This document shows, piece after piece, positions 1-64,000 of a DNA stretch of 64,000 nt. The notes beneath the pieces are model-generated. The model made no database searches and was not told the origin of the DNA. It saw nothing but the letters and a program-made list of their open reading frames with translations. The stretch is from Acidobacteriota bacterium. GTDB taxonomy: Bacteria; Acidobacteriota; Terriglobia; Bryobacterales; Bryobacteraceae. The stretch covers positions 1 to 64,000 of the forward strand of contig JACQZR010000261.1 in NCBI GenBank assembly GCA_016213775.1. Reading direction: 5' to 3'. The translations under genes and the position numbers were made by a program. Each line of letters opens with the position of its first letter. Position 1 is the stretch's first letter.

Positions 1-70
1 AGATACCGCCTGTATCCGTTGTAGATCAGCCGTGGGGCGGCGTGCAGTGACGGAAGTCACGCGTCACCGC

Positions 71-90
71 CTCCCTAACGGTCGCGGCTC
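71..90 (-). repeat. GAGCCGCG-type palindromic intergenic repeat, copy 1
   Basis: Read on the minus strand this 20-mer matches the repeat at 46148-46167 at 17 of 20 positions. A third look-alike lies in opposite orientation at 117-136, so the pair could fold around a 26-nt centre. I recognise this type of GC-rich repeat from acidobacterial intergenic DNA, but its family name and copy number cannot be determined here. Confidence 0.5.
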
Positions 91-604
91 GGTAAGTGAC
101 AACGAGGTGCGAAACAGAGCCGCGCGCGTCAGCAAGCGCAAGCGCCGGGATAAACCGGCGTGAAGTAGGGGATGAAAGAGCCCCACAAGAAAGGAGAGCA
201 GCGTACCATCTTGACCTCGAGTCTTGCGCCGGGTGCCGCGAGGTGCCGGGTGAAGTGTAGACAGAGGCATCGGCGGGCGGGGAATTGAGCTTCGAAAAAC
301 ACAATCCGGGTGCCGACCGTGTGCTTGTAACGGGAAGGCAACAACGACGGACACGACTAGCAACGCGAAGTGTCTGGCGTACCCGGCGTAGTCCTAGAGC
401 CGCACGCACGCCGAGAAACTGCACGCGCGAGAACCGGGAGACCTCGCCGGTATCCAGGGCCAACCCGGCCCGGGATCGGCCCGTGAAGCCAAAAGCGTAA
501 TGCGGGCATGCACGCCAGCGAGGAGTCGAACAAGGGCGTAGTACCAACGAAGCTGCCGAACAAAACCTCATCAGAGGTAGCGGAGGCGGGTGGAGGGAAG
601 GCCC

Positions 605-1990
605 ATGACCAAGGAGAACATCGTGGAACCTAACACACAGCCAACACAGAGTGGGGAACGGGTGTCCCAAGGGTTACCAGGAGTGCGCCAAAGAGCGCGA
701 GAACAGAAACAAGAACGGTTCACCGCCTTGCTCCACCATGTGACGGTCGAACTGCTGTGGGAAAGCTATTACGCGTTACAGCGGAATGCGGCGCCTGGAG
801 TAGACGGAGTGACATGGAAAGAGTACGAAACCGGCTTGGCAGAGAAACTAAAAGATCTGCACGGCCGGGTGCACCGCGGAGCGTACCGTGCACAGCCCAG
901 CAAACGACGGTGGATCCCGAAGGCCAACGGAAAACAACGACCGTTGGGCATCGCGGCTCTGGAAGACAAAATTGTCCAACAGGCGGTGGTGAAGGTCCTC
1001 AATCAAATCTATGAGGAGGATTTCCGGGGATACAGCTACGGGTTCCGGCCCGGGCGAAACCAACATCAGGCGCTGGACGCGCTGTACGTGTCGCTGAAGC
1101 GGAGGAAAGTGAACTGGGTGCTCGACATCGACATCAAAGGCTTTTTCGACAACCTCGACAGAGAATTGCTGATGGAGATGATCGAACTGCGGGTTGCCGA
1201 TACGAGGATTCTGCGGCTGATCCGGAAATGGCTCAACGCAGGAATCATCGAAGACGGCGAATGGTCGGAAACGAAGAGCGGGACCCCGCAAGGGGCAGTA
1301 GCCTCACCGCTGCTGGCAAATGTCTACCTGCACTACGTGATCGATCAATGGACAGACCAATGGATGCGGAAAGCGCAAGGGGACGTGACTATCGTCCGCT
1401 ACGCTGACGACGCCATCATTGGATTCCAGAACGAAAACGAAGCACGGCGATACCTGAAAGACCTGCAGGAAAGGCTGAGCGATTTCGGACTGGAACTGAA
1501 CGAGGACAAGACCCGGCTGATCCGTTTCGGGCGATTCGCGCGGATGAACCGGGAGGAGCGGGGGGAAGGGAAACCGGAGTCGTTCACATTCCTGGGGTTC
1601 CAGCACATCTGTGCGGCAAACAGTCTGGGGCGATTCGAAGTCAGACGCATCACGGCGGGCGATCGAAGGCGGAAGAAACTGCAGGAGATCCAGCAGGAGC
1701 TACGCCGGAGAATGCACGAACCGATTGCTAAGACGGGAGCATGGCTGAGAAGCGTGCTCCGCGGATATTACCAATACCACGCGATTCCTGGAAACATTCC
1801 GGTGCTGAAGCTATTCCGAACACAGGTCGCCCGTCGATGGTTTCGCACGCTGGGGCAGCGAAGCCAGAGGCGGCCGACCTGGGAGAAGTTAGGGAAGGTG
1901 CTCGATCACTGGCTGCCGATCCCTGAACTTGTTCATCCGTTCCCCGACGCGCGATACGACGCCAGCCGCATTGCGGCACATCCAAGGTAA
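605..1990 (+). CDS. ltrA: Group II intron reverse transcriptase/maturase
   Basis: This 461-residue protein helps the intron RNA fold and splice, and copies it into DNA during retrohoming. Reverse-transcriptase blocks are visible in order: PLGIAALEDKIVQQA (about residue 113), DIDIKGFFDN (about 174), SGTPQG (about 225) and the catalytic YADD (about 266-269), then the thumb and maturase region. No C-terminal HNH endonuclease domain is visible, so it probably depends on other routes for target priming. I chose ATG 605 because GGAGGG stands about 10 nt upstream; an in-frame GTG at 590 is less likely. The gene is intact, so the intron may be mobile. Confidence 0.92.
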   Translation: MTKENIVEPNTQPTQSGERVSQGLPGVRQRAREQKQERFTALLHHVTVELLWESYYALQRNAAPGVDGVTWKEYETGLAEKLKDLHGRVHRGAYRAQPSKRRWIPKANGKQRPLGIAALEDKIVQQAVVKVLNQIYEEDFRGYSYGFRPGRNQHQALDALYVSLKRRKVNWVLDIDIKGFFDNLDRELLMEMIELRVADTRILRLIRKWLNAGIIEDGEWSETKSGTPQGAVASPLLANVYLHYVIDQWTDQWMRKAQGDVTIVRYADDAIIGFQNENEARRYLKDLQERLSDFGLELNEDKTRLIRFGRFARMNREERGEGKPESFTFLGFQHICAANSLGRFEVRRITAGDRRRKKLQEIQQELRRRMHEPIAKTGAWLRSVLRGYYQYHAIPGNIPVLKLFRTQVARRWFRTLGQRSQRRPTWEKLGKVLDHWLPIPELVHPFPDARYDASRIAAHPR

Positions 1991-2064
1991 GAACCGTATG
2001 CAGTAGTTCCTGCAAGTACGGGTCTGTGCGGGGGGTGGCTGGAAACGGCCATCCCTACCGCGAC
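1991..2064 (+). ncRNA. Group II intron domains V and VI
   Basis: Domain V is 34 nt long (1991-2024): an 8-bp lower helix GAACCGTA/TACGGGTC and an upper helix TGCAG/CTGCA. The usual AGC catalytic triad reads AAC here, and the capping loop is AGTT-like rather than GNRA. Domain VI follows with a GGGGTGGC/GCCATCCC stem and an unpaired A at 2057, seven bases before the 3' end. Confidence 0.7.
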
Positions 2065-2083
2065 GGTCTTCGGGATTGGAGCC

Positions 2084-2566
2084 TCATTTGGAAGTTCTCT
2101 TCCGCGGGGTTTCCGGGCGCGCCAGGTAGTCTTTCCAGCGCTCTTCGGCACCTTCGGAATCGAATTCGTCTTTCCAGAATCGACGGAATGCGGCGGTCTT
2201 CTTCTTCTGGTGCGAATCCAGGTAATCGAACAGAGGGCGGGTCTCTTTGGCGGGTTTCGGCTCTTCAGAAAGGACAAGGGCTCGGGTCACGGCGTAGTCG
2301 TTCAGTTCCCCAAGGACGGTCTGAACACTTCGAAGTTGTTGAAAGAACAAATCAAACTGAGAGCCATAGAGCGGGCGGAAGAGCTCCAGAAGGTAGCGAA
2401 AGTGCTTGGTGGCCAAACGAAACTCGTGCAGGCGCCGGGCGGAAACGCCCTTTCTCGCGGCTTTTCGCCCGCTGAGGAAATACTCAGCAGCGAAGAGGGG
2501 CAATTCACGGCCCGCATTCTCGCGGGCGCTGGTCTTGGGAACCCAGATTCCCTGCCGGTGTTTCAT
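2084..2566 (-). CDS. CHAD domain protein, C-terminal half
   Basis: This 160-residue, charged alpha-helical protein carries the HEFRLATKHFRYLLELF signature of the second helical repeat of CHAD domains, which bind inorganic polyphosphate through conserved His and basic residues. It starts at ATG 2566, overlapping the stop codon of the preceding CHAD gene by 4 bp (ATGA). That gene holds the first half of the domain, so the two products may pair to rebuild one CHAD fold. An in-frame upstream start at 2596 is possible. The gene is third in an operon with ppx, which fits a role in polyphosphate handling. A sequencing frameshift in a single CHAD gene cannot be excluded. Confidence 0.75.
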   Translation of the reverse strand: MKHRQGIWVPKTSARENAGRELPLFAAEYFLSGRKAARKGVSARRLHEFRLATKHFRYLLELFRPLYGSQFDLFFQQLRSVQTVLGELNDYAVTRALVLSEEPKPAKETRPLFDYLDSHQKKKTAAFRRFWKDEFDSEGAEERWKDYLARPETPRKRTSK

Positions 2567-3009
2567 GCTGGCCTCCCATTCACCAATGCCTTCCACGAGA
2601 CGGGGAGTTTGTCACGCCGCCATTTGCGGGCGAGAGCAACGATCTTCTTGCGCTCGGCGTCACGCTGCCTTGCCAGAGTGAGAGGGACCGTTGCATCGGC
2701 GGCCACTCCGGCGGCGGCGAAGAGCTCGAGAGCGATATCGCGATTCCGGATGCCGGCGGCGATGTCCATCATCTCGCGAAGGCTGCGGCGCACTGGCTTG
2801 ATCTCGCCTTTGGAAAACAAGGCGCGAAGGGCGCGCAGGGCTTGCGTCAGACGGCGGATGGAGACTCGGAGGTCGTGGATGGCGTCGGGATCGCACTTGC
2901 GGCAGACGTTGTTCACTTCGGAGTCCAGGCGGTCCAACAGGCCGGCCACCCGGCTGCGGGCAAATTGGTCCAATGTGACGGCGGAGGCGACCTGCTTAGC
3001 TTGAGGCAT
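2563..3009 (-). CDS. CHAD domain protein, N-terminal half
   Basis: This 148-residue protein contains DAIHDLRVSIRRLTQALRAL (about residues 42-61), the HxxR-type signature that opens a CHAD helical bundle and contacts polyphosphate. It overlaps the end of ppx by 14 bp and the next CHAD gene by 4 bp, so all three are probably translated from one message. It is about half the length of a usual CHAD domain, and the second half lies in the following gene. The role in binding polyphosphate granules or chains is inferred from the family and from the ppx neighbour. Confidence 0.78.
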   Translation of the reverse strand: MPQAKQVASAVTLDQFARSRVAGLLDRLDSEVNNVCRKCDPDAIHDLRVSIRRLTQALRALRALFSKGEIKPVRRSLREMMDIAAGIRNRDIALELFAAAGVAADATVPLTLARQRDAERKKIVALARKWRRDKLPVSWKALVNGRPA

Positions 3010-4528
3010 TTTCCAGCTCCAATGTTTTGCCATACACCTGGCGGAAGACATCGGCCACCCGTTCGGCAGCCCAGAGGTCCAGGTCCGCTCCCTGATCGGA
3101 CTGAACCAGTAGACGCACCGAAGCAGGACGCAGTTGACAGTCGATTTGCTCAATCCGCTGCGAGTGGCTTCGATCCAGACTATCGGCAAGGCGAAGCAGA
3201 GGCAACAGGCTGAATAGGACATGCTTGTCCGGATCGGGGAGCAGATGATACTGCTCGTGCCGGAGGCCGGGCATCGATTTGCGGTGAAACCGGCAAAGCA
3301 TCGCGATGAGGTGCCGTTCGGTGTCGGTGAACCCGGGCATGCCGGAGTTGGCCACGATGTAAGCGGAATGCTTGTGATGGGCCGAGTCGCTGATGAAATG
3401 GCCGGTGTCGTGGAGATAGGCGGCGGCTTCCAACAGGCGACCGCTTTCCGGCGGCAGGCGGTGCAGAGGCTGCAGCGTTTCAAATAACCGGTTGGCGACG
3501 TTCGCCACCTGGCGCGCATGCGGAACCTGGACGCCGTACTTGCGGGCCATCTGCTCCACCACGCGGCGCTGATCGCGATCGAGCAAAGCGCGCTCGCGGC
3601 CGACACCGCGGGTGGCGAGATCGGCGATGATGCCTTCGCGCACGCCGGCGGCGCAGTAGATGAGCGGCGAGGTCCCAAAGGCTTCCATGGCGCGCAGGAA
3701 AACGGCGACGCCGGGCACAATGATTTCGGCGCGGCGCGGACCCATCCCCTGGACTTTGCGGCGGCTGGAAAGGTCGCGCGGGGTGAGGTCTTTGTAGAGC
3801 CGGCGGATTTGCGTCAGGTTGGCCCGCTTGGACTCGGCCTCGTCGCGGCGGCCTTGCGGAGTCCGATGGACGCAGCATATAAGAGCGGCGGCTGAGGCCG
3901 AGGTACCGACGACGCGGTCGAACGGAGCCCTGCCGATGCGGTGGACGCAAGGTTCGAGCTTTTCGAGAATATAGTCGGACAGGCGCTGCAGTTCCACCGG
4001 CTGGGGAGGGTCGTGGCGGAGGAAGATCTCCTTGAGACGGATGGCCCCGAGAGGTTTGGAAAACGCTTCTTTGCGGGCTCCGTTTTCGGACAGGATGATC
4101 TCAGCGCTGCCGCCACCCACATCGATGATCAGGATTCTCCCCGGCGGCCGCCCGAGACGCCGCATCACACCGAGGTGGATGAGGCGGGCTTCTTCCAGAC
4201 CGGAGATAATTTCGACAGGCGCGCCAATGGCGGTGGAGGCGCGCTCCAGCACGATGGCCTGGTTGGACGTGTCGCGGATGGCGCTGGTGGCGACGGCGCG
4301 CAGGCCGATGCAATCGTGTTTGCGGATAACATCGCTGAAGCGCCGGAGTACAACAGTCAGCTCATTCAGGGCGGATTCGCTGAGCCGGCCTTCGCGGAAA
4401 ACGCTTTCGCCGAGGCGGATGACCTGACGGTCGCCGGCGACTTCGCGGATGAGGCCGCCGGCAGCGACCTCGGCGACGAGCAGGCGCAGGGAGTTACTTC
4501 CGATGTCGATAGCGGCATAGCGTGGCAT
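2996..4528 (-). CDS. ppx: Exopolyphosphatase / Ppx-GppA phosphatase with HD domain
   Basis: This 510-residue enzyme should release phosphate from polyphosphate or from pppGpp. The N terminus reads AAIDIGSNSLRLLVAEV, the ATP/phosphate-binding DIGSN motif of the ASKHA fold; a second phosphate loop is IIDVGGGSAEI (about residues 139-149). The C-terminal third has an HD-type region (YLHDTGHFISDSAHHKHSAY) that is typical of long Ppx proteins. I chose ATG 4528 because the DIGSN motif then begins at residue 8; an upstream in-frame ATG would add 27 basic, unconserved residues. It heads the ppx-CHAD-CHAD operon. Confidence 0.93.
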   Translation of the reverse strand: MPRYAAIDIGSNSLRLLVAEVAAGGLIREVAGDRQVIRLGESVFREGRLSESALNELTVVLRRFSDVIRKHDCIGLRAVATSAIRDTSNQAIVLERASTAIGAPVEIISGLEEARLIHLGVMRRLGRPPGRILIIDVGGGSAEIILSENGARKEAFSKPLGAIRLKEIFLRHDPPQPVELQRLSDYILEKLEPCVHRIGRAPFDRVVGTSASAAALICCVHRTPQGRRDEAESKRANLTQIRRLYKDLTPRDLSSRRKVQGMGPRRAEIIVPGVAVFLRAMEAFGTSPLIYCAAGVREGIIADLATRGVGRERALLDRDQRRVVEQMARKYGVQVPHARQVANVANRLFETLQPLHRLPPESGRLLEAAAYLHDTGHFISDSAHHKHSAYIVANSGMPGFTDTERHLIAMLCRFHRKSMPGLRHEQYHLLPDPDKHVLFSLLPLLRLADSLDRSHSQRIEQIDCQLRPASVRLLVQSDQGADLDLWAAERVADVFRQVYGKTLELENASS

Positions 4529-4706
4529 GCGGTCACGCTTTCTTCTTTTGGCCCGCCGGTTGGGGGCTTTCCATAAACCAAACGCCGGACATGGCGGGGA
4601 GGGTGGCAAGAAAATGACGTCGTTGCATGCAGGTATCTACTACCGAATCTACACGATCCGGAAGGGGTTGGTTGGGTCTAATTTCGTTCATAGGGTCGCG
4701 CGCATT

Positions 4707-4714
4707 ACCGATAA
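4707..4714 (+). promoter_or_regulatory. Possible FliA (sigma-28)-type -10 box before motA
   Basis: ACCGATAA matches the flagellar -10 consensus GCCGATAA at 7 of 8 positions and lies 25 bp before motA. No convincing -35 partner is visible at the usual spacing, so this is tentative. The rest of the 4529-4738 spacer shows no gene. Confidence 0.3.
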
Positions 4715-4738
4715 GGACCACTGGGTGGATAAAGAAGA

Positions 4739-5644
4739 ATGTTCGCGATAGTTGGCATACTTGTCGTCATTGGCGCCATCATTGGCGGCTATCTGATGGA
4801 GCATGGGAACCTGATGGTTCTGCTGCAACCCGCGGAATTAGTGATCATTGGCGGCGCCGCCTTGGGAACGCTGTTCATCGCGAATCCGCTTCCCATTGTG
4901 ATGGGGATCTTCAAAGGGATTGTGGGTGTTTTCAAGGGGAGCCGGTGCAACAAGACTTTCTATCTGGAGACGCTGAAGATGCTGAACGAAGTGTTCCAGT
5001 TCGCGCGCAAGAACAGCCTGGCGAAGCTCGAGGCCGACGTGGAGGAGCCGGAAAAGAGCCAGTTGTTCAAAAAGTATCCTAAGTTTGTGAAGGACTATCA
5101 CGCAGTGAATTTCTTTTGCGACACGATGCGGATGCTGGTGACGGGCGGGATACCGACGCACGATTTGAACGAGATGATGGAGCACGATATGGAAGTGCAT
5201 CATCACGAGGAGACTGCTCCGGTGACGGCATTGAGCACAGTGGCGGATTCGCTGCCGGGGTTAGGCATCGTGGCTGCGGTCTTGGGCGTGGTGATCACAA
5301 TGGGGGCGTTGGGTGGGCCACCGGAAGAGATCGGCCATAAGGTGGCTGCGGCACTGGTGGGAACGTTTCTCGGGATTCTCTTGTGCTACGGATTCTTTGG
5401 GCCTCTGGCTTCGCACATGACGAAGAACATCGAGGCTGAGGGCGCCTACTACCACTGCCTGCGCATCGGTCTGATGGCCTTTGCCAAAGGATGTCCGCCG
5501 ATGATCTCGGCCGAGTTTGCGCGGCGTGCGATTCCAGCGCAAGTGCGACCGACGTTCAAAGAGATGGAAAAGAACATCAAGGCGGGCGGTGCTGCCGGCG
5601 GTGGCGGTGCTGCTGCTGGCGGTGGCGGTGCCGCCGCGGCATAG
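4739..5644 (+). CDS. motA: Flagellar motor stator protein MotA
   Basis: This 301-residue inner-membrane protein forms the proton-driven stator with MotB. Hydrophobic segments lie near residues 1-19, 32-50, 172-192 and 203-224; ADSLPGLGIVAAVLG (about 169-183) carries the conserved prolines of the third membrane segment. The cytoplasmic loop between segments 2 and 3 is of the expected size. The last 20 or so residues are an unusual Gly/Ala-only tail encoded by imperfect GC-rich repeats. It is followed 15 bp later by motB; no other flagellar gene is in the window. Confidence 0.95.
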   Translation: MFAIVGILVVIGAIIGGYLMEHGNLMVLLQPAELVIIGGAALGTLFIANPLPIVMGIFKGIVGVFKGSRCNKTFYLETLKMLNEVFQFARKNSLAKLEADVEEPEKSQLFKKYPKFVKDYHAVNFFCDTMRMLVTGGIPTHDLNEMMEHDMEVHHHEETAPVTALSTVADSLPGLGIVAAVLGVVITMGALGGPPEEIGHKVAAALVGTFLGILLCYGFFGPLASHMTKNIEAEGAYYHCLRIGLMAFAKGCPPMISAEFARRAIPAQVRPTFKEMEKNIKAGGAAGGGGAAAGGGGAAAA

Positions 5645-5659
5645 GCGAAGGGGGACATC

Positions 5660-6526
5660 ATGGCGGATCAGGAACAAGCTCCAATTATTATCAAGAAGAT
5701 AAAAGGGGGGCACGGAGGGCATCACGGCGGGGCATGGAAAGTGGCCTATGCCGATTTTGTCACGGCGATGATGGCCTTGTTCATTGTGTTGTGGCTGCTG
5801 TCATCGGATGAGAAGGTGAAACAGGCTGTGGGCGGCTACTTCACCGATCCGAGCGGCGTGGGCAAGATGGTGGGTTCCAACATGAACGGGTCCGGAGATG
5901 GACTCACTCTCAAGGAAGACGACATGGACAACCTGAAGGATAAGATCGAGTCGGCGTTGAAGCAAACACCCGATTTTCAGAAGTTCAAGAAGAACGTTCA
6001 GATAACGGTGACGGGGGAAGGGTTGCGCATAGAGATGCTGGAGAACGAGAAGGGGGTGTTCTTCAATAGCGGCAACGCGGAGCCGAGCGTGTTCGGAAAG
6101 GAATTGATTGCCAAGCTGTCGTCGGAGTTGGGGAAGCTGCCGAACTTCCTGTACATGGAAGGCCACACCGATGCGAAACCATTCTCCAGTGCGAGCGGAT
6201 ACGGGAACTGGGAACTGTCGACGGAACGGGCCAATGCGGCACGGCGGATCATGCAAACGCATGGAGTGCGATCGAATCAGGTTGGGCAGGTGCGCGGTTT
6301 CGCCGATCAGCGGTTGCGCATGCCGGAGGATCCGAACCATGCGTCGAACCGCCGTATCTCGATCATCGTGCAATACATGCAGCCAGCCAAAGGCGCTCCG
6401 GAAGTGGAAGAGGCAGCGGCGCCAGGCGGACACGGCGAGAAGACGGACTCGCACGGAGAGAAGAAGGACGCTCATGGGGGTGAGAAGAAAGCCGAACCCG
6501 AAAAGAAGCCGGCGAACCATCACTGA
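5660..6526 (+). CDS. motB: Flagellar motor stator protein MotB
   Basis: This 288-residue protein anchors the stator to peptidoglycan. The single membrane segment begins YADFVTAMMALFIVLWLLS, with the proton-carrying Asp at residue 32. An OmpA-like peptidoglycan-binding domain follows (MEGHTDAKPF and NWELSTERANAARR, about residues 165-210). The N terminus is rich in Gly and His (GGHGGHHGG), and the C-terminal 40 residues are a Lys/Glu/His-rich tail with repeated HGEK units not seen in standard MotB. A GGGGG stretch serves as ribosome-binding site after motA. Confidence 0.95.
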   Translation: MADQEQAPIIIKKIKGGHGGHHGGAWKVAYADFVTAMMALFIVLWLLSSDEKVKQAVGGYFTDPSGVGKMVGSNMNGSGDGLTLKEDDMDNLKDKIESALKQTPDFQKFKKNVQITVTGEGLRIEMLENEKGVFFNSGNAEPSVFGKELIAKLSSELGKLPNFLYMEGHTDAKPFSSASGYGNWELSTERANAARRIMQTHGVRSNQVGQVRGFADQRLRMPEDPNHASNRRISIIVQYMQPAKGAPEVEEAAAPGGHGEKTDSHGEKKDAHGGEKKAEPEKKPANHH

Positions 6527-6564
6527 TTCGCAAAAATTTACCTGCGCTTCCGGCAATTCTGGTG

Positions 6565-6570
6565 TATAAG
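6565..6570 (+). promoter_or_regulatory. -10 box TATAAG, 7 nt before the start codon
   Basis: TATAAG ends 7 nt before ATG 6578 and no Shine-Dalgarno sequence fits between, so transcription would start at or next to the A of the start codon. Confidence 0.5.
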
Positions 6571-6577
6571 TAAAGCC

Positions 6578-7003
6578 ATGAAGAATGTCGAACGTCTCCG
6601 TGAAGCTTTGCTAGGGGTTCCCACTCAGGACTATTTCCGGCAACGTGCCTTTTCCGGATGGAAGCCGGTGGCAATTCTCTGGGAACGGGAAATCGAGGGC
6701 GAGGGCGCTCAGGGCGCAAGCGAAGAGATCCCGTATGGGCTGCAAATCGCCGGCGATGCGCTGGTGGAAAACTCTGACGAGAAGCAGATCCTGCTCTTTG
6801 TGATGGAAGGGATTGTCCAGGACAAACGCGTTTCGCAGATCGCGGCGGAGCTCAATGAAAAGGGTCACCGCACACGGGCCGGCTCCCCATGGACCGCGGC
6901 CCAGATTTTCGAGCTGCTGCCGAGGCTGGTGGAAGTTGGGCCGCGCGTATTTCCGACGACGGAGTGGGTAGAGCGGCGTCAGCAGATCTTCGCTCGCATG
7001 TAG
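6578..7003 (+). CDS. Hypothetical protein with recombinase-like helix-turn-helix segment
   Basis: This 141-residue protein has no domain I can name with certainty. The segment from about residue 80 (IVQDKRVSQIAAELNEKGHRTRAG followed by PWT) resembles the short helical region of serine recombinases and related proteins that choose among DNA-binding helices, but no catalytic resolvase domain is present. It is probably cytoplasmic, with no signal peptide or membrane segment. The promoter geometry suggests a leaderless message, and the DinB-like gene 21 bp downstream has its own -10 box. Confidence 0.7.
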   Translation: MKNVERLREALLGVPTQDYFRQRAFSGWKPVAILWEREIEGEGAQGASEEIPYGLQIAGDALVENSDEKQILLFVMEGIVQDKRVSQIAAELNEKGHRTRAGSPWTAAQIFELLPRLVEVGPRVFPTTEWVERRQQIFARM

Positions 7004-7012
7004 CGGGCTCGC

Positions 7013-7018
7013 TATCCT
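7013..7018 (+). promoter_or_regulatory. -10 box TATCCT, 6 nt before the start codon
   Basis: TATCCT is followed by exactly 6 nt and then ATG 7025, without a Shine-Dalgarno sequence. This suggests a leaderless message. Confidence 0.5.
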
Positions 7019-7024
7019 GTTCGT

Positions 7025-7525
7025 ATGAGTATTCCCGCGGAAACACTCCGCACCCAACTCCGTTACACAGCCTGGGCCACGTCACGGATTCTGGATGCGG
7101 CCTCAAAGCTGACTGCAGAAGAGCTGGCCCGTGATTTCGGCACTGCAGATAAGAGCGTGCTGGGAACCCTGACGCACACCTTTGCCGCCGACCGCATTTG
7201 GATTGCACGCGTGCTGGGGGCGATTCCAGCGCGGTTTCTCGAACTGGAGAAGGACATGTTTCTCGAAGTTCTGCAGAGCGATTGGCCGAAGGTGAATGAG
7301 CAATGGCTCGCGTGGGCGGGTGGATTGGACGATGAAGGCGTCAAGGCTACCATCAGCTACAAGGATTTAAAGGGCAATTCGCACACGACCCCGGCGTGGC
7401 AGATAGTGATGCATGTGATCAATCATGCGACGCACCATCGGGGCCAGGCGGCCGGGATGATCCGGTCGATGGGGCACACGCCTCCGGTGCTGGACATGAT
7501 TGCGTACTATCGGTCGCTGGGTTGA
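7025..7525 (+). CDS. DinB family protein
   Basis: This 166-residue four-helix-bundle protein belongs to the DinB/YfiT-like family of metal-binding proteins, some of which act as thiol S-transferases. The sequence shows LTHTFAADRIWIARVLG (about residues 48-64) and the C-terminal HVINHATHHRGQAAGMIRSM (about 129-148), which supply the histidine metal ligands. The product is probably cytoplasmic. It converges on the beta-lactamase gene with 15 bp between stop codons. The substrate cannot be read from the sequence. Confidence 0.9.
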   Translation: MSIPAETLRTQLRYTAWATSRILDAASKLTAEELARDFGTADKSVLGTLTHTFAADRIWIARVLGAIPARFLELEKDMFLEVLQSDWPKVNEQWLAWAGGLDDEGVKATISYKDLKGNSHTTPAWQIVMHVINHATHHRGQAAGMIRSMGHTPPVLDMIAYYRSLG

Positions 7526-7540
7526 ACTGCAAACGCGGCG

Positions 7541-8512
7541 TTAGTGGAAGTGGCGGATGGCGGCGGCGGAGATTCTCGCCATCAGCGCGGCTTTGTCTTT
7601 CTGTGAAGCGCGGGAGTCCGCGATGAACGCGACAATGCTGAGGGCTTCGCCGGCGGGCGAGCGGATCACGCCCACGTCGTTGGTGGCAACGGTGAGTCCT
7701 TTCCAGGTGCCGCTGGAACCGGTTTTGTGCGCGATCTGCCAGCCTGGGGCGAGGCCGGCTTTGAGACGGTCCGGGAACGTCGCGCATTCCTTCATCGCCT
7801 GCATCACAAACGCGGTGGACGATTTGGAAAGTAATGCGCCGCGCTGGAGATCGAATAGCATGGCGGCCATGGCACGGGGTGTTGAAGTGTCGCGCGGATC
7901 GGTTTTGTAGGCGGTGTAGGCGGCGCTGCGCCGTTCTTCCGGAATGTCGGCGATGGCCTTAGCCAGGACGACGGGATCGACGAACTCCTGACGCCAGGTG
8001 ATCCCTATCGTTTCGGTTTGCAGTTGGCGTTCCTCACGATCGAGACGGATGCCCGTGATGCCTTTTGCAGTGAGGAATTCCTGCACCTTCGCGGGTCCTC
8101 CCAGGCGCCGGATCAGGATGTCGACGGCGGCGCTGTCGCTGTCGATGATGGCGCGGCGGACGAGGTCGCCGATCGTGGTCTTGTAGCCCGCATCCGTAAC
8201 GAGTTTGGCGACCGGCTGCACGGCAAGGCTGAGGTCGCGCTTGTAGATGGTGATGGGTTCTTCCCACTTCCAGCCGGCATGATCGACGCGGTCGCCGACG
8301 GCCACGCCTACCAGCATCTTTATGACGCTCTGCATGGAGAACCGCTCGCCGGCGCGAACACAGGCTGTCCCTTGCGCATCCTGGACGCATGCTCCGACGC
8401 GGCCGTCGAAGGATCTGGTGAGTGCTTGCAGCTCCGCTTCCAGGCCGGCGCGGTCGAGTTGTGCGGCGCAGATTGGAATGGAGAGCGCCAACATCATCGG
8501 GAGGAATCGCAT
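7541..8512 (-). CDS. Class A beta-lactamase-like serine hydrolase
   Basis: This 323-residue exported protein has a signal peptide (about residues 1-17) and the class A landmarks: SVIK with the nucleophile Ser62 and Lys65, SDS at 125-127 in place of the usual SDN, an omega-loop LDREERQLQ with the general base Glu161, and KTG at 263-265. Gln replaces the usual Asn four residues after that Glu. The protein would act in the periplasm and could cleave beta-lactams, but the two substitutions sit at positions that normally bind substrate and the deacylation water, so activity or substrate may differ. It starts leaderless-style at ATG 8512. Confidence 0.88.
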   Translation of the reverse strand: MRFLPMMLALSIPICAAQLDRAGLEAELQALTRSFDGRVGACVQDAQGTACVRAGERFSMQSVIKMLVGVAVGDRVDHAGWKWEEPITIYKRDLSLAVQPVAKLVTDAGYKTTIGDLVRRAIIDSDSAAVDILIRRLGGPAKVQEFLTAKGITGIRLDREERQLQTETIGITWRQEFVDPVVLAKAIADIPEERRSAAYTAYKTDPRDTSTPRAMAAMLFDLQRGALLSKSSTAFVMQAMKECATFPDRLKAGLAPGWQIAHKTGSSGTWKGLTVATNDVGVIRSPAGEALSIVAFIADSRASQKDKAALMARISAAAIRHFH

Positions 8513-8518
8513 TCCCCC

Positions 8519-8524
8519 ATAGTA
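8519..8524 (-). promoter_or_regulatory. -10 box TACTAT, 6 nt before the beta-lactamase start
   Basis: On the minus strand TACTAT is followed by six bases and then ATG 8512. This matches the leaderless pattern seen at other genes of the window. Confidence 0.5.
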
Positions 8525-8531
8525 AGCGGAG

Positions 8532-9848
8532 TTACGAGCCCATCACTGCCGGGTAGACTTTGCGGATGGCGGCGATGATGTCGTCGGTTTCGCGCCTGGT
8601 GTACTTGGGGTCCATCAGGACGCCGCCGAAACGGCTCAGGATGTCGATGGTGCGCGGGCAGGATTCAGGACCGTAGCGCATCGCCTTGCCATGCGGCGTT
8701 TGGAATGCCGGCCACTGTGCGCTGAGGGTGCGCTTGGCCATGATGTGCGGCTGCGTGGGAAGGATGACGCTGCCACCGGGGCGGCCGGCGGGGACATTTT
8801 CGGCCTTCATTGCACTGAGGAAGCGCTCGCATTTTGCCTTGGTGGGGAACTCGAGGAAGACACCGGTACCGAGCTCTCCGGCAGGATCGTATAGTTTGCG
8901 GAATTTGGCTCCGGGGAGGTCGCGGACGCCCAAGTAGACGCGCTGCGCGTTGTCGCGAACCGAGCCGATGATGCGATCCAATTTGCGCGTTTGCGCCAGC
9001 AGGACGCCGCCGGTAAATTCGTTCATGCGGAAGTTGGTTCCGATGAACCAATCGAGCTTCCCTTTGCCGATTTGCTGTTCGTGCTGGGAGCGGAAGCCGC
9101 CGAGGTCGTGGAAGCGCGAGGCGCGTTCGAAGAGAACGGGGTCGTTGGTGACAACCGCGCCGCCTTCTCCCGCAGTGATGGTCTTATTGAGCTGCAGGCT
9201 GTAGATGCCGATGTCGCCATGGGAGCCGACGGGTTTGCCTTTGTAGGCGGCGCCTACGCTCTGCGCGCAATCTTCAATGACGCGGAGCTTGTGCTGTTTG
9301 GCGATGGCAAGGACGCGTTCGAGGTTGCAGGGGTTGCCCTGCAGGTGGACCGCAAGGATCGCTTTGGTGCGGGGCGTAATCCGCTTCTCGATGTCGCCCG
9401 CGTCGATATTGAACGACTCGTCGATTTCGGCGATCACCGGGAGGCCGCCGGCGAGGACCACCGTGTTGAAGCAGGAGTGCCAGGTCCAGGCGGGAAGGAT
9501 CACTTCGTCGCCCGGTCCGATTTCGAGAGCCGCCATGGCACACTGCAACGCGGCAGTACCGGAAGTGACGCCGAGAGCGAAACGCGTCTGCATGCGCGCT
9601 GCGAATTCCTTTTCGAATTGCAGGACTTTCATTGGGGGCTTGGGGCCGTACCAGCGGAAGGGGGCTTTGGCGTCGAGAACGTCGTTGAGCTCGGCGCGTT
9701 CCTTGTCGTCGTAGAATTCCGAGCCCCAGAATCCGGCACGGAGTGTGGCGGAGCGGACGGGCGTGCCGCCGTCGATGGCAAGTTTGGGAGCGGCGTTGGC
9801 GAGTGCGGCGGCAGCAGCAGCGGTGGGTACGAACGTTCTCCGGTTCAT
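8532..9848 (-). CDS. DegT/DnrJ/EryC1/StrS-type aminotransferase with Tat signal
   Basis: This 438-residue PLP enzyme belongs to the sugar aminotransferase family. Landmarks are the GVTSGTAALQCAMAAL nucleotide-sugar/PLP region, VIEDCAQSVGA with the PLP-binding Asp, and SLQLNKTITAGEGGAVV containing the Schiff-base Lys. The chosen start at 9848 gives MNRRTFVPTAAAAAALANA, a twin-arginine-type leader, so the enzyme appears to be exported with its cofactor. It is divergent from an MFS carrier gene 71 bp away, and the two may be co-regulated. The substrate is unknown; family members transfer amino groups to keto-sugars. Confidence 0.88.
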   Translation of the reverse strand: MNRRTFVPTAAAAAALANAAPKLAIDGGTPVRSATLRAGFWGSEFYDDKERAELNDVLDAKAPFRWYGPKPPMKVLQFEKEFAARMQTRFALGVTSGTAALQCAMAALEIGPGDEVILPAWTWHSCFNTVVLAGGLPVIAEIDESFNIDAGDIEKRITPRTKAILAVHLQGNPCNLERVLAIAKQHKLRVIEDCAQSVGAAYKGKPVGSHGDIGIYSLQLNKTITAGEGGAVVTNDPVLFERASRFHDLGGFRSQHEQQIGKGKLDWFIGTNFRMNEFTGGVLLAQTRKLDRIIGSVRDNAQRVYLGVRDLPGAKFRKLYDPAGELGTGVFLEFPTKAKCERFLSAMKAENVPAGRPGGSVILPTQPHIMAKRTLSAQWPAFQTPHGKAMRYGPESCPRTIDILSRFGGVLMDPKYTRRETDDIIAAIRKVYPAVMGS

Positions 9849-9854
9849 GCCACT

Positions 9855-9860
9855 CTTATA
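9855..9860 (-). promoter_or_regulatory. -10 box TATAAG, 6 nt before the DegT-type gene
   Basis: TATAAG on the minus strand lies 6 nt before ATG 9848 with no Shine-Dalgarno sequence. It is one half of a divergent promoter pair in the 71-bp spacer. Confidence 0.5.
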
Positions 9861-9902
9861 CACCTTTGCGCAGTTGGGCGCTATGGGGAAGAGGTCTCGG
9901 GT

Positions 9903-9908
9903 TATACT
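9903..9908 (+). promoter_or_regulatory. -10 box TATACT before the MFS gene
   Basis: TATACT lies 11 nt before ATG 9920, implying a leader of only about 4-5 nt. It is the other half of the divergent promoter pair. Confidence 0.5.
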
Positions 9909-9919
9909 GGACGCTCCCC

Positions 9920-11170
9920 ATGGCAGCCGAACCACTACCGCGATTCCTGCAGGACTTCACCCATCCGCGCTGGCTTGCGTTGTGGGCGGCAATGCTGGGA
10001 TATCTGCTCGATGCGATGGATGTGCTGTTTTATCTTTTCGCGCTGCAGTCGATACGGGCGGAGTTCGGATTGTCACTCTCGCAGGCCGGGTTGGTGACAG
10101 CGGCGACGATGGCAGCCTCCAGTATCGGAGGCACCTTGTGCGGAGTGCTTGCGGACCGGATCGGCCGCCGACGCGCACTCATTCTCTCGATCCTCATGTA
10201 CTCGTTCGCCAGCGCGGGCAGCGCCTTCTCCACGGGGTTGGAATCGTTGATTTTCTGGCGTGCGCTGGTAGGATTGGGGCTAGGCGGAGAATGGTCGGCG
10301 GGTGCGGTGCTGGTGGCGGAATCGTGGCCCACAGAACATCGCGCCAAGGCCATCAGCTTCATGCAATCGGGATGGGCGTTGGGCTACATGGTCTCGGCAC
10401 TGCTCTCCGCGCTGGTGCTGCCTCGGTTCGGATGGCGCGCGCTGTTTCTCATCGGCGTACTGCCGGCGTTGTTGACCCTGATGATCCGCCGGAAGGTGGT
10501 GGAGCCTGCCATCTGGGCACAGGGACGGGAACGGCCCGGGTTCGCGACGATCTTCCGTCCCCCTCTTCTGCGAAGGACCGTGCTGGCGACGATCCTTGCC
10601 ACATCGATGCTGCTAGGGTATTGGGGGCTGTTCAGTTGGCTGCCGGGCTTCCTGGCGGGGTCTCGTGAGACCGGTGGAGCGGGCCTGACGCTGGTGAAAT
10701 CGGGGATGTGGATTTTCGTGATGCAGGCGGGTGCTTACGCCGGCTACCTGTGTTTTGGGCTGATGGCGGACCGCTACGGCCGGCGCCCGGCGTTTCTGAT
10801 CTATGTGCTGGCAGCCGCTGCGTTGACACCGGTTTACGGGCTGATACCGGGGTGGGCCGGCGACTCCGCCGAGCGCTGGCTGCTGATTCTGGGCCCTTTC
10901 ATTGGATTCTTCGGCACAGGCTTCTTCTCGTTGTTCGGCGCCATGCTGGCGGAGTTGTATCCCACGGCCGTGCGTGGCACGGGACAAGGGTTTACGTACA
11001 ACACCGGGCGTGCGGTGAGCGCGTTTGCGCCCTACCTGATCGGGGCGGCGGCGGACCGGATGGGGCTGGGACCGGCACTGGCTGCCAACGCCGGGTTCTT
11101 TCTTCTGGGAGCGGTTTTGATCTTCGCGCTGCCGGAAACAAGATCATCGAAACTGGACGAGGTGCTATAA
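9920..11170 (+). CDS. MFS transporter, metabolite:proton symporter type
   Basis: This 416-residue inner-membrane carrier has about twelve hydrophobic segments. The loop GVLADRIGRRRALILS between segments 2 and 3 is the MFS signature, and RALVGLGLGGEWSAGAVLVAE is typical of the aromatic-acid/sialic-acid:H+ symporter branch. A second-half copy of the loop is GLMADRYGRRPAFLI. I chose ATG 9920 because upstream in-frame sequence is Arg/Trp-rich and antisense to the DegT-type gene. The substrate is not evident; the divergent aminotransferase suggests an organic or sugar acid. Confidence 0.9.
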   Translation: MAAEPLPRFLQDFTHPRWLALWAAMLGYLLDAMDVLFYLFALQSIRAEFGLSLSQAGLVTAATMAASSIGGTLCGVLADRIGRRRALILSILMYSFASAGSAFSTGLESLIFWRALVGLGLGGEWSAGAVLVAESWPTEHRAKAISFMQSGWALGYMVSALLSALVLPRFGWRALFLIGVLPALLTLMIRRKVVEPAIWAQGRERPGFATIFRPPLLRRTVLATILATSMLLGYWGLFSWLPGFLAGSRETGGAGLTLVKSGMWIFVMQAGAYAGYLCFGLMADRYGRRPAFLIYVLAAAALTPVYGLIPGWAGDSAERWLLILGPFIGFFGTGFFSLFGAMLAELYPTAVRGTGQGFTYNTGRAVSAFAPYLIGAAADRMGLGPALAANAGFFLLGAVLIFALPETRSSKLDEVL

Positions 11171-11172
11171 TT
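11167..11172 (+). promoter_or_regulatory. TATAAT box overlapping the MFS stop codon
   Basis: A perfect TATAAT lies 69 bp before yjbQ and overlaps the stop codon of the MFS gene. It could give yjbQ its own promoter, though no clear -35 box is visible. Confidence 0.35.
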
Positions 11173-11240
11173 TCGTTGGATTTCGCTCACAAGTTGTATC
11201 TGGCCATCCGCTTCAAGCATCTGGAACAAAAGGAGAGGTA

Positions 11241-11738
11241 ATGAGCCCAGCCAAGGCACCCACGGAAGCCAACATTGTGGAGATTCCCGCGCCAGCGGCG
11301 CCGGGCACCTTCAAAGTCTACAACCGCATCATTGATTGGATTTCCAATGATCGGATGCAGTTGTCGAACATTACTGACCGCATCAATGATGTGGTTCGCA
11401 AGAGCGGAGTCCGGGACGGGATGGTGCATTTGCAGACTTTGCACACCACAACCGCTGTGTTCATCAATGAGTGGCAGGACGCGCTGCTGCATGACGTTCG
11501 CACCTTCTTTGAGAATATCGTCGATGGCGAGGGTTACTACCGCCACAATGATCCGGAACATTCCGATTGCGACCGGCGGAACGCCGATGCTCACATGCGG
11601 GGCATGCTGATGGGGCAGACCCTTTGCTTGCAGGTACGCAATGCGTCGGTGTTGCTCGGAACCTGGCAGAGCATCATATTCGCGGAGTTCGATGGACCTC
11701 GAAACCGCACTCTTGCGGTGCAGGTTTCGGGGGTTTGA
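11241..11738 (+). CDS. YjbQ/UPF0047 family protein
   Basis: This 165-residue protein matches the YjbQ family, whose members have weak thiamine-phosphate synthase activity and a conserved His cluster. The sequence shows VHLQTLHTTTAVFINEWQDAL (about residues 60-80), YYRHNDPEHSDCDRRNADAH and the C-terminal GTWQSIIFAEFDGPRNRTLAVQ. It is cytoplasmic. The start has a good ribosome-binding site (AAGGAGAGG 5 nt upstream), unlike the leaderless-type genes nearby. The physiological role of the family remains unclear. Confidence 0.92.
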   Translation: MSPAKAPTEANIVEIPAPAAPGTFKVYNRIIDWISNDRMQLSNITDRINDVVRKSGVRDGMVHLQTLHTTTAVFINEWQDALLHDVRTFFENIVDGEGYYRHNDPEHSDCDRRNADAHMRGMLMGQTLCLQVRNASVLLGTWQSIIFAEFDGPRNRTLAVQVSGV

Positions 11739-11757
11739 CCAGGTTTCGGCAGGCGGT

Positions 11758-12189
11758 ATGAACCGTCACTTCACTGTCGCTCAAGCGGAGGCTTTGCTGC
11801 CGCAAGTGGAGGCGTCGATCCGCGATGCCATTGAGTTGAAGAAGTTCTACCTGGAGGCGAAGGAGATCCTTGAGACTGAGCTTCAGAGAATCCAGTTCTC
11901 GGGCGGGGCGAAGGTGGACTCCATGCGCGTTCAGTCGGAGCGGTCGCGGTTGAATACGTGCGCGGAGCGGCTCAATGCCGCCATTGAACGAATCCATTCC
12001 TACGGTTGCGAAGTAAAGGACCTGGATATCGGCTTGATCGACTTCCGTACCCTCTATAAGGGGCAGGAGGTGTATCTGTGCTGGAGGCTGGGGGAATCCG
12101 GAATCACGTACTGGCATGGACTGGAAGAGGGGTTTCGCGGGCGGAAACCGATTGACGAAGAGTTCCTTGCGATCCATCGCGCCGGTTGA
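11758..12189 (+). CDS. DUF2203-type protein
   Basis: This 143-residue protein begins MNRHFTVAQAEALLPQV and continues with helical coiled-coil-like sequence. The end carries VKDLDIGLIDFRTLYKGQEVYLCW and a WHGLEEGFRGRKPI motif, features I recognise from the DUF2203 family of unknown function. No catalytic residues are apparent. It lies 19 bp after yjbQ and is probably co-transcribed. The start was chosen at ATG 11758 because upstream in-frame sequence overlaps yjbQ. Confidence 0.82.
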   Translation: MNRHFTVAQAEALLPQVEASIRDAIELKKFYLEAKEILETELQRIQFSGGAKVDSMRVQSERSRLNTCAERLNAAIERIHSYGCEVKDLDIGLIDFRTLYKGQEVYLCWRLGESGITYWHGLEEGFRGRKPIDEEFLAIHRAG

Positions 12190-12261
12190 CCCACTATTAA
12201 GATTCCAGCATCGATTTTCTTTAGCGCCGGACTGCGATTTCGGTTAAAATCAGTTGTACCC

Positions 12262-12834
12262 ATGCACACGCGTCGTTTCGCAGCTCTGTTGATAGGGGTT
12301 TGGCTCTCCCTCATGGTGTGCATGACGTTTGTGGCGACCCAGAATTTCCTCGGTGTGGAGCGTCTGATCAAGAACGCAGACCCGGAAGCACAAAAAGTCA
12401 TGATAAAACTGGCACCGGGTCAGGCCAGACAGCTACTCCGCTACCAGGCCGGGGAATTGAACCGGTTCCTCTTTGAAGCATATGGTGCGGTCCAGTTGAT
12501 GCTGGGAGTGCTGCTAGCAGGGGTGTTGCTTTTCGCAACCAACGGACACCGTGCAACAACCATTGTCTCAGGCGTGCTGATTCTGATCACGCTGTTTCAG
12601 TTCTTCTTCCTGAACAAGGAACTGGCGTACATGGGACAGACTCTGGCGTACCATCCAAACGAGTTGTTGGAATCCAAGTTCCGCGATCTGCACACCGCCT
12701 TTGGCTGGGTGGAGGCGTTGAAAGGCATGCTGCTGTTTGCCATCGGCGCCAAACTGCTTGTGAAGCGGGAGCACCGGCGGCCGATCCGTAGTGCGTTTCT
12801 TCCGGATCAGGAGACAATCGAGACCTACCGGTAG
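12262..12834 (+). CDS. Hypothetical membrane protein
   Basis: This 190-residue protein has four hydrophobic stretches, near residues 7-27, 77-95, 99-117 and 148-166, and lacks a recognisable family motif. The loop after the first segment is rich in charged residues, so it may face the periplasm. A TAAAAT -10 box lies 11 nt before ATG 12262, implying a very short leader. It converges on a TIGR03437 gene with 1 bp between stop codons. The function is unknown. Confidence 0.8.
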   Translation: MHTRRFAALLIGVWLSLMVCMTFVATQNFLGVERLIKNADPEAQKVMIKLAPGQARQLLRYQAGELNRFLFEAYGAVQLMLGVLLAGVLLFATNGHRATTIVSGVLILITLFQFFFLNKELAYMGQTLAYHPNELLESKFRDLHTAFGWVEALKGMLLFAIGAKLLVKREHRRPIRSAFLPDQETIETYR

Positions 12835-12835
12835 A

Positions 12836-13609
12836 TCATTTTACCTTCAACTGGACTCCTTCCGGACTCAGCGAATCGCCAAGCGCGATGCGCACCTCCG
12901 GATCGGGAGGGGTGTCCTGCGGAAGGGTCAGATCGATCCGGTACATCCCCGCGGTGCCGCCAACCGCGCCTGCGTAACGGATAAGAGTCTGATCGACGGC
13001 ACGTCCGTTCAGCAACACTTTGAGCTCGTCGAGGCGCTGCATGGGAGCCTTGTCGGGCGCAACCTGCCGGTATTCCAGCGGTGGAGTGGTGGGGCCAAGT
13101 CCCGTGGCAAAAAGAGTCACCTCTTCCCCGGCGAAGGCGGGGTTTTCCGCCGTGATCGCAGCGTTGTCCTTATGGGCGGCGGAGGCCACTCCGGGCTCCA
13201 GAAGAAACAGACCGGGCGATTCCCTGTACAAATGGACAGTGAGACGAGGGCCCGACGAGCCATTGGTGGTGACCCAGACAAAGACGTCCTCGGAAGCGGG
13301 CAGTTCAAATGGAATGAAGAAGGTGATTTTCTCCGGGCCCACGCTGAACAGCGGCGCCGGCAGGCCATGCACCAACACTGTAACCCCCGTGCCAGGAAAT
13401 CCTACAGGGAGTAAGCCATCGGCGCCGATATGCGCTGTTTTCAGGTCGCGGGAACTGGTGGCAAGGTCCTTGCCGTAGATACTCACGAGGGTGCCGGGCG
13501 AAACGATTGGCAATTCGGTGGCGGAATTGACCAGAGTCGCGGCGGTGTAGGAGGGAGCGGACCGTTCCGCGAAACAGAGCGGGGCAAGCAGGAGCAAAAG
13601 GAGGCCCAT
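12836..13609 (-). CDS. Exported protein with TIGR03437 beta-sandwich modules
   Basis: This 257-residue protein has a signal peptide (MGLLLLLLAPLCFA) and two repeats of the acidobacterial C-terminal module. Typical strings are NSATELPIVSPGTLVSIYGKDLA and FAGEEVTLFATGLGPTTP, followed by IRYAGAVGGTAGMYRIDLTLP. The module is known only as a marker of secreted Solibacter-type proteins, and its function is unproven. I chose start 13609 for the signal peptide; it directly follows a terminator-like hairpin. It lies downstream of a larger protein with the same module. Confidence 0.82.
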   Translation of the reverse strand: MGLLLLLLAPLCFAERSAPSYTAATLVNSATELPIVSPGTLVSIYGKDLATSSRDLKTAHIGADGLLPVGFPGTGVTVLVHGLPAPLFSVGPEKITFFIPFELPASEDVFVWVTTNGSSGPRLTVHLYRESPGLFLLEPGVASAAHKDNAAITAENPAFAGEEVTLFATGLGPTTPPLEYRQVAPDKAPMQRLDELKVLLNGRAVDQTLIRYAGAVGGTAGMYRIDLTLPQDTPPDPEVRIALGDSLSPEGVQLKVK

Positions 13610-13640
13610 AAAGAAGAAGTGGGCCGAGGGGGCCCACTTT
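13608..13640 (-). terminator. Terminator-like hairpin abutting a start codon
   Basis: On the minus strand a 9-bp stem AAGTGGGCC/GGCCCACTT with a 5-nt loop is followed by the pyrimidine tract CTTCTTCTTT. It would end transcription of the gene at 13674-14999. The last T of the tract adjoins ATG 13609 of the next gene, so read-through would decide expression of that gene. Confidence 0.65.
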
Positions 13641-13673
13641 CTCAGGGAAGTTTCGGATTCTTGTGGAGCGCCG

Positions 13674-14999
13674 TTAGCGAGCCACGGTGAGAAACACGTT
13701 GCTGGAGCTGGCTGCGCCTCCAGCGGTGAGCACAATGGGATAATCCCCATCGGCCAATCCGGCGGGAACCACGAAGCTCGTCTGGTAGAGCCCGGCCGAG
13801 AACAGCGTCGGCGTGCCCATCAGAGTGACTCCGGTGTTGTTTACTGTGACAGAGGGACGGTCGACCATGGCCGCTTCTGCTGCCACGGCGCGATCCGCCG
13901 TTACCAGCGGCTCGGTCGGACCCCAGCCTGAGCCAAAGATGAAGATGACCTCGCCGGGGCGGGCCGCGCGTGTCACACGAGTATCTGTGCCGGGCCGGCC
14001 GAGGATGGCGCCGTTCGCAGCCGCCACAACAGCAAACATGCGGTTGTTCGGTCCGGGGGAGCTGAGGAGAGCAGGTGCGGCAGCAGCCTTGCGGACCATC
14101 ATTGGCGCACTATCGCCGGCGGGAGTGGAAACCACGACGGGAACGTTTCCGGTGGTGTCGTCAAGGGGTGCGAGTGCGTAGAGTTGGGTGGTCCCGGCGA
14201 AGTAGATGGGGGCCGCGCGGTCGTTGATCTTCACCGTGACTCCGCCCAGGAAGATGGGCAGCGCGCCGGCGTTGATGGCACGGTCCCACTGGGTGTTGGC
14301 GGCGGCGAAGTTCGCGCCGGAGATGCCAACCCAACCGTTGCTGGCGATGACGGGCTGTCCCGTCCAGGCGTCGCTGATGCCACCGGCGGAGATGGCCGGC
14401 CGGGGCGCATTTCCGGCGGGCCCGATTACCAGGCTGGTGGTGTAGATAGAATCACCTGCGTTGGTGTTGTTGTTGTTTGCTGCATTCCCCGCGGCGTAGA
14501 AAACAACACCTCCGGCGCTCGCGGCCGGCGGCGTCCATTCGAACTCAAAGGTACGGCCTGTACCTGTACCGGCACCGGTCTCCGGACGGAGATGCGTGAC
14601 AAACTCAACGGCGTCATCGGCGCAGGGGGCCGCCGTGGCGGTGGGCCCACACACCTGACGAAGCTCGGCGGGCACAACAAACGTGCCTGCTTTTTTGGTT
14701 TCATCGCTCATCAGGCGGGCCGTGATCTCAAACCCCCAACGCTGGGCGTCAGGATGTTCGAGACGAACCGTGATCTTCTGACGAGTACCCGGCGTATAGG
14801 CTGCGGCAGTGATCAACAGACGGCCCTTACCGTCGTTGAGCGTCCCGCCGCGATGGCAGGCGGTGCACGCGAGTCCGCCATCCACCGGAGCACCCGTCCT
14901 CGCACCCGGAGGACCGTTTGAGAAACCGAACATCAGAACGGGCATCGCCATCAGCGTTCCCGCGAAGAATCTAGCAAATTTCGAGTTCACCCTCATCAC
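13674..14999 (-). CDS. Exported haem-motif protein with TIGR03437 C terminus (paralogue A)
   Basis: This 441-residue protein has a signal peptide and then FSNGPPGARTGAP and ACTACHRGG, a CXXCH c-type haem motif at about residues 45-49. A middle beta-rich domain (to about 200) resembles the choice-of-anchor/Reelin-like modules found with such motifs. The C-terminal half contains TIGR03437 repeats (GGISDAWTGQPVIASNGWVGI and PGEVIFIFGSGWGPTEP). It is 255 bp downstream of a paralogue with the same architecture. A role at the cell surface is likely, but none is proven. The start has GAGGTG just upstream. Confidence 0.82.
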   Translation of the reverse strand: MMRVNSKFARFFAGTLMAMPVLMFGFSNGPPGARTGAPVDGGLACTACHRGGTLNDGKGRLLITAAAYTPGTRQKITVRLEHPDAQRWGFEITARLMSDETKKAGTFVVPAELRQVCGPTATAAPCADDAVEFVTHLRPETGAGTGTGRTFEFEWTPPAASAGGVVFYAAGNAANNNNTNAGDSIYTTSLVIGPAGNAPRPAISAGGISDAWTGQPVIASNGWVGISGANFAAANTQWDRAINAGALPIFLGGVTVKINDRAAPIYFAGTTQLYALAPLDDTTGNVPVVVSTPAGDSAPMMVRKAAAAPALLSSPGPNNRMFAVVAAANGAILGRPGTDTRVTRAARPGEVIFIFGSGWGPTEPLVTADRAVAAEAAMVDRPSVTVNNTGVTLMGTPTLFSAGLYQTSFVVPAGLADGDYPIVLTAGGAASSSNVFLTVAR

Positions 15000-15213
15000 C
15001 TCATAAAGAATTCAGAGCACAGGCACACGTACCCCTACGTAGAGCGATTGCGGAGACTCCCCGTCAAGACGAACGCTGCCTGCAATCCCCTGTGTTGTTA
15101 GAAGCCCCTTACCCACGGACGTCGTTGACCCCAGCCGTCCGCAATCCCAGCGAACTTTTCTCGCGAGGGGCCGGCACGGAAATTTCCAGCCTATTATCCA
15201 CGCAAGACCAATG

Positions 15214-15235
15214 GCGCCGCGGACACCCGCGGCGC
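15214..15235 (-). terminator. Perfect 9-bp stem-loop downstream of paralogue B
   Basis: GCGCCGCGG and CCGCGGCGC form a perfect 9-bp stem with a 4-nt loop, 18 bp beyond the stop codon of the 15253-16599 gene. No T tract follows on the minus strand, so it may be a pause or RNA-protecting hairpin rather than a full terminator. The rest of the 15000-15252 spacer shows no gene. Confidence 0.45.
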
Positions 15236-15252
15236 TCCCAAGAGGAATCGCT

Positions 15253-16599
15253 TTATTGTGCTTTGACAGTAATGTAGACGCCGTTGGAACTCGCTACACT
15301 ATTCTGCTCGACAATAAGTTGGTATTCGCCGTCCGCAAGCGTACTTGGGACGGTCAAGACTAACTGATAGATGCCAGCATACACCAAATTACCGGTTCCC
15401 GTAAGGGTAGCAACGTCTTCATTGAACCGGATTTTCACAGGAACGGTGATTGCGGGCGCGCCTTTCACTACTTTGTTGGTATCGGACACCGGGTTCGTCA
15501 CACCCAGACCGTTAGCGAAAAGGATGATGGTTTCGCCCGGAGCGGCAGCCCGAGTGGCAGACGGGTTCCCGATGACGGTTCCATCCTTGGCCATCGCGCT
15601 GACGTACGACTTACCGTCAGCGGTAACCGGTGCGTACAACGAGGGCTTCACGGCGTCCGTCGCGGTTACGGAGAAAGGAGTGGACTCGCCGTTCGCATTC
15701 GTCACGACGACGTTCACCGGACCGGAACCGATGTCATTGGCGGCCAGCGCACGGATGGTGGTGGCGCTGACGGAGGCCAATGTGGAGAGCTTGTCGTTGA
15801 TCTTCACCGAGACGCCGTCGATGGCTGTGGGAAGCGCCCCTTCGGCAACGAGGCTATCCCAAGTGTTGGTTGCGGAAGCAAGGTCAGCGCCGGCCAGAGT
15901 GAACCAGGCGCCCGCGACGACACCAGTGGTCCCGCCAAACAGGTCCTTGATCCCATCACTGGAAATGGAGGGCTTGGCAGGCGGAGGAGGCGTGGTGGCG
16001 CCCGGCGTGAGAACGTAGTTCGCGGTGTACACGCGGTCGCCCGTGTTCTGGCCATTGCCGTTGGTGGCGTTGCCGGCAACATAGATGCGAACGTTCCCCA
16101 CGTCGGTTGCCGGAGGCGTCCATTCGATGGTGAATGTGCCGGAAGCCACTGCCCGCGTGTGTTCAATAAACTCGACGGAGGCGTTGGCTGGACAACCTGC
16201 ATTGGGACGGATCTGACCCGCGCCGTCACAGAGGATCTGCGTGGAGCTGTCGACGCTGGAGAAGCTTCCCGCCTGGTCTCGGGTCAGGTTCGTTTCGCGG
16301 CGCGCCGTTGCCTGGAAACCGAACAGCCGCATTCCCGGGTCAGCTACCTGTACTACCAGCCGCTGCTTGACTCCGGGCGTGTACTTCAACTCGCCCGGGA
16401 AGGTGATCGTCACGCTGCCGGGACCGCCGTTCACCGCAGTACCCGTATGGCAGCCAGACTGGGCACATGTCTGGTCGCCGGGAGCTCCGGTGTTACGCGG
16501 ATCAGGCCCAGAAGCATATGCAAACAAAAGGATGGGAACGACCGCCAGCAGGACAGAAAGTTTTCCCGCTACGATCCTGTGGTTCGTTCGTTTTGTCAT
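15253..16599 (-). CDS. Exported haem-motif protein with TIGR03437 C terminus (paralogue B)
   Basis: This 448-residue paralogue of the neighbouring gene has a signal peptide and then YASGPDPRNTGAPGDQ and CAQSGCH, a CX4CH variant of the c-type haem motif near residues 44-50. The middle domain (GELKYTPGVKQRLVVQVADP and FTIEWTPP) aligns with paralogue A. The C-terminal half has TIGR03437 repeats (PGETIILFANGLGVTNP and YAGIYQLVLTVPSTLADGEY). Whether haem is bound depends on the maturation system accepting the longer spacing. A TACAAC box lies 7 nt before the start. Confidence 0.82.
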   Translation of the reverse strand: MTKRTNHRIVAGKLSVLLAVVPILLFAYASGPDPRNTGAPGDQTCAQSGCHTGTAVNGGPGSVTITFPGELKYTPGVKQRLVVQVADPGMRLFGFQATARRETNLTRDQAGSFSSVDSSTQILCDGAGQIRPNAGCPANASVEFIEHTRAVASGTFTIEWTPPATDVGNVRIYVAGNATNGNGQNTGDRVYTANYVLTPGATTPPPPAKPSISSDGIKDLFGGTTGVVAGAWFTLAGADLASATNTWDSLVAEGALPTAIDGVSVKINDKLSTLASVSATTIRALAANDIGSGPVNVVVTNANGESTPFSVTATDAVKPSLYAPVTADGKSYVSAMAKDGTVIGNPSATRAAAPGETIILFANGLGVTNPVSDTNKVVKGAPAITVPVKIRFNEDVATLTGTGNLVYAGIYQLVLTVPSTLADGEYQLIVEQNSVASSNGVYITVKAQ

Positions 16600-16695
16600 G
16601 ACTTTAGTTGTACCTCGATGTGTCCCCGGACGCGGGCGTTGCTTTCAGTCTACAAGATTCTTTTGACCATCGGGCAAGGCGGTCCGGAACAGGTT

Positions 16696-17709
16696 TCATC
16701 GCTTCCTTCCTATTTTTCTATACAGGGAGATGGCTTTGCGGGCAGTAGTGCTGAAGGGGAAGCGATCATCGCTATCCGGAGTCCACGACATATGCTTGGG
16801 AATCTTCCGAACGGTTAATACCGTTACCCGAAACACATACTGATGGTTGGTGATGGCATGGCGAAAGCTGCCGATCGGCTCATCCACGGCGACGCCTGGC
16901 AGGTGCTCCGGCTCGGGGAGTTCCCAGAATCCGGCAAGTTTCGCGGACGCAGCGGGCCGTTGCCACATGAGAAAGCTGTCTCCGCGCGGAATCACCAGGA
17001 GTGTTCGCTCCACGCAGTGGACAACATGGTTACGCAGTTTTACCGGAAGCTCATTCTGACGGCCTGCGCGACGTCCCTCGCAACTCCCCGCCACCGGGCA
17101 GAGAGTACATTGCGGCTGCCTGGGAAGGCAGACGGTCGCGCCGAGTTCCATGATGGCCTGATTGAAGAGGGCCGGGCGGGAGCGGTCGAGGATGCGGTCG
17201 GCATGGATCTGCATGCGCTGCCGTGTGGCGAGTGCACTGATGTCGGAAGGATCGTTGTTTAAACGACTGATTACGCGCAGAACGTTCCCATCCACGACGG
17301 CGTGAGGCAAGCTGAAGGCAATGGAAGCGACGGCGGCGGCGGTGTAGTCCCCAACACCGGCAAGAGCGCGGATTCCGTCAAACGTTCGCGGAAAAGCGCC
17401 AGCCTGTTGAATCTGGCGGGCGGCTTTGATGAGGTTGCGGGCGCGTGAATAGTAGCCCAGTCCCGCCCAGAGCGAGAGGACCTCCTCCTCAGGCGCTGAC
17501 GCGAGCGCAGCGGGATTTGGAAAGCGATCCAGGAATCGCTCGTAGTAGGGAATCACGGCGGCGACACGGGTCTGCTGCAACATGATTTCGGATAGCCAGA
17601 TCGCATAGGGATCCTGAGTACGGCGCCAAGGCAGATCTCTCCTGTTTCGCTCGTACCAAGCGATCAATTCGCGCCGGAAAGCGCCTGGAGACACCGGGTT
17701 TGCGCTCAT
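16696..17709 (-). CDS. mutY: A/G-specific adenine DNA glycosylase MutY
   Basis: This 337-residue repair enzyme removes adenine mispaired with 8-oxoguanine. The catalytic Glu41 lies in SEIMLQQTRV, the helix-hairpin-helix is LAGVGDYTAAAVASIAF (about 116-132), and catalytic Asp140 is in AVVDGNVLR. The 4Fe-4S cluster ligands are C194, C201, C204 and C210 in the C-X6-C-X2-C-X5-C pattern. The C terminus has the NUDIX-like 8-oxoG recognition domain (ERTLLVIPRGDSFLMWQRP). It starts at ATG 17709, six bases after a TATAGC box, and is divergent from uvrA. Confidence 0.95.
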   Translation of the reverse strand: MSANPVSPGAFRRELIAWYERNRRDLPWRRTQDPYAIWLSEIMLQQTRVAAVIPYYERFLDRFPNPAALASAPEEEVLSLWAGLGYYSRARNLIKAARQIQQAGAFPRTFDGIRALAGVGDYTAAAVASIAFSLPHAVVDGNVLRVISRLNNDPSDISALATRQRMQIHADRILDRSRPALFNQAIMELGATVCLPRQPQCTLCPVAGSCEGRRAGRQNELPVKLRNHVVHCVERTLLVIPRGDSFLMWQRPAASAKLAGFWELPEPEHLPGVAVDEPIGSFRHAITNHQYVFRVTVLTVRKIPKHMSWTPDSDDRFPFSTTARKAISLYRKIGRKR

Positions 17710-17715
17710 GCCATT

Positions 17716-17721
17716 GCTATA
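17716..17721 (-). promoter_or_regulatory. -10 box TATAGC, 6 nt before mutY
   Basis: On the minus strand TATAGC is followed by six bases and ATG 17709. It overlaps the plus-strand TATACT box for uvrA base for base, so the two promoters compete for the same DNA. Confidence 0.5.
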
Positions 17722-17723
17722 CT
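17718..17723 (+). promoter_or_regulatory. -10 box TATACT for uvrA
   Basis: TATACT lies 23 nt before ATG 17747, implying a leader of about 17 nt. It overlaps the mutY -10 box on the other strand. Confidence 0.45.
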
Positions 17724-17746
17724 GGAAGATTCCCCTAACCTCAGCG

Positions 17747-20551
17747 ATGCCCACCGAATCAAGCGAGTTTATCCACATCCGGGGCGCCCGCTTGCACAAC
17801 CTCAAGAACCTCACCTTGAGTGTGCCGCATAACGCTTTGACGGTAGTAACCGGCGTTTCGGGTTCAGGAAAATCATCATTAGTTTTCGATACTGTGTACG
17901 CCGAGGGGCAGCGGCGCTATGTGGAGTCGCTTTCCGCATATGCGCGGCAGTTCCTGGAGCGGATGGAGAAGCCGGCAGTTGACGAGATCGAGGGCATTGC
18001 ACCACCCATCGCGATCAAACAGAAGAACACCACGCGAAACCCCCGATCCACAGTAGCCACGGCCACCGAGATTTACGACTATTTGCGGCTGTTGTGGGCG
18101 CGGATCGGGCGAACCTATTGCCCGTCGTGCGGAGACATGGTGGAGCGCGACACAGTGGACCAGGTTGCGCTCAAGATGATGGCGGAAGCGGCGGGGTCCC
18201 GATGGTACGCGCTGTTCCCGGTGCCGTCGTTTCACGATACGGCGCAGCGGCGCGACCATCTGTTTGAGCTGCGGAAGAAGGGGTTCAACCGCCTGTATCA
18301 AGGCGGAAAGGTTTTCGAGTTTTCTACGCCTGAGTCGCTTTTGGAGATTGACTTTCATGTGCCACTGTTCGCGCTCGCGGACCGTTTGGCGATTTCCGAC
18401 TCGCAGCGGCAGCGCATCGTCGACACGACGGAGATCTGCTATCGCGAATCCGGCGAGGCCATCTTCGAGGAAGCCGGAGCGTTCCCCACGCGGCAGGTGG
18501 TGTTCAGCGAGAAGTTCGGCTGCAAGAAGTGCCGCCTCGATTTTCCGGTTCCCGAGCCGAGCCTGTTCAGCTTCAACAATCCGTATGGGGCATGTCCGCG
18601 GTGTCAGGGATTCGGAAACACCATCGACTATGACATGAACCGCGTGGTGCGGGAAAAGTACCTGGCACTGGGACGGGGCGCGGTGGATCCCTGGAACAAG
18701 CCGCAGTACAACTGGTATTGGGCCGAGTTCAAGAAGGACGTGGGTGACACGGTGCGGCTGAATGTTCCTTATATGGAACTGAGCGCCGCCGAGAGAGAGA
18801 TTGTCGAAAAGCATGTCCGCCTGTTTTTTCAGGAGGTAGAGACCAAGAAGTACAAGGTACATGTGCGGGTGTTTCTGAGCCGGTATCGCGGCTACGCCAC
18901 CTGCCCGGATTGCAAAGGATCGAGGCTGCGGAAGGAGGCCATGCGGATTCGCGTGCATGGCAAGACGCTGCCCGAGGTCTGCACGATGAACATCGAGCAG
19001 GCATGGAAATTCTTTGGAGTTCTGGATCTGACGCCGGAGGAACGCGGCATCGCGGACAAGGTCATGGTGGAGGTGCGGCAGCGGCTGCAGTTTCTGCATG
19101 ATGTCGGATTGGATTACCTCACGCTGGACCGGTTGTCGTCGACGTTGTCGGGCGGGGAAGCACAGCGGATTCAGTTGGCGACGTGCCTGGGATCGCGGCT
19201 GGTGGGCGCGGCGTATGTTCTGGACGAACCTTCCATCGGGTTGCACACACGGGACACGGAACGGTTGATTCAGATCCTGCACGGATTGCGGGATATCGGC
19301 AATACGATTCTCGTGGTGGAGCATGACGCCGATGTAATGCGCGCCGCCGATCATATCGTGGACCTCGGACCGGGCGCTGGCGAGAACGGCGGGCGCATCG
19401 TCTACGAGGGCACCTATCGCGATCTCGTGCAGAAATCGACGAGCCTGACAGGCCGTTATTTGCGTGGCGAATTGAAGGCGTCGTTGAAGACGGTTCGCCG
19501 GCAGCCGAAGCCGAAGCGTACGATGGTGTTTCGCGGCGCCGTGGCGCACAACCTGAAAAACATCGATGTGGAGCTGCCGCTCGACATGATGGTGGTGGTG
19601 ACCGGTGTTTCGGGATCGGGCAAGTCGACGCTGGTGCACGAGGTGATACACCGCTCGTTGAACGAGCACTTGAAGTCGAGCACGCTGCATCCTTCCCAGC
19701 TTGCCGATGAATTGCAGGAATCGCCCGTGCCCACGTGCCGCAAGGTGGAGCGGGCCGATCTGATCACCAGTATTGTGCTGGTGGATCAATCGCCGATTGG
19801 GCGGACCCCACGGTCGAACCCGGTGACGTACATCAAGGCCTTTGATCTGATCCGCGAGATTTTCGCATCGACGCCCGAGGCGGACCGGCGCGGCTACACC
19901 GCAGGGCACTTCTCGTTCAACATTCCAGGTGGGCGCTGCGAGACCTGTCAGGGAGACGGAACGGTTACGGTGGAGATGCAGTTCCTGGCCGACGTGGAGT
20001 TGATCTGCGAGGACTGCAAAGGGACACGGTTCAAGAGCAGCGTTTTGGATGTGAAGTTCCGCGGCAGGAGCATCCACGAAGTGCTGCAACTCACCGTCAA
20101 AGAGGCGGTCACTTTCTTCAGCGATCAGCCGAAGCTGGTACACCGGTTGAAGGTGCTGGTGGATGTCGGACTCGGCTATCTGCGGCTGGGGCAATCGGCA
20201 ACGACACTTTCCGGCGGCGAGGCCCAGCGCGTCAAACTGGCGGCGCACCTTTCCACGGCATCCACAAAGGGGACGCTGTTCCTGTTCGACGAGCCGACGA
20301 CGGGATTGCACTTCGACGACATTGCGAAGCTGCTGGATGCGTTTCAACGGCTGATCCAGAACGGCGGCAGCGTGCTGATCATTGAGCACAACCTGGAGGT
20401 GATTCGCAGCGCCGATTGGATTGTCGACCTTGGGCCCGGGGGCGGCGACGCGGGAGGCAGCGTGGTGGCAGTTGGTACTCCGGAGCAAGTGGCCGCGGTG
20501 GAGGAATCGTTCACGGGACATTACCTGCGTCCCATGCTGGAAGAGAGGTGA
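17747..20551 (+). CDS. uvrA: Excinuclease ABC subunit UvrA
   Basis: This 934-residue ATPase recognises DNA damage with UvrB in nucleotide-excision repair. Both ABC modules are complete: Walker A loops [14 protein letters not shown] (near residue 38) and [14 protein letters not shown] (near 625), signatures [12 protein letters not shown] and [12 protein letters not shown], and Walker B strings [11 protein letters not shown] and [11 protein letters not shown]. Zinc modules are visible as CPSC/CKKC and CETCQGDG with CEDCKGTRF. The length is normal. ATG 17747 fits the family start; an in-frame ATG at 17708 lies on the promoter. Confidence 0.97.
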
Positions 20552-20559
20552 GATAGGCG

Positions 20560-20955
20560 ATGTACAGCGACAGGAACATTGAAGAACACATAGATGTGCT
20601 CCAGAACATCGAGGCCGGAATCATGGCGGTATACAGAGTGGACAAGTCCCTGCTGGACGTCGACGCAAAGGACGCCATCGACGCGCTGATTCGCTGTTAC
20701 CACGCGGAGGAAGAAGGGCGGCGCGCTCCATATTACAACCTTGCCGCACGCGCCCAGACCGTCTTCGACTCCGTCAAACCGTTATGCGAAATGCGCCTCG
20801 GAAGGGAATCAGCCCCGGACGACGCGCCATCCGAATCGATTTCGATATCAGTGCTCGTCTCCTGCCTGCGGACCATTCAGAAGTCGATTGTCCTTTGGAA
20901 CAAGGAAGGCGGGCGCAAAGGGTATCTGGACTTCATCAGCCGGTATGTCTTGTGA
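20560..20955 (+). CDS. Conserved-looking hypothetical protein downstream of uvrA
   Basis: This 131-residue, mostly helical soluble protein follows uvrA by 8 bp and overlaps the following acetyltransferase gene by 11 bp, so it is probably an operon member. I do not recognise the family. Visible features are an acidic N-terminal helix (NIEEHIDVLQNIEAGIMAVY) and a C-terminal helix SIVLWNKEGGRKGYLDFISRY. AGAGAGG about 15 nt upstream is a possible, distant ribosome-binding site. No catalytic motif is apparent. Confidence 0.75.
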   Translation: MYSDRNIEEHIDVLQNIEAGIMAVYRVDKSLLDVDAKDAIDALIRCYHAEEEGRRAPYYNLAARAQTVFDSVKPLCEMRLGRESAPDDAPSESISISVLVSCLRTIQKSIVLWNKEGGRKGYLDFISRYVL

Positions 20956-21490
20956 GCCTAGGCGGCTTCGAGTTGCGGGCCCGGAAGATATCCCCGCTCT
21001 TCGCGAGTTGATTGAAGCATCCGTGCTCGGGCTGCAATCCGCCGATTACACTCCGGAACAGTTAGCGGGTGCGCTGGGGAGCGTGTTGGGCGTGGACACG
21101 CAACTCATCGCGGACGGGACCTACTTCGTGGTGGAGTCGGACGAGGGCCGCGTGGTGGCATGCGGCGGTTGGAGCAAACGGAAAACGCTGTTCGGCGCGG
21201 ACCGCTTGCCGGGACGCGAGCCGGAGTTGCTCGATCCGGCAATGGATGCGGCGAAGATCCGCGCATTCTTCGTGCATCCTAAGTGGGCCCGACGTGGCAT
21301 CGGGACGATGATGTTGCAGGCCTGCGAACGGGCGGCAGCGGAGGCGGGGTTTCGGCAATTCGAGTTGGGTGCGACGCTGACTGGTGTGCCCTTGTACCGC
21401 AGGCACGGTTATGAGGAAGTGGACCGGGTGTCCGCGCCACTGTCGAATGGCGCTACGTATGAGGTTGTAAGGATGCAGAAGACTGCGTAA
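20945..21490 (+). CDS. GNAT family N-acetyltransferase
   Basis: This 181-residue enzyme has the acetyl-CoA-binding signature IRAFFVHPKWARRGIGTMMLQ (near residues 101-121), with the R/Q-x-x-G-x-G/A loop read as RRGIG. The C-terminal part GATLTGVPLYRRHGYEEVDR is motif B of the fold. It should transfer acetyl groups to an amine, but the substrate is unknown. It overlaps the preceding gene by 11 bp and is followed by a strong terminator. Confidence 0.92.
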   Translation: MSCEPRRLRVAGPEDIPALRELIEASVLGLQSADYTPEQLAGALGSVLGVDTQLIADGTYFVVESDEGRVVACGGWSKRKTLFGADRLPGREPELLDPAMDAAKIRAFFVHPKWARRGIGTMMLQACERAAAEAGFRQFELGATLTGVPLYRRHGYEEVDRVSAPLSNGATYEVVRMQKTA

Positions 21491-21498
21491 ACGCACGA

Positions 21499-21533
21499 AA
21501 GCCGCCCGGATCGCTCCGGACGGCTTCGGTTTT
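21499..21533 (+). terminator. Rho-independent terminator after the uvrA operon
   Basis: AAGCCGCCCGGA and TCCGGACGGCTT form a 12-bp stem with one mismatch around a TCGC loop, followed by CGGTTTT. It stands 9 bp after the acetyltransferase stop codon. Confidence 0.8.
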
Positions 21534-21569
21534 GCTTCTGGCTCCTGGCTCCTTACTTCTGGCTTCTTG
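21534..21569. repeat. Degenerate TGGCTCC/TGGCTTC tandem repeat
   Basis: The stretch between the terminator and the SGNH gene stop codon repeats TTCTGGCT and CCTGGCT units four times with drift. It looks like simple-sequence filler and has no coding sense. Confidence 0.5.
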
Positions 21570-21570
21570 T

Positions 21571-22905
21571 TCAGTTCGAGAATTCCCCGAACTCGATAAA
21601 GCGCGAGCCGGTGGTGGTAGTGGTGGTCGCGCCGTTGCGAGAGGCGGTCACGCGGATGCGGTATTCGATGCGCTGTCCGGGCGCCAGGACGCTAGTGTTC
21701 GGCAGCGCCGCATCGAAGAAGTTCAGGGCGCCGGCTCCGGTATCGGTCATGGTGACGCTGGCGAAGTCCGGTGTGCTGAACTCGATCACGTTGCGGATGC
21801 GGAAGAGCGTCCGCACTTGCAGCGTGGCGGCGGTCTGCGAAACCTCCGCCTTGATGCGCTTGTTCACCAGCGGATCGTTCACTTCCACGATGTCGGTGAT
21901 GCGCGGCGTTTCCAACGGCAGGTTGAAATCCACGGTGGCGCGGCGAATGATAGCGTCAGCATAAGCGCGGTGGCCTTCGACGTTGGGATGCATGGTGCCC
22001 TTTACGTTGCCCTGGCGAGCGAAGGAATCGGAGAGCGTGTTCATCCAGCGCTGGCTGGGACCGTTGCAGAAGCCGTGGCGGAGGAAGGTCTGCTCGACGC
22101 CGCTGATGTAGCGCCATCCCTGCCCGGCGTGCCGTCCGGCGGCCGCCTCCAACTGGTTGTTGAGCGGCACGAGGAAACTGTTCTGCAGAAACTGGCTTTC
22201 CGCCCCGGAGATTCCCGACATGGCGATCTGCCCGATCGGATCCTGCGCGCTGAAGAGCTCAGCAAACTCGTCGCAGAACTGGCCGCTGTCTGACCTGGTG
22301 GGGTTCGGATACTCGGTGAGGTAGACGAAGCGGACGTTGTTGAGACGAGCGGCGATCTGGGCCGCGAGGTTGTCGAGGCGGCCCGGCAATACGCTGCTGA
22401 TGCGCTGGACTGCATTCTGCACATTGGCGTTGGTGGTGCAGTTGCCCGGCAGCATGCATTCGAGTACGACAGTGCCAAAGCCCGCGTCGTTGCCGCCGAT
22501 GGATACCATCAGAATGTCGATAGGGAGGTTGCCGTTGGCTTGCTGAAAATTAGCTACCCGATCCAGTTGCGCAGTGATATTGACGTTGGGCGTTTCGGGG
22601 GCCACGCTGGTCATCGAACCGGTGAGACCGTTGTTGACTGTTGCGCCGGAGCAAGAAAAGTCAACGAAGTTGACGTTCACGCCGGGGAGCGCGTTGATGC
22701 GGTCGGAGGCGATGCGGCGGCCGTTGTTGACGGAACGGTGACACGGCGTGTTGCTCCAGCTTGCCGTGGTTCCATTGAATGAGTTGGGGTTGCCTTCGCC
22801 CGAGGCGTAGGAATCGCCGATGGAAACGATGGTCAGGTTCTGGGCTTGGATAGCACCAGCCAGCAAGGTGGCGAGTGCGGCGGTGATGATGGTGTTGGGT
22901 TTCAT
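21571..22905 (-). CDS. Secreted SGNH/GDSL hydrolase
   Basis: This 444-residue exported esterase/lipase-like protein has a signal peptide and the SGNH blocks: IVSIGDSYASGEGNPN with the catalytic Ser (near residue 29), a Gly block NFVDFSCSGATV, MVSIGGNDAGFG (Asn block), and HPNVEGHRAYADAI with the catalytic His. The order and the SGEG context fit the SEST-like branch that acts on short acyl esters or polysaccharide acyl groups. The last 100 residues are beta-rich. The start at 22905 has GAGGAG about 10 nt upstream. Three phased GGTAAG repeats lie upstream. Confidence 0.87.
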   Translation of the reverse strand: MKPNTIITAALATLLAGAIQAQNLTIVSIGDSYASGEGNPNSFNGTTASWSNTPCHRSVNNGRRIASDRINALPGVNVNFVDFSCSGATVNNGLTGSMTSVAPETPNVNITAQLDRVANFQQANGNLPIDILMVSIGGNDAGFGTVVLECMLPGNCTTNANVQNAVQRISSVLPGRLDNLAAQIAARLNNVRFVYLTEYPNPTRSDSGQFCDEFAELFSAQDPIGQIAMSGISGAESQFLQNSFLVPLNNQLEAAAGRHAGQGWRYISGVEQTFLRHGFCNGPSQRWMNTLSDSFARQGNVKGTMHPNVEGHRAYADAIIRRATVDFNLPLETPRITDIVEVNDPLVNKRIKAEVSQTAATLQVRTLFRIRNVIEFSTPDFASVTMTDTGAGALNFFDAALPNTSVLAPGQRIEYRIRVTASRNGATTTTTTGSRFIEFGEFSN

Positions 22906-22994
22906 TGTCGTGTGCTCCTCAGTGTTGTGTGGGTCGCCTTGTCTGGCGGTCACTGGGTAACGGACAAATCCACCCCGAATGTTGTTACGCCTCC

Positions 22995-23022
22995 GGTAAG
23001 CGTGCGGTAAGGAAACCGTAAG
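22995..23022. promoter_or_regulatory. Three 11-bp-phased GGTAAG direct repeats
   Basis: GGTAAG at 22995, GGTAAG at 23006 and CGTAAG at 23017 are spaced exactly 11 bp apart, one helical turn. This is the layout of OmpR/PhoB-family response-regulator boxes. The site lies about 90 bp upstream of the SGNH hydrolase gene and just after the quinoprotein stop codon. The regulator is unknown. Confidence 0.45.
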
Positions 23023-23025
23023 GGC

Positions 23026-25014
23026 CTATTGCGGCTGCTGTGCGGGCAGCGCGAACGAGTATACCTGGCTGCCGACGGCTATCGCGACGTACTGCTTGTT
23101 GTCGAACACGTAAGTCATGGGAGAGGTGTGCAAAGTCTCGGTGAAGGGGAAAGTCCAGAGGCGCTTTCCCGTGGCGGCATCGGCGGCGGAGAGCATGCCG
23201 GAATCGTCACCGAAGAAGACCAGCCCGGCCGCGGTAGCCAGTGTACCGGTCCAGCTATCGGCCTTGCCTTGCTGCGGCAATTCCCAAACAACCTTACCGC
23301 TGCGAATATCGAACGCACGAAGGAACTTCTGCGCCTTGTCATCGGGGTCGCGACGGCCACCGCCGCCCTGATAGCTGCGGCCCGCCGTCCATGCTGGAGT
23401 CTGGCGTTTGGTGTAGATAGTGCAACGTTCCAGCGTGTTGACGTAGAAGAGACCGGTGCTGGGGCTGTACGAGGTGGAAAAGAAATTCGCCGCGCCTTCT
23501 ACCGCCGGGCAGACGCGCGCGCCCTCCGTTGTCGGCACCTGGTTCGGATTCATGATCGGCCGGCCATCGGGCGCAATGCCCTTCGCCCAGGTGAGCTTCT
23601 TGACCAGCGGTTTGGCGAGCAGCAGCTTGCCGTCCTGACGGTCGAGCACGTAAAGGAAGCCGTTGCGATTGGCCTGGAGCAGCAGTTTGCGCGGACGGCC
23701 TTCCCATGGCGCATCCACGAGCACGACGGGTTGGACGGCGTCCCAATCCCACTCGTCATGCGGCGTGGCCTGGAAATGCCATTTCAACTTCCCGGTGTTC
23801 ACATCGAGCGCGAGGATGGAGCACGTGTAGAGGTTGTCGCCCTTGCGGTTGTCGCCATTGAAATCGGGGCCGGCGTTGCCGGTGGTCCAATAGACGGTCT
23901 TGTTTTCCGGATCGTAGGAGCCGGTGAGCCAGGTGGGTCCGCCGCCGTGCGCGATGTCGGGACCGTCCCAGGTTTCCGAACCTTTCTCGCCGGGCGCGGG
24001 GATGGTCCAAAAGCGCCAGACTTCCTTGCCGGTCTTCTGATCGTAGGCGGCGAGGAAACCGCGAACGCCTTCTTCTCCGCCAGCGGTGCCTGCGACAACG
24101 AGATTCTCCACCGCGAGCAGCGATCCGGTGGCGTTGTAGTTCTGGCGGAAGTCGGCCATTTCGGTGTCCCAGAGGACTTCGCCGGTGAATCGGTTGAGGG
24201 CCAGCAGGTGCGTGTTGTCCAGTTGCATGAAGAGCCGGTCGCCGGCGATGGTGACGCTGCGGTTGTTGCCGATACTGCGCGCGTTGCCCGTAAGTCCCGG
24301 TGTCGGCGGCTTGGAGAACGACCAGAGGCGCGCGCCGCTGCCGGCGTCGAGCGCGATCACCGTGTTGGTGTGCGGCATGTACATAATGCCGTCGAAGACT
24401 TGCGGGGTTCCCTGCAGGCGGCCCGATTCGGGCACTGGGAAGACCCACTGCAAGGCGAGTTTGCTGACGTTGGACTTGTCGATTTGCGTGGCGGTTGTGT
24501 AGCGATTGCCGCTGAGCTGACCGTGCATGCTCGGCCAATCCGATTGCGAAGTGACTTCGCGATACTTTTCGCCGGCTTTGCGCAGGAGATGAATTCGCTG
24601 GTCATCCGTGCGGAGCTGCAGCGCACCGGCGTTCTCACCGAGCACGAGGCCTTCGAGCGTCTTGCCCGAAGTAGTCTCCACTTTGGTGCGCACCTGGAAG
24701 AACCGACGGCCGCGGCGTTGCGGAGTGGCGAGGGTCCGGAGGAACGCGACCATCTCCTTCATTTCGTCCGCGGGCACGTTGGCAAAGCCCGGCATGCCGC
24801 GCAGTGGAACGCCGGTGTTGAGGAACGCGGTCAACTCCCGGTCGTTCGGTGTGCGCACGATGCGGGCGAGGATCGTCGGGCCATGCTCTCCCCCATTGCC
24901 ATCGGAGCCGTGGCATCCGGCGCAGCGGGTCTGGAACGATTGCCGGCCCGGAGGCTGCGCGAGTGACAGGCCCGCGGACACGATTGTAGCGATAAGGATG
25001 AGAATGGAGCGCAT
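23026..25014 (-). CDS. PQQ-type quinoprotein dehydrogenase with N-terminal cytochrome c
   Basis: This 662-residue exported protein has a signal peptide, a c-type haem motif CAGCH (residues 31-35) with a distal GMPGF Met, and then an eight-bladed propeller of the PQQ alcohol/glucose dehydrogenase family. Landmarks are DWPSMHGQLSGNRYTTATQI, WDGPDIAHGGGPTW, TPHDEWDWDAVQP with acidic metal/catalytic residues, and repeated W-containing blades ending near residue 655. It would oxidise an alcohol or sugar in the periplasm and pass electrons to its own haem. It follows an MFS gene by 11 bp, and a TATAAT box lies 10 nt before its start. Confidence 0.88.
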   Translation of the reverse strand: MRSILILIATIVSAGLSLAQPPGRQSFQTRCAGCHGSDGNGGEHGPTILARIVRTPNDRELTAFLNTGVPLRGMPGFANVPADEMKEMVAFLRTLATPQRRGRRFFQVRTKVETTSGKTLEGLVLGENAGALQLRTDDQRIHLLRKAGEKYREVTSQSDWPSMHGQLSGNRYTTATQIDKSNVSKLALQWVFPVPESGRLQGTPQVFDGIMYMPHTNTVIALDAGSGARLWSFSKPPTPGLTGNARSIGNNRSVTIAGDRLFMQLDNTHLLALNRFTGEVLWDTEMADFRQNYNATGSLLAVENLVVAGTAGGEEGVRGFLAAYDQKTGKEVWRFWTIPAPGEKGSETWDGPDIAHGGGPTWLTGSYDPENKTVYWTTGNAGPDFNGDNRKGDNLYTCSILALDVNTGKLKWHFQATPHDEWDWDAVQPVVLVDAPWEGRPRKLLLQANRNGFLYVLDRQDGKLLLAKPLVKKLTWAKGIAPDGRPIMNPNQVPTTEGARVCPAVEGAANFFSTSYSPSTGLFYVNTLERCTIYTKRQTPAWTAGRSYQGGGGRRDPDDKAQKFLRAFDIRSGKVVWELPQQGKADSWTGTLATAAGLVFFGDDSGMLSAADAATGKRLWTFPFTETLHTSPMTYVFDNKQYVAIAVGSQVYSFALPAQQPQ

Positions 25015-25024
25015 GTGGAGGATG

Positions 25025-25030
25025 ATTATA
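25025..25030 (-). promoter_or_regulatory. TATAAT box before the quinoprotein gene
   Basis: TATAAT on the minus strand ends 10 nt before ATG 25014, giving a leader of a few bases at most. It overlaps the stop codon of the upstream MFS gene. Confidence 0.45.
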
Positions 25031-26291
25031 TGGTTCCGCGCGCGGCGGCTTGGTTACCGGGGGTGGCTCCGGCGAGCGCGTCTTTCATGCTTTGCAGGCC
25101 TCTTTCGCCGGCGAAGAGGAGACAGAGCGCGGCCAGCATCGGGGCAACGCCGGCAATCAATAATGCGATTCCGAATTGCTTCTCGGGTCCGAGGATCCAA
25201 CCGGTAATCAAGGGCGCGGCGGCTCCGGCGATTTGCGAGATGGTGTTCAGATACCCGATGGTCCTGCCTACGAGATTCGCGGGAGCGGAGTGCTGCGAGA
25301 TGGACCAGTAGTTCGCGTTGCCGATTCCAGTTGCGCACACGGCCACTAGAAGGATCGGCAGGACCGCTTCGCGGCTGGGGAACACGAGCAATAGCAGTAA
25401 TGCCCCCGAGCCGAGGTAGCCCGCTGCGCAGAACCACAACCGCACACGAAACACGGAGCCAACTTTCTTCACCAGGCGATCGGCGACGAAACCGGCAGCG
25501 ATGTTGAGCACGGCCATGGCGAACATTGGCATAGAGAGCACCCGCCCCATTTCCGCTGTGGAGAAACCGCGCGTGGAGATCAGGTACGTGGGTACCCAGG
25601 TAAGCAGGAAATACCAGAAATAGGACGCAAGGAAGACGCACAACGAAGTAGCCCAGAAGGCCGGAGAGGAGGTGACCTCGCGCCAGGGCAGGCGAGTGAC
25701 TGGGGCCGGAGCCCCGGCGGGCGTGGGAGCCCGGCCGTCATTTCGCGGCGCCAGCCAGATCCAACCGGGCAGCCACACCAGTGCGCCCAGTCCCGTGAAG
25801 ATGAACATAGCGCGCCATCCGAAATGTTCGATCAACTGCGTCCCGAGCAGCGTGCCGGCCGCGGGGCCCAGGTTCTGGCCGGCGATGTAAATGGCCGTGG
25901 GCAGGCCGATGTCGGCTCCATCAAAGTTGCGGCGGATATAGGAGAGGCTGGCGATAGGGCCGACCGCTTCCGCCATTCCCAGCAACATCCGCAGGATGAG
26001 GATGTCGGTGAGGCCGCGGCCAAATCCAATGGCAGCCGAAGCGAGCGACCACACCAGAAACGCCCCGGCGTAGACCCAGCGGATTCCGAATTTGTCGACG
26101 ATGGTGCCGGCGGGGATTTGAAAGAATGCGTAGGTCCAGAAGAAAGCCGACAGCAGAACACCCATCGCTTTCGGATCGAAGGAGAATTCCTTCATGATGG
26201 AGGGCGCGGCGATGCCGAGATTGCCGCGGTCGACGTAACTCACGACGATGCCCGCGAAGATCAGGCCCACGACAATCCAGCGTCTTGGCAT
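25026..26291 (-). CDS. MFS transporter, sugar-acid (ACS-type) family
   Basis: This 421-residue carrier has about twelve hydrophobic segments. DRGNLGIAAPSIMKEFSFDPKAMG near the N terminus and GTIVDKFGIRWVYAGAFLVWS are typical of the anion:cation symporter branch that imports galactonate, glucarate and similar acids. The second half starts FLASYFWYFLLTWVPTYLI. The start is ATG 26291, six bases after a TACCTT box. The divergent neighbour encodes a galactonate-dehydratase-like enzyme, which supports a sugar-acid substrate. Confidence 0.9.
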   Translation of the reverse strand: MPRRWIVVGLIFAGIVVSYVDRGNLGIAAPSIMKEFSFDPKAMGVLLSAFFWTYAFFQIPAGTIVDKFGIRWVYAGAFLVWSLASAAIGFGRGLTDILILRMLLGMAEAVGPIASLSYIRRNFDGADIGLPTAIYIAGQNLGPAAGTLLGTQLIEHFGWRAMFIFTGLGALVWLPGWIWLAPRNDGRAPTPAGAPAPVTRLPWREVTSSPAFWATSLCVFLASYFWYFLLTWVPTYLISTRGFSTAEMGRVLSMPMFAMAVLNIAAGFVADRLVKKVGSVFRVRLWFCAAGYLGSGALLLLLVFPSREAVLPILLVAVCATGIGNANYWSISQHSAPANLVGRTIGYLNTISQIAGAAAPLITGWILGPEKQFGIALLIAGVAPMLAALCLLFAGERGLQSMKDALAGATPGNQAAARGTI

Positions 26292-26297
26292 CCTCTT

Positions 26298-26303
26298 AAG
26301 GTA
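26298..26303 (-). promoter_or_regulatory. Weak -10 box TACCTT, 6 nt before the MFS gene
   Basis: TACCTT keeps T1, A2 and T6 of the -10 consensus and is followed by six bases and ATG 26291. It is the weakest of the leaderless-type boxes listed. Confidence 0.35.
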
Positions 26304-26350
26304 ACGCTTTGTCTTGCACTGCGGCATTGGCGTCTGATAGAAAGACCTGC

Positions 26351-27598
26351 ATGGATCGCCGAAGCTTCCTCAAATCCCTTTCCGCGGCGCCGGCTGCTGC
26401 CAGCCTGTTGTGTCCGCAGGTCACCGAAGCCGCGCTGCCGAAAGCGAAGATCACCAAAGTTAAGATCTACAAGCCGCCAGATCTGAATGAGCTGTTCAAT
26501 CAGAGCAACATGATCTGCACGGTGGAGACCGATATCGGAGTCACCGGCATTGGCGAGGGCGGATCAAAGGACACTCTCGAGCAATGCGCGGGGACGCTCA
26601 TCGGCAAGAATCCGTTCCGCATTGAAGCGCTGTGGCAGGAGATGTACATCGCATGGTTCTATCCGCCGGGCCGCGAAAAGGTCCACGCGTTGGGGGCGAT
26701 GGATCTCGCGCTGTGGGACATCAAGGGCAAGGTGCTGAAGATGCCGGTGCATGAGATCCTCGGCGGGTCGGTGCGCAACTATTGTGAATGCTATGCCACC
26801 GGCGGCGGGCGTCCACAGGGCAAGCAGGCAGGGCAGACGAGGATGAGCTTGAAGGATCGCGCCAAGGCGACCATGGACGCAGGCTACCGGGCGTTCCGGA
26901 TGGGCGCTGCGGATGTGCCCGCCGGCGGTGTCTACAACACACATGAGATGGTGCGGCGCGTGGCACAGCAGTGCAAGGAGGTGCGCGAAGGGGTGGGTGA
27001 GAACGGCGATTGGTGCATCGACTTCCATCAGCGCTTTGATTACAGCGATGCGGTTCGGGCATGCCGTCTGATCGAGGAGTACGAACCGTACTTCGTGGAG
27101 GATCCGGTGCGGGATGAACACGCCCATCAGGATCTGCCGAAACTGCGTCAGATGACCACTGTGCCGCTCACACATGGCGAGGAGTGGGGCCAGAAGTGGG
27201 ACTTCAACCGCCTGGTGGAGAACCACGACATCGACTACATTCGCGCCACTATCCCCAATGTCGGCGGTATCACCGAGATGATGAAGGCTGCCGCATTGTG
27301 CGAGACGCACGCCGTGGGGATCATTCCGCATTTCACAGGTCCGATTTCGACCGCGGCGCTGGTGAACTGTCTGTCCACGTATTCCGGCCCTGTGATTCTT
27401 GAGTACAACTACGGCGGGCGGCCAATCGCGCATTTGCCGGAGTGTCTCGACTTCAAGGAGGGCAAGGCGTATGCGAACGACCGGCCGGGATTGGGCGTGA
27501 CAGCAGACTTCAGCAAGCTCACGCAGATCGGCGAAGTGACGCAGCCTGGACGGCGGAATGTGTACTTCCGGCCTGACGGGTCTTTGACACACTGGTAG
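26351..27598 (+). CDS. Tat-exported enolase-superfamily sugar-acid dehydratase-like protein
   Basis: This 415-residue protein starts MDRRSFLKSLSAAPAAAS, a twin-arginine leader, followed by a mandelate racemase/muconate lactonising enzyme fold. Likely Mg ligands are the Asp of CIDFHQRFD, the Glu of FVEDP and the Glu of THGEEWG. The His in DFH and the PHFTGPIS loop resemble galactonate/mannonate dehydratases rather than racemases. It would dehydrate a sugar acid outside the cytoplasm. It is divergent from a sugar-acid MFS gene, with a 59-bp spacer containing TGATAG 10 nt before the start. Confidence 0.88.
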   Translation: MDRRSFLKSLSAAPAAASLLCPQVTEAALPKAKITKVKIYKPPDLNELFNQSNMICTVETDIGVTGIGEGGSKDTLEQCAGTLIGKNPFRIEALWQEMYIAWFYPPGREKVHALGAMDLALWDIKGKVLKMPVHEILGGSVRNYCECYATGGGRPQGKQAGQTRMSLKDRAKATMDAGYRAFRMGAADVPAGGVYNTHEMVRRVAQQCKEVREGVGENGDWCIDFHQRFDYSDAVRACRLIEEYEPYFVEDPVRDEHAHQDLPKLRQMTTVPLTHGEEWGQKWDFNRLVENHDIDYIRATIPNVGGITEMMKAAALCETHAVGIIPHFTGPISTAALVNCLSTYSGPVILEYNYGGRPIAHLPECLDFKEGKAYANDRPGLGVTADFSKLTQIGEVTQPGRRNVYFRPDGSLTHW

Positions 27599-27882
27599 AT
27601 CAGTACGAATACGACGATGATCCGGTGCCGGCGCCGTATGAACGTGGAACACATCAACCCAACAAACCAAGTGGGCTTCGTGCAAATGCATGTGGCGCGA
27701 TCGCTCACGGAAAAAGCGCAGGGCGAGGGCTGAAAAGCGTGACAGGCAGGCGGGAGTGTTTATGGTGAAGCGGGTGCTATGAAAGAAGAAGGAGATACCG
27801 ATGGCAACGCCTGTCCCGTCCCGAGACATTTGCCCAGGCGTTTCCTGCGCCCTGCAGCAGAGTCGCGTGGCGGCATTTGGAA
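27599..27882. other. Intergenic stretch between convergent genes, with a doubtful mini-gene
   Basis: This 284-bp spacer holds no recognisable gene. ATG 27801 has the very strong ribosome-binding site AAGGAG 6 nt upstream, but the 75-codon frame runs antisense into the SDR gene and has Arg/Pro-rich shadow-like composition. A 35-codon frame from ATG 27779 overlaps it. I see no homology for either and do not call them genes. Confidence 0.3.
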
Positions 27883-28665
27883 CTAGGGCGTGTCCCGCTC
27901 CCGATACCCGCGGTCTCCCCAGTGAATCAGCCGCGGCGAATCGTCGGACCACCACAGCATCACGCGTCCCGCCAGATCCTGGTCCGTGGCCAGGCGAACC
28001 ACCGCCCCGGCTACCTCCTCAACGCTGAGTAACCGCGCCGGCACACCATGCTCTGCCCGCTGCTCCGGGGTCAGCGATTCCCAATACTCCCGTGGACCCT
28101 CCGTCGCGATCCAACCCGGCGCCAGGCAATTTACACGAATCCCGAACTTCTCGCGCCAATCGGCAAGCGTCGTCGTCAACCGGATCACCGCCGCCTTCGC
28201 CGAATCATAGGCCGGGGCCTCATGCACGCTACGCCGCCGCCCGTGCCACAGCCCGGAAATCGAAGCCACGTTCACGATCGCCCCGCCCGTTACCATTGCC
28301 CCGCGCGCATGCCGCGTGCACAACAACGTGCCGATATACTCCGTCTGCGCTGTCGCAACCCAATGATCCATTCCGTCACCGGGCACGAACGGCGCGGATG
28401 CGTTGTTTACCAACAACGTCAGTCCACCGTACTCCCGCACGGCCAACGCCATCATCCCGCGAACATCGCTCTCCACCCCCACATCGGCATGCACAGATAC
28501 CGCACGTCCACCGTCCCCTTGTATCAGCCGCACGGTTTCCATGCCGCCCTCGTCGTCGACGTCGCAAACCACCACCGCCCAGCCATCCAAAGCCAAACGG
28601 CGGGCAATGGCGCGTCCGCAGCCACTCCCGCCGCCTCCTGTGACAATCGCAACACGGGAATTCAT
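27883..28665 (-). CDS. Short-chain dehydrogenase/reductase (SDR)
   Basis: This 260-residue NAD(P)-dependent oxidoreductase has the cofactor loop TGGGGSGCGRAIA (residues 9-21), an acidic VCDVDD after beta-2 that favours NAD, LLVNNAS, and the catalytic SIS...YDSAK pair. The FGIRVNCLAPGWIATEG segment is also typical. The substrate is not evident. It lies 17 bp downstream of a small exported protein gene on the same strand. The start at 28665 lacks a clear ribosome-binding site. Confidence 0.93.
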   Translation of the reverse strand: MNSRVAIVTGGGGSGCGRAIARRLALDGWAVVVCDVDDEGGMETVRLIQGDGGRAVSVHADVGVESDVRGMMALAVREYGGLTLLVNNASAPFVPGDGMDHWVATAQTEYIGTLLCTRHARGAMVTGGAIVNVASISGLWHGRRRSVHEAPAYDSAKAAVIRLTTTLADWREKFGIRVNCLAPGWIATEGPREYWESLTPEQRAEHGVPARLLSVEEVAGAVVRLATDQDLAGRVMLWWSDDSPRLIHWGDRGYRERDTP

Positions 28666-28682
28666 TCCCGCATTATTTCAGA

Positions 28683-29198
28683 CTAATTCGCAGGCCCAAT
28701 AACCCACACTGAAGAAACCGCCATCTTCCCACCGGGCTTCGACAGCGTTCCCCCACGGACCCGGTAAGGATTCAACCCCAGGGTCTGGCTCTGCCCACCG
28801 GGACCACGGTGCTGCACCGACCCTTTGATACCCGTCACCAGCACATCGGTTAGTAATACCGTGTTCCGCCCCGATGCGGGGGACATGCGGAATCCCATGA
28901 TCCCGATAAACTCCTTCACCGTTTTCATATCGAAGAAGCGCAGTTTGCCCGCCGCGATTACGATGTCCTCGCTCTCATCAACAGTGTCTTCCATCGGGCT
29001 GTGCGCGAACACCCGGATGCTCACCGGCACTTCATTCGGATTGAAGATCGCAATACGCACGTCCTCGCCGGCTTTCACCGTCAGCGGGTCGCTGATCGCG
29101 ATCTCGTCAGGTAGTTGATCCTGGGCCGCCGCCACTGTTGCCAGCATCAGCCCACATACGGCGCCCATCAGAGCCGTCTTCCAGTATGTCTGTTTCAT
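28683..29198 (-). CDS. Hypothetical exported protein
   Basis: This 171-residue protein has a signal peptide (about residues 1-25, ending ATVAAAQ) and a beta-rich body without a family motif that I recognise. The strings VRIAIFNPNEVPVSIRVFAH and GPGGQSQTLGLNPY suggest an Ig-like or adhesion-type fold. GAGGAG about 9 nt upstream of ATG 29198 supports the start. It lies between the kinase gene and the SDR gene on the same strand. Confidence 0.75.
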   Translation of the reverse strand: MKQTYWKTALMGAVCGLMLATVAAAQDQLPDEIAISDPLTVKAGEDVRIAIFNPNEVPVSIRVFAHSPMEDTVDESEDIVIAAGKLRFFDMKTVKEFIGIMGFRMSPASGRNTVLLTDVLVTGIKGSVQHRGPGGQSQTLGLNPYRVRGGTLSKPGGKMAVSSVWVIGPAN

Positions 29199-29284
29199 AA
29201 TCAGTTCTCCTCGGTTTGTAGCGAAGCCGTCTTTCGCGCCCTTTCACTCTCTATCTCGGGGAACCTAACCCAAAAGGGTCACGA

Positions 29285-31495
29285 TTATTTCTTACCCTTC
29301 CAATCCGCAACCCGCTCCATTCTGTCCAACCGCCGGCGCAACTCCACAACGCCGGGACCGTTTGGATCTACCGCAGTCAACTCCTCCAGCGCCTTCCGTG
29401 CCAGCGCCAATGCACTCAGAGCCTCGCGCGGCGCCCCCGCCGTCCGGAAATTCCTTGACAGATTCGCACTGATCTCTCCCACCTGCAACTTCCTGGTGTA
29501 GGACTGATCATCTGCTCCCAGCTCTGACAACAATTGGGTGATCAAGGGAGACCGGAACGGAAGATCTCCGTTCGGTCCGAAGCATACCCGGCGTACAGTC
29601 GTGTCGGCGATCAGCAATTCCTCCGCTTCCTTGCACAATTGAGGAAGTTTTTCCTTCGTCCCGCGTTTGCTGTGGATATCAACCAGCCGCGACACGGCGG
29701 CGGTCCTCAGGCGGATACCATTCAGTCCACGGCTCGTCTTCTCCAGGACGTACGAAAGAATCTGGATCGCGCGATCTTCCGTAAACGCCCGTTGGGAGGC
29801 CATAATCAGCACAAACTGCACCACAGGAAGCCCCATCAGCGCCTCCTTCTCGCTCCCGGGCAGGTTCTCGAACAGCGCCAGCACCAGGCTGCCCTCGGCC
29901 TGTGCAGCACTGAAGTTCCTGCGCAACGTCAACTGCTGTACCAGGTGCAGGCGGTTCATCACCTCCGCTGTCCTGGATTCAGCCGATGGACTACGCTGCC
30001 GCCACTCACCGGCATAATGGATCGACTTCCTCAGCGAGACCAGTCCACGCGTGTAGTCCCCGCGTTTACACTGCAACGAGCCCAAACGCCGCCAAGCCGT
30101 GGCCAGTTCCCCGAGCGCGGCGTTCTCCTTCTCCAACTGCTGGATCAACACCCCGAAGCCGCGCTCCAACACTACGGTAGCCTCGCCGGCCGGACCTGGC
30201 TTGGCCGATCCCGCGTCTTCGTCCAGCATTTGCTCCAGCAGCCTGCGGTAGCGCGTGGCGCTGTCCAGAGCCTGTGTCGACGCTGCTTCCGCCCGCGACT
30301 TTTGACGGTCGCTCTCAATCGCAGTGAATCGCGCCAACTCGGTCTGACGGCCCGCTTCCGCCGCCGACTGCCGCGCTTCTTCCGCCGATCGTTGGGCCTC
30401 CGACGCAAGCCTTCGTGCTTCGTCGGCGCTCCGCAACGAGTTCATCCACCCGATCGCCAGCGAAGCGATCAATAGAGTGGTCAACCCAACGACGTGCCAT
30501 TGCCGCCGAGCGAAACGGCTCGCCGAGTACAGTAGGGTTTGACGCCGGGCACGGACCGGGTAGCCCGCGCGCCACCGCTCCAGATCCTCGATCAGGGTAC
30601 CCACTGAGGGATAGCGGGCATCCACCTCCCCAGCAACGCATCTGTTCGCAATTGCCGCCAGGTCGCCTTCCGGTTTCTCCGCTCCCCACATCTCCTGAAG
30701 CAGCCGCCCCAACGAATAAATGTCACTCGCCACTGATGGCCCTTCGCCGCGCTTCTGCTCCGGGCTCGCGTAGTGCGGCGTCAGCATCATGCGGGTAATT
30801 TCGGTGGATGGAGCATCACCGCCCAACAACCTCGCAGTGCCAAAGTCGAGCAGCTTCGATGTCCTTTCCGGAGTCACCATGACGTTGCCCGGCTTGATAT
30901 CGCCGTGCACCACCAGCCGCGAATGCAGATACTGGACGGCCTGCGCCACGCCGGCAAACAAATCCACCTTCTGCCGAAGTGTCAGCGTGCTCTTCTCAAG
31001 CACGTCTGCGAGGAGCTCGCCGGAAACGAATTCCATTGCGAGACACGACCGGCCCTCCTCATCCGCCCCGCAATCCATGAATCGCGCGATGCCGGGGTGG
31101 CTAAGGCTCGCCAGAATCTGGCGTTCCTGCTGGAACCGTCCGCGAAACATGCCGCTGTCGAAGCCCGGCCGCAGGATCTTCACCGCAGCCTCCATGGTCA
31201 CGCCATCATCGACAGTCTCGGCCCGGTACACGATTCCCAAGCCGCCCTCGCCGATCTGATTCTTGACCCGCCACCGCCCGATCTGCGTTACCTGCTCGCT
31301 GCGCAATGCCTGACTGAGCAAGCTCTCAGAGAGGAATGCCGTATCGGTGGAAAGCATCTGCTCCAGTTGCCGCCGCAGCGCCGACCGGCCCGCGCACGCC
31401 GTATCGAGAAACTTCCGGCGTTCATCGCCCTTCAGTTCACTCGCCGCGTTATAGAGTGTTTCCAGTTCGTGGATTGTTGTCTCGCGCTTCATCAT
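29285..31495 (-). CDS. Membrane-anchored Ser/Thr protein kinase with helical sensor region
   Basis: This 736-residue kinase has an N-terminal helical segment, then a Hanks-type domain (about 74-310): glycine loop IGEGGLGIVY (81-90), AVK Lys106, alpha-C Glu124, catalytic loop VVHGDIKPGN with Asp199, and DFG at 217-219. Gly198 replaces the Arg of the usual HRD, so it is a non-RD kinase. A membrane segment spans about 333-352, followed by a coiled coil rich in Ala/Glu/Arg and TPR-like helices. It overlaps the ECF sigma gene by 47 bp and may control that factor. Confidence 0.93.
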   Translation of the reverse strand: MMKRETTIHELETLYNAASELKGDERRKFLDTACAGRSALRRQLEQMLSTDTAFLSESLLSQALRSEQVTQIGRWRVKNQIGEGGLGIVYRAETVDDGVTMEAAVKILRPGFDSGMFRGRFQQERQILASLSHPGIARFMDCGADEEGRSCLAMEFVSGELLADVLEKSTLTLRQKVDLFAGVAQAVQYLHSRLVVHGDIKPGNVMVTPERTSKLLDFGTARLLGGDAPSTEITRMMLTPHYASPEQKRGEGPSVASDIYSLGRLLQEMWGAEKPEGDLAAIANRCVAGEVDARYPSVGTLIEDLERWRAGYPVRARRQTLLYSASRFARRQWHVVGLTTLLIASLAIGWMNSLRSADEARRLASEAQRSAEEARQSAAEAGRQTELARFTAIESDRQKSRAEAASTQALDSATRYRRLLEQMLDEDAGSAKPGPAGEATVVLERGFGVLIQQLEKENAALGELATAWRRLGSLQCKRGDYTRGLVSLRKSIHYAGEWRQRSPSAESRTAEVMNRLHLVQQLTLRRNFSAAQAEGSLVLALFENLPGSEKEALMGLPVVQFVLIMASQRAFTEDRAIQILSYVLEKTSRGLNGIRLRTAAVSRLVDIHSKRGTKEKLPQLCKEAEELLIADTTVRRVCFGPNGDLPFRSPLITQLLSELGADDQSYTRKLQVGEISANLSRNFRTAGAPREALSALALARKALEELTAVDPNGPGVVELRRRLDRMERVADWKGKK

Positions 31496-32000
31496 CGCCC
31501 CGGCCCCTCAGCCGTGCATACAACCAAGCTCGTGAAAACTGCCAGTCGCGTTTCACAGTGGACAAAGAAATTTCCAACGCTTCGGCGATTTCCTGGAATT
31601 CGAGCCCGGCAAAGAAGTGCATTTCGATGATTCGTGCCTTGCGCTCGTCCTCTGCTCCCAGTTCGTCGAGCGCCCGGTCGAGCTCCAACAACTGGTCGAC
31701 GGAGAGCGGCATCTCCGGTGTGGCCAGCTCAAAGCCAGGCGCCAGTTCTATGCGCTCCATGCTGCCTTGCCGCTTCGCCGCCATCCTCGCCCGGATGGAA
31801 TCGATCAACACCATTCGCATCGTCCGCGAAGCCAGCGCCAGAAAATGCGTCTTGCTCTTCCAACCCTTATCGGCCAGCCGGATCCACGCTTCGTGGACAA
31901 GCTGCGTCGCCTGCAGGCTGGGCTGGCGTGCCGACCGGCTCAGATGGATTGCCGCTATCTTGCGCAACTCATCGTAGACTTCCGCCGTTTCCCCATGCAT
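31449..32000 (-). CDS. ECF-type RNA polymerase sigma factor (TIGR02999 type)
   Basis: This 183-residue sigma factor has region 2 (ATQLVHEAWIRLAD and THFLALASRTMRMVLIDSIRAR) and region 4 (GLEFQEIAEALEISLSTVKRDWQFSRAWL), a helix-turn-helix for -35 recognition. Its sequence style matches the TIGR02999 group that is often encoded next to Ser/Thr kinases and lacks a classical anti-sigma factor. The overlapping downstream kinase gene supports control by phosphorylation, as known for ECF43-type sigma factors. A TACAAT box lies 11 nt before its start. Confidence 0.92.
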   Translation of the reverse strand: MHGETAEVYDELRKIAAIHLSRSARQPSLQATQLVHEAWIRLADKGWKSKTHFLALASRTMRMVLIDSIRARMAAKRQGSMERIELAPGFELATPEMPLSVDQLLELDRALDELGAEDERKARIIEMHFFAGLEFQEIAEALEISLSTVKRDWQFSRAWLYARLRGRGDDEARDNNPRTGNTL

Positions 32001-32039
32001 GCGTAGCGTTCATTGTATCCTAAGGGTCAGTTGCCAACG

Positions 32040-32498
32040 ATGCCCTACACCAGACGTTCTTTCCTGGCTCTGTCATCGGCCCTGGCTGCCGAGTCCCACC
32101 CCAATCTGACCGGAGAATGGCAGCTCAACTTCGCCAAAAGCGACCTTGGCCCGCAACCCCCGCCCGATCGCTGGATTCGCAGGATCCGCCACCAGGAGCC
32201 GTCGCTTACGATCACGACCATCCAACAGCGCGGCGGCCAGCAAGTGCAGGCGGAGTTCACACTCACCACCGACGGCAAGGAAGCCAGGTTTCAGATGGGC
32301 GGCAACGACGCTTCCGGCTCCGCCCGATGGGATGGCGCGACGCTGTTGATCATGACGACCCGGAACACTCCCGCCGGCCCCATCCAGCAGAATGAGCGCG
32401 CCACTTTGTCCGCCGGCGGCAAGACGCTGACCTTCGCGGTCACCATCATCTACGATGGCAATGAAGTCAAGATGAAACTCGTCTTCGAAAAGGCTTAA
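32040..32498 (+). CDS. Small exported protein with twin-arginine-like leader
   Basis: This 152-residue protein begins MPYTRRSFLALSSALAAES, a short Tat-like leader, and continues as a beta-rich domain (LTGEWQLNFAKSDLG and SLTITTIQQRGGQQVQAEFTLTTDG) that resembles lipocalin-like or DUF-type barrels seen in acidobacteria. No catalytic residues are visible. It is divergent from the sigma factor gene and its stop codon overlaps that of the convergent MFS gene by 4 bp. Confidence 0.75.
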   Translation: MPYTRRSFLALSSALAAESHPNLTGEWQLNFAKSDLGPQPPPDRWIRRIRHQEPSLTITTIQQRGGQQVQAEFTLTTDGKEARFQMGGNDASGSARWDGATLLIMTTRNTPAGPIQQNERATLSAGGKTLTFAVTIIYDGNEVKMKLVFEKA

Positions 32499-33775
32499 TC
32501 CGCACCGGCGGCTGCCACCGCTGTGTGGTCAATATGCACCGGCTTATATCCGCCCCGCGCCTTAAAGAAGTAGAACAGCCCCGCGAACACGAATACCAAC
32601 ACCATCGGCAGAATCCCGACATAACGGAATGCCGCGGCAGCGCCCGCCGTGTCATACCAGCCGCCCATCACCGGCAGCACAAACGCCACGGCGAGATTCC
32701 CGGTGCCGCCCATGATGGCGAGCAGCAACGCGCCGCCGCGCGGGAACAACTCACTCGTCACGCCGAGCATCGTAGGCCAGAAGTAGGTCTTTCCGATGCC
32801 GAACACAGTCGCCGCGAGGAACGCCTCAGACGGCGATTTCACTCCGCCGAGCAGGAACAGGCCGGCCGCCGAGAGCACAGCCGAAGCGGTGAGCACCGTG
32901 AACGGCGAAATCTTATGCGCGATGGCCCCGCCAAAGAACCGCATCAGGAACATCAGCCCGGCCGTGTACACCAGAATCAGAATCCCCTGCATCCCCGTCA
33001 GGCTTCCGATCAGCGACCCAACCCACTGGTCGGGGCCAAGCTCAGTTGCCGCAGTCATCCACATGCAGATCCAAAGCAGAAGGAACAACGGCCGCCATGC
33101 TTCGCGCAGCATTTCTGAATTGGTGATCCCGGCCGCAACGCGTTCCGTCGCGGGGAAGTTCTGCCCACGGATGAGGAACAAGTACCCAATCGCGGGAACG
33201 ATGATGGTGGCGAACTTCACCTGCCAGCCCATGGTCGCCAGCGAAGCGCCAACGTCCTTGGCGTCGAGTCCCATCACTTTCGTGATGGCGAATGCAGTCA
33301 ACCCGCCGATGATCAGCCCTCCCGGCCACCAGGCATGCAGCACGTTCATCTTCGCCGTCTTGTCATCCGGATAGAGCGTTGCGCAGAGCGGGTTGATCAC
33401 CCCTTCCACCAGCCCTTGTGAAAGACCAAGCGTCAGCATTGCCGCGTATAGGATGAGGGTGCCGGGGTCTGAGAACAAACTCACTACCGCCCCGGAAGGG
33501 CGTGGCGCAAACAGGATTGCCGCAACCGCAACGATGTATCCCCAGCCCGATAGCGCCAACAGACGCCGCATTCCGAACAAGTCCACCAGCGAACCACCAA
33601 TAATAATCGACAGCGTGAATCCCCAAAACGCGGGACTCAGTACCAGACCCGTCTGCTCTTTCGTCAAATGAAAACCCGCGCTCAGCGCGTCAAGAATATC
33701 CCCGCGAATGGAAAAAACCATCGACGTGGTGATCAGTGCGAGACAACTGGCTGTAAACAGCCGCCCAGGTTGCAT
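32495..33775 (-). CDS. MFS transporter, sugar-type
   Basis: This 426-residue membrane protein has about twelve hydrophobic segments. GGSLVDLFGMRRLLALSGWGY is the loop between segments 2 and 3, and GLSQGLVEGVINPLCATLYPDDK follows segment 4. The overall pattern resembles sugar porters of the FHS-like or NHP branches. The substrate cannot be assigned. A TATAAA box lies 8 nt before ATG 33775. The stop codon interlocks with that of the convergent gene as TTAA. Confidence 0.87.
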   Translation of the reverse strand: MQPGRLFTASCLALITTSMVFSIRGDILDALSAGFHLTKEQTGLVLSPAFWGFTLSIIIGGSLVDLFGMRRLLALSGWGYIVAVAAILFAPRPSGAVVSLFSDPGTLILYAAMLTLGLSQGLVEGVINPLCATLYPDDKTAKMNVLHAWWPGGLIIGGLTAFAITKVMGLDAKDVGASLATMGWQVKFATIIVPAIGYLFLIRGQNFPATERVAAGITNSEMLREAWRPLFLLLWICMWMTAATELGPDQWVGSLIGSLTGMQGILILVYTAGLMFLMRFFGGAIAHKISPFTVLTASAVLSAAGLFLLGGVKSPSEAFLAATVFGIGKTYFWPTMLGVTSELFPRGGALLLAIMGGTGNLAVAFVLPVMGGWYDTAGAAAAFRYVGILPMVLVFVFAGLFYFFKARGGYKPVHIDHTAVAAAGAD

Positions 33776-33814
33776 CTGGACAGTTTATAACAGGTGCCTC
33801 TTCAGGCGGCGCTT

Positions 33815-34213
33815 TCAGCGGCGGAATGGCGATTCCTGGAACGCCGTCAAGCGAGTGTACCGGCTGATGATCTCGAAGTCGCGGTCCCGGTGCCACACCG
33901 CCGTCTGTGTCTCAATCGCGATCGCAGCGATCAGGCAATCCTTCGCCGACCGGATGGTGAATCCGCGCCGCCGTCCTTCCCGGTAGATCTCCGCGGCCTG
34001 CAAATACAGCCCCAGAGGCACCGGGTCGCATAGGTGCTTCATCGCCAGAAACGACTCCCGGACCTCGTCCGACCGCCGGTCCTGGCGCAGCCCCTGCAGT
34101 ACTTCCTGCGTCACCGGTGGACACGTCACCGCCACGATCAGTTCCTCCGGCCCAACCCCGCGAATGCCGCCATTAATGAGCTCGATCCACACCGAACTGT
34201 CGATGAGCAACAT
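33815..34213 (-). CDS. vapC: VapC-type PIN-domain toxin
   Basis: This 132-residue ribonuclease toxin has the PIN acidic residues: Asp5 in LLIDSSVWIEL, the Glu of VTQEVLQGL, Asp in SAKDCLIAAIAIE and Asp in HRDRDFEII. It would cleave RNA (often tRNA) unless bound by its antitoxin. The start at 34213 lies 1 bp after the antitoxin stop codon, so the two are co-translated. Upstream in-frame sequence belongs to the antitoxin in another frame and is not part of the protein. Confidence 0.93.
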   Translation of the reverse strand: MLLIDSSVWIELINGGIRGVGPEELIVAVTCPPVTQEVLQGLRQDRRSDEVRESFLAMKHLCDPVPLGLYLQAAEIYREGRRRGFTIRSAKDCLIAAIAIETQTAVWHRDRDFEIISRYTRLTAFQESPFRR

Positions 34214-34214
34214 A

Positions 34215-34460
34215 CTAGCGGGATGTCGATTTCTTGCGGGATAGCGGCGCCGGTGACGGAGGCGGATCGTCGCCCCGCATCTCCGCCAAATTGCCTTCCC
34301 ACAACCCCGACCCAAAATGCTTCGCCAATGCCTGCACCTTGCGCATCCGCGTCACTTCCTCCAACGCCTGGTTGATCGCGCCGGAGTAGGTCTTTTGACC
34401 CAAGACCCTGGTGGCTTCGTCCAACAAATCTCCATCTAACACAACATTCGTACGTTTCAT
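34215..34460 (-). CDS. vapB: VapB-type antitoxin
   Basis: This 81-residue antitoxin has a ribbon-helix-helix-like N terminus (KRTNVVLDGDLLDEATRVLG) for DNA binding and autoregulation, a second helix SGAINQALEEV, and a C-terminal basic tail that should wrap the PIN toxin. The start at 34460 fits the family; an in-frame GTG 30 bp upstream is less likely. CATACT lies 6 nt before the start, a weak match to the leaderless-type promoters of the window. Confidence 0.9.
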   Translation of the reverse strand: MKRTNVVLDGDLLDEATRVLGQKTYSGAINQALEEVTRMRKVQALAKHFGSGLWEGNLAEMRGDDPPPSPAPLSRKKSTSR

Positions 34461-34516
34461 GTGTATAGTATGCAGCGTGTGCCGCCCCAATGCAAGCGCT
34501 TTGTCGCCCTATCCCC

Positions 34517-34966
34517 CTAAGTGATCACCCTTATCCCCGCCGGCTTCCTCAGTTGCACCATCAGGTACACAGACGCCGCCAGCAGCAGCGGCGAAGAGTA
34601 GAAGCCGGGCATCGGGCGGCTGAACTGGACCTCGGCAAAGGTCCTCCCAAAGATCGTTCCCAACGTGTGACCCGCGGCGTTGGCGATCATCAACACCGCA
34701 AGCACGTACGCGGCCTTACGCCACCACCCGGAGTTGCGCGCGGCAAACGGAGTCAGCGCCAGCAGCAACAACACCGCAATCACCAGTCCCGACAGCCAGC
34801 CCTCGAAGGTGAACACCGGCATGGGCCACCACCCCAAACGCCGCTGCAGTTCCAATACGGTGGGATTGTAGACGGAGAGGAACCCGGTGAGGGCCTCGTC
34901 CGCAACGTGGAGAGCAATCGCCAGGGCCAGAACCACCCAAGCCCGGCCCCGCGGAGAAGAGAGCAT
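34517..34966 (-). CDS. HXXEE-like membrane protein
   Basis: This 149-residue protein has four hydrophobic segments (about residues 7-24, 53-72, 85-103 and 123-140). HVADE in the first segment, FTFEGWLS before the second and NAAGHTLGTIFG in the third give the H-x-x-[DE]-E, E and N-x-x-x-H residues that characterise small HXXEE membrane proteins of unknown function. It lies upstream of the VapBC genes and downstream of the amidase gene on the same strand. Confidence 0.72.
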   Translation of the reverse strand: MLSSPRGRAWVVLALAIALHVADEALTGFLSVYNPTVLELQRRLGWWPMPVFTFEGWLSGLVIAVLLLLALTPFAARNSGWWRKAAYVLAVLMIANAAGHTLGTIFGRTFAEVQFSRPMPGFYSSPLLLAASVYLMVQLRKPAGIRVIT

Positions 34967-34984
34967 AGAAGGCCTCCTACGGCC

Positions 34985-36685
34985 TCAGCGTACCACTTGG
35001 AGTTTTGTTGGAGGGCTCGTGTTGCCAGAAACGGTCAACGTCAAATCATATTCCCCTTCAGCGATATCGTCCGGCAATTGGATTCGCGCCTCCCACACCC
35101 CTGGCAACTCCGCCACAGCCGCCAATGCGACCTTCGCGCCGATGTTGCTTGACCACGGCGGTGTGCCGCGTCCCACCCCTGTGAGGTAGACATTTACGGT
35201 ATCGCCCGCCCTCGCCGGCCCTTCGGCAAAGAAGATAGCGGGCGCAGATTCCGTCACCCAAATCAAACGCTCGGGCGAAGTGAGTCCGTTGCTGGTGATG
35301 CTGATTCGTGCCGATCCCGTATTCGTCGGCTCGGGCAACACGGCGTTGATTCGTCCTTCTTCGGCCGTCAGAATCGCCGCCTCTCGCCCATTGATGCTAA
35401 CCTTCGCATTCTCCGTAAGCCCTGTCCCGAACACAGAAAACGCAGCCCCTCGTCCCAACGGCCTTTCGTCAAAGGTTGCCGAATTCAGCACACCGTGAAA
35501 ATCGATGCATGGCGGCTCCGGTCCTTCCGCGCCCGATTGCGCCACTTCGATCTTTTGATTGTCGAGCGTCACAAACCCCAGTCGCGCAGCGCCTGGATTG
35601 CTCCGCGGATGCAGCGCCACGTGGTAAGCGCCCAGTTCCACATCGATCCAGTCGCTTTTTCCGTTGATCTTCGAACTGCAACCTTCCGGCAGAGTGTATT
35701 CGACAACCACGGACGCGCCAACACCGGCCGCGCAGAAGTAAGGCCGCGAGACCTCTAGCGGACAATCGCCTTCCGTCAGCGCCCTCGCTTCACGACGCAG
35801 CGCCGGCAGCAGCGTGTACACCCCATTGCCTGGACACTCCGTAGTGCTGGTAGCACGCGCAGACAGCCCGGCGTCACGATGTCCGCTGATCACGTTCAGT
35901 GTCAACCCGCTTGCCGCGTGCACGGCTCTCCCGCCAGGATCGAGCTTCCACCGGAGCGCCTGCGCTACCAGCAGATCCCGCAAAGTCTCCATCGAGGCCG
36001 TTTGCGGCGCAAGAGCCGAGAACGTGCCGAGCATACACACGCCCATCGTTCCGCCGTTCACTCCGGAAAAGTGGGCCCCAAGCACTCCATCGCCGCCGGC
36101 GCGGCCCTCATAGAGCACGCCATTCGGATCAATCAGGTAGTTGTATCCGATGTCGTTCCAACCGTTCCCTCGCACATGAAGAACCCAGATCGACCGCACC
36201 ACTCCCGGCCAGTCCTGCGAAGTGTTTCCGCCGGCGCTGTGGTGCACCACCAGATGGGTCACTGTCGTGTAGGATGGCGCTGATGGCGAGGGGCACGTTT
36301 GGGGCGTACATCCCCACTCCTCTCGCGTCACAACTGGCGGCATCTCCGCCCTGCGCGCTCGCTGTTTAGGACTTACGGCGACAGTCGTGGTTACTCCCGC
36401 ATCAATCAAACCAACCCGGCAGTCACGATCCGTTTCCAGATACCGCTGCAGCTCGCCGAAGTAAACCAGTGCTCCATCGTGCTCGTGAGGAACGGTAATC
36501 CACTCGCTCCATGTGTTCCCATCCGTGGAAGCCCGCGCACGCGCATCCTGCTCGCAATAAAGACCGGCCGCGCGAAACGGCATAGGAGTCCGCGCCGCAT
36601 ACCCACCTATAGCTTGCCATTCGCGGTAGGTGGATTCACCGCTAACCACCCCGGCGATGAGCAATACTAGAGCAACGAGCCGCAT
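34985..36685 (-). CDS. PGRP-type N-acetylmuramoyl-L-alanine amidase with TIGR03437 tail
   Basis: This 566-residue exported protein has a signal peptide (MRLVALVLLIAGVVSGE), an N-terminal beta domain, and a peptidoglycan-recognition/amidase_2 domain at about 117-300. Zinc ligands are H148 (VVHHSAGG), H269 (ISGHRDAG) and C284 (TECPGNG), and the DIGYNYLIDPNGVLYEGR core is intact, so it should cleave peptide stems from peptidoglycan. Residues 310-400 resemble a BACON-like beta domain, and the C terminus is a TIGR03437 module. It lies 9 bp downstream of the subtilase gene. Confidence 0.92.
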   Translation of the reverse strand: MRLVALVLLIAGVVSGESTYREWQAIGGYAARTPMPFRAAGLYCEQDARARASTDGNTWSEWITVPHEHDGALVYFGELQRYLETDRDCRVGLIDAGVTTTVAVSPKQRARRAEMPPVVTREEWGCTPQTCPSPSAPSYTTVTHLVVHHSAGGNTSQDWPGVVRSIWVLHVRGNGWNDIGYNYLIDPNGVLYEGRAGGDGVLGAHFSGVNGGTMGVCMLGTFSALAPQTASMETLRDLLVAQALRWKLDPGGRAVHAASGLTLNVISGHRDAGLSARATSTTECPGNGVYTLLPALRREARALTEGDCPLEVSRPYFCAAGVGASVVVEYTLPEGCSSKINGKSDWIDVELGAYHVALHPRSNPGAARLGFVTLDNQKIEVAQSGAEGPEPPCIDFHGVLNSATFDERPLGRGAAFSVFGTGLTENAKVSINGREAAILTAEEGRINAVLPEPTNTGSARISITSNGLTSPERLIWVTESAPAIFFAEGPARAGDTVNVYLTGVGRGTPPWSSNIGAKVALAAVAELPGVWEARIQLPDDIAEGEYDLTLTVSGNTSPPTKLQVVR

Positions 36686-36694
36686 CCTTCCATC

Positions 36695-38110
36695 CTAACC
36701 TCTGGCGTCGATCAGGAGCACCGAGTTGTAGCCTCCGTGCTGATCCGGAATCCGCCGGGGATTGGCCGGATCTTCCATCCAGCGGTGATCCACGAGGAAT
36801 TTGTAGATATAACGTCCCGGCCGCAAATGAGGCGCGAAGGCTCTCCACAAGCCCGGCCGCAGTTGCCGCGCCACGATCCCACTCACCCAACCGTTCCAGC
36901 TCCCAAAGACCTCCACCAGCGTCGCCGAATTGTGCCGCAACAGGAACATCGTCCCCTGCGGCGTCAGACAGGGCGATGGCGAGAAGCCTTCCATTACTCC
37001 GCCCTTGGCGCGTAAGGCCTGTGACACAGCCTGCCCCGAGTCAATTGCGCCCAGACCCTGTTGTTCCGCTGGCGCTCCCGATATCCTGCTGCACGCCTGA
37101 GCCAGGCACTGCCGCACCAACTGCGGCGTCAGCGACGGATTCGCCTCCAACATGCACGCCACCGTCGAGGATACGATCGGAGCGGCGAAGCTTGTCCCTT
37201 CCACCATCTTGTAGTGCGGTGTGATCAGCTTCTTCTCCTGAATCAGCGACTCTATTTCGGGTTTGCGTGCCGCCCGGCGCTCGAACAGTTCCTTCGCCTC
37301 GGCGTGATCAGCGGTACCCGGCAGGATCGGGCCCACCACCGAAATCGATGGCGCCACAAGTTCCGGCTTTAAAGACCCGATGATCGACTCGCCGTAGTTG
37401 GAATGCCAGACCAGTCTCCGCGAGCGGTCCAGCGTGTTTTGCTCATCCAACCCCCCCACGGTAATCGCGTCCGGACACGTGGCGGGAGGAAGCAGCCGCC
37501 GCACGCCGTCATTGCCGGAAGCGGCAACCACCACCGCCCCGCGATGTACCAGCTCTGTCACTGCGCGGTCAATCGGATTCTTGGGCGAACCCGGTTCGTC
37601 ACCAGCCACTGAAAGGTTCACCACCCGCACCCGCAGCCGCGCGGCATGCACTGCCAGCCATCGCTGTGCCCTCAAAATCGCGCCGTCCCGTATCCGTCCG
37701 GTCGGCTCCGCTACCTGGATGAGCACCACTCCAGCCTCGCTCGCCAATCCGCGGTACAAACCCTGGCTGCTTTTTCCGTTTCCAGCCGCAACCACACTGG
37801 TCATCGTCCCGTGCCACTGCGTGGGATGGCCTTCCTCCCAACCGGGCCAACGCGGCTGCTCGGACGCCGAAAAGAACCGTGCCTGGACCGGTTCCCCGGT
37901 TGCATCCACCCACGCCCGGATACGGTTCACCGGCTCCGTCAAATCCCGATGCGGATAGAAGCCCGAGTCCACCATGGCGATGGTCACATCGCGCCCCAAG
38001 TGATACGGATCCGCATGCATCCGCAATGGCGTTGGTAACGCATCCATCGCGGAAACATCCGGGCTGGGCCCGAGTTGACGTAAGGCGTCTGGCAAGGCGT
38101 GAAAAACCAA
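36695..38110 (-). CDS. Subtilisin-family (S8) protease with glycogen-binding-like C-terminal domain
   Basis: This protease of about 471 residues has the catalytic triad Asp48 (AMVDSGFYPH), His100 (HGTMTSVVAAG) and Ser307 (EGTSFAAPIV), with the oxyanion Asn200. Residues about 390-470 (TLVEVFGSWNGW, then RPGRYIYKFLVDHRWMEDP) read as an AMPK-type/CBM48 glycan-binding domain. No signal peptide is visible. The start is uncertain: the open frame begins at TTG 38110 and the first in-frame ATG is at 38047. It is probably co-transcribed with the amidase gene. Confidence 0.88.
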   Translation of the reverse strand: MVFHALPDALRQLGPSPDVSAMDALPTPLRMHADPYHLGRDVTIAMVDSGFYPHRDLTEPVNRIRAWVDATGEPVQARFFSASEQPRWPGWEEGHPTQWHGTMTSVVAAGNGKSSQGLYRGLASEAGVVLIQVAEPTGRIRDGAILRAQRWLAVHAARLRVRVVNLSVAGDEPGSPKNPIDRAVTELVHRGAVVVAASGNDGVRRLLPPATCPDAITVGGLDEQNTLDRSRRLVWHSNYGESIIGSLKPELVAPSISVVGPILPGTADHAEAKELFERRAARKPEIESLIQEKKLITPHYKMVEGTSFAAPIVSSTVACMLEANPSLTPQLVRQCLAQACSRISGAPAEQQGLGAIDSGQAVSQALRAKGGVMEGFSPSPCLTPQGTMFLLRHNSATLVEVFGSWNGWVSGIVARQLRPGLWRAFAPHLRPGRYIYKFLVDHRWMEDPANPRRIPDQHGGYNSVLLIDARG

Positions 38111-38178
38111 ACGCCGCGCAGGAGACTGGGCTGACCAGCTCCAACGCGGCGTGCTGAATTCTCAGAAGCGGGAGAAGA

Positions 38179-38319
38179 CTAGCGAACTTCCTTCTTCTTT
38201 TCCTTCTTCTTTTTCTTTTCCTTCTTCTCTTCCTTCTTCTCGTTGGTGGCGCCGAACGTGGCAGCGGCAGTGCCGACGAGCAGTGTGAGGCCGAGCATGA
38301 TGCTCATGAGTTTCTTCAT
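38179..38319 (-). CDS. Tiny exported peptide with Lys/Glu-rich tail
   Basis: This 46-codon gene encodes MKKLMSIMLGLTLLVGTAAA, a clear signal peptide, then a mature tail of about 22 residues made almost wholly of Lys and Glu. AGGAG lies 13 nt upstream of ATG 38319, supporting translation. The tail would be a short charged, probably disordered peptide outside the cytoplasm. I have seen similar short signal-peptide plus Lys-rich genes in acidobacteria, but know of no function. It lies upstream of the subtilase gene on the same strand. Confidence 0.75.
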   Translation of the reverse strand: MKKLMSIMLGLTLLVGTAAATFGATNEKKEEKKEKKKKKEKKKEVR

Positions 38320-38576
38320 GTTGAGTGGCTATCTCCTGGTGGAATTATGACGACTGGAATCGTCTTCGAAACAATAATCTCACACCCCACATGAACCCGC
38401 CCTTAAGAGCCAATTAAAATTCCTTCATTCCACTCTATTCCGTCGAGTGTAGGTGGGTACCGAGCCCCATCACCGTCGATTGAATTTTTTTTCTCCTTCA
38501 ACATCAATGAGATGCGAATTCTGTTCGAGGGTGTGCTGCGCGTCCGCCTGAGAATCTTCAATCAGAGAGAATCCTT
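38320..38576. other. AT-rich divergent promoter region
   Basis: This 257-bp spacer between the tiny peptide gene and the divergent ClpB-like gene is AT-richer than its surroundings. It holds a small hairpin (GACGA/TCGTC at 38349-38364), a CATAAT box on the minus strand at 38343-38348 and an eight-T run near 38485. No gene was seen. It probably carries the promoters of both neighbours. Confidence 0.5.
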
Positions 38577-39638
38577 ATGCGACCCCTCACCCAGACCCCT
38601 CGCAATCGAAAAGCCGCCGCCGAGCCGGCTGACCTGCTTGCCACTCTTTCTGAAAGAATCATTGGACAGCAATCCTCCCTTCAATCGATCGTTCCTTATG
38701 TGCAGATGTACGAGGCCGGCCTCGCACCGGAAGGCCGTCCCGTCGGCATCTTCCTGCTGCTCGGCCCCACCGGCACGGGAAAAACGAAAACTGTCGAAGC
38801 GCTCGCTGAAGCCATCCATGGCAGTGAGCGGAACCTGCTCCGTATCGATTGCGGTGAGTTCCAGCTCGATCATGAAGTGGCGAAGCTGATCGGCGCGCCT
38901 CCCGGATACCTGGGCCACCGCGAGACAACCCCGCTGTTGACGCAGCAGAAGTTGAATGCGGTCACCAGCGAGCGTTCGAACTTGTCCATCGTTCTCTTTG
39001 ACGAAATCGAAAAAGCGGCTCCCTCGCTCAACCGGCTGCTCCTCGGCGTGCTCGACAAAGCCACCCTGCGGCTGGGCGACAACACCACCGTCAATTTCGA
39101 GCGCAGCCTGGTTTTCCTGACGTCGAACCTTGGAGCTCGCGGCATGTCCAGAGAGCTGCGCCCGGAATTCGGCTTCGATTCGCTGGTGGACCACGGGCCG
39201 CGCAAGAATATGAAACGGAAACTCGAAAGTATCGCACTCACGGCAGTGAAGAAGCGGTTCTCTCCCGAGTTTGTCAACCGCATTGATGTCATCAACACCT
39301 ATCAGCCGTTGGACGCCGGCGCGCTCAACCGCATCCTCGACCACTTGCTGGAGGAGTTCCGCCGGCACGTGTTGCTACGCATGGGGCCGCGAGCCTTCAA
39401 CATCGAGTTGTCAAAAGGCGCCCGTGAGTTTCTCATGAAACGAGGAACCAGCTCCGAGTACGGTGCCCGCGAGCTGAAACGGACTGTCCATCGCAATCTG
39501 ATTCAGCCGATCGCCGCGATGGTGGCCAAGGGCCAGGTGGGGCCGGGAGCCGTAATCTGCGTGCGGGGACGCGAATCCTCCGATTCGTTGGCGATGGAGT
39601 GTCTGTCGCTGATGGATGAGGACGAGCTCGCTGCCTAA
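38577..39638 (+). CDS. Single-ring AAA+ ATPase resembling the ClpB/ClpA D2 domain
   Basis: This 353-residue ATPase corresponds to only the second ring of Clp/Hsp100 unfoldases. It has Walker A GPTGTGKT (63-70), a pore loop GAPPGYLGH (107-115), Walker B SIVLFDEIEK (137-146), arginine finger in FSPEFVNRID (Arg235), and a C-terminal small domain with sensor-2 SSEYGARELKR. There is no N-terminal domain, D1 ring or coiled-coil middle domain, and no IGF/L loop that I can identify for ClpP docking. It may act as a stand-alone remodeller. Its stop codon interlocks with that of the convergent lytic transglycosylase gene. Confidence 0.88.
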   Translation: MRPLTQTPRNRKAAAEPADLLATLSERIIGQQSSLQSIVPYVQMYEAGLAPEGRPVGIFLLLGPTGTGKTKTVEALAEAIHGSERNLLRIDCGEFQLDHEVAKLIGAPPGYLGHRETTPLLTQQKLNAVTSERSNLSIVLFDEIEKAAPSLNRLLLGVLDKATLRLGDNTTVNFERSLVFLTSNLGARGMSRELRPEFGFDSLVDHGPRKNMKRKLESIALTAVKKRFSPEFVNRIDVINTYQPLDAGALNRILDHLLEEFRRHVLLRMGPRAFNIELSKGAREFLMKRGTSSEYGARELKRTVHRNLIQPIAAMVAKGQVGPGAVICVRGRESSDSLAMECLSLMDEDELAA

Positions 39639-40324
39639 TTCCTCGCCGCAGGCGCCGGCGGTAGGGTCTTACGATAGGCCTCCACGATGCGGTTCACGTA
39701 ATTCTGGGTTTCCGCGTACGGGGGAACCCCGTTGAACCTCTGAACCGCTCCCGGCCCGGCGTTGTAAGCCGCCAGAGCACGCCGGACCTGATCAGGATAC
39801 CCCTGATATTGCACCAGCAGATCGCGAAGCAGCCGCGCGCCGGCTTCCACGTTCTGCGCCGGATCATGCGGATCGGCGTCCAATGCGGCCGCTGTTCCCG
39901 GCATGAGCTGCATAATGCCGATCGCGCCTTTGCTCGACACGGCATCCTGTCTGTAGCCCGATTCCTGCCGGGCGACGAGATGCAGGAAAGAAGGGGGCAG
40001 GCCGTTGTTTACCGCGGCCTGCTCCACAAGTTCTTTAGGATCGATTTGTTTGCGAGGCTGCTGAACAGGCTCCTGAATAAGGGGAGCCGCCGCCGCGGAT
40101 TCGGGCTTAGAGGGCGGTAGCGGCACATAGTCCTCCGGATCGATGGTGACGACGGAGGAGGCGGGCAGCTCGATGTATCCGTCGGCGGAGGTATACAGAC
40201 GGATCATCGAGCCTGCCCGCTCATGGCGGTCAATCTTCATTCGAAATCCGCTCTCGAGCACGGCAAACTCGCCGCCCCAGACCCGCGAGCACAGAATCCC
40301 CGTTAATAGCGCCAATCGCTTCAT
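39635..40324 (-). CDS. Lytic transglycosylase (SLT domain)
   Basis: This 229-residue exported enzyme has a signal peptide, a spacer with a Pro-rich stretch, and a C-terminal SLT/goose-lysozyme-like domain. The catalytic Glu121 lies in HLVARQESGYRQDAVSSKG, followed by AIGIMQLMPGTA and the LAAYNAGPGAV motif. It should cleave peptidoglycan glycan strands with formation of 1,6-anhydro ends. The start is ATG 40324; upstream in-frame sequence overlaps the esterase gene in another frame. Confidence 0.92.
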   Translation of the reverse strand: MKRLALLTGILCSRVWGGEFAVLESGFRMKIDRHERAGSMIRLYTSADGYIELPASSVVTIDPEDYVPLPPSKPESAAAAPLIQEPVQQPRKQIDPKELVEQAAVNNGLPPSFLHLVARQESGYRQDAVSSKGAIGIMQLMPGTAAALDADPHDPAQNVEAGARLLRDLLVQYQGYPDQVRRALAAYNAGPGAVQRFNGVPPYAETQNYVNRIVEAYRKTLPPAPAARN

Positions 40325-40376
40325 GCTGACACTCAGTTTGACGTTTCTACCCCGCAAAGCGTGCAATTCCCTCGGA

Positions 40377-41240
40377 TTACGGCAGCCACCCGTGCACCCG
40401 CATCCACTGTTCCAGCCGCGCAGGCCACGTCGACAGCACCGGGTCCTTCTGCGCCAGACCCACCCCGTGCGGCCCTTTCTCGTAGATGTGCATTTCCGCC
40501 GAAACTCCCACCTTGCGCAACGCCAGGTAGAACAGAATGCTGTTCTGCGGCGGCACACCCTTGTCCTCGGTGGTATGGAACAGGAACGTCGGCGGAGTAC
40601 GCGCAGTCACCTGCAGTTCGTTCGACAACGATTCGACGAGCTTCGCATCCGGATTCGGCCCGAGCAGATTGTCGCGAGATCCCTTATGAACATACTCGGT
40701 GGTGAACGAAATTACTGGATAAGAAAGAATGGCGAAATCGGGGCGCGTGCTCACACGGTCCGTGGGATCCGCCGCGTCCGCCCTCCCTTCTTCGAAATGC
40801 GTCGCCGCAGTCGACGCCAGGTGACCACCGGCCGAAAAGCCCCAGACACCGATCCGGTCCGGCTTCACGCCCAACTCCGGCGCCTGCGAACGAACCATCC
40901 GCACAGCCCGGTGAACATCATTCATCATCGACGGGTGATGATACCGCGGCCCCAGCCGGTATTTCAGTAGGAACGCCGACACGCCGCGCGCGTTCAACCA
41001 CTCGGCGATCTGCTTGCCCTCGTGATCCGTGGCGAGATTCCGATATCCGCCGCCAGGGCACACCACAACGGCGGTGCCATTCGCCTTCGCCTTATCGGCA
41101 AGATAGTAGGTGAGGGACGGCTTGTCGGCGTCGGTATCGCCCACCGCATTGGGAGCACCCTTGGGGTACAGCAAATCGGTCCTCATTTGCGCCATCAGAA
41201 GGGCCGCCGCCAAAACGAAGCCAATTACGAAACGCAGCAT
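40377..41240 (-). CDS. Exported alpha/beta-hydrolase (acetylesterase-like)
   Basis: This 287-residue protein has a signal peptide and an esterase fold: oxyanion region CPGGGYRNLA, nucleophile Ser136 in GFSAGGHLAS, acid Asp in HTTEDKGVPP and His in KGPHGVGLAQ. It resembles the xylan/acetyl-esterase-like enzymes with the BD-FAE/AXE-like fold and should deacylate sugars or similar esters in the periplasm. It starts at ATG 41240, six bases after TACAAT. Confidence 0.9.
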   Translation of the reverse strand: MLRFVIGFVLAAALLMAQMRTDLLYPKGAPNAVGDTDADKPSLTYYLADKAKANGTAVVVCPGGGYRNLATDHEGKQIAEWLNARGVSAFLLKYRLGPRYHHPSMMNDVHRAVRMVRSQAPELGVKPDRIGVWGFSAGGHLASTAATHFEEGRADAADPTDRVSTRPDFAILSYPVISFTTEYVHKGSRDNLLGPNPDAKLVESLSNELQVTARTPPTFLFHTTEDKGVPPQNSILFYLALRKVGVSAEMHIYEKGPHGVGLAQKDPVLSTWPARLEQWMRVHGWLP

Positions 41241-41246
41241 CGCTTC

Positions 41247-41252
41247 ATTGTA
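41247..41252 (-). promoter_or_regulatory. -10 box TACAAT, 6 nt before the esterase gene
   Basis: TACAAT is followed by GAAGCG and ATG 41240 on the minus strand, with no Shine-Dalgarno sequence. It fits the leaderless pattern. Confidence 0.5.
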
Positions 41253-41261
41253 TCTGCGTGC

Positions 41262-42374
41262 CTACCAGGCCTGCCGGTAGAGCATCAACAAATCGTCCAC
41301 AGAGCAAGGCCGCGGATTCGACAAGTGGCAGCCGTCTTCAATCGCCTTCCCCGCCAGCATCGGCAGCGAATCTTCCGGAATGCCGTAGTCCCGCAGCCGC
41401 AGGGCAATTCTGCACAGCCCGTTCAACTCCCTTGTCCGCTCGATCAGATCCGCCACTCCGGCCTGGCGCGCCAGCGTCGCCAACCGCTCCCGGCTCGCCT
41501 CGCGATTGAACTCCAGCACGTAGGGCAGCAGCACCGCGTTCGCAGTCCCGTGATGCATACCAAACTCACTCGACAGCGGATGGGCCAGAGAGTGCGTTGC
41601 GCCCAGGCCCTTCTGGAACGCGATGGCGCCCATCATCGACGACATCATCATTAACCCGCGCGCTTCCACATTGCGCGGATTGTCCATCACCAGGGGCAGG
41701 TTTTCCGACGCCAGCCGCGTCCCTTCCAGCGCAATCGCATCGCACAGCGGATGGAAGCCCTTAGCGAGGTAGCTTTCCACGTTGTGCGTGTAGGCGTCCA
41801 TGCCGGTACCGGCTGTCACACCGGGCGGCAGATCAATCGTCAACTCGGGATCGTTCAACGCCACCGACGGGATGAGAAAAGGGCTGAAGATCACGGTCTT
41901 GCGATTCGTCTTCGCGATTGTGATCACTGTGGACCGGCCGACTTCACTGCCCGTCCCCGCCGTAGTCGCAATGGCGATAAACGGAGGCACATCCGCCGAC
42001 ACTTTCTTCCATCCGTCGATCAGGTCGTCGTATTCGGCGAGCGGCAGATCATGCGTGGCCTTTAACCGGATCGCCTTCGCGGCATCCAGCGGCGACCCGC
42101 CACCCAAGCCGATCACGCTATCGCAGCCCTGCTCCTTGTAGAACGCCGTCCCTTCGAGTACGTTCTTCTCGGTGGGGTTCGGATCAACGCCCGTGTACAA
42201 CACCGAGCCCGGTGCGTAGCGCTGCACGCGCTCCAGCACGGCGGTCTTCGCCAATCCCGCATCAGTCACCAGCAGTGGCCGCTTCATGCCGCGCGCAGCC
42301 ATCTCTTCGGGCAGCCGTTCAATCGCTCCCGGTCCAAACACAATCCTGGTAGGAAAAGAAAAGTTCGAGATCAT
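41262..42374 (-). CDS. Iron-containing alcohol dehydrogenase
   Basis: This 370-residue enzyme belongs to the group III (Fe-ADH) family and should interconvert an alcohol and an aldehyde with NAD(P). The cofactor site reads VIGLGGGSPLDAAKAI (about residues 88-103), and metal ligands are in GTGMDAYTHNVESY, GLGATHSLAHPLS and GMHHGTANAVLLP. It overlaps the glutamine-synthetase-like gene by 4 bp, so it is part of the permease operon and probably handles an aldehyde or alcohol from amine breakdown. Confidence 0.93.
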   Translation of the reverse strand: MISNFSFPTRIVFGPGAIERLPEEMAARGMKRPLLVTDAGLAKTAVLERVQRYAPGSVLYTGVDPNPTEKNVLEGTAFYKEQGCDSVIGLGGGSPLDAAKAIRLKATHDLPLAEYDDLIDGWKKVSADVPPFIAIATTAGTGSEVGRSTVITIAKTNRKTVIFSPFLIPSVALNDPELTIDLPPGVTAGTGMDAYTHNVESYLAKGFHPLCDAIALEGTRLASENLPLVMDNPRNVEARGLMMMSSMMGAIAFQKGLGATHSLAHPLSSEFGMHHGTANAVLLPYVLEFNREASRERLATLARQAGVADLIERTRELNGLCRIALRLRDYGIPEDSLPMLAGKAIEDGCHLSNPRPCSVDDLLMLYRQAW

Positions 42375-43720
42375 ATGGATTCCAAATATCGTGCTAATTC
42401 CCAATCGGTGACAGCCCGCTCGTACTGCCGCGCTTCCCATTCGCGTGTCGCCGCAAAGTGATCGACAAACACATCGCCGAACAAGTGGCGTGCCAGCGCG
42501 CTTTCGCGGAACCTGTCAGTGGCCTCGCGCAGATTCCGCGCCAGCGCCGGCGAGTCCTTCGACTCATACGCATTCGTCACCGCGGGAGGCAATTCCAGTT
42601 TCCGTTCCACGCCGTCCAACCCGGCAGCCAGTGCGGCCGCCATGGCCAGATACGGGTTGATGTCCGCTCCGGTCAGCCGCAGCTCGACGCGTGTACCCTT
42701 CGCGCTCCCCGGAATGGCGCGCACGGAGCAGGTCCGTGTATCCACGCCCCACGTGGCATTCACCGGAGCCCATGTTCCCGGTACCGTGCGCTTGTACGAG
42801 TTCACGGTGGGACAAAACATCAACTGCAGAGCCGACATGTTGTGCACCAGGCCCGCGATGTAGTGCTTCATCAGATCGGACATGCCGTCGCCATTGACGG
42901 AATGGAACAGATTCTTCGCTGGGTTGCCGCCCCACAAGCTCTGGTGCAGATGCCCGCTCGACCCCGGCAGATCCGCATTCCACTTCGCCATGAATGTCGG
43001 CGTCACGTTGTGCCGCGCGCAGATTTCCTTCACTCCGGTCTTGAACAGCGCCGCTTTGTCCGCCGCCGCAAGCGCCCCGTCAACGTTGATCGCCGCCTCA
43101 TAGACACCCGGCCCCGTCTCGGTATGAAACCCTTCCAGCGGAACATCAAACGCATTCAACTGCGCCATCAGATCGAGCACCAGCGGCGCGTTCTGCGATG
43201 CACGCAACACGCTGTATCCGAACATCCCCGGGGACAGCGGCTTCAAGTTGCGAAACCCCTTGTCGCGCAGCGATTCCGCGCTCTCCTGAAACAACCAGAA
43301 TTCGTACTCGGCCGCGAAATACGGCGTCAAGCCGCGCCCTTCACACTCTCTTACCACGCGCTGCAGTAACTGCCGCGGGGCAACGGAGAGCGGCTCGCCC
43401 GTTGGCGTTTGCATGTCAAGCAGAAAGAACGCCGTGCCAGGTTCCCACGGAATGAGCCGGAAGCTGGACAGATCCACGCCCGCGGGTGCATCCGGATATC
43501 CCGTGTGCCACCCGGTGATCTTCACGTTGTCGTACAGCACATCGGCGCTGTCCCATCCGAAGATGACATCGCAGAACCCGAGCCCGCCCTCCGCCGCCGA
43601 CCGGAATTTCTCCATGCTGATGTACTTGCCGCGCAGGATGCAGTCGATGTCGAACACACCCACTTTCACGCGCTCGATCCGATGTTCCTCAAACCGCTTG
43701 AGAATGTCCGAAAGTGTCAT
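42371..43720 (-). CDS. Glutamine-synthetase-like ligase (gamma-glutamyl-amine synthetase type)
   Basis: This 449-residue protein has the full GS fold: beta-grasp N terminus, AAEYEFWLFQ with metal-binding Glu, GPGVYEAAINVDGAL, SGSSGHLHQS-like NADLPGSSGHLHQSLW and PGSAKGTRVELRLTGADINPYL. It is shorter and more divergent than housekeeping GlnA, and resembles the PuuA/GlnA-like enzymes that attach glutamate to putrescine, ethanolamine or other amines. The neighbouring permease and Fe-ADH support amine catabolism. The spacer before it consists of two 12-bp repeats. Confidence 0.9.
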   Translation of the reverse strand: MTLSDILKRFEEHRIERVKVGVFDIDCILRGKYISMEKFRSAAEGGLGFCDVIFGWDSADVLYDNVKITGWHTGYPDAPAGVDLSSFRLIPWEPGTAFFLLDMQTPTGEPLSVAPRQLLQRVVRECEGRGLTPYFAAEYEFWLFQESAESLRDKGFRNLKPLSPGMFGYSVLRASQNAPLVLDLMAQLNAFDVPLEGFHTETGPGVYEAAINVDGALAAADKAALFKTGVKEICARHNVTPTFMAKWNADLPGSSGHLHQSLWGGNPAKNLFHSVNGDGMSDLMKHYIAGLVHNMSALQLMFCPTVNSYKRTVPGTWAPVNATWGVDTRTCSVRAIPGSAKGTRVELRLTGADINPYLAMAAALAAGLDGVERKLELPPAVTNAYESKDSPALARNLREATDRFRESALARHLFGDVFVDHFAATREWEARQYERAVTDWELARYLESI

Positions 43721-43721
43721 T

Positions 43722-43745
43722 TGTCAGGTCCGATGTCAGGTCCGA
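43722..43745 (-). repeat. Tandem 12-bp repeat TCGGACCTGACA x2
   Basis: Two perfect head-to-tail 12-mers make up almost the entire 25-bp spacer between the permease stop codon and the GS-like start codon. No normal ribosome-binding site is present, so the repeat may set translation or be a recent slippage product. Confidence 0.7.
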
Positions 43746-45173
43746 TCAGTGGCGCCGCCCGGTCCACTCCGGCCCCTTGTATTTCTTGCGCGCTTCCACG
43801 CGGTACAGAGCGGCCAGGAAGCACAACAGGGCAACCAGAGTCCGCCCGGCGAGTTCATTGGGCGGCATCACGAGAACGAAGCAAACCACAACAGTGTAGC
43901 CGATTGCCACCCAGTGCACGAAACGCGAATAGCGTCCCAGGTTCCACACGGCTTCCTTGCGCCAGTCATCGCGCCGCAAAGTGAGAATCAGGGGGATGAG
44001 GTAGGCCACATACAAAGCCACCGTGCTGAATGAGGTCACTACGGGGATTGCGCCAGTCCACGCCATGGCAGCCAGCGCCGCAATCGCCATCATCCAGATG
44101 GCCGGGCCGGGGGTCCCGTGCGTGGCATTCACCTCGCGAAGCCAATCCGACGCGGGAGTGCCGTGGTCGCGAGCCAGCGCATATAACGTGCGTGAACCGG
44201 AAGTGATGGTGGAAAGCCCGCAAAACCACATCGCCATTGAGGCCAGCGCCGCCAGCGCGTTGCCGGCCTTGGCGCCGAGGGAAAGCTGCAGCACGGCGAT
44301 GGCCGCCGGCACCGGATTGCCACCGGCGTCCTTGGCTCCCAACACTTGCGAGATGCTGGGAATTGCCAGCGTCAGGGCAATCAGCATCAGGTATCCCACC
44401 ACTCCGCTTACGGCGACGGAAAGGACGATCCCCCATGGTGCCCTGCGCCGCGGGTCTTCGGTCTCCTCCGTCATGTGTGCCGAAGCGTCGAATCCGGTGA
44501 AAGTCCACTGTGCCTGAAGCAGGCCAAGAGCAAAGGCCCACAGATAAGGACTGCGGCCGTTGCTGTTCACTGCCTCGCCTAAAAACGCAACCGGCTGCTT
44601 TGGCGCCAGAAAGAACACCGCCCCCACCAGCACGAGTACCCCAAGAATGTGGACTGTGACGCTGCCATCGTTGAGCCAGGCCACGAGCTTGACGCTGTAC
44701 TGGTTCAACAACGTCTGCGTGAGCAGAATGAACGCCAGCATCGCAAAGAGGTTCAGTGGCGTAAGCGGTAAACCGAGAAACGGAAGGATGAACTGCGCGC
44801 AACTGTAGTCGATACCCGCGAGCGCCGCGATCAATCCGAAAATATTCAGCCACGCCGTAAACCATCCCCACGCCGGCCCGCCGAGATCCGCCGCCCAGTG
44901 ATACATCGCCCCGCTGGTGGGATACGCCGAACACAACTCCGCCATGCTGGCTGCGATGGCGAGAGTGAACAAAGTGGCGATGGGCCATCCCAGCGACATC
45001 TCCAGCGGACCACCCATCTCCAACCCGTAGCCGTACAGCGTCACCGCCCCGGTCAGAATCGAGATGATCGAGAAGCTGATGGCGAAGTTCGAAAACCCGC
45101 CCATGCTGCGGAACAGTTCCTGCGCGTACCCAAACCTGCCCAGGTCTTCCTGATCGCGTGTCGCCTTTTGCAT
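43746..45173 (-). CDS. APC-family amino acid/amine permease
   Basis: This 475-residue carrier has about twelve hydrophobic segments and the amino acid/polyamine/organocation fold. FSNFAISFSIISILTGAVTLYGYGL is the unwound first helix, and WTFTGFDASAHMTEETEDPRRRAPWGI is the sixth helix and following loop. It should import an amine or amino acid for the downstream ligase and dehydrogenase. The first 47 codons and the promoter are duplicated at 45947-46107. TATCCT lies 11 nt before ATG 45173. Confidence 0.92.
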   Translation of the reverse strand: MQKATRDQEDLGRFGYAQELFRSMGGFSNFAISFSIISILTGAVTLYGYGLEMGGPLEMSLGWPIATLFTLAIAASMAELCSAYPTSGAMYHWAADLGGPAWGWFTAWLNIFGLIAALAGIDYSCAQFILPFLGLPLTPLNLFAMLAFILLTQTLLNQYSVKLVAWLNDGSVTVHILGVLVLVGAVFFLAPKQPVAFLGEAVNSNGRSPYLWAFALGLLQAQWTFTGFDASAHMTEETEDPRRRAPWGIVLSVAVSGVVGYLMLIALTLAIPSISQVLGAKDAGGNPVPAAIAVLQLSLGAKAGNALAALASMAMWFCGLSTITSGSRTLYALARDHGTPASDWLREVNATHGTPGPAIWMMAIAALAAMAWTGAIPVVTSFSTVALYVAYLIPLILTLRRDDWRKEAVWNLGRYSRFVHWVAIGYTVVVCFVLVMPPNELAGRTLVALLCFLAALYRVEARKKYKGPEWTGRRH

Positions 45174-45200
45174 CGATAGGTGTAAGGATACCGCAGGGAG
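45033..45200. repeat. Direct repeat copy A: permease 5' end plus promoter
   Basis: These 168 bp cover codons 1-47 and the upstream region of the intact permease and match 45947-46107 at roughly 90 percent by eye. Copy A lacks a 1-bp insertion after codon 3 and has 9 bp that copy B lost. Both copies have the same orientation and flank the HNH cassette. Confidence 0.88.
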
Positions 45201-45237
45201 ACGCGCAGGATATACTGTTTGCAGAAGGGCGCTAAGA

Positions 45238-45483
45238 ATGCCAGCGGCTCATCCTGCATACCTCGAAATCATCGATTTCATCGCGACTGGAACCACGCCT
45301 GAGTCAGTAGTCAACTATCGCCCGTCACCGGAAGCGCAACAGCGCGTCGCCGACCTGATTGCCCGGGAGAAGGATGATGCCTTGACGCCGGAGGAGAAAG
45401 CCGAGTTGGACTACTTCGTCCAACTGGAACACATTCTGAGAATGGCAAAGGCGCGCGCGCTGCAGATACTCTCCCGTGGCTGA
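45238..45483 (+). CDS. Small acidic partner protein of the HNH nuclease
   Basis: This 81-residue helical protein begins MPAAHPAYLEIIDFIATGTT and contains EKDDALTPEEKAELDYFVQLEHILRMAKARA. I recognise the type as a small protein commonly found just upstream of an HNH nuclease gene, with an 8-bp overlap here, but no function has been assigned that I know of. An antitoxin-like or nuclease-binding role is possible. TATACT lies 21 nt before ATG 45238. The pair sits between direct copies of the permease 5' end. Confidence 0.78.
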   Translation: MPAAHPAYLEIIDFIATGTTPESVVNYRPSPEAQQRVADLIAREKDDALTPEEKAELDYFVQLEHILRMAKARALQILSRG

Positions 45484-45901
45484 ACAAACTCCCGCTGCAG
45501 TGCGACGGCTTGTCGCTTTGCGAGCGGGTGATCGCTGTGAATACTGTCTGATCTCCGCCGATGACACAGGATTCTCACACGAAGTAGACCACATTCTCAG
45601 CCGCAAACATGGGGGATCCAACGCTCCTGACAATCTCGCCTACGCTTGCATGATCTGCAATCGCTACAAAGGCAGCGACATTGCCTCCCGTCACTGGGCA
45701 GGGCAAATCGTTCGGCTTTTTGATCCAAGAAAGGATCTCTGGGACGATCACTTTGTTCTGGCCGGTCCCGTGATCGAGCCTTTAACGTTGATCGGTGAAG
45801 TCACTGCAGTTCTGCTTCGCATCAATGCCGCTGGACGCGTCGCGGAACGTCAAATACTGCAATCTCTTGGACGCTACCCGACACGGAGTGCACAAGCCTA
45901 G
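45476..45901 (+). CDS. HNH endonuclease
   Basis: This 141-residue nuclease has a zinc-binding CEYC (21-24) and CMIC (58-61) pair around the HNH core: HEVDHILSRKHGG with D38-H39 and N53 in DNLAYAC, then CNRYKG. The C-terminal part (GQIVRLFDPRKDLWDDHFVL, then TLIGEVTAVLLRINAAGRVAERQ) is the tail typical of the stand-alone HNH proteins with a small upstream partner. It overlaps the partner gene by 8 bp. The position between duplicated permease ends suggests that it belongs to a mobile cassette and may cut the uninterrupted allele. Confidence 0.9.
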   Translation: MAEQTPAAVRRLVALRAGDRCEYCLISADDTGFSHEVDHILSRKHGGSNAPDNLAYACMICNRYKGSDIASRHWAGQIVRLFDPRKDLWDDHFVLAGPVIEPLTLIGEVTAVLLRINAAGRVAERQILQSLGRYPTRSAQA

Positions 45902-45946
45902 CCCTCGCTACCTTCCCGCAAGCAACTTCAAAGACTCTGTCCTGCT

Positions 45947-46079
45947 GTACTGCGTAACCGCCCCTGGCAGAATCGAGAAGCTGATGGCGAAGTTCGAAAA
46001 CCCGCCCATGCTGCGGAACAACTCCTGCGCATACCCGAGCCTGCCCAAGTCCTCCTGATCGCGTGTCGCCCTTTTGCAT
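45947..46079 (-). pseudogene. Truncated, frameshifted copy of the permease 5' end
   Basis: The fragment encodes ATRDQEDLGRLGYAQELF and the following residues up to about codon 47 of the permease, then breaks into unrelated sequence. A 1-bp insertion after the third codon shifts the frame from its own ATG at 46079, and 9 bp (three codons) are deleted. Six of the seven differing codons compared by eye in the region 45080-45140 are synonymous, which points to divergence as a working gene before decay. Confidence 0.85.
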
Positions 46080-46107
46080 CGATAGGTGTAAGGATTACCG
46101 CAGGGAA
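45947..46107. repeat. Direct repeat copy B: permease 5' end plus promoter
   Basis: This is the partner of 45033-45200. It includes the fragment of the coding region and the conserved upstream stretch CATCGATAGGTGTAAGGAT, with a 1-bp insertion in the -10 region. Similarity ends abruptly on both sides. Confidence 0.88.
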
Positions 46108-46147
46108 GTGGGTTGGAATCGATTGTGGCGATTTCGCATGAGTTTCT

Positions 46148-46167
46148 GAGCCGCGAGCGTAAGCGAG
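46148..46167 (+). repeat. GAGCCGCG-type palindromic intergenic repeat, copy 2
   Basis: This 20-mer matches the copy at 71-90 (minus strand) at 17 of 20 positions. It lies in the 46108-46229 spacer between the permease remnant and the GDYXXLXY-type gene; no gene was seen in that spacer. Confidence 0.5.
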
Positions 46168-46229
46168 TCGGACGCATGCCCCGAAATCGGTAAGCACTCC
46201 TCGCCGCCACACCGGGAAACCGGGGTTGA

Positions 46230-46595
46230 TCACCGCAGATTCAAAGGCTCGATGTTGCCGTCCTTCTTCACCCCCAGCCGCACCGGCCGCAGCGGACCTT
46301 TACGCGGAATAGTAGCTTCCACCCAAAGCTCCTCGCCCGGCGCCCGTAGGGAAGGATCGGGTACATGCTCGGGAATGTAGAAGACCAGCACCTGCCAGTT
46401 GCTGGTCTGGCAATTCGCAGGTGGGCAGTCCTCCACACGGAAACGCACATAGCGTCCGCGCAGCCAGTGGTCCGGATCGTACGGCGCAGTCTTGAACCAC
46501 TGTTTCGGCAGTGTTTCCCGATCGAGCGAGTACTTAGCGGCGACGCTCAGCACAAGCGCCAATTGAATGGCCAGCAGTATGACGCCCTTTTTCAT
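46230..46595 (-). CDS. GDYXXLXY-type membrane-anchored protein
   Basis: This 121-residue protein has an N-terminal membrane segment or signal anchor (GVILLAIQLALVLSVAA) and LRGRYVRFRVE in the place of the GDYxxLxY motif, followed by a beta-rich domain. The family pairs with DUF2157 membrane proteins, and here it overlaps the DUF2157 gene by 4 bp. Two Cys (CPPANC) could form a disulfide. The function of the pair is unknown. Confidence 0.82.
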   Translation of the reverse strand: MKKGVILLAIQLALVLSVAAKYSLDRETLPKQWFKTAPYDPDHWLRGRYVRFRVEDCPPANCQTSNWQVLVFYIPEHVPDPSLRAPGEELWVEATIPRKGPLRPVRLGVKKDGNIEPLNLR

Positions 46596-47680
46596 TGAGC
46601 GCCTCCTTTCTGTATGCGATCCACCAATCGCCGCCGCAACCGCTCCAACTGCCAGCCTCCACCCAGGAACAGCACACCCAGGACAATCAGACTCAACGAC
46701 CGGTCCAGTTTGTCCATCAGAGTGGAGAAGTAGAAAAACATCACTGTGATGACGAAACCTGCCATCCCCACGTTGACGCGCTCGGCTCGCGATTCAAAGA
46801 TGCCCCAGGCAACCAGGCCAACCGAGCCCAGCCCAGCCCAGGCGTAGACGGGGATCCACTCGCGCTCGGCGGACAACACAGCGTAGATCAGGACCCAAAC
46901 CGCCGCGGCGAGGTTCATCCAGGCGGCTTCCCTTCGCAGGAACCACGCTAAGGCGAGCACAGGCAGCGACGACAACAGGGCGGGGATAGCCTCCAGATCG
47001 CGCCATTCGGGCAATCCCACAGCAATCGCCTGCGGGATCAGCGACAGGCCGCCGATCCAGGTGAGGCACTTCCGCCAGGTAGAGCCATCCTCTCCGCGGC
47101 GAGCGGTCAAGTAGGTGATGGCGACCAGAAGAAGCCACGCGTGGACCATCTTTCCATGCCGCGAGTACCGCTCTCCCCATTCGCTCGCGAACCAGGCCGG
47201 TGTCAACACCGCCGCCATTGCGACTTGCGGCCATTGTTTCAACAGCCAGACGCCAGCCAAGCTTCCGATAGCCCACAGAAGGATTCCGGTTGGCCAGTGC
47301 TCCTGAACGTTGAAGATCTGTCCAGCCAATCCGATGCCTGCGCCGAGTGCCACCGTTCCCAAGGCGTGCATTGTAATGGACAGAGCGCGAAACCGGTCCG
47401 CGGCATAGATGCCCGTTCCGTGAAACAGCGCGACCATCGCCAGCACGATGGCCATGCGAGCGGCGGGTGAGATGTTGTCCCAATGAGCCGCCACAAAGAG
47501 CAGGACACCAGCACTGAGAAGAATGCCGCCGAAGACGAGTGCCACCAGGACCGGCCATCGCAGGCGGGTGGTCTCCGGACTGGATTGTTCAAACTCCCGG
47601 ATTCGAGCGGCAACTTCAGCGTCCAGTAGACCAGCCCTCTGCCAGCGCTGTAACCAAACATCCCAAGGAGTGGAAGCCAT
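46592..47680 (-). CDS. DUF2157 membrane protein
   Basis: This 362-residue protein has a soluble N-terminal helical segment (WLQRWQRAGLLDAEVAARIREFE) and then about ten hydrophobic segments, the DUF2157 arrangement. GILLSAGVLLFVAAHWDNISPAARM is the family's conserved first pair of helices. It is co-translated with the GDYXXLXY-type gene. It is divergent from the TetR-led export operon. Confidence 0.88.
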   Translation of the reverse strand: MASTPWDVWLQRWQRAGLLDAEVAARIREFEQSSPETTRLRWPVLVALVFGGILLSAGVLLFVAAHWDNISPAARMAIVLAMVALFHGTGIYAADRFRALSITMHALGTVALGAGIGLAGQIFNVQEHWPTGILLWAIGSLAGVWLLKQWPQVAMAAVLTPAWFASEWGERYSRHGKMVHAWLLLVAITYLTARRGEDGSTWRKCLTWIGGLSLIPQAIAVGLPEWRDLEAIPALLSSLPVLALAWFLRREAAWMNLAAAVWVLIYAVLSAEREWIPVYAWAGLGSVGLVAWGIFESRAERVNVGMAGFVITVMFFYFSTLMDKLDRSLSLIVLGVLFLGGGWQLERLRRRLVDRIQKGGAQ

Positions 47681-47723
47681 GACCCACTTTGTGCCGGATG
47701 GCCTGGGGAATGCAAGAAAACTC

Positions 47724-47766
47724 TTGCCACCGCGGGGAAACCGTGACAGAATGAATCAAACGTTTG
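47724..47766 (+). promoter_or_regulatory. Promoter and operator of the TetR-led export operon
   Basis: TTGCCA (47724-47729) and CAGAAT (47747-47752) with a 17-bp spacer form a plausible sigma-70 promoter. The perfect palindrome CAAACGTTTG at 47757-47766 covers the expected start of transcription, and further CGTTTG units follow up to the ATG. This fits autorepression by the TetR protein. Confidence 0.65.
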
Positions 47767-47784
47767 TTTCAATCGTTCGTTTGT

Positions 47785-48423
47785 ATGACTGAACCGCCAA
47801 TCACCACAAAAGACCGCATCCTGGATGTCGCCGAACGGCTCTTCGCCGACTGCGGGTTCGAAGCCACTTCGCTCCGGACCATCACAGCCGAGGCCGGTGT
47901 AAACCTCGCGTCCGTCAACTACCACTTCCAATCGAAGGAGGCGCTTCTTCATGCGGTATTTGAACGGCGAGTTAACCCTGTCAATCGAAGGCGGTTAGAG
48001 CTCTTGGATGCCTGCGAGGCCGAATTTCAGAACGAACCCATTCCATTGGAGCGCCTGCTCGAAGCCTTCTTTCGTCCGCTCGTTCTCGAGCTAGGCGGGG
48101 TTTTTCCCAAATTGTTCGTCCGCTTTCTGTATCTGGAGTCGCCCAACACATTTCGCGAACTCTTCGCCAAGCACCTTCGACCGATTGCCCGTCGTTTTTT
48201 CCCGGCGTTTCATCGGTCGCTGCCCGGGTTGGACCCGTCGGAGCTGTTTATGCGTATTCAATTCGCCGTTGGCGGGATGGCGCAACTGCTCGCGGCCAAG
48301 TCGCTCGCCGAGGTTATTGGCGAGGGGAGTTTCACAATCCCTTCGCACGAGGTTGCTTTGGAGAAACTTATTCAATTTGCCGCCGCGGCAATGCGTTCCC
48401 CGGTCTCTCGAGGTGCTCTATGA
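47785..48423 (+). CDS. TetR/AcrR-family regulator (CecR-like)
   Basis: This 212-residue repressor has an N-terminal helix-turn-helix (ILDVAERLFADCGFEATSLRTI, then AGVNLASVNYHFQSKEALLHAVF) and a ligand-binding helical C terminus that resembles the DUF1956/CecR type. It heads an export operon and probably represses it through the CAAACGTTTG palindromic site. The ATG at 47785 fits the family start. The stop codon overlaps the next gene as ATGA. Confidence 0.92.
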   Translation: MTEPPITTKDRILDVAERLFADCGFEATSLRTITAEAGVNLASVNYHFQSKEALLHAVFERRVNPVNRRRLELLDACEAEFQNEPIPLERLLEAFFRPLVLELGGVFPKLFVRFLYLESPNTFRELFAKHLRPIARRFFPAFHRSLPGLDPSELFMRIQFAVGGMAQLLAAKSLAEVIGEGSFTIPSHEVALEKLIQFAAAAMRSPVSRGAL

Positions 48424-49733
48424 AGTTCTTCTACCTGTTGTTTTCAGGAGTAGCCGCGTTCGCACAGGAACCGGTGATGCCCCTCAGCCTGCGCAAGTCG
48501 CTCGAAATCGCGCTCGCGCCCGAAGGCAACACGCGAATCGAACTGGCGAAGGAGGTCATCCAACAGGCCGAGACCCGGCGCGTGCAGGCCCGCGCGGCGT
48601 TGCTTCCGAACCTGGACGGTAGCCTGAGCTACAGCGACATCACTCGCAACCTGCGCACGTTCGGCATTTCGTTCCCGTCGATTTCAGGCTTTTCGTTTTC
48701 CTCGTTCGCCGGCCCGTTTAGCGTAGTGGATGCACGAGCCAGCGTGACGCAGTCGGTACTCGACTTCAGCAATATCCGCCGCTACCAGGCGTCGAAGGCA
48801 GGCATCGATGCCGCCCGGCGCGATCGCGACAATGCGCAGCGGCAGGTCACCGATCAGGTGGCGCGCGCCTACCTGCTGGGACTCCGGGCGGAGGCGGCCG
48901 TCGTTGTCGCGCAATCGAATGTGGAGCTCGCCGAGAGCCTACGGAAACTGGCCCTCACACAGAAGGACGCAGGCACCGGAATCGGTATCGAAGTGACGCG
49001 GGCCGAAGTTCAGTTGGCCAACGAGAATCAGCGGCTGCGCGTGGCCCAGGCGGATCGCAAGAAGGCGCACCTGCAACTGATGCGCTCGATGGACCTCAGA
49101 CTAAGCACTCGGTTGGAGCTGACCGACAAACTGAGCTTTGGCCCTGTGGAAGCCGTGAATATGGAACAGTCAATCACCGGCGCCATGGCCACCCGTCCAG
49201 ATCTCCAGGCCCAGCAACAACGCGAGGCCGTCGCCCGGCTCAACTACGACGCCACCAAAATGGAGCGCGTGCCCTCAGTGGCCGCGTTCGGTGACTACGG
49301 TCCGACCGGTCCTGGCTTCAGTGATGCCCGCGCGACACGCACCGTGGGGTTGGCGTTGAAGATCCCCATCTTTGACGGCGGCCGCCGTGACGCGCGGCGC
49401 GCGGAGGGTGCATCCCTTCTTCGTCAGGAAAAGATCCGCACTCGCGACCTGCGTGAGCAGATCGAGCTTGAACTCCGTGTTGCCATCGAAAGCCTGTCGT
49501 CTGCGGAATCGCAGGTGGCCACCGCCGAAGAAGGCTTGAAGCTCGCACAAAGGGAATACGAACAGGCCGAGCGTCGCTACAAGGCGGGCGTGGCCAACAG
49601 CATTGAAGTGACGGACGCGCAGACGCGGCTCATCCGCGCACGCGACAACCGGCTGAACGCCCTCTATCTGCATAATCTCGCCCGGCTCGATCTCGGCTCC
49701 GCTACCGGGGTCGTGGAAAGGTACCTGCCATGA
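48420..49733 (+). CDS. TolC-family outer-membrane efflux protein
   Basis: This 437-residue protein has a signal peptide (FFYLLFSGVAAFAQ) and two repeats of the outer-membrane efflux-protein helical hairpin; typical strings are LRKSLEIALAPEGNTRIELAKE and YEQAERRYKAGVANSIEVTDAQTRLIRA. It forms the trimeric channel that connects to the membrane-fusion protein encoded next. ATGA overlaps join it to both neighbours. Confidence 0.93.
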   Translation: MKFFYLLFSGVAAFAQEPVMPLSLRKSLEIALAPEGNTRIELAKEVIQQAETRRVQARAALLPNLDGSLSYSDITRNLRTFGISFPSISGFSFSSFAGPFSVVDARASVTQSVLDFSNIRRYQASKAGIDAARRDRDNAQRQVTDQVARAYLLGLRAEAAVVVAQSNVELAESLRKLALTQKDAGTGIGIEVTRAEVQLANENQRLRVAQADRKKAHLQLMRSMDLRLSTRLELTDKLSFGPVEAVNMEQSITGAMATRPDLQAQQQREAVARLNYDATKMERVPSVAAFGDYGPTGPGFSDARATRTVGLALKIPIFDGGRRDARRAEGASLLRQEKIRTRDLREQIELELRVAIESLSSAESQVATAEEGLKLAQREYEQAERRYKAGVANSIEVTDAQTRLIRARDNRLNALYLHNLARLDLGSATGVVERYLP

Positions 49734-50905
49734 AGAAAGTGATTCGCATTGTTATTCTGCTGGCTGTTGTTGCCGCTGGCGCTGTCGCGTTGATGCGCGG
49801 CGGGTTCTTCAAGAAGGAAGACCCGAACCGCATCCGCTTGTCTGGCAACATTGAGATGACGCTGGTGGATGTGTCGTTCAAAGTGCCGGGGCGCATTATT
49901 GTTCTCAACGTGCGCGAAGGCGATACGGTGTCCAAAGGCGCGGTGCTCGCTCAGATCGACCAGAACACCGTCATGAAGACGAAGGTGCGCGAGCAGGCGG
50001 GGCTCTCGTCCGCCGAAGCGCAACTCGCCCAGGTGATGACCGCCGTGCAGCTTCAGCGCGAAACAATCGAAGGCGATCTACAACTGCGCCGCGCCGAATT
50101 GCGAGCGGCGGAGGCCAACCTCGCCGACCTCCTCGCCGGGTCGCGTCCGCAGGAAATTCAGACAGCCAGAGCCCAGGTTGAGGATATGAAGACGTGGCTC
50201 AACCAGGCCAAGAGCGACTGGGACCGCGCCGAGGTCCTCTTCAAGAACGAAGATATTTCGCGGGCACAGTATGAGCAGTTCAGATCCAAGCACGACAGCC
50301 AGTCGCAGACTCTGAAACAGGCGCAGGAACGCCTCGCGCTGCTGGAAGAAGGGCCCCGCAAGCAAGTGATCGAAGGCGCCCGCGCGCATGTGGAACGCGC
50401 CAAGGCGGCGGTGCGGTTGGCCGAAGCGAACCGTATTGAGCTGAAGCGCAAGGAGCAGGAAGTGACTGTGCGCCGCGCCGAGATCCAACGCGCCAACGCC
50501 AACATCGCCGTGATTGATTCGCAACTCGACGATTCCACGATTGCGGTTCCGACAGATGGAGTGGTGATGGTGAAGTCAGCGGAACTGGGCGAAATGATTG
50601 CGGCCGGCGCAACGGTGGCCACCATCGGCGACATCGCCCATCCCTGGCTGCGGGCCTACATTTCCGAGAAGGACCTCGGCCGCGTGAAGCTCGGCATGGC
50701 CGTGAAGCTCACCACCGACTCCTACCCCGGCAAGGTGTATCAAGGCAAGATCACCTACATCGCCTCGGAGGCGGAGTTCACTCCCAAACAGATCCAGACG
50801 GCCGATGAGCGAGTGAAGCTGGTTTACAAAATCAAAATCGAGGCGGACAATCCAAACCAGGAATTGAAGGCCAACATGCCCGTGGACGCGGAGCTGGTTC
50901 TATGA
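49730..50905 (+). CDS. HlyD/YbhG-type membrane-fusion protein
   Basis: This 391-residue protein has one N-terminal membrane segment (IRIVILLAVVAAGAVALM), a lipoyl-like half (VPGRIIVLNVREGDTVSKGAVLAQID), a long coiled coil (about residues 100-265) and a second lipoyl-like half (IAVPTDGVVMVKSAELGEMI). It links the ABC permeases to the TolC-like channel. The coiled-coil length and order fit the YbhG branch. Confidence 0.93.
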   Translation: MKKVIRIVILLAVVAAGAVALMRGGFFKKEDPNRIRLSGNIEMTLVDVSFKVPGRIIVLNVREGDTVSKGAVLAQIDQNTVMKTKVREQAGLSSAEAQLAQVMTAVQLQRETIEGDLQLRRAELRAAEANLADLLAGSRPQEIQTARAQVEDMKTWLNQAKSDWDRAEVLFKNEDISRAQYEQFRSKHDSQSQTLKQAQERLALLEEGPRKQVIEGARAHVERAKAAVRLAEANRIELKRKEQEVTVRRAEIQRANANIAVIDSQLDDSTIAVPTDGVVMVKSAELGEMIAAGATVATIGDIAHPWLRAYISEKDLGRVKLGMAVKLTTDSYPGKVYQGKITYIASEAEFTPKQIQTADERVKLVYKIKIEADNPNQELKANMPVDAELVL

Positions 50906-51828
50906 GTGGGCCTATGATCGAGGTCCGCAATCTGACCCGCGCCTTCGGGCCAGTCACGGCGGTGAACGGCATCTCCTTCTCCGTGGCGCGCGGGGAAGTG
51001 TTTGGGCTGGTCGGCCCCGACGGCGCCGGCAAGACCACCACGCTTCGTATGCTGTGCGGGCTCATGGATCCCACCTCAGGAGAAATGCGCGTAGCCGGTT
51101 TCGACACAGTGACCCAGACGGAGCAGGTGAAGGATCACATCGGCTACATGGCGCAGAAGTTTGGTCTCTACGGCGATCTCACTGTCGAAGAGAACATGCG
51201 CTTTTACGCGGATCTGTTTGGAATCACCGGGCAGGACTGCGAAGATCTGATGGCGAATCTGCTCAAGATGACGCGCATGGAGCCGTTTCGCGCCCGGCCC
51301 GCGGCCAAGCTATCCGGCGGAATGAAGCAGAAGCTGGCGCTGATGTGCACGCTGCTGCACCGTCCGCAAATCCTGTTTCTGGATGAACCCACTAACGGCG
51401 TCGATCCGGTTTCGCGCCGTGATTTTTGGGCCATCCTCTATCAGTTAGTGAAAGACGGGCTCACCGTTATGGTGACCACCGCCTACCTGGACGAAGCCGA
51501 GCGCTGCGATCGAGTCGCACTGATGCATCAAGGCAAGTTCCTGCTGATGGACACGCCGCAGGTGCTGCGCGAAAGTCTGCCGGAGGTTTGCTACGAACTC
51601 CGCGGGGACGACATGCGTAGCGTGCGCGACAGGCTGCGGCAGCTTCCAAGCGTCTCGCACGTGGAGCTTGCGGGGAATTCCGTGCACGTGTTTCTACGGG
51701 CAGGCGAGCGCGAAACAGAACTGTTCGCCGCCGTACCCGGCGCGTCGTTTCGCAAGGTGCTGCCGTCGTTGGAGGACGTCTTTATCTCCACGGTGAGGAA
51801 TGCAGGAGCTGCCCGTGACGCCGCATGA
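50902..51828 (+). CDS. ABC transporter ATP-binding protein 1
   Basis: This 308-residue ATPase has Walker A GPDGAGKTTT (39-48), the Q-loop in MAQKFGLYGDLTVEEN, signature LSGGMKQKLAL, Walker B ILFLDEPTNGVDP and an H-loop position occupied by Ala-Tyr in TTAYLDEAERCD instead of His. The Asp for Asn change in Walker A (GPDG for GPNG) and the missing H-loop His resemble a degenerate site in a heterodimer. The second ATPase encoded next has a normal THYMEEAEYC loop. The gene overlaps the next one by 29 bp. Confidence 0.93.
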   Translation: MSGPMIEVRNLTRAFGPVTAVNGISFSVARGEVFGLVGPDGAGKTTTLRMLCGLMDPTSGEMRVAGFDTVTQTEQVKDHIGYMAQKFGLYGDLTVEENMRFYADLFGITGQDCEDLMANLLKMTRMEPFRARPAAKLSGGMKQKLALMCTLLHRPQILFLDEPTNGVDPVSRRDFWAILYQLVKDGLTVMVTTAYLDEAERCDRVALMHQGKFLLMDTPQVLRESLPEVCYELRGDDMRSVRDRLRQLPSVSHVELAGNSVHVFLRAGERETELFAAVPGASFRKVLPSLEDVFISTVRNAGAARDAA

Positions 51829-52591
51829 GAACACCGTCATCATCGACAAGCTGGTGAAGCGTTTTGGTGATTTCGTTGCTGTTGACGATGTCAGCCTCAC
51901 GGTGAAGCGCGGCGAGATCTTCGGATTTCTGGGCCCTAACGGCGCGGGCAAGTCCACTACGATTCGTATCCTCTGCGCGCTGCTCGCGCCCACGTCGGGA
52001 GTTGCCACGGTGGCCGGTTACGATGTCGCCCGGGAGCCGGAGGCCGTCAAACTCCACATCGGCTACATGTCGCAGAAGTTCTCTCTCTACGATGACCTTA
52101 CGGTGGGGGAGAACATCGAGTTCTTCAGCGGCATTTATGGTGTTCCGCGCGATATCCGCGACGAGCGCCGCGCCTACGCCCTTCGCATGGCCGGACTGGA
52201 GGAGAAGGAGCAGACGAAGACAAGCCTGCTCGCCGGGGGCTGGAAACAGCGTCTCGCGCTCGGCTGCGCGATTCTTCATCAACCGCCCGTAGTGTTTCTG
52301 GATGAACCGACTTCCGGCGTCGATCCGCTCGCCCGCCGCGCCTTCTGGGACCTGATCAATGAGCTGTCGCACGCCGGCCACACGGTCTTCGTCACTACGC
52401 ACTACATGGAAGAGGCCGAGTACTGCCACCGCGTCGCGCTCATGTATCGCGGCCGTGTGATCTCGCTTGGCACTCCGCACGATCTACGCAAGCAGCTTCG
52501 GTCCGACACGTTGCCGGAACCAACCATGGAAGACGTGTTCGTGTCGATGATTGAACGTGAGGATGCCGCCCTGGCGGGAGGCAAATCATGA
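51800..52591 (+). CDS. ABC transporter ATP-binding protein 2
   Basis: This 263-residue ATPase has Walker A GPNGAGKSTT, Q-loop MSQKFSLYDDLTVGEN, signature LAGGWKQRLAL (Ala for Ser), Walker B VVFLDEPTSGVDP and the H-loop His in TTHYMEEAEYC. With ATPase 1 it matches the two halves of the fused YbhF protein of E. coli, encoded here as separate genes. One ATP site of the dimer would be composed of degenerate motifs. The permease genes follow by a 4-bp overlap. Confidence 0.93.
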   Translation: MQELPVTPHENTVIIDKLVKRFGDFVAVDDVSLTVKRGEIFGFLGPNGAGKSTTIRILCALLAPTSGVATVAGYDVAREPEAVKLHIGYMSQKFSLYDDLTVGENIEFFSGIYGVPRDIRDERRAYALRMAGLEEKEQTKTSLLAGGWKQRLALGCAILHQPPVVFLDEPTSGVDPLARRAFWDLINELSHAGHTVFVTTHYMEEAEYCHRVALMYRGRVISLGTPHDLRKQLRSDTLPEPTMEDVFVSMIEREDAALAGGKS

Positions 52592-53724
52592 TCAGCTTTC
52601 GGCGTACCCGCGCCATGGCCCGCAAGGAGTTCCTTCACATCCTGCGGGACTCACGTAGCCTCTACCTCGCGCTGATGCTGCCCGTGGTCCAGTTGATCCT
52701 GTTCGGCTATGCTCTGTCGCTGGACGTAGACCGCATTCCTATCCTGCTCTTCGATCAGGACCGCTCGCCGCAAAGCCGCGAGATGCTGGCGCAGTTTCGA
52801 GGCTCGCGCTTCTTCACCGTGCTCGGCGACATCGAAAGCTATCAGCCAGGCGAATACGCCATCACGAGTGGTACGGCGATGGCGGTGCTTGTGGTCCCGC
52901 GGCGCTTCGGCGAGGATCTCGCGGCAGGAAAGCAGGTTCCGGTACAACTGCTGCTCGACGGCAGTGATTCCAATACCGCCAGCATTGCGCTGGGCTACGC
53001 GCGGGCGATGGTGGCCGGATACTCCAACCAGTTGCGCACCGAGTATCAGATCCGCAACGGCGCCGGTGAGATCAAGCCACCTGTTGATCCGCAAATCCGG
53101 GTGATGTTCAACAGCGAGTTGAAGTCGAAGAACTACATCGTGCCCGGCCTGATCGCCGTCATCCTCATGATTCTCGCTTCCATGCTGACGTCGCTCGCCA
53201 TCGCCCGCGAGTGGGAGAACGGCACGATGGAAGAGCTGCTTTCCACGCCGGTGCGCGCCTCCGAACTCGCTTTGGGCAAGCTCTCCGCCTACTTCATTCT
53301 TGGAGCGCTCGACACTGTCACCATCGTGCTTGCGGGAGTCTACTTCTTCGGCGTCCCGCTGCGCGGCAGCGCGCTTGTGTTGGGCATCAGTGCCGGCATC
53401 TTTCTCTTCGGCGCGATGTCGTGGGGTCTGATGCTGAGCGCCATCACGCGCAATCAGTTGCAGGCCAACCAGCTCGGACTGCTCAGCTCCTTTCTGCCGG
53501 CGTTTCTTCTGTCCGGTTTCGTATACGCCATCGACAGTATGCCGGCCTTACCGCGTTTCATGACCTACATCGTCCCGGCGCGCTACTTCGTCGCGATGAT
53601 GAAGGGCGTCTTCCTCAAGGGCGTCGGTATGGAATTACTGTGGGGTGAAGGCCTGCTGCTTCTGCTCTACGCAACCGTGGTGTTCGTCATCCTCACGCGC
53701 AAGCTGCGTCAGAAAATCGCATGA
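52588..53724 (+). CDS. ABC-2 type permease 1 (YbhS-like)
   Basis: This 378-residue permease has one N-terminal helix (SLYLALMLPVVQLILFGYALSLD), a large periplasmic domain and five C-terminal helices, the ABC-2 type arrangement. EWENGTMEELLSTPVRASELALGK is the conserved cytoplasmic loop. The operon context of MFP, two ATPases and TolC suggests export of hydrophobic compounds, drugs or ions across both membranes. Confidence 0.92.
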   Translation: MISFRRTRAMARKEFLHILRDSRSLYLALMLPVVQLILFGYALSLDVDRIPILLFDQDRSPQSREMLAQFRGSRFFTVLGDIESYQPGEYAITSGTAMAVLVVPRRFGEDLAAGKQVPVQLLLDGSDSNTASIALGYARAMVAGYSNQLRTEYQIRNGAGEIKPPVDPQIRVMFNSELKSKNYIVPGLIAVILMILASMLTSLAIAREWENGTMEELLSTPVRASELALGKLSAYFILGALDTVTIVLAGVYFFGVPLRGSALVLGISAGIFLFGAMSWGLMLSAITRNQLQANQLGLLSSFLPAFLLSGFVYAIDSMPALPRFMTYIVPARYFVAMMKGVFLKGVGMELLWGEGLLLLLYATVVFVILTRKLRQKIA

Positions 53725-54872
53725 ACTTCGAACGGATTCGCGAAATCATCGTCAAGGAACTGCGGCAGAGCTTCCGCGAGCCGCGCACCCGCGCGCTGAT
53801 GTTCATCCCGCCCATCATCCAATTCCTCGTCTTCGGCTTTGTGGTCAACCTTGACGTGGAGCGCTCCAAGCTGGCCTGGTACGACCAGGACAACTCGCCG
53901 GCAAGCCGTGAGCTTCGGGCGTCGTTTGAAAGCTCGGAGTACTTCATTGTCACCAACACGCCGTCCAACCCGGCCGAGTTGCAGGATCTGATGGACCGTG
54001 AGAGCGTGCATTCCGGAGTCGTGGTCCCGCCCGGTTTCGCCGAGGACCTCGCCCGCGGCCGTTCCACGAGGATTCAGATGCTGGTGGAGGGCACCAACTC
54101 GAACACGGCATCGATCCTGGTGAATTACGCGAGCGACATCGTCCGCACTTACTCCAGCGGACGCATGGTCGATCTGATCACGCAGAAGCGAATGGCGCGC
54201 GGTGGGCAGATCGCCAAGATGCAGGCTCCGGGCATCGATCTTCAACAACGAGTCTGGTTCAACCCCGAGCTGAAGAGCCGCAACTACTTCATCCCTGGCG
54301 TGGCCGTGAACATCATCACCATCGTGACGCTGATGCTCACCGCGATGGCTATCGTGCGCGAGAAGGAGATCGGCACCATGGAACAGTTGATGGTGACGCC
54401 GATCAAGCCGATCGAATTGATGCTTGGCAAGACGCTGCCGTTCGCTGTGGTGGGGCTGTTTGACTTGACCCTCATCGTGATTCTGGGGATCCTCGTCTTT
54501 CGCATTCCATTCGCGGGCAACGCCTTTCTGCTGCTCGGCGCGTCCATCCTGTTCCTGTTCACCACGCTTGGCGTGGGCATCCTGATCTCCACCGTCTCCA
54601 ATACACAGCAGCAGGCGAATCTGTCGACGTTCTTCTTCTTCCAGCCGGCATTCATGCTGAGCGGATTCGCGTTCCCCATCCGCAGCATGCCGGAGCCGGT
54701 GCAGTGGCTGACGATGGTGAACCCGCTGCGCTACTTCGTGGAGATCTGCCGCGGAGTGTTTCTGAAAGGCAGCGGCTTCGATGTGTTGTGGCCGCAGTTT
54801 GCGGCGCTGGCGGTGTTTGGTTTCTGCATCATCACCTTCAGCGCGCTCCGATTTCACAAGCGTTTGGATTAG
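53721..54872 (+). CDS. ABC-2 type permease 2 (YbhR-like)
   Basis: This 383-residue permease is a homologue of permease 1, with FIPPIIQFLVFGFVVNLDVE and the loop EKEIGTMEQLMVTPIKPIELMLGK. It ends the operon. Its stop codon overlaps that of the convergent antitoxin-like gene as TTAG. The two permeases should form a heterodimer, as for YbhR and YbhS. Confidence 0.92.
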   Translation: MNFERIREIIVKELRQSFREPRTRALMFIPPIIQFLVFGFVVNLDVERSKLAWYDQDNSPASRELRASFESSEYFIVTNTPSNPAELQDLMDRESVHSGVVVPPGFAEDLARGRSTRIQMLVEGTNSNTASILVNYASDIVRTYSSGRMVDLITQKRMARGGQIAKMQAPGIDLQQRVWFNPELKSRNYFIPGVAVNIITIVTLMLTAMAIVREKEIGTMEQLMVTPIKPIELMLGKTLPFAVVGLFDLTLIVILGILVFRIPFAGNAFLLLGASILFLFTTLGVGILISTVSNTQQQANLSTFFFFQPAFMLSGFAFPIRSMPEPVQWLTMVNPLRYFVEICRGVFLKGSGFDVLWPQFAALAVFGFCIITFSALRFHKRLD

Positions 54873-55222
54873 GCGAGGTAGCGCTCCAGGGCGGCGCGAA
54901 GAGCGACATCTTCGTCATCCGTATCCAGCCGCACCATGATCTCATCCAGCATGGTCAACGATTCTCTGGATACGTCGAGACCGCGATAGAGAACCTTGAA
55001 CGGAAGCCTGCGGAATTCGGGCGATTCCACAGGCGGCCGTTCCGCGAGAAGCGCAGCCAGCTTGACGGCAGCTTCCGCCGCTTTCCGTTCGTCTCTCAAG
55101 GGTTCGTGGGAATTGAGCAATTCCAGGGCACGCCGCACCACATCTGAGGCGCTGGCGTACACTCCGCTGGCAAGCCGCCGTTCCACGGAGGCTTCAAGGT
55201 CACCGGGAATAGTGACGTTCAT
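54869..55222 (-). CDS. ParD-like antitoxin, apparently without a toxin partner
   Basis: This 117-residue protein has a ribbon-helix-helix N terminus (MNVTIPGDLEASVERRLASG, then YASASDVVRRALELLN) typical of ParD-type antitoxins. It is about 35 residues longer than usual, with a C-terminal extension that repeats an acidic/basic helix pattern. No ParE-like gene lies next to it: the neighbours are the ABC permease and a DedA-like gene. GGTGAAGG precedes the ATG by a few bases. Confidence 0.8.
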   Translation of the reverse strand: MNVTIPGDLEASVERRLASGVYASASDVVRRALELLNSHEPLRDERKAAEAAVKLAALLAERPPVESPEFRRLPFKVLYRGLDVSRESLTMLDEIMVRLDTDDEDVALRAALERYLA

Positions 55223-55253
55223 ACCTTCACCCTAGCGGAATGGAACGATCCGG

Positions 55254-55259
55254 TAAACT
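55254..55259 (+). promoter_or_regulatory. -10 box TAAACT, 6 nt before a TTG start
   Basis: TAAACT is followed by six bases and TTG 55266, the start of the DedA-like gene. This is the leaderless geometry with a non-ATG start codon. Confidence 0.45.
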
Positions 55260-55265
55260 GGTAGT

Positions 55266-55874
55266 TTGAAGGGATTCATTCAACTACTGACGTCCTGGGG
55301 CCCGTTTGGGGTTTTCTTCCTGGCCATATTGGACTCGGCCGGGGTACCCTTGCCGGCGGCCGTGGACGCGCTCGTTGTCGCTACCGCCGCGATTAATCCG
55401 GCATCGGCGTATCTGGCGGCGGCACTGGCGGTGGTTGGTTCGGCCATTGGCTGTATGATCCTCTTCTACATTGCGCGCAAGGGTGGCCAGGCATATTTGG
55501 ATCGAGTGACGCAGTCGGCGCGCGCGGCCAACTTCCGTATCTGGTTTCAGACGTACGGTCTGATTACGGTTTTCATCCCAGCTCTATTACCGATTCCGCT
55601 ACCCGTGAAAGCGTTTGTCCTATCGGCGGGCGCACTCGGCGTGCGTCCGTTGACGTTCCTTGGCGTGGTGCTCGCGGCGCGCATTCCGCGTTACTTCGGC
55701 TTAGCCTGGCTCGGCTCCGTGATGGGTGATCACACGATGAGCTGGTTGAAGGGGCACCTGCCGCACCTGTTCGTGTTCGCGGTTCTGCTGGGAATTGTGC
55801 TCGGATTGGCCGTGAAGATGATCGCCCGACGCCGATCAGGCGGCGAATTCAATTCCCTCGTAGATATCGGATAG
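55266..55874 (+). CDS. DedA/VTT-family membrane protein
   Basis: This 202-residue protein has a DedA-like fold: re-entrant segment WGPFGVFFLAILDSAGVPLPAAVDALVVA (about residues 11-39) and the second half FIPALLPIPLPVKAFVLSAGALGV with conserved prolines, followed by membrane helices. Members act as lipid scramblases/flippases or in membrane homeostasis. The start is TTG 55266, as no ATG with the required N terminus exists. The last 13 codons overlap the convergent Uma2 gene. Confidence 0.85.
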   Translation: MKGFIQLLTSWGPFGVFFLAILDSAGVPLPAAVDALVVATAAINPASAYLAAALAVVGSAIGCMILFYIARKGGQAYLDRVTQSARAANFRIWFQTYGLITVFIPALLPIPLPVKAFVLSAGALGVRPLTFLGVVLAARIPRYFGLAWLGSVMGDHTMSWLKGHLPHLFVFAVLLGIVLGLAVKMIARRRSGGEFNSLVDIG

Positions 55875-56402
55875 CAGCAGCTCCGCGTTGATGCTCTCCA
55901 ACGGAACGCGAGTTTCCAGGCCTGAATAGGTGCGCATCAGCCAGGAGCCGTCCGCCAATTTGTGAACCACCTCAACTCTCGCCTCAAACTGGTACACAAG
56001 CACGTACTCTTCAAACGATTGAAGTCCGCGATACAGACGAAACTTCTCGCCCATGTCGTAGTTCATGGTGGACGGCGACAGGACTTCGACGATCAGCTTG
56101 GGGTTGGTGATGGTATCGTGCTCCTCGTCCGTCAGTTCCGGTTTGCCGCAGACCACCGCCATGTCCGGATAGACGTATTTTGTTCGCGTTACCCTGACGC
56201 GAATGTCGGTTGACACCCGGCACGCGGTACCTCGAAGTTGTACGTCGAGCGCGCCAAGCACCCTGGGACTAATAAGGGAGTGTTCCCAACTGACCGCTTC
56301 CATCGGGAACATCTCGCCGTCGTGATATTCGCTCTTGAGCTCTGCCTGACGATCCAGCGCAAGGTACTCTTCGACACTGAGCCGTGGAACGCGGATAGCC
56401 AT
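55836..56402 (-). CDS. Uma2-family PD-(D/E)XK nuclease-like protein
   Basis: This 188-residue protein has the Uma2 landmarks: LSVEEYLALDRQAELKSEYHDGEMFPM near the start, then YPDMAVVCGKPELTD and PKLIVEVLSPSTMNYDMGEKFRLYR, where Asp, Glu and Lys form the PD-(D/E)XK active site. The family is abundant in cyanobacteria and acidobacteria, and its role in DNA cleavage is unproven. It starts at ATG 56402, six bases after TAGAAT. Confidence 0.9.
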   Translation of the reverse strand: MAIRVPRLSVEEYLALDRQAELKSEYHDGEMFPMEAVSWEHSLISPRVLGALDVQLRGTACRVSTDIRVRVTRTKYVYPDMAVVCGKPELTDEEHDTITNPKLIVEVLSPSTMNYDMGEKFRLYRGLQSFEEYVLVYQFEARVEVVHKLADGSWLMRTYSGLETRVPLESINAELLLSDIYEGIEFAA

Positions 56403-56408
56403 ACCAAT

Positions 56409-56414
56409 ATTCTA
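56409..56414 (-). promoter_or_regulatory. -10 box TAGAAT, 6 nt before the Uma2 gene
   Basis: TAGAAT on the minus strand is followed by six bases and ATG 56402. It overlaps the stop codon of trxB. Confidence 0.5.
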
Positions 56415-57335
56415 ATGCCCTTCGTGCTCCAGCAGCCGTTCGGCTTCGATGGCCGCCATGCAGCCCGCCCCCGCCGCCGTGATGGCCTGACGATACGTCC
56501 GGTCCTGCACGTCGCCCGCATGAAACACCCCCGTTATATTGGTCCGCGCGCCGCCTTTTGACACGATGTACCCATCAGGATCCAACTCCAATTGCCCCAC
56601 AAACGGCTTCGTGTTCGGCACGTGACCGATGGCAATGAACAGCCCGTCCACATCGCGATTCGCCGACTCGCCCGTCACAGTATTGCGCAGCTTCACACCC
56701 GTCACCGCGCCCTTGCTCATGTCGTACACTTCATCAATGACAGTATTGGTAAGCACCTCGATCTTGGGGTGCGACATCGTGCGATCAATCATGATTTTGG
56801 ATGCGCGAAACTGATCGCGCCGGTGTACCAGTGTCACTTTGCGGCCGAACCGCGTGAGGAAGATCGATTCCTCCATTGCCGAATCGCCGCCGCCCACCAC
56901 CATGATCTGTTTGTCGCGGAAAAAGAAGCCGTCGCAGGTGGCGCAGGAACTGACACCTTTTCCGATCAGCTTCTGCTCCGATTCCAGACCGAGCCAGCGG
57001 GCCGAGGCTCCGGTGGCCACGATCAACACGCGGGTCTCAATCCAATCGTTCTCCACCCGCAGGCGAAAGGGCCGCTGGGACAAGTCAGCTTCGAGCACGG
57101 ACCCATCGCGATATTCGGCTCCGAAATGCTGCGCCTGCTCCTTCATCCGATCCACCAGTACCGGCCCGTCCAACCCCTCGGGAAAACCTGGGAAATTCTC
57201 CACCAGCGACGTGATGGAAAGCTGTCCGCCGGGCTCGTGGCCCGTGATCACCAGTGGCTTCAGGTTGGCGCGCGCTGCGTAGATGGCTGCGGTGTTTCCG
57301 GCGCAGCCTGATCCTAAGATAACGACGTTATGCAT
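56412..57335 (-). CDS. trxB: Thioredoxin-disulfide reductase
   Basis: This 307-residue flavoenzyme transfers electrons from NADPH to thioredoxin. The FAD loop reads ILGSGCAGNTAAIYAARA (Cys at the usual Pro position), the redox-active CATC is at residues 131-134, the NADPH loop is MVVGGGDSAMEE, and the C-terminal FAD motif is GVFHAGDVQDRTYRQAITAAGAGCMAA. ATG 57335 gives the usual N terminus; ATG 57347, four codons upstream, is an alternative. It is divergent from the YetF-like gene. Confidence 0.93.
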   Translation of the reverse strand: MHNVVILGSGCAGNTAAIYAARANLKPLVITGHEPGGQLSITSLVENFPGFPEGLDGPVLVDRMKEQAQHFGAEYRDGSVLEADLSQRPFRLRVENDWIETRVLIVATGASARWLGLESEQKLIGKGVSSCATCDGFFFRDKQIMVVGGGDSAMEESIFLTRFGRKVTLVHRRDQFRASKIMIDRTMSHPKIEVLTNTVIDEVYDMSKGAVTGVKLRNTVTGESANRDVDGLFIAIGHVPNTKPFVGQLELDPDGYIVSKGGARTNITGVFHAGDVQDRTYRQAITAAGAGCMAAIEAERLLEHEGH

Positions 57336-57362
57336 GAGAAATTTCATGCTAACAGAAGCCGG

Positions 57363-57368
57363 TATGCT
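57363..57368 (+). promoter_or_regulatory. -10 box TATGCT, 6 nt before the YetF-like gene
   Basis: TATGCT is followed by GATCTC and ATG 57375. This is the leaderless geometry. Confidence 0.5.
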
Positions 57369-57374
57369 GATCTC

Positions 57375-57944
57375 ATGCATTGGCCAACCCCCGACATGTA
57401 TACTCTTCCGGTTCCGATGATGGAGAAGATCCTCCGCTCCTTGTTGGTCTACCTGGCACTCATTTTGCTGTTGCGCGTCTTTGGCAAGCGCGAACTGGCG
57501 CAACTGAATCCTTTTGACCTCGTGGTTCTGATGACGCTGTCGAACACTGTGCAGAACGCCATCATCGGAAGCGACAACTCGCTCACGGGCGGTCTGCTCG
57601 GCGCGCTCACTCTGCTGCTGGTGAATTACCTGGTGGTCCGGTTCCTCTTCCGCCACCGGCGTCTGGACCAGATGATCATCGGGAACTCCACTGTCCTCAT
57701 TCAGGGCGGTCATATCCTGCGCCGCAACCTGGCCAAGGAGATGCTTTCCGAAACGGAGCTGCGGATGGTGGCCCATCGCCAGGGCTACGAGCTGAACGAA
57801 GTTGAGGAGTGCGTCCTGGAACCTGCCGGCGGCTTCTTCATCAAAGCCAAAGCCGGCCGTAAAGAGGACAAGCGCTGGACCGAACTGGTTTCGCGCCTGG
57901 ACGCAATCGGAAAGAAGCTGGATGCGCTGGAGAAGCGTGCCTGA
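57375..57944 (+). CDS. DUF421/YetF-like membrane protein
   Basis: This 189-residue protein has three hydrophobic segments in its first 95 residues (LLVYLALILLLRVFGKRELAQ, the NTVQNAIIG loop and ALTLLLVNYLVVRFLF) and a cytoplasmic C terminus with LDQMIIGNSTVLIQGGHILRRNLAKE. This is the YetF/DUF421 architecture; the family is linked to the envelope and to spore coats in other bacteria, but no general function is known. The start at 57375 is supported by the promoter box. Confidence 0.87.
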   Translation: MHWPTPDMYTLPVPMMEKILRSLLVYLALILLLRVFGKRELAQLNPFDLVVLMTLSNTVQNAIIGSDNSLTGGLLGALTLLLVNYLVVRFLFRHRRLDQMIIGNSTVLIQGGHILRRNLAKEMLSETELRMVAHRQGYELNEVEECVLEPAGGFFIKAKAGRKEDKRWTELVSRLDAIGKKLDALEKRA

Positions 57945-58182
57945 GCCTGTTGACGGCGTGCGCCCATCGCCCTGGGTGAAGTGGTGGACGCGTCGCTCGA
58001 AGTGAGTAGCGCCGTTGTGTGTCCGGGTCGTTCTTTCGCCGTCTGCGCTTAGCTTAGGTATGTGCAGGCTGTGGCGGCAGACGTTCCGGTCTTCCTGGTG
58101 GCGCTCCCTTTGAAGTTCGCTCTGGACGTAGTGGTCGCATTTTTCCAAGACAGCCCTGCTCGCGCCGGTTATGATGGCCACT
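57945..58182. other. Spacer after the YetF-like gene
   Basis: No convincing gene or terminator was seen in these 238 bp. A plus-strand frame starting at 58062 encodes a hydrophobic stretch but ends as an overlap in the wrong frame of the next gene. The promoter box of the next gene lies at its end. Confidence 0.4.
58170..58175 (+). promoter_or_regulatory. -10 box TATGAT, 7 nt before the DUF6265-like gene
   Basis: TATGAT is followed by seven bases and ATG 58183, which also decides the start over the in-frame ATG at 58171, because that one lies within the box. Confidence 0.5.
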
Positions 58183-58653
58183 ATGCGCAAGTTGATTTTA
58201 CTGGGATGCCTATCCGGCCTTGGTCTTTTCGCACAATCCACTCAGGACCTCGCGGACCTCGCCTGGATCTCCGGCCATTGGGGTGGACCCGTCGGCCGCG
58301 CCTATTCCGAGGAATCGTGGCTGGTGCCAAAAGGCAACGCCATGCTGGGACTGTCGCGCACGATGGTGGGGGAGAGGATGGTCGCGTTCGAATTCCTGCG
58401 CATTGAAAAGCGAGCCGATGGCATCTACTACGTGGCCCAGCCAAACGGCCGTCCGCCAACAGACTTCAAACTAACCAAGTCCACCTCGACGCTGGCCGTG
58501 TTTGAAAACCCAAAGCACGATCACCCCAAGATCATCACTTACGAGATAAAGGAATCCGGCACGTTGGTGGCCACCATTGAAGGCGATGAACGCGGCCAGC
58601 ACAAGAAGCAGGCGTTCACCTTCCAGCGCCTGGCCGATCCCGTGAAGAAATAG
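58183..58653 (+). CDS. Exported DUF6265-like protein
   Basis: This 156-residue protein has a signal peptide (MRKLILLGCLSGLGLFAQ) and a beta-barrel-like domain: LAWISGHWGGP, EESWLVPKGNAMLGLSRTM, FEFLRIEKRADGIYYVAQPNG. The order of these blocks is typical of the DUF6265 family of small exported proteins of unknown function. A hairpin and the xdhC promoter follow. Confidence 0.82.
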   Translation: MRKLILLGCLSGLGLFAQSTQDLADLAWISGHWGGPVGRAYSEESWLVPKGNAMLGLSRTMVGERMVAFEFLRIEKRADGIYYVAQPNGRPPTDFKLTKSTSTLAVFENPKHDHPKIITYEIKESGTLVATIEGDERGQHKKQAFTFQRLADPVKK

Positions 58654-58655
58654 TC

Positions 58656-58670
58656 GCCCGGCAGCCGGGC
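58656..58670. other. Perfect 7-bp palindrome at the xdhC promoter
   Basis: GCCCGGC-A-GCCGGGC lies 2 bp after the DUF6265-like stop codon and 2 bp before TATAAT. It could end the upstream message, act as an operator, or both; no T run follows. Confidence 0.5.
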
Positions 58671-58672
58671 GG

Positions 58673-58678
58673 TATAAT
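58673..58678 (+). promoter_or_regulatory. TATAAT box before the xdhC-like gene
   Basis: A perfect TATAAT lies 10 nt before ATG 58689, implying a leader of about 3-4 nt. Confidence 0.5.
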
Positions 58679-58688
58679 AATAGGATCG

Positions 58689-59525
58689 ATGGATGTCTAC
58701 GAGGAACTAGTACGTCTGCGGCGTTCCGGCCAGAAGTGCGCCATTGCCACCATTGTCCAGGTGAACGGTTCGATCCCCAGCTACGAAAGCGCCAAACTGC
58801 TGGTCCGCGAAGATGGCAGCCTGGTGGGGACGATCGGAGGCGGATGCGTTGAGGCCGAGGTTTGGAACGCGGCCCGCGAGGTGATGGAAACCGAAAAGCC
58901 TCGCCACATGACCTTCAATCTGGGCCAGGACGCAGCCTACGACAACGGGCTCATCTGTGGCGGCCAGCTCAACGTCTTCGTCGAGCCGGTATTACCGCAG
59001 CCCTTCGCTTATATCTTTGGTGCAGGCCACATCTCGAAAGGCATCTCGAAGGTCGCGACGCTCGCCGGATTCGCCACGGTAGTGGTGGATAACCGCGAAG
59101 CCTATGCCAACCGCGACCGCTTTCCTGAAGCCGACGCCATTCACGCCGCCGAGTACGAAGAAGTTTTCCCCAAGCTCGACATTAACGAATCCTCTTACCT
59201 CGTCATCGTCACGCGCGGCCATAAGGACGACATGCGCGTGCTGCGCTGGGCCATCAACACCCGCGCCCGCTACATCTCGATGATCGGAAGCAAGCGCAAG
59301 ACCATCGGCGTGGTTCGCGAGTTGGAGAAGGAGGGCATTCCGCGCGAAGCCTTCGACCGCATCCATGCGCCAATGGGTCTGGAGATCGGCGCCATCACCC
59401 CCGAGGAGATTGCCATCTCGGTGGTTGCGGAAATGATCGCCGTCCGCCGGCACGCGGGTTCGGACTGGCAACGGCTGTCCAAATCAATCTTTGTCAACGA
59501 ATCTCTGCGAACGCTGCTGAAGTGA
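58689..59525 (+). CDS. XdhC/CoxI-family maturation factor
   Basis: This 278-residue protein has the XdhC/CoxI N-terminal domain (CAIATIVQVNGSIPSYESAKLLV, then GTIGGGCVEAEVW) and a C-terminal Rossmann domain (PFAYIFGAGHISKGISKVATLAGF). Members insert or sulfurate the molybdenum cofactor of xanthine/CO dehydrogenase-type enzymes. The gene overlaps a MobA/MocA-like gene by 4 bp, which fits that pathway. No molybdenum hydroxylase subunit is in the window. Confidence 0.9.
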   Translation: MDVYEELVRLRRSGQKCAIATIVQVNGSIPSYESAKLLVREDGSLVGTIGGGCVEAEVWNAAREVMETEKPRHMTFNLGQDAAYDNGLICGGQLNVFVEPVLPQPFAYIFGAGHISKGISKVATLAGFATVVVDNREAYANRDRFPEADAIHAAEYEEVFPKLDINESSYLVIVTRGHKDDMRVLRWAINTRARYISMIGSKRKTIGVVRELEKEGIPREAFDRIHAPMGLEIGAITPEEIAISVVAEMIAVRRHAGSDWQRLSKSIFVNESLRTLLK

Positions 59526-60118
59526 AGTCAACTGGTATCATCCTCGCTGCCGGCGCCTCCAGCCGGATGGGCCGTCCGAAGGCCTTGTTGCCCTGGGCCG
59601 GGGAGTCGTTTGTCGACCGGCTCATCGGCATCTTCACCAAAGCCACGGGCGAGCCGCCGATTGTCGTGCTCGGCCATCATGCCGATGCGATCCGGGCAGG
59701 CGTCACCCAGCCGTGCGTCTTCGCCGTGAATCCCGATCCCGACCGTGGCATGCTCAGCTCGCTGCAATGCGGACTGGCACTGCTTCCCGCCACCGCCGAG
59801 GCGTTTCTGTTCACGCCGGTGGATTATCCTTCCATCACGACGGACACCGTACGGTCGCTGCTCGACGCATTGGAGGCGCATCCCAGCGCGCTGCTGGCGA
59901 TTCCGCGCCAGGGCGGACGCCGCGGACATCCGGTAACGTGTCTGGCCGCTGTCGCGAAGGAATTCCTCAGCCAACCGCCCACGGCGCAGGCCCGTGACGT
60001 GGTTCACGCACACCTCGATCAAACCATGTACGTCGACACCTTCGACGCGGCCATCCACAATGATGTGGATTCCCCGGAAGACTACCAGCGGCTATTGGAT
60101 TCGGTGGTGCGCAGATGA
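59522..60118 (+). CDS. MobA/MocA-like nucleotidyltransferase
   Basis: This 198-residue enzyme has the nucleotide-binding signature GIILAAGASSRMGRPKALLPW (residues 5-25) and LFTPVDYPSITTDTV with the metal-binding Asp. Together with XdhC it points to attachment of CMP (MocA type) or GMP to molybdopterin. The start is GTG 59522, overlapping the xdhC-like stop codon. It is followed 10 bp later by the AsmA-like gene. Confidence 0.9.
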   Translation: MKSTGIILAAGASSRMGRPKALLPWAGESFVDRLIGIFTKATGEPPIVVLGHHADAIRAGVTQPCVFAVNPDPDRGMLSSLQCGLALLPATAEAFLFTPVDYPSITTDTVRSLLDALEAHPSALLAIPRQGGRRGHPVTCLAAVAKEFLSQPPTAQARDVVHAHLDQTMYVDTFDAAIHNDVDSPEDYQRLLDSVVRR

Positions 60119-60128
60119 AGGTGCGTCG

Positions 60129-62456
60129 ATGAAGAAGAGACTGCTCACCGCATTCGGCGTGATCGCTGTGCTGCTGGCAGTCGTGGGCTACTTCGTGCGC
60201 GCCGAACAATTCCGCGAGCGCATCCACCGCGCCCTGGAACAGGCGCTGCATCGCAAGGTGGACATCGGTGGCAAAGTGACGTTCAGCATCTGGAACGGGC
60301 CCGGCTTCTCCATTGGCAATGTATGGATTCACGAGGATCCGGCGGAAGGAATCGAGCCATTCGCTTTCGTGACAGCGCTCGACGCCTCGGTCAGCCTTCC
60401 CGCGATGCTGATGGGCCGTTGGGAAGTGAACACCATCACGCTCGATGAGCCAACAGTCACGTTGGCGCAATCGAACACCGGCTCGTGGAACGTAAAGCGC
60501 CTTGTGATGGCCCCTCCCGATCCCGTGATCACGACGAAGCTCCCGGAAATCAGAGTTCGCAGTGGCCGCATCAACGTGAAATTCGGCGACACCAAGAGCG
60601 TCCTCTACTTCATGAACGCGGATCTCGATCTCACGCCGCAGGATGACGGGATGCGCGTTCGGTTCTCCATGGAGCCCGCTCGCACCGACCGCCCGGCGCA
60701 GGGCTTCGGAACCATTCGCGGCCGCGGTCGTTATCTTCGCCGCGTCTCTGATAGGAACAACGTCGACCTCGATCTCGACCTGGAGCGACGCGCTCTTTCT
60801 GAAATCGCCACTCTCCTGCAAGGCCGGGGTGGTGCATTCCGAGGCTTTCTCGCCGCGCGCGCCAAAGTGCAGGGCCCACTGGATGCGCTGCGAATCGAAG
60901 GCAGCATGCGCGTGGAGGACATCCAGCGTTGGGACCTGTTGCGTGCCGCCACGGGCAACTGGCCGCTGCAGTTCCACGGTCAATTCAACTTCCCCGCCGG
61001 TGAGCTCGATCTCGAGACCACCGGGGATGCCGGTGGTCCTTTTCGTCTGCGCCTGCTCGGCCATGCGCTGCTGGAGAACCCGTCCTGGGGCGCCATCGCC
61101 ACCTGCAACGAACTCCCTGTTTCCGCCTTGCGCGACCTTGTGCAATATCTGGGCGTGAAACTGCCCGAGCGTGTCGTCATGGAAGGCAAGCTAAGCGGCG
61201 TGCTCGGCTACTCGCGCAAACACGGCCTGCAGGGAATGATGGGTATGCCGCGGGCGGCGGTAAAGGCCGCGAACTCCGCGCTCTCGCTGCGGGAAGCGCG
61301 CATTGCCTTGGATGGCGATCAGTTTCGTCTGCTGCCCACGCAGCTTGTGATGGGTACCGGACCGGTTGCCGAGATCGAGGGTTCGTACGCACCTGGACGC
61401 CAGGTGTTCGCCATGCGCACCGGCGAAATGGCGTTGGCTCTGCAGGAGACGCTCGCGGGTTTTCAACAGTTCTTTGGCGCATCCATCCCGATGCTGTCCG
61501 CCGCGGAAGGAGGCACCTGGCGGGGCGTGATGCGTTACGAACGCGACGGCGACGAAGAGCCTGTGTGGAATGGACAATTCGCGCTCCGTGATACGAAACT
61601 TGCAGTGGATGGTCTGTCTGCTCCGGTGCATTTGAAGGTCGCCACCGGCCAACTGAACGCGAGCCGGATCGAATTGCAGGGTATCAAGGGAACCGCGCGC
61701 GGCATCAGCTTTGCCGCCAGCTATCGCAAGGACGCAAGCGCTCACCCGCACAAATTGGATCTCGTGTTTGAGGAGCTCGAAACCGCTGCTCTGGAAAGCC
61801 TGTTGGAACCCACCCTCCGCCGAAGCAGTCTGCTGCGAACGCTCAGCTTCCGCGACGCTCCCATTCCATCCTGGCTCAAGGATCGGCATTTACAGGCGTC
61901 GGTTCAAGTGGATGCGCTATGGGCAGGCGACACGTGGCTAGGGAGTTGGAACGGACGGTTGCTCTGGGACGCGGCGCTGGTTCGCATACAGGACCTGGCC
62001 TGGGAGCGGGAGGATTCGGAAGGCACCGGCGCGTTGGCGGTCCAATTGAATCGCGCCGAGCCCGCTTACAGGCTCACAGGCGAAGTGCTCAACTTCCGCT
62101 GGAAGGGCGGCGCCGTGGATGGCGAAGTGGACGTATCCACCAACGGTATGGGCATCGGCATTCTTCGCAACGCGCGGTCTCTCGGAAAGTTCGCCGCACG
62201 GGATTTGTCGTTCCCCACGGAGAACGACATCCGGACAGCCGCTGGTAAGTATGAATTGTCGGCGGGACGAGGAGCCCCGCTGTTGCGGTTGGACGCCCTG
62301 GAGGTTGCGAGCGGCGGTGATGTGTACACGGGACGAGGCGGCAGCGAAGCCGATGGCAAGCTGATAGTCGATCTCGCCAGCGGGCGTAAGAAGCTCCACA
62401 TATCCGGTACCCTGTGGCCCTTTCAGTTGGATGTGGAGTTGCAGGCCGCCCGCTAG
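60129..62456 (+). CDS. AsmA-like membrane protein
   Basis: This 775-residue protein has one N-terminal membrane segment (LLTAFGVIAVLLAVVGYFV) and then a long beta-rich periplasmic part. RIHRALEQALHRKVDIGGKVTFSIWNGPGFSIGNVWIHED is the AsmA N-terminal block, and RWEVNTITLDEPTVTLAQSNTGSWNV continues it. AsmA-like proteins are thought to bridge the periplasm and carry lipids to the outer membrane. ATG 60129 is 10 bp after the previous gene. Confidence 0.88.
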   Translation: MKKRLLTAFGVIAVLLAVVGYFVRAEQFRERIHRALEQALHRKVDIGGKVTFSIWNGPGFSIGNVWIHEDPAEGIEPFAFVTALDASVSLPAMLMGRWEVNTITLDEPTVTLAQSNTGSWNVKRLVMAPPDPVITTKLPEIRVRSGRINVKFGDTKSVLYFMNADLDLTPQDDGMRVRFSMEPARTDRPAQGFGTIRGRGRYLRRVSDRNNVDLDLDLERRALSEIATLLQGRGGAFRGFLAARAKVQGPLDALRIEGSMRVEDIQRWDLLRAATGNWPLQFHGQFNFPAGELDLETTGDAGGPFRLRLLGHALLENPSWGAIATCNELPVSALRDLVQYLGVKLPERVVMEGKLSGVLGYSRKHGLQGMMGMPRAAVKAANSALSLREARIALDGDQFRLLPTQLVMGTGPVAEIEGSYAPGRQVFAMRTGEMALALQETLAGFQQFFGASIPMLSAAEGGTWRGVMRYERDGDEEPVWNGQFALRDTKLAVDGLSAPVHLKVATGQLNASRIELQGIKGTARGISFAASYRKDASAHPHKLDLVFEELETAALESLLEPTLRRSSLLRTLSFRDAPIPSWLKDRHLQASVQVDALWAGDTWLGSWNGRLLWDAALVRIQDLAWEREDSEGTGALAVQLNRAEPAYRLTGEVLNFRWKGGAVDGEVDVSTNGMGIGILRNARSLGKFAARDLSFPTENDIRTAAGKYELSAGRGAPLLRLDALEVASGGDVYTGRGGSEADGKLIVDLASGRKKLHISGTLWPFQLDVELQAAR

Positions 62457-62519
62457 CCGTCTGAGGCCAGGACGACGAGTTGTCCGCTCGTCCATCTGCA
62501 ATAGCCACGGGGAAGCTGC

Positions 62520-64000
62520 CTAATCCGGCACATTCATCATCCAGAGATTCACTCTTTCGTGTGTGAGGCGAATGACGATCTTGTCGCGCGCGACCGCTAC
62601 CTCGCGGGCCATTTGCGGGTAGCCTTGCACTGTGTGAAAGTGTTGTATCGCAAACGCCTGCCCGGATGGTCTCCCGGCGGCGAGATCGATTCGCTGCGCA
62701 AACAAGCAACGGTAAATTTCCTCACTCGACAGGAAGTAAACCAGGCTTCCATCCGGCGACCAGGCAAACGACGGCGCCTCCATGTTGGTGAGCGATACCA
62801 ATTCTGGTTCCGCGGGCCACCGGCCGTCCCGGAAGGGGACCAGGAAGCCGCGCAGCTTGCCGCCAATGCGTGCCGCCAGAGCGATCCAGCGGCCGTCTGG
62901 TGAGAACGACGCACTCAGAACCGGCTTCGTGGACGGCAGTTTCCGGTGCTCGCCGGTTTTCAGATCCAGCAATCCCAAGTCCCCCGCCGCCGATGTGTAC
63001 AAGATGAATTGTCCGTCCGCCGACCAGTCCGACGGGGAGCCGCAATCGCCGCACACGGTAGCGGGTTGGCCGCCCTCTAAGAGAGCAGTGAGGATTACCA
63101 GCCGGCCAGCCTCGTGCCGCGCAAACGCGACTCCGGACCCATCGCGCCTCAGGACCGGATCGCGCTCATCCATGTGGCTCGCCGCGAGAGCTTTTTCCTC
63201 GCCGGTGGCGAGATTCTGATGCCAGACATCTTCCATTCCCCTGCGGCGCGACACATACACCAGCGCGTTGCCGTCCAATGAAACGGATGGACGAGCGCCA
63301 TCCAGCCCCCCGCGCAGGGAGGTATCATGCGTGAGTTGCCTGGCCGGTCCCGTAACAACGCCCCGATTGGAGTTCATCGGAATGGCCCACAAGTGGACCG
63401 GGCGATCTCCACTGGAAAAGACGAGACTGTGTGTCCCGGCCGCGGCGCCTCCCACTCTGCCGTGGGTTTCTTTGCCGCCTCCCGAGGTCAATTGTTGCGC
63501 GCCCCCGGTAACCTGCCAACTGCGTATGGAGAGCGGAATCTTCCACAAGTGGGCAGGCCCGTTTCCCCCCCAATAAGCGAACAGAACGTGATTTCCGAGC
63601 CAGTCAAGCGGACGCTGAAAGCCCTGGATCGCGCTGAGTCCCTGACGCTGGAGGGCGGCGGAAACGCCTGTGCGAATCGGCTCGCCACCCCGGAAGGGCA
63701 CGGCCCAGAAATCGTACTCCTTGGGTCTATCGCGCGACGCACCGACAAACAGCAGGTATTCCCCGTCTGGCGACCAGATAGGCAGACGCGCAAAGATCAT
63801 CCCTTCCGGCGTCAACTTGCGTGGCGCTCCGCCGGAGATGGGAGCCGCGAAAATCGCGAACGTCGTGTCCGGCAATTCCCGTTCGAAGGCTATCCATGCT
63901 CCATCGGGTGAAAACTTGGGATGGTCGCCGTCGTCAATGATACGCGTCTCGTCGCCGCCCAGGACCGAAACCACATAGATGCCGCCGCCATCCCGATAGG
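62520..64000 (-). CDS. TolB/WD40-like repeat protein, 5' end outside the window
   Basis: The reading frame stays open to the window edge, so the N terminus lies outside; 493 codons are visible. The visible part is a beta-propeller with repeated FSPDGxWIAF, WSPDGEYLLFVG and WSADGQFILYTS blades, as in TolB and PD40-type repeats. The frame upstream of 63974 reads YRDGGGIYV, a string typical of the C-terminal propellers of acidobacterial Ser/Thr kinases and winged-helix proteins, so it may be the propeller of such a protein. It converges on the AsmA-like gene. Confidence 0.85.
   Translation of the reverse strand, partial: YRDGGGIYVVSVLGGDETRIIDDGDHPKFSPDGAWIAFERELPDTTFAIFAAPISGGAPRKLTPEGMIFARLPIWSPDGEYLLFVGASRDRPKEYDFWAVPFRGGEPIRTGVSAALQRQGLSAIQGFQRPLDWLGNHVLFAYWGGNGPAHLWKIPLSIRSWQVTGGAQQLTSGGGKETHGRVGGAAAGTHSLVFSSGDRPVHLWAIPMNSNRGVVTGPARQLTHDTSLRGGLDGARPSVSLDGNALVYVSRRRGMEDVWHQNLATGEEKALAASHMDERDPVLRRDGSGVAFARHEAGRLVILTALLEGGQPATVCGDCGSPSDWSADGQFILYTSAAGDLGLLDLKTGEHRKLPSTKPVLSASFSPDGRWIALAARIGGKLRGFLVPFRDGRWPAEPELVSLTNMEAPSFAWSPDGSLVYFLSSEEIYRCLFAQRIDLAAGRPSGQAFAIQHFHTVQGYPQMAREVAVARDKIVIRLTHERVNLWMMNVPD

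Follow-up and report, generated by a model that had tools for sequence, protein, structure and literature searches.

A subtilisin-like protease fused to an AMPK beta-type glycogen-binding module: a candidate glycogen-tethered protease of Acidobacteriota and other phyla

A stretch of 64,000 nucleotides from an Acidobacteriota bacterium (contig JACQZR010000261.1; the whole stretch is referred to as the window) encodes on its reverse strand a subtilisin-like serine protease (36695..38110) with a module of the AMPK beta glycogen-binding type at its C terminus. We consider it probable (roughly 0.6) that this serine protease works in the cytoplasm, where the module would tether it to glycogen or to a different alpha-1,4/1,6-glucan. 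The original prediction had named two possibilities, a wall-degrading or predation/defence set formed with a neighbouring amidase and a tiny peptide, and action of the protease on cytoplasmic glycogen. The second is the better supported one, since the glucan-contact residues are kept, glucan enzymes are encoded next to relatives in other phyla and no export signal was seen. The predicted open reading frames of all three proteins were present, with 9 bp between the subtilase gene and the amidase gene downstream of it and 68 bp between the tiny gene and the subtilase gene.

The protease and its C-terminal module

The S8 domain (37052..37996, reverse strand; residues 39-353) matched Peptidase_S8 (PF00082) with an E-value of 5.9e-32 and 111.6 bits (cut-off 21.8). 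The catalytic triad D48/H100/S307 is complete and the oxyanion Asn, N200, is present. Conservation of these residues was determined in 124 aligned members of the family, one of 125 members being omitted with less than 300 aa; H100 and N200 were found in all 124 and D48 and S307 in 123 each. A model of the whole protein had a mean pLDDT of 91.6 and its best structural match in the PDB was the subtilisin-like protease 9ues (295 residues superposed with an rmsd of 2.4, VIA Z 38.9); fold searches with the whole model returned S8 domain matches throughout and bear on this part of the protein alone. Judged from residues and model, the protease looks active.

The best matches in both sequence and structure were to the Thermococcus subtilisin-like protease Tk-SP (PDB 3afg, 9ues), which has the same S8 fold. 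These Thermococcus proteases carry a propeptide and are secreted. Unlike for the window protease, no AMPK-type carbohydrate-binding module is named for Tk-SP. Signal peptides were assessed by eye from the sequence, and no hydrophobic N-terminus was seen in the five close members read, which bears out the predicted lack of a visible signal peptide in the subtilase. Subtilisins without an export signal, the intracellular subtilisins (ISP), are described for Bacillus and relatives in PMC6220982. The window protease likewise has no secretion signal by eye, but its family differs from the ISPs by the additional carbohydrate-binding module and, in many clades, by a Cys4 domain. A further trait of ISPs is a short inhibitory extension at the N terminus.

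Other identities of the subtilase were rejected. The T7SS mycosin model TIGR03921 scored 92.9 bits, below its equivalog cut-off of 278.75. A role in defence was searched for with PADLOC and NCBIfam, but the matches to the anti-phage subtilase IetS/IteS were weak and partial (NF042956, 10.7 versus 900; PADLOC IetS, 20.7 bits, residues 237-338 only). Nor do we propose a protease-unfoldase pair, since the divergent upstream AAA+ gene (38577-39638) was not found beside the protease in four related loci (L032-L035).

The C-terminal module (36704..36928, reverse strand; residues 395-468) matched AMPK1_CBM (PF16561) with an E-value of 5.6e-8 and 33.3 bits, above the Pfam cut-off of 26.8, and thereby the predicted fusion of a subtilase to a glycogen-binding-type module was confirmed; CBM_48 (PF02922) remained below its cut-off (14.3 versus 22.4 bits). 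Scans of single members detected PF16561 in 36 and CBM_48 in 33 of 37 proteins at E<=0.01, the 37 being those of alignment A2, which had been picked as CBM-bearing. Among PDB sequences, the module matched pullulanase (5ot1, 3.3e-5), AMPK beta-2 (2f15, 5.2e-4) and AMPK beta-1 (1z0n, 1.2e-3), and a glucan phosphatase of the SEX4/DSP4 type was matched weakly. At the sequence level, the C terminus did not turn out to be an unrelated Ig-like fold.

In AMPK beta, W100, K126, W133 and N150 are critical for carbohydrate interaction, as stated in the relevant passages of PMC4032982, and mutation of the contacts W100, K126, W133, L146 and T148 markedly decreased glycogen binding according to the corresponding part of PMC2642990. 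The aligned counterparts of W100, K126, W133 and N150 are W408, K437, W444 and N462, and these are kept in 60, 58, 59 and 57 of 60 CBM-bearing members, respectively. L146 and T148 are unmatched, the module having His and Gly instead. The module therefore looks functional, and glycogen binding is predicted from its sequence.

A different explanation, which we regard as rather unlikely, would make the module an inert domain of the Ig/E-set kind with a structural role, comparable to the CBM48-like N-terminal domain of bacterial esterases, and the protease an intracellular subtilisin that serves general protein turnover. It is in line with three other AMPK1_CBM-like reading frames in the window's own genome, all of which are of the esterase type and, as read by eye, have neither the contact Lys nor the second Trp, and with the lack of the module in related clades. 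But the conservation of W408, K437, W444 and N462, each kept in 57-60 of the 60 members from many phyla, goes beyond the needs of a purely structural domain. The gene neighbourhood, described below, bears on this explanation from both sides.

Distribution, domain architecture and gene neighbourhood

A scan of contigs with the single protein gave no relative; the scan with the five-member alignment A1 succeeded, with 96 relatives confirmed and 80 loci kept. The family spans at least nine phylum-level groups, with members in KSB1, Acidobacteriota, Planctomycetota, Chloroflexota, Chlorobi, Bacteroidota, Gemmatimonadetes, Sericytochromatia, Calditrichia and myxobacteria. Cultured carriers of a family member include Flavobacterium muglaense (L075) and Neolewinella persica (L069). 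Among the Acidobacteriota sampled, 55 of 396 genomes encode a member at E<=1e-50.

The typical architecture is an N-terminal, zinc-like Cys4 domain followed by the S8 domain and the AMPK-type module. The Cys4 domain has the pattern C-x2-C ... W ... G-x-C-x2-C; its four Cys and the Trp are invariant in 20 of 20 aligned proteins, which were selected for having the domain, and among the 37 members scanned no Pfam family was named for it. Sixty-four of the 124 aligned members, with some truncated proteins among them, did not count as CBM-bearing, and the module is missing in acidobacterial and Chloroflexota subclades. In a FastTree phylogeny of the 124 S8 domains, which was rooted at the midpoint and has many internal nodes of low support, Cys4 and carbohydrate-binding domains are both scattered over the tree, which suggests an ancestral Cys4-S8-CBM form with later losses. 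The architecture set omitted duplicate or superseded loci (L051, L080, L056, L120-L124, L131, L135) as well as L001-L031 and L036-L039; near-identical pairs (e.g. L047/L049, L065/L067, L164/L165) were left unmerged, so that counts refer to loci and not to independent events.

Pfam searches of the flanking genes revealed six conserved neighbours: a debranching enzyme (GDE, with GDE_N and GDE_C), a GH63/MGH1-like glucosidase, a GMC oxidoreductase, VOC, SMP-30 and MIP. The VOC proteins are glyoxalase-like and MIP is an aquaporin-type channel. Neighbours were counted within 8 kb at loci whose flanks together amount to 5 kb or more, 57 of them CBM-bearing and 32 CBM-less, and at least one of the six was found in 29 of the 57 CBM-bearing loci. 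None of the six was seen at the remaining 28, to which all three loci of the window's genus belong. MIP was encoded near the protease in 20 of 57 CBM-bearing versus 1 of 32 CBM-less loci, GMC in 19 versus 1, VOC in 17 versus 1, GH63 in 12 versus 1 and SMP-30 in 12 versus 0, a comparison that is confounded by ancestry. GDE alone was not significant (7/57 versus 2/32, p=0.48), and both CBM-less loci with GDE (L053, L152) fall in a CBM-bearing clade. CBM-less members, mostly from Chloroflexota, have esterase (21/32) and ATP-grasp genes (16/32) as neighbours.

Linkage was also determined in 21 protease-bearing Acidobacteriota genomes, which are not a random sample, 20 of the Acidobacteriota stretches having been chosen as mostly CBM-bearing. 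GH63 was present in 21 of 21 (29 copies from 30 rows, since the halves of one gene split between contigs were counted once) and GDE in 18 of 21. A GH63 gene was located within 20 kb of the protease gene in 9 of the 21 genomes, with 0.21 expected, and linkage was seen in 5 of 16 genera, for which a simple binomial gives a p of about 4e-7; for GDE, 2 genomes were found with 0.14 expected. This GH63 linkage argues against an inert module, although the absence of glucan neighbours from about half of the CBM-bearing loci would fit one. The window's genome has both GDE and GH63, each on a contig other than that of the protease, and in its genus the protease has neither the Cys4 domain nor the glucan-gene context while the glucan-contact residues are kept.

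A possible role at the glycogen particle

Carbohydrate-binding modules normally steer carbohydrate-acting enzymes, or kinases and phosphatases. In the glucan phosphatases SEX4 and DSP4, a catalytic domain is steered to alpha-glucan by a CBM48 and dephosphorylates the glucan itself. The window protein follows the same plan of a catalytic domain with a CBM48-type module, but its enzyme is a protease. A literature search, mostly outside subscription journals, found no description of an S8 protease with a CBM48/AMPK1_CBM module or of the gene cluster. A close known counterpart of the module is that of AMPK beta: the window module exceeds the cut-off for this glycogen-binding domain (PF16561) and keeps the counterparts of W100, K126, W133 and N150, but the AMPK module serves a kinase scaffold, whereas here it is fused to a protease and L146 and T148 are not kept. 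Glycogen inhibits AMPK via the glycogen-binding domain, as reported in the pertinent section of PMC2642990.

We propose that the module anchors the protease to glycogen, so that the enzyme would trim or remove proteins attached to the glycogen particle. Proteolysis might then either renew the enzymes of the particle or release them when the glycogen state changes. Glucan binding could place or gate the protease, much as AMPK responds to glycogen through the related module. Where a Cys4 domain is present, which is not the case in the window's genus, it may restrain the enzyme or serve to dock it. What we infer here is that glycogen is actually bound and that the protease is active, and likewise its substrate and the direction of regulation. 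A more far-reaching version, which we put forward tentatively and with more doubt than belief, is that many phyla possess a dedicated glycogen-particle protease, bound by the AMPK-type module and gated by the Cys4 domain, which works with a cluster of GH63, GMC, glyoxalase-like and aquaporin-type proteins to remodel stored glucan and its proteins, so that proteolysis would be coupled to the glycogen state.

It seems improbable that the protease instead gets out of the cell, either through a route that has gone unrecognised or when cells lyse, and that the module grips exogenous starch or glycogen. The module does resemble pullulanase and AMPK modules alike, and by eye some genes next to relatives seem to encode envelope proteins, but no signal was seen in the five close members and the N-terminal Cys4 domain of many clades would suit a cytoplasmic protein. 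If a protease has an intact site for glycogen contacts that is conserved in distant phyla, and is linked to glucan enzymes, this would suggest that bacteria control their glycogen stores by proteolysis. It would also give a candidate function to proteins for which standard annotation is likely to say no more than 'S8 family peptidase'.

The amidase and the tiny peptide gene

The gene downstream of the subtilase gene (34985..36685, reverse strand) encodes an N-acetylmuramoyl-L-alanine amidase of 566 aa, which matched Amidase_2 with an E-value of 2e-13 and 51.2 bits (cut-off 26). A Sec-type start was seen by eye, and the TIGR03437 tail scored 67.9 bits (cut-off 29.05); the tail is of the Solibacter type. 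The protein is thus predicted to be exported, and its motifs are presumably of the zinc-ligand type of amidases.

The protease was found at E<=1e-100 in 5 of 200 genomes of the order, the window's own included, and the next best match was at 8e-28. Besides the window, the carriers are G083 (66%), G042 (66%), G099 (53%) and G143 (52%). The amidase gene directly follows the protease gene in the window, G083 and G042, which belong to one genus; in G099 and G143 an amidase relative is present but on a contig other than that of the protease, and in G118, a further genome of the window's genus, the flanks of the amidase gene contain no match to the protease. Amidase relatives at E<=1e-30 occur in 24 of the 200 genomes. 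Across the family, the amidase lies beside the protease in 3 of the 57 CBM-bearing loci. These three are from the window's genus, and no amidase was found next to the protease in the loci examined outside it. The pairing of protease and amidase is a local gene pair at the level of the genus. The two proteins are predicted to reside in separate compartments and do not have to work together.

The tiny gene (38179..38319, reverse strand) encodes a peptide of 46 aa whose start is of the Sec type and whose end is rich in Lys and Glu, as read by eye. Between it and the subtilase gene lies a terminator-like hairpin with a U-rich tail next to it (38107..38157, reverse strand), which folds at -32.9 kcal/mol compared to -17.6 (sd 2.5) for shuffled sequences (z -6.1). 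A pattern scan for terminators gave no site there; its loop and stem rules bar a bulged hairpin, which is revealed by folding. The annotated TTG start at 38110, from which the subtilase would have 471 aa, is located inside the U-rich tail, and therefore the ATG at 38047 (residue 22; 450 aa) is the likelier start.

Since a strong hairpin precedes the subtilase gene and the tiny gene is far from the protease in G042, the tiny gene is probably a transcription unit of its own. In G042, protease and amidase genes adjoin each other on contig C22 near 616 kb, and the tiny gene lies about 360 kb off, at 976 kb. A search of 61 genomes, with the own genome counted, gave relatives of the peptide in 15, among them G129, G124 and G044, for which the search of the order gave no protease ortholog. 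The expected co-occurrence of three genes was thus retained in part: the order of protease and amidase is kept in three genomes, whereas the tiny gene is not kept with them and probably does not belong to a gene set.

That protease, amidase and peptide together degrade cell walls, be it those of the cell itself or those of prey or rivals, is very improbable: the adjacency of protease and amidase in all three protease-carrying genomes found in the genus and the Sec-type start and zinc-ligand-type motifs of the amidase (motif roles presumed) would fit, but the amidase is exported and the protease has no export signal, the peptide is unlinked, amidase relatives are in 24 genomes versus 5 for the protease, no amidase accompanies the protease in the loci examined outside the genus and the matches to defence proteins are weak and partial. 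A search for paralogs of the tiny peptide in its own genome at E<=1 returned only the peptide itself. In G083, the tiny gene is located upstream of the protease gene, and a response-regulator-like frame on the reverse strand, recognised by eye, intervenes.

Glucosidase cluster and Chloroflexota gene row

Near members of the S8 protease family in Acidobacteriota and Bacteroidota, a recurrent cluster was found that encodes a MIP channel, a GMC oxidoreductase, a glyoxalase-like protein and a GH63/MGH1-like glucosidase (family loci L161-L166, L062, L069, L075, L077, L151 and L152), and in some loci only it is joined by a glycogen debranching enzyme. A conserved gene row surrounds the CBM-less Chloroflexota members in most of loci L084-L118 (for example, L093:4276-9827). 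The protease gene is accompanied there by one for a putative esterase, by one for an ATP-grasp enzyme on the upstream side, and by a second conserved gene together with one for a circularly permuted ATP-grasp enzyme on the downstream side. Together with the protease, these genes possibly form a peptide-modifying set.

AAA+ and ClpS-like neighbours

The window encodes a divergent single-ring AAA+ protein of the ClpB-D2 type (38577-39638; AAA_2 and ClpB_D2-small matches), whose adjacency to the protease gene is not kept in relatives. ClpS-like adaptor frames were read by eye in two loci, 2.5-3 kb downstream of the family members (L068:4382-4660 and L070:6176-6487).

Further frames read by eye

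At L045, a separate CBM48-module-like frame of 107 aa (L045:7608-7931) lies immediately upstream of the family member, and a 6-phosphogluconolactonase-like frame comes next. At 33815-34490 in the window, a small antitoxin-like frame is overlapped by a PIN-domain-like frame; the two are probably a VapBC-type pair.
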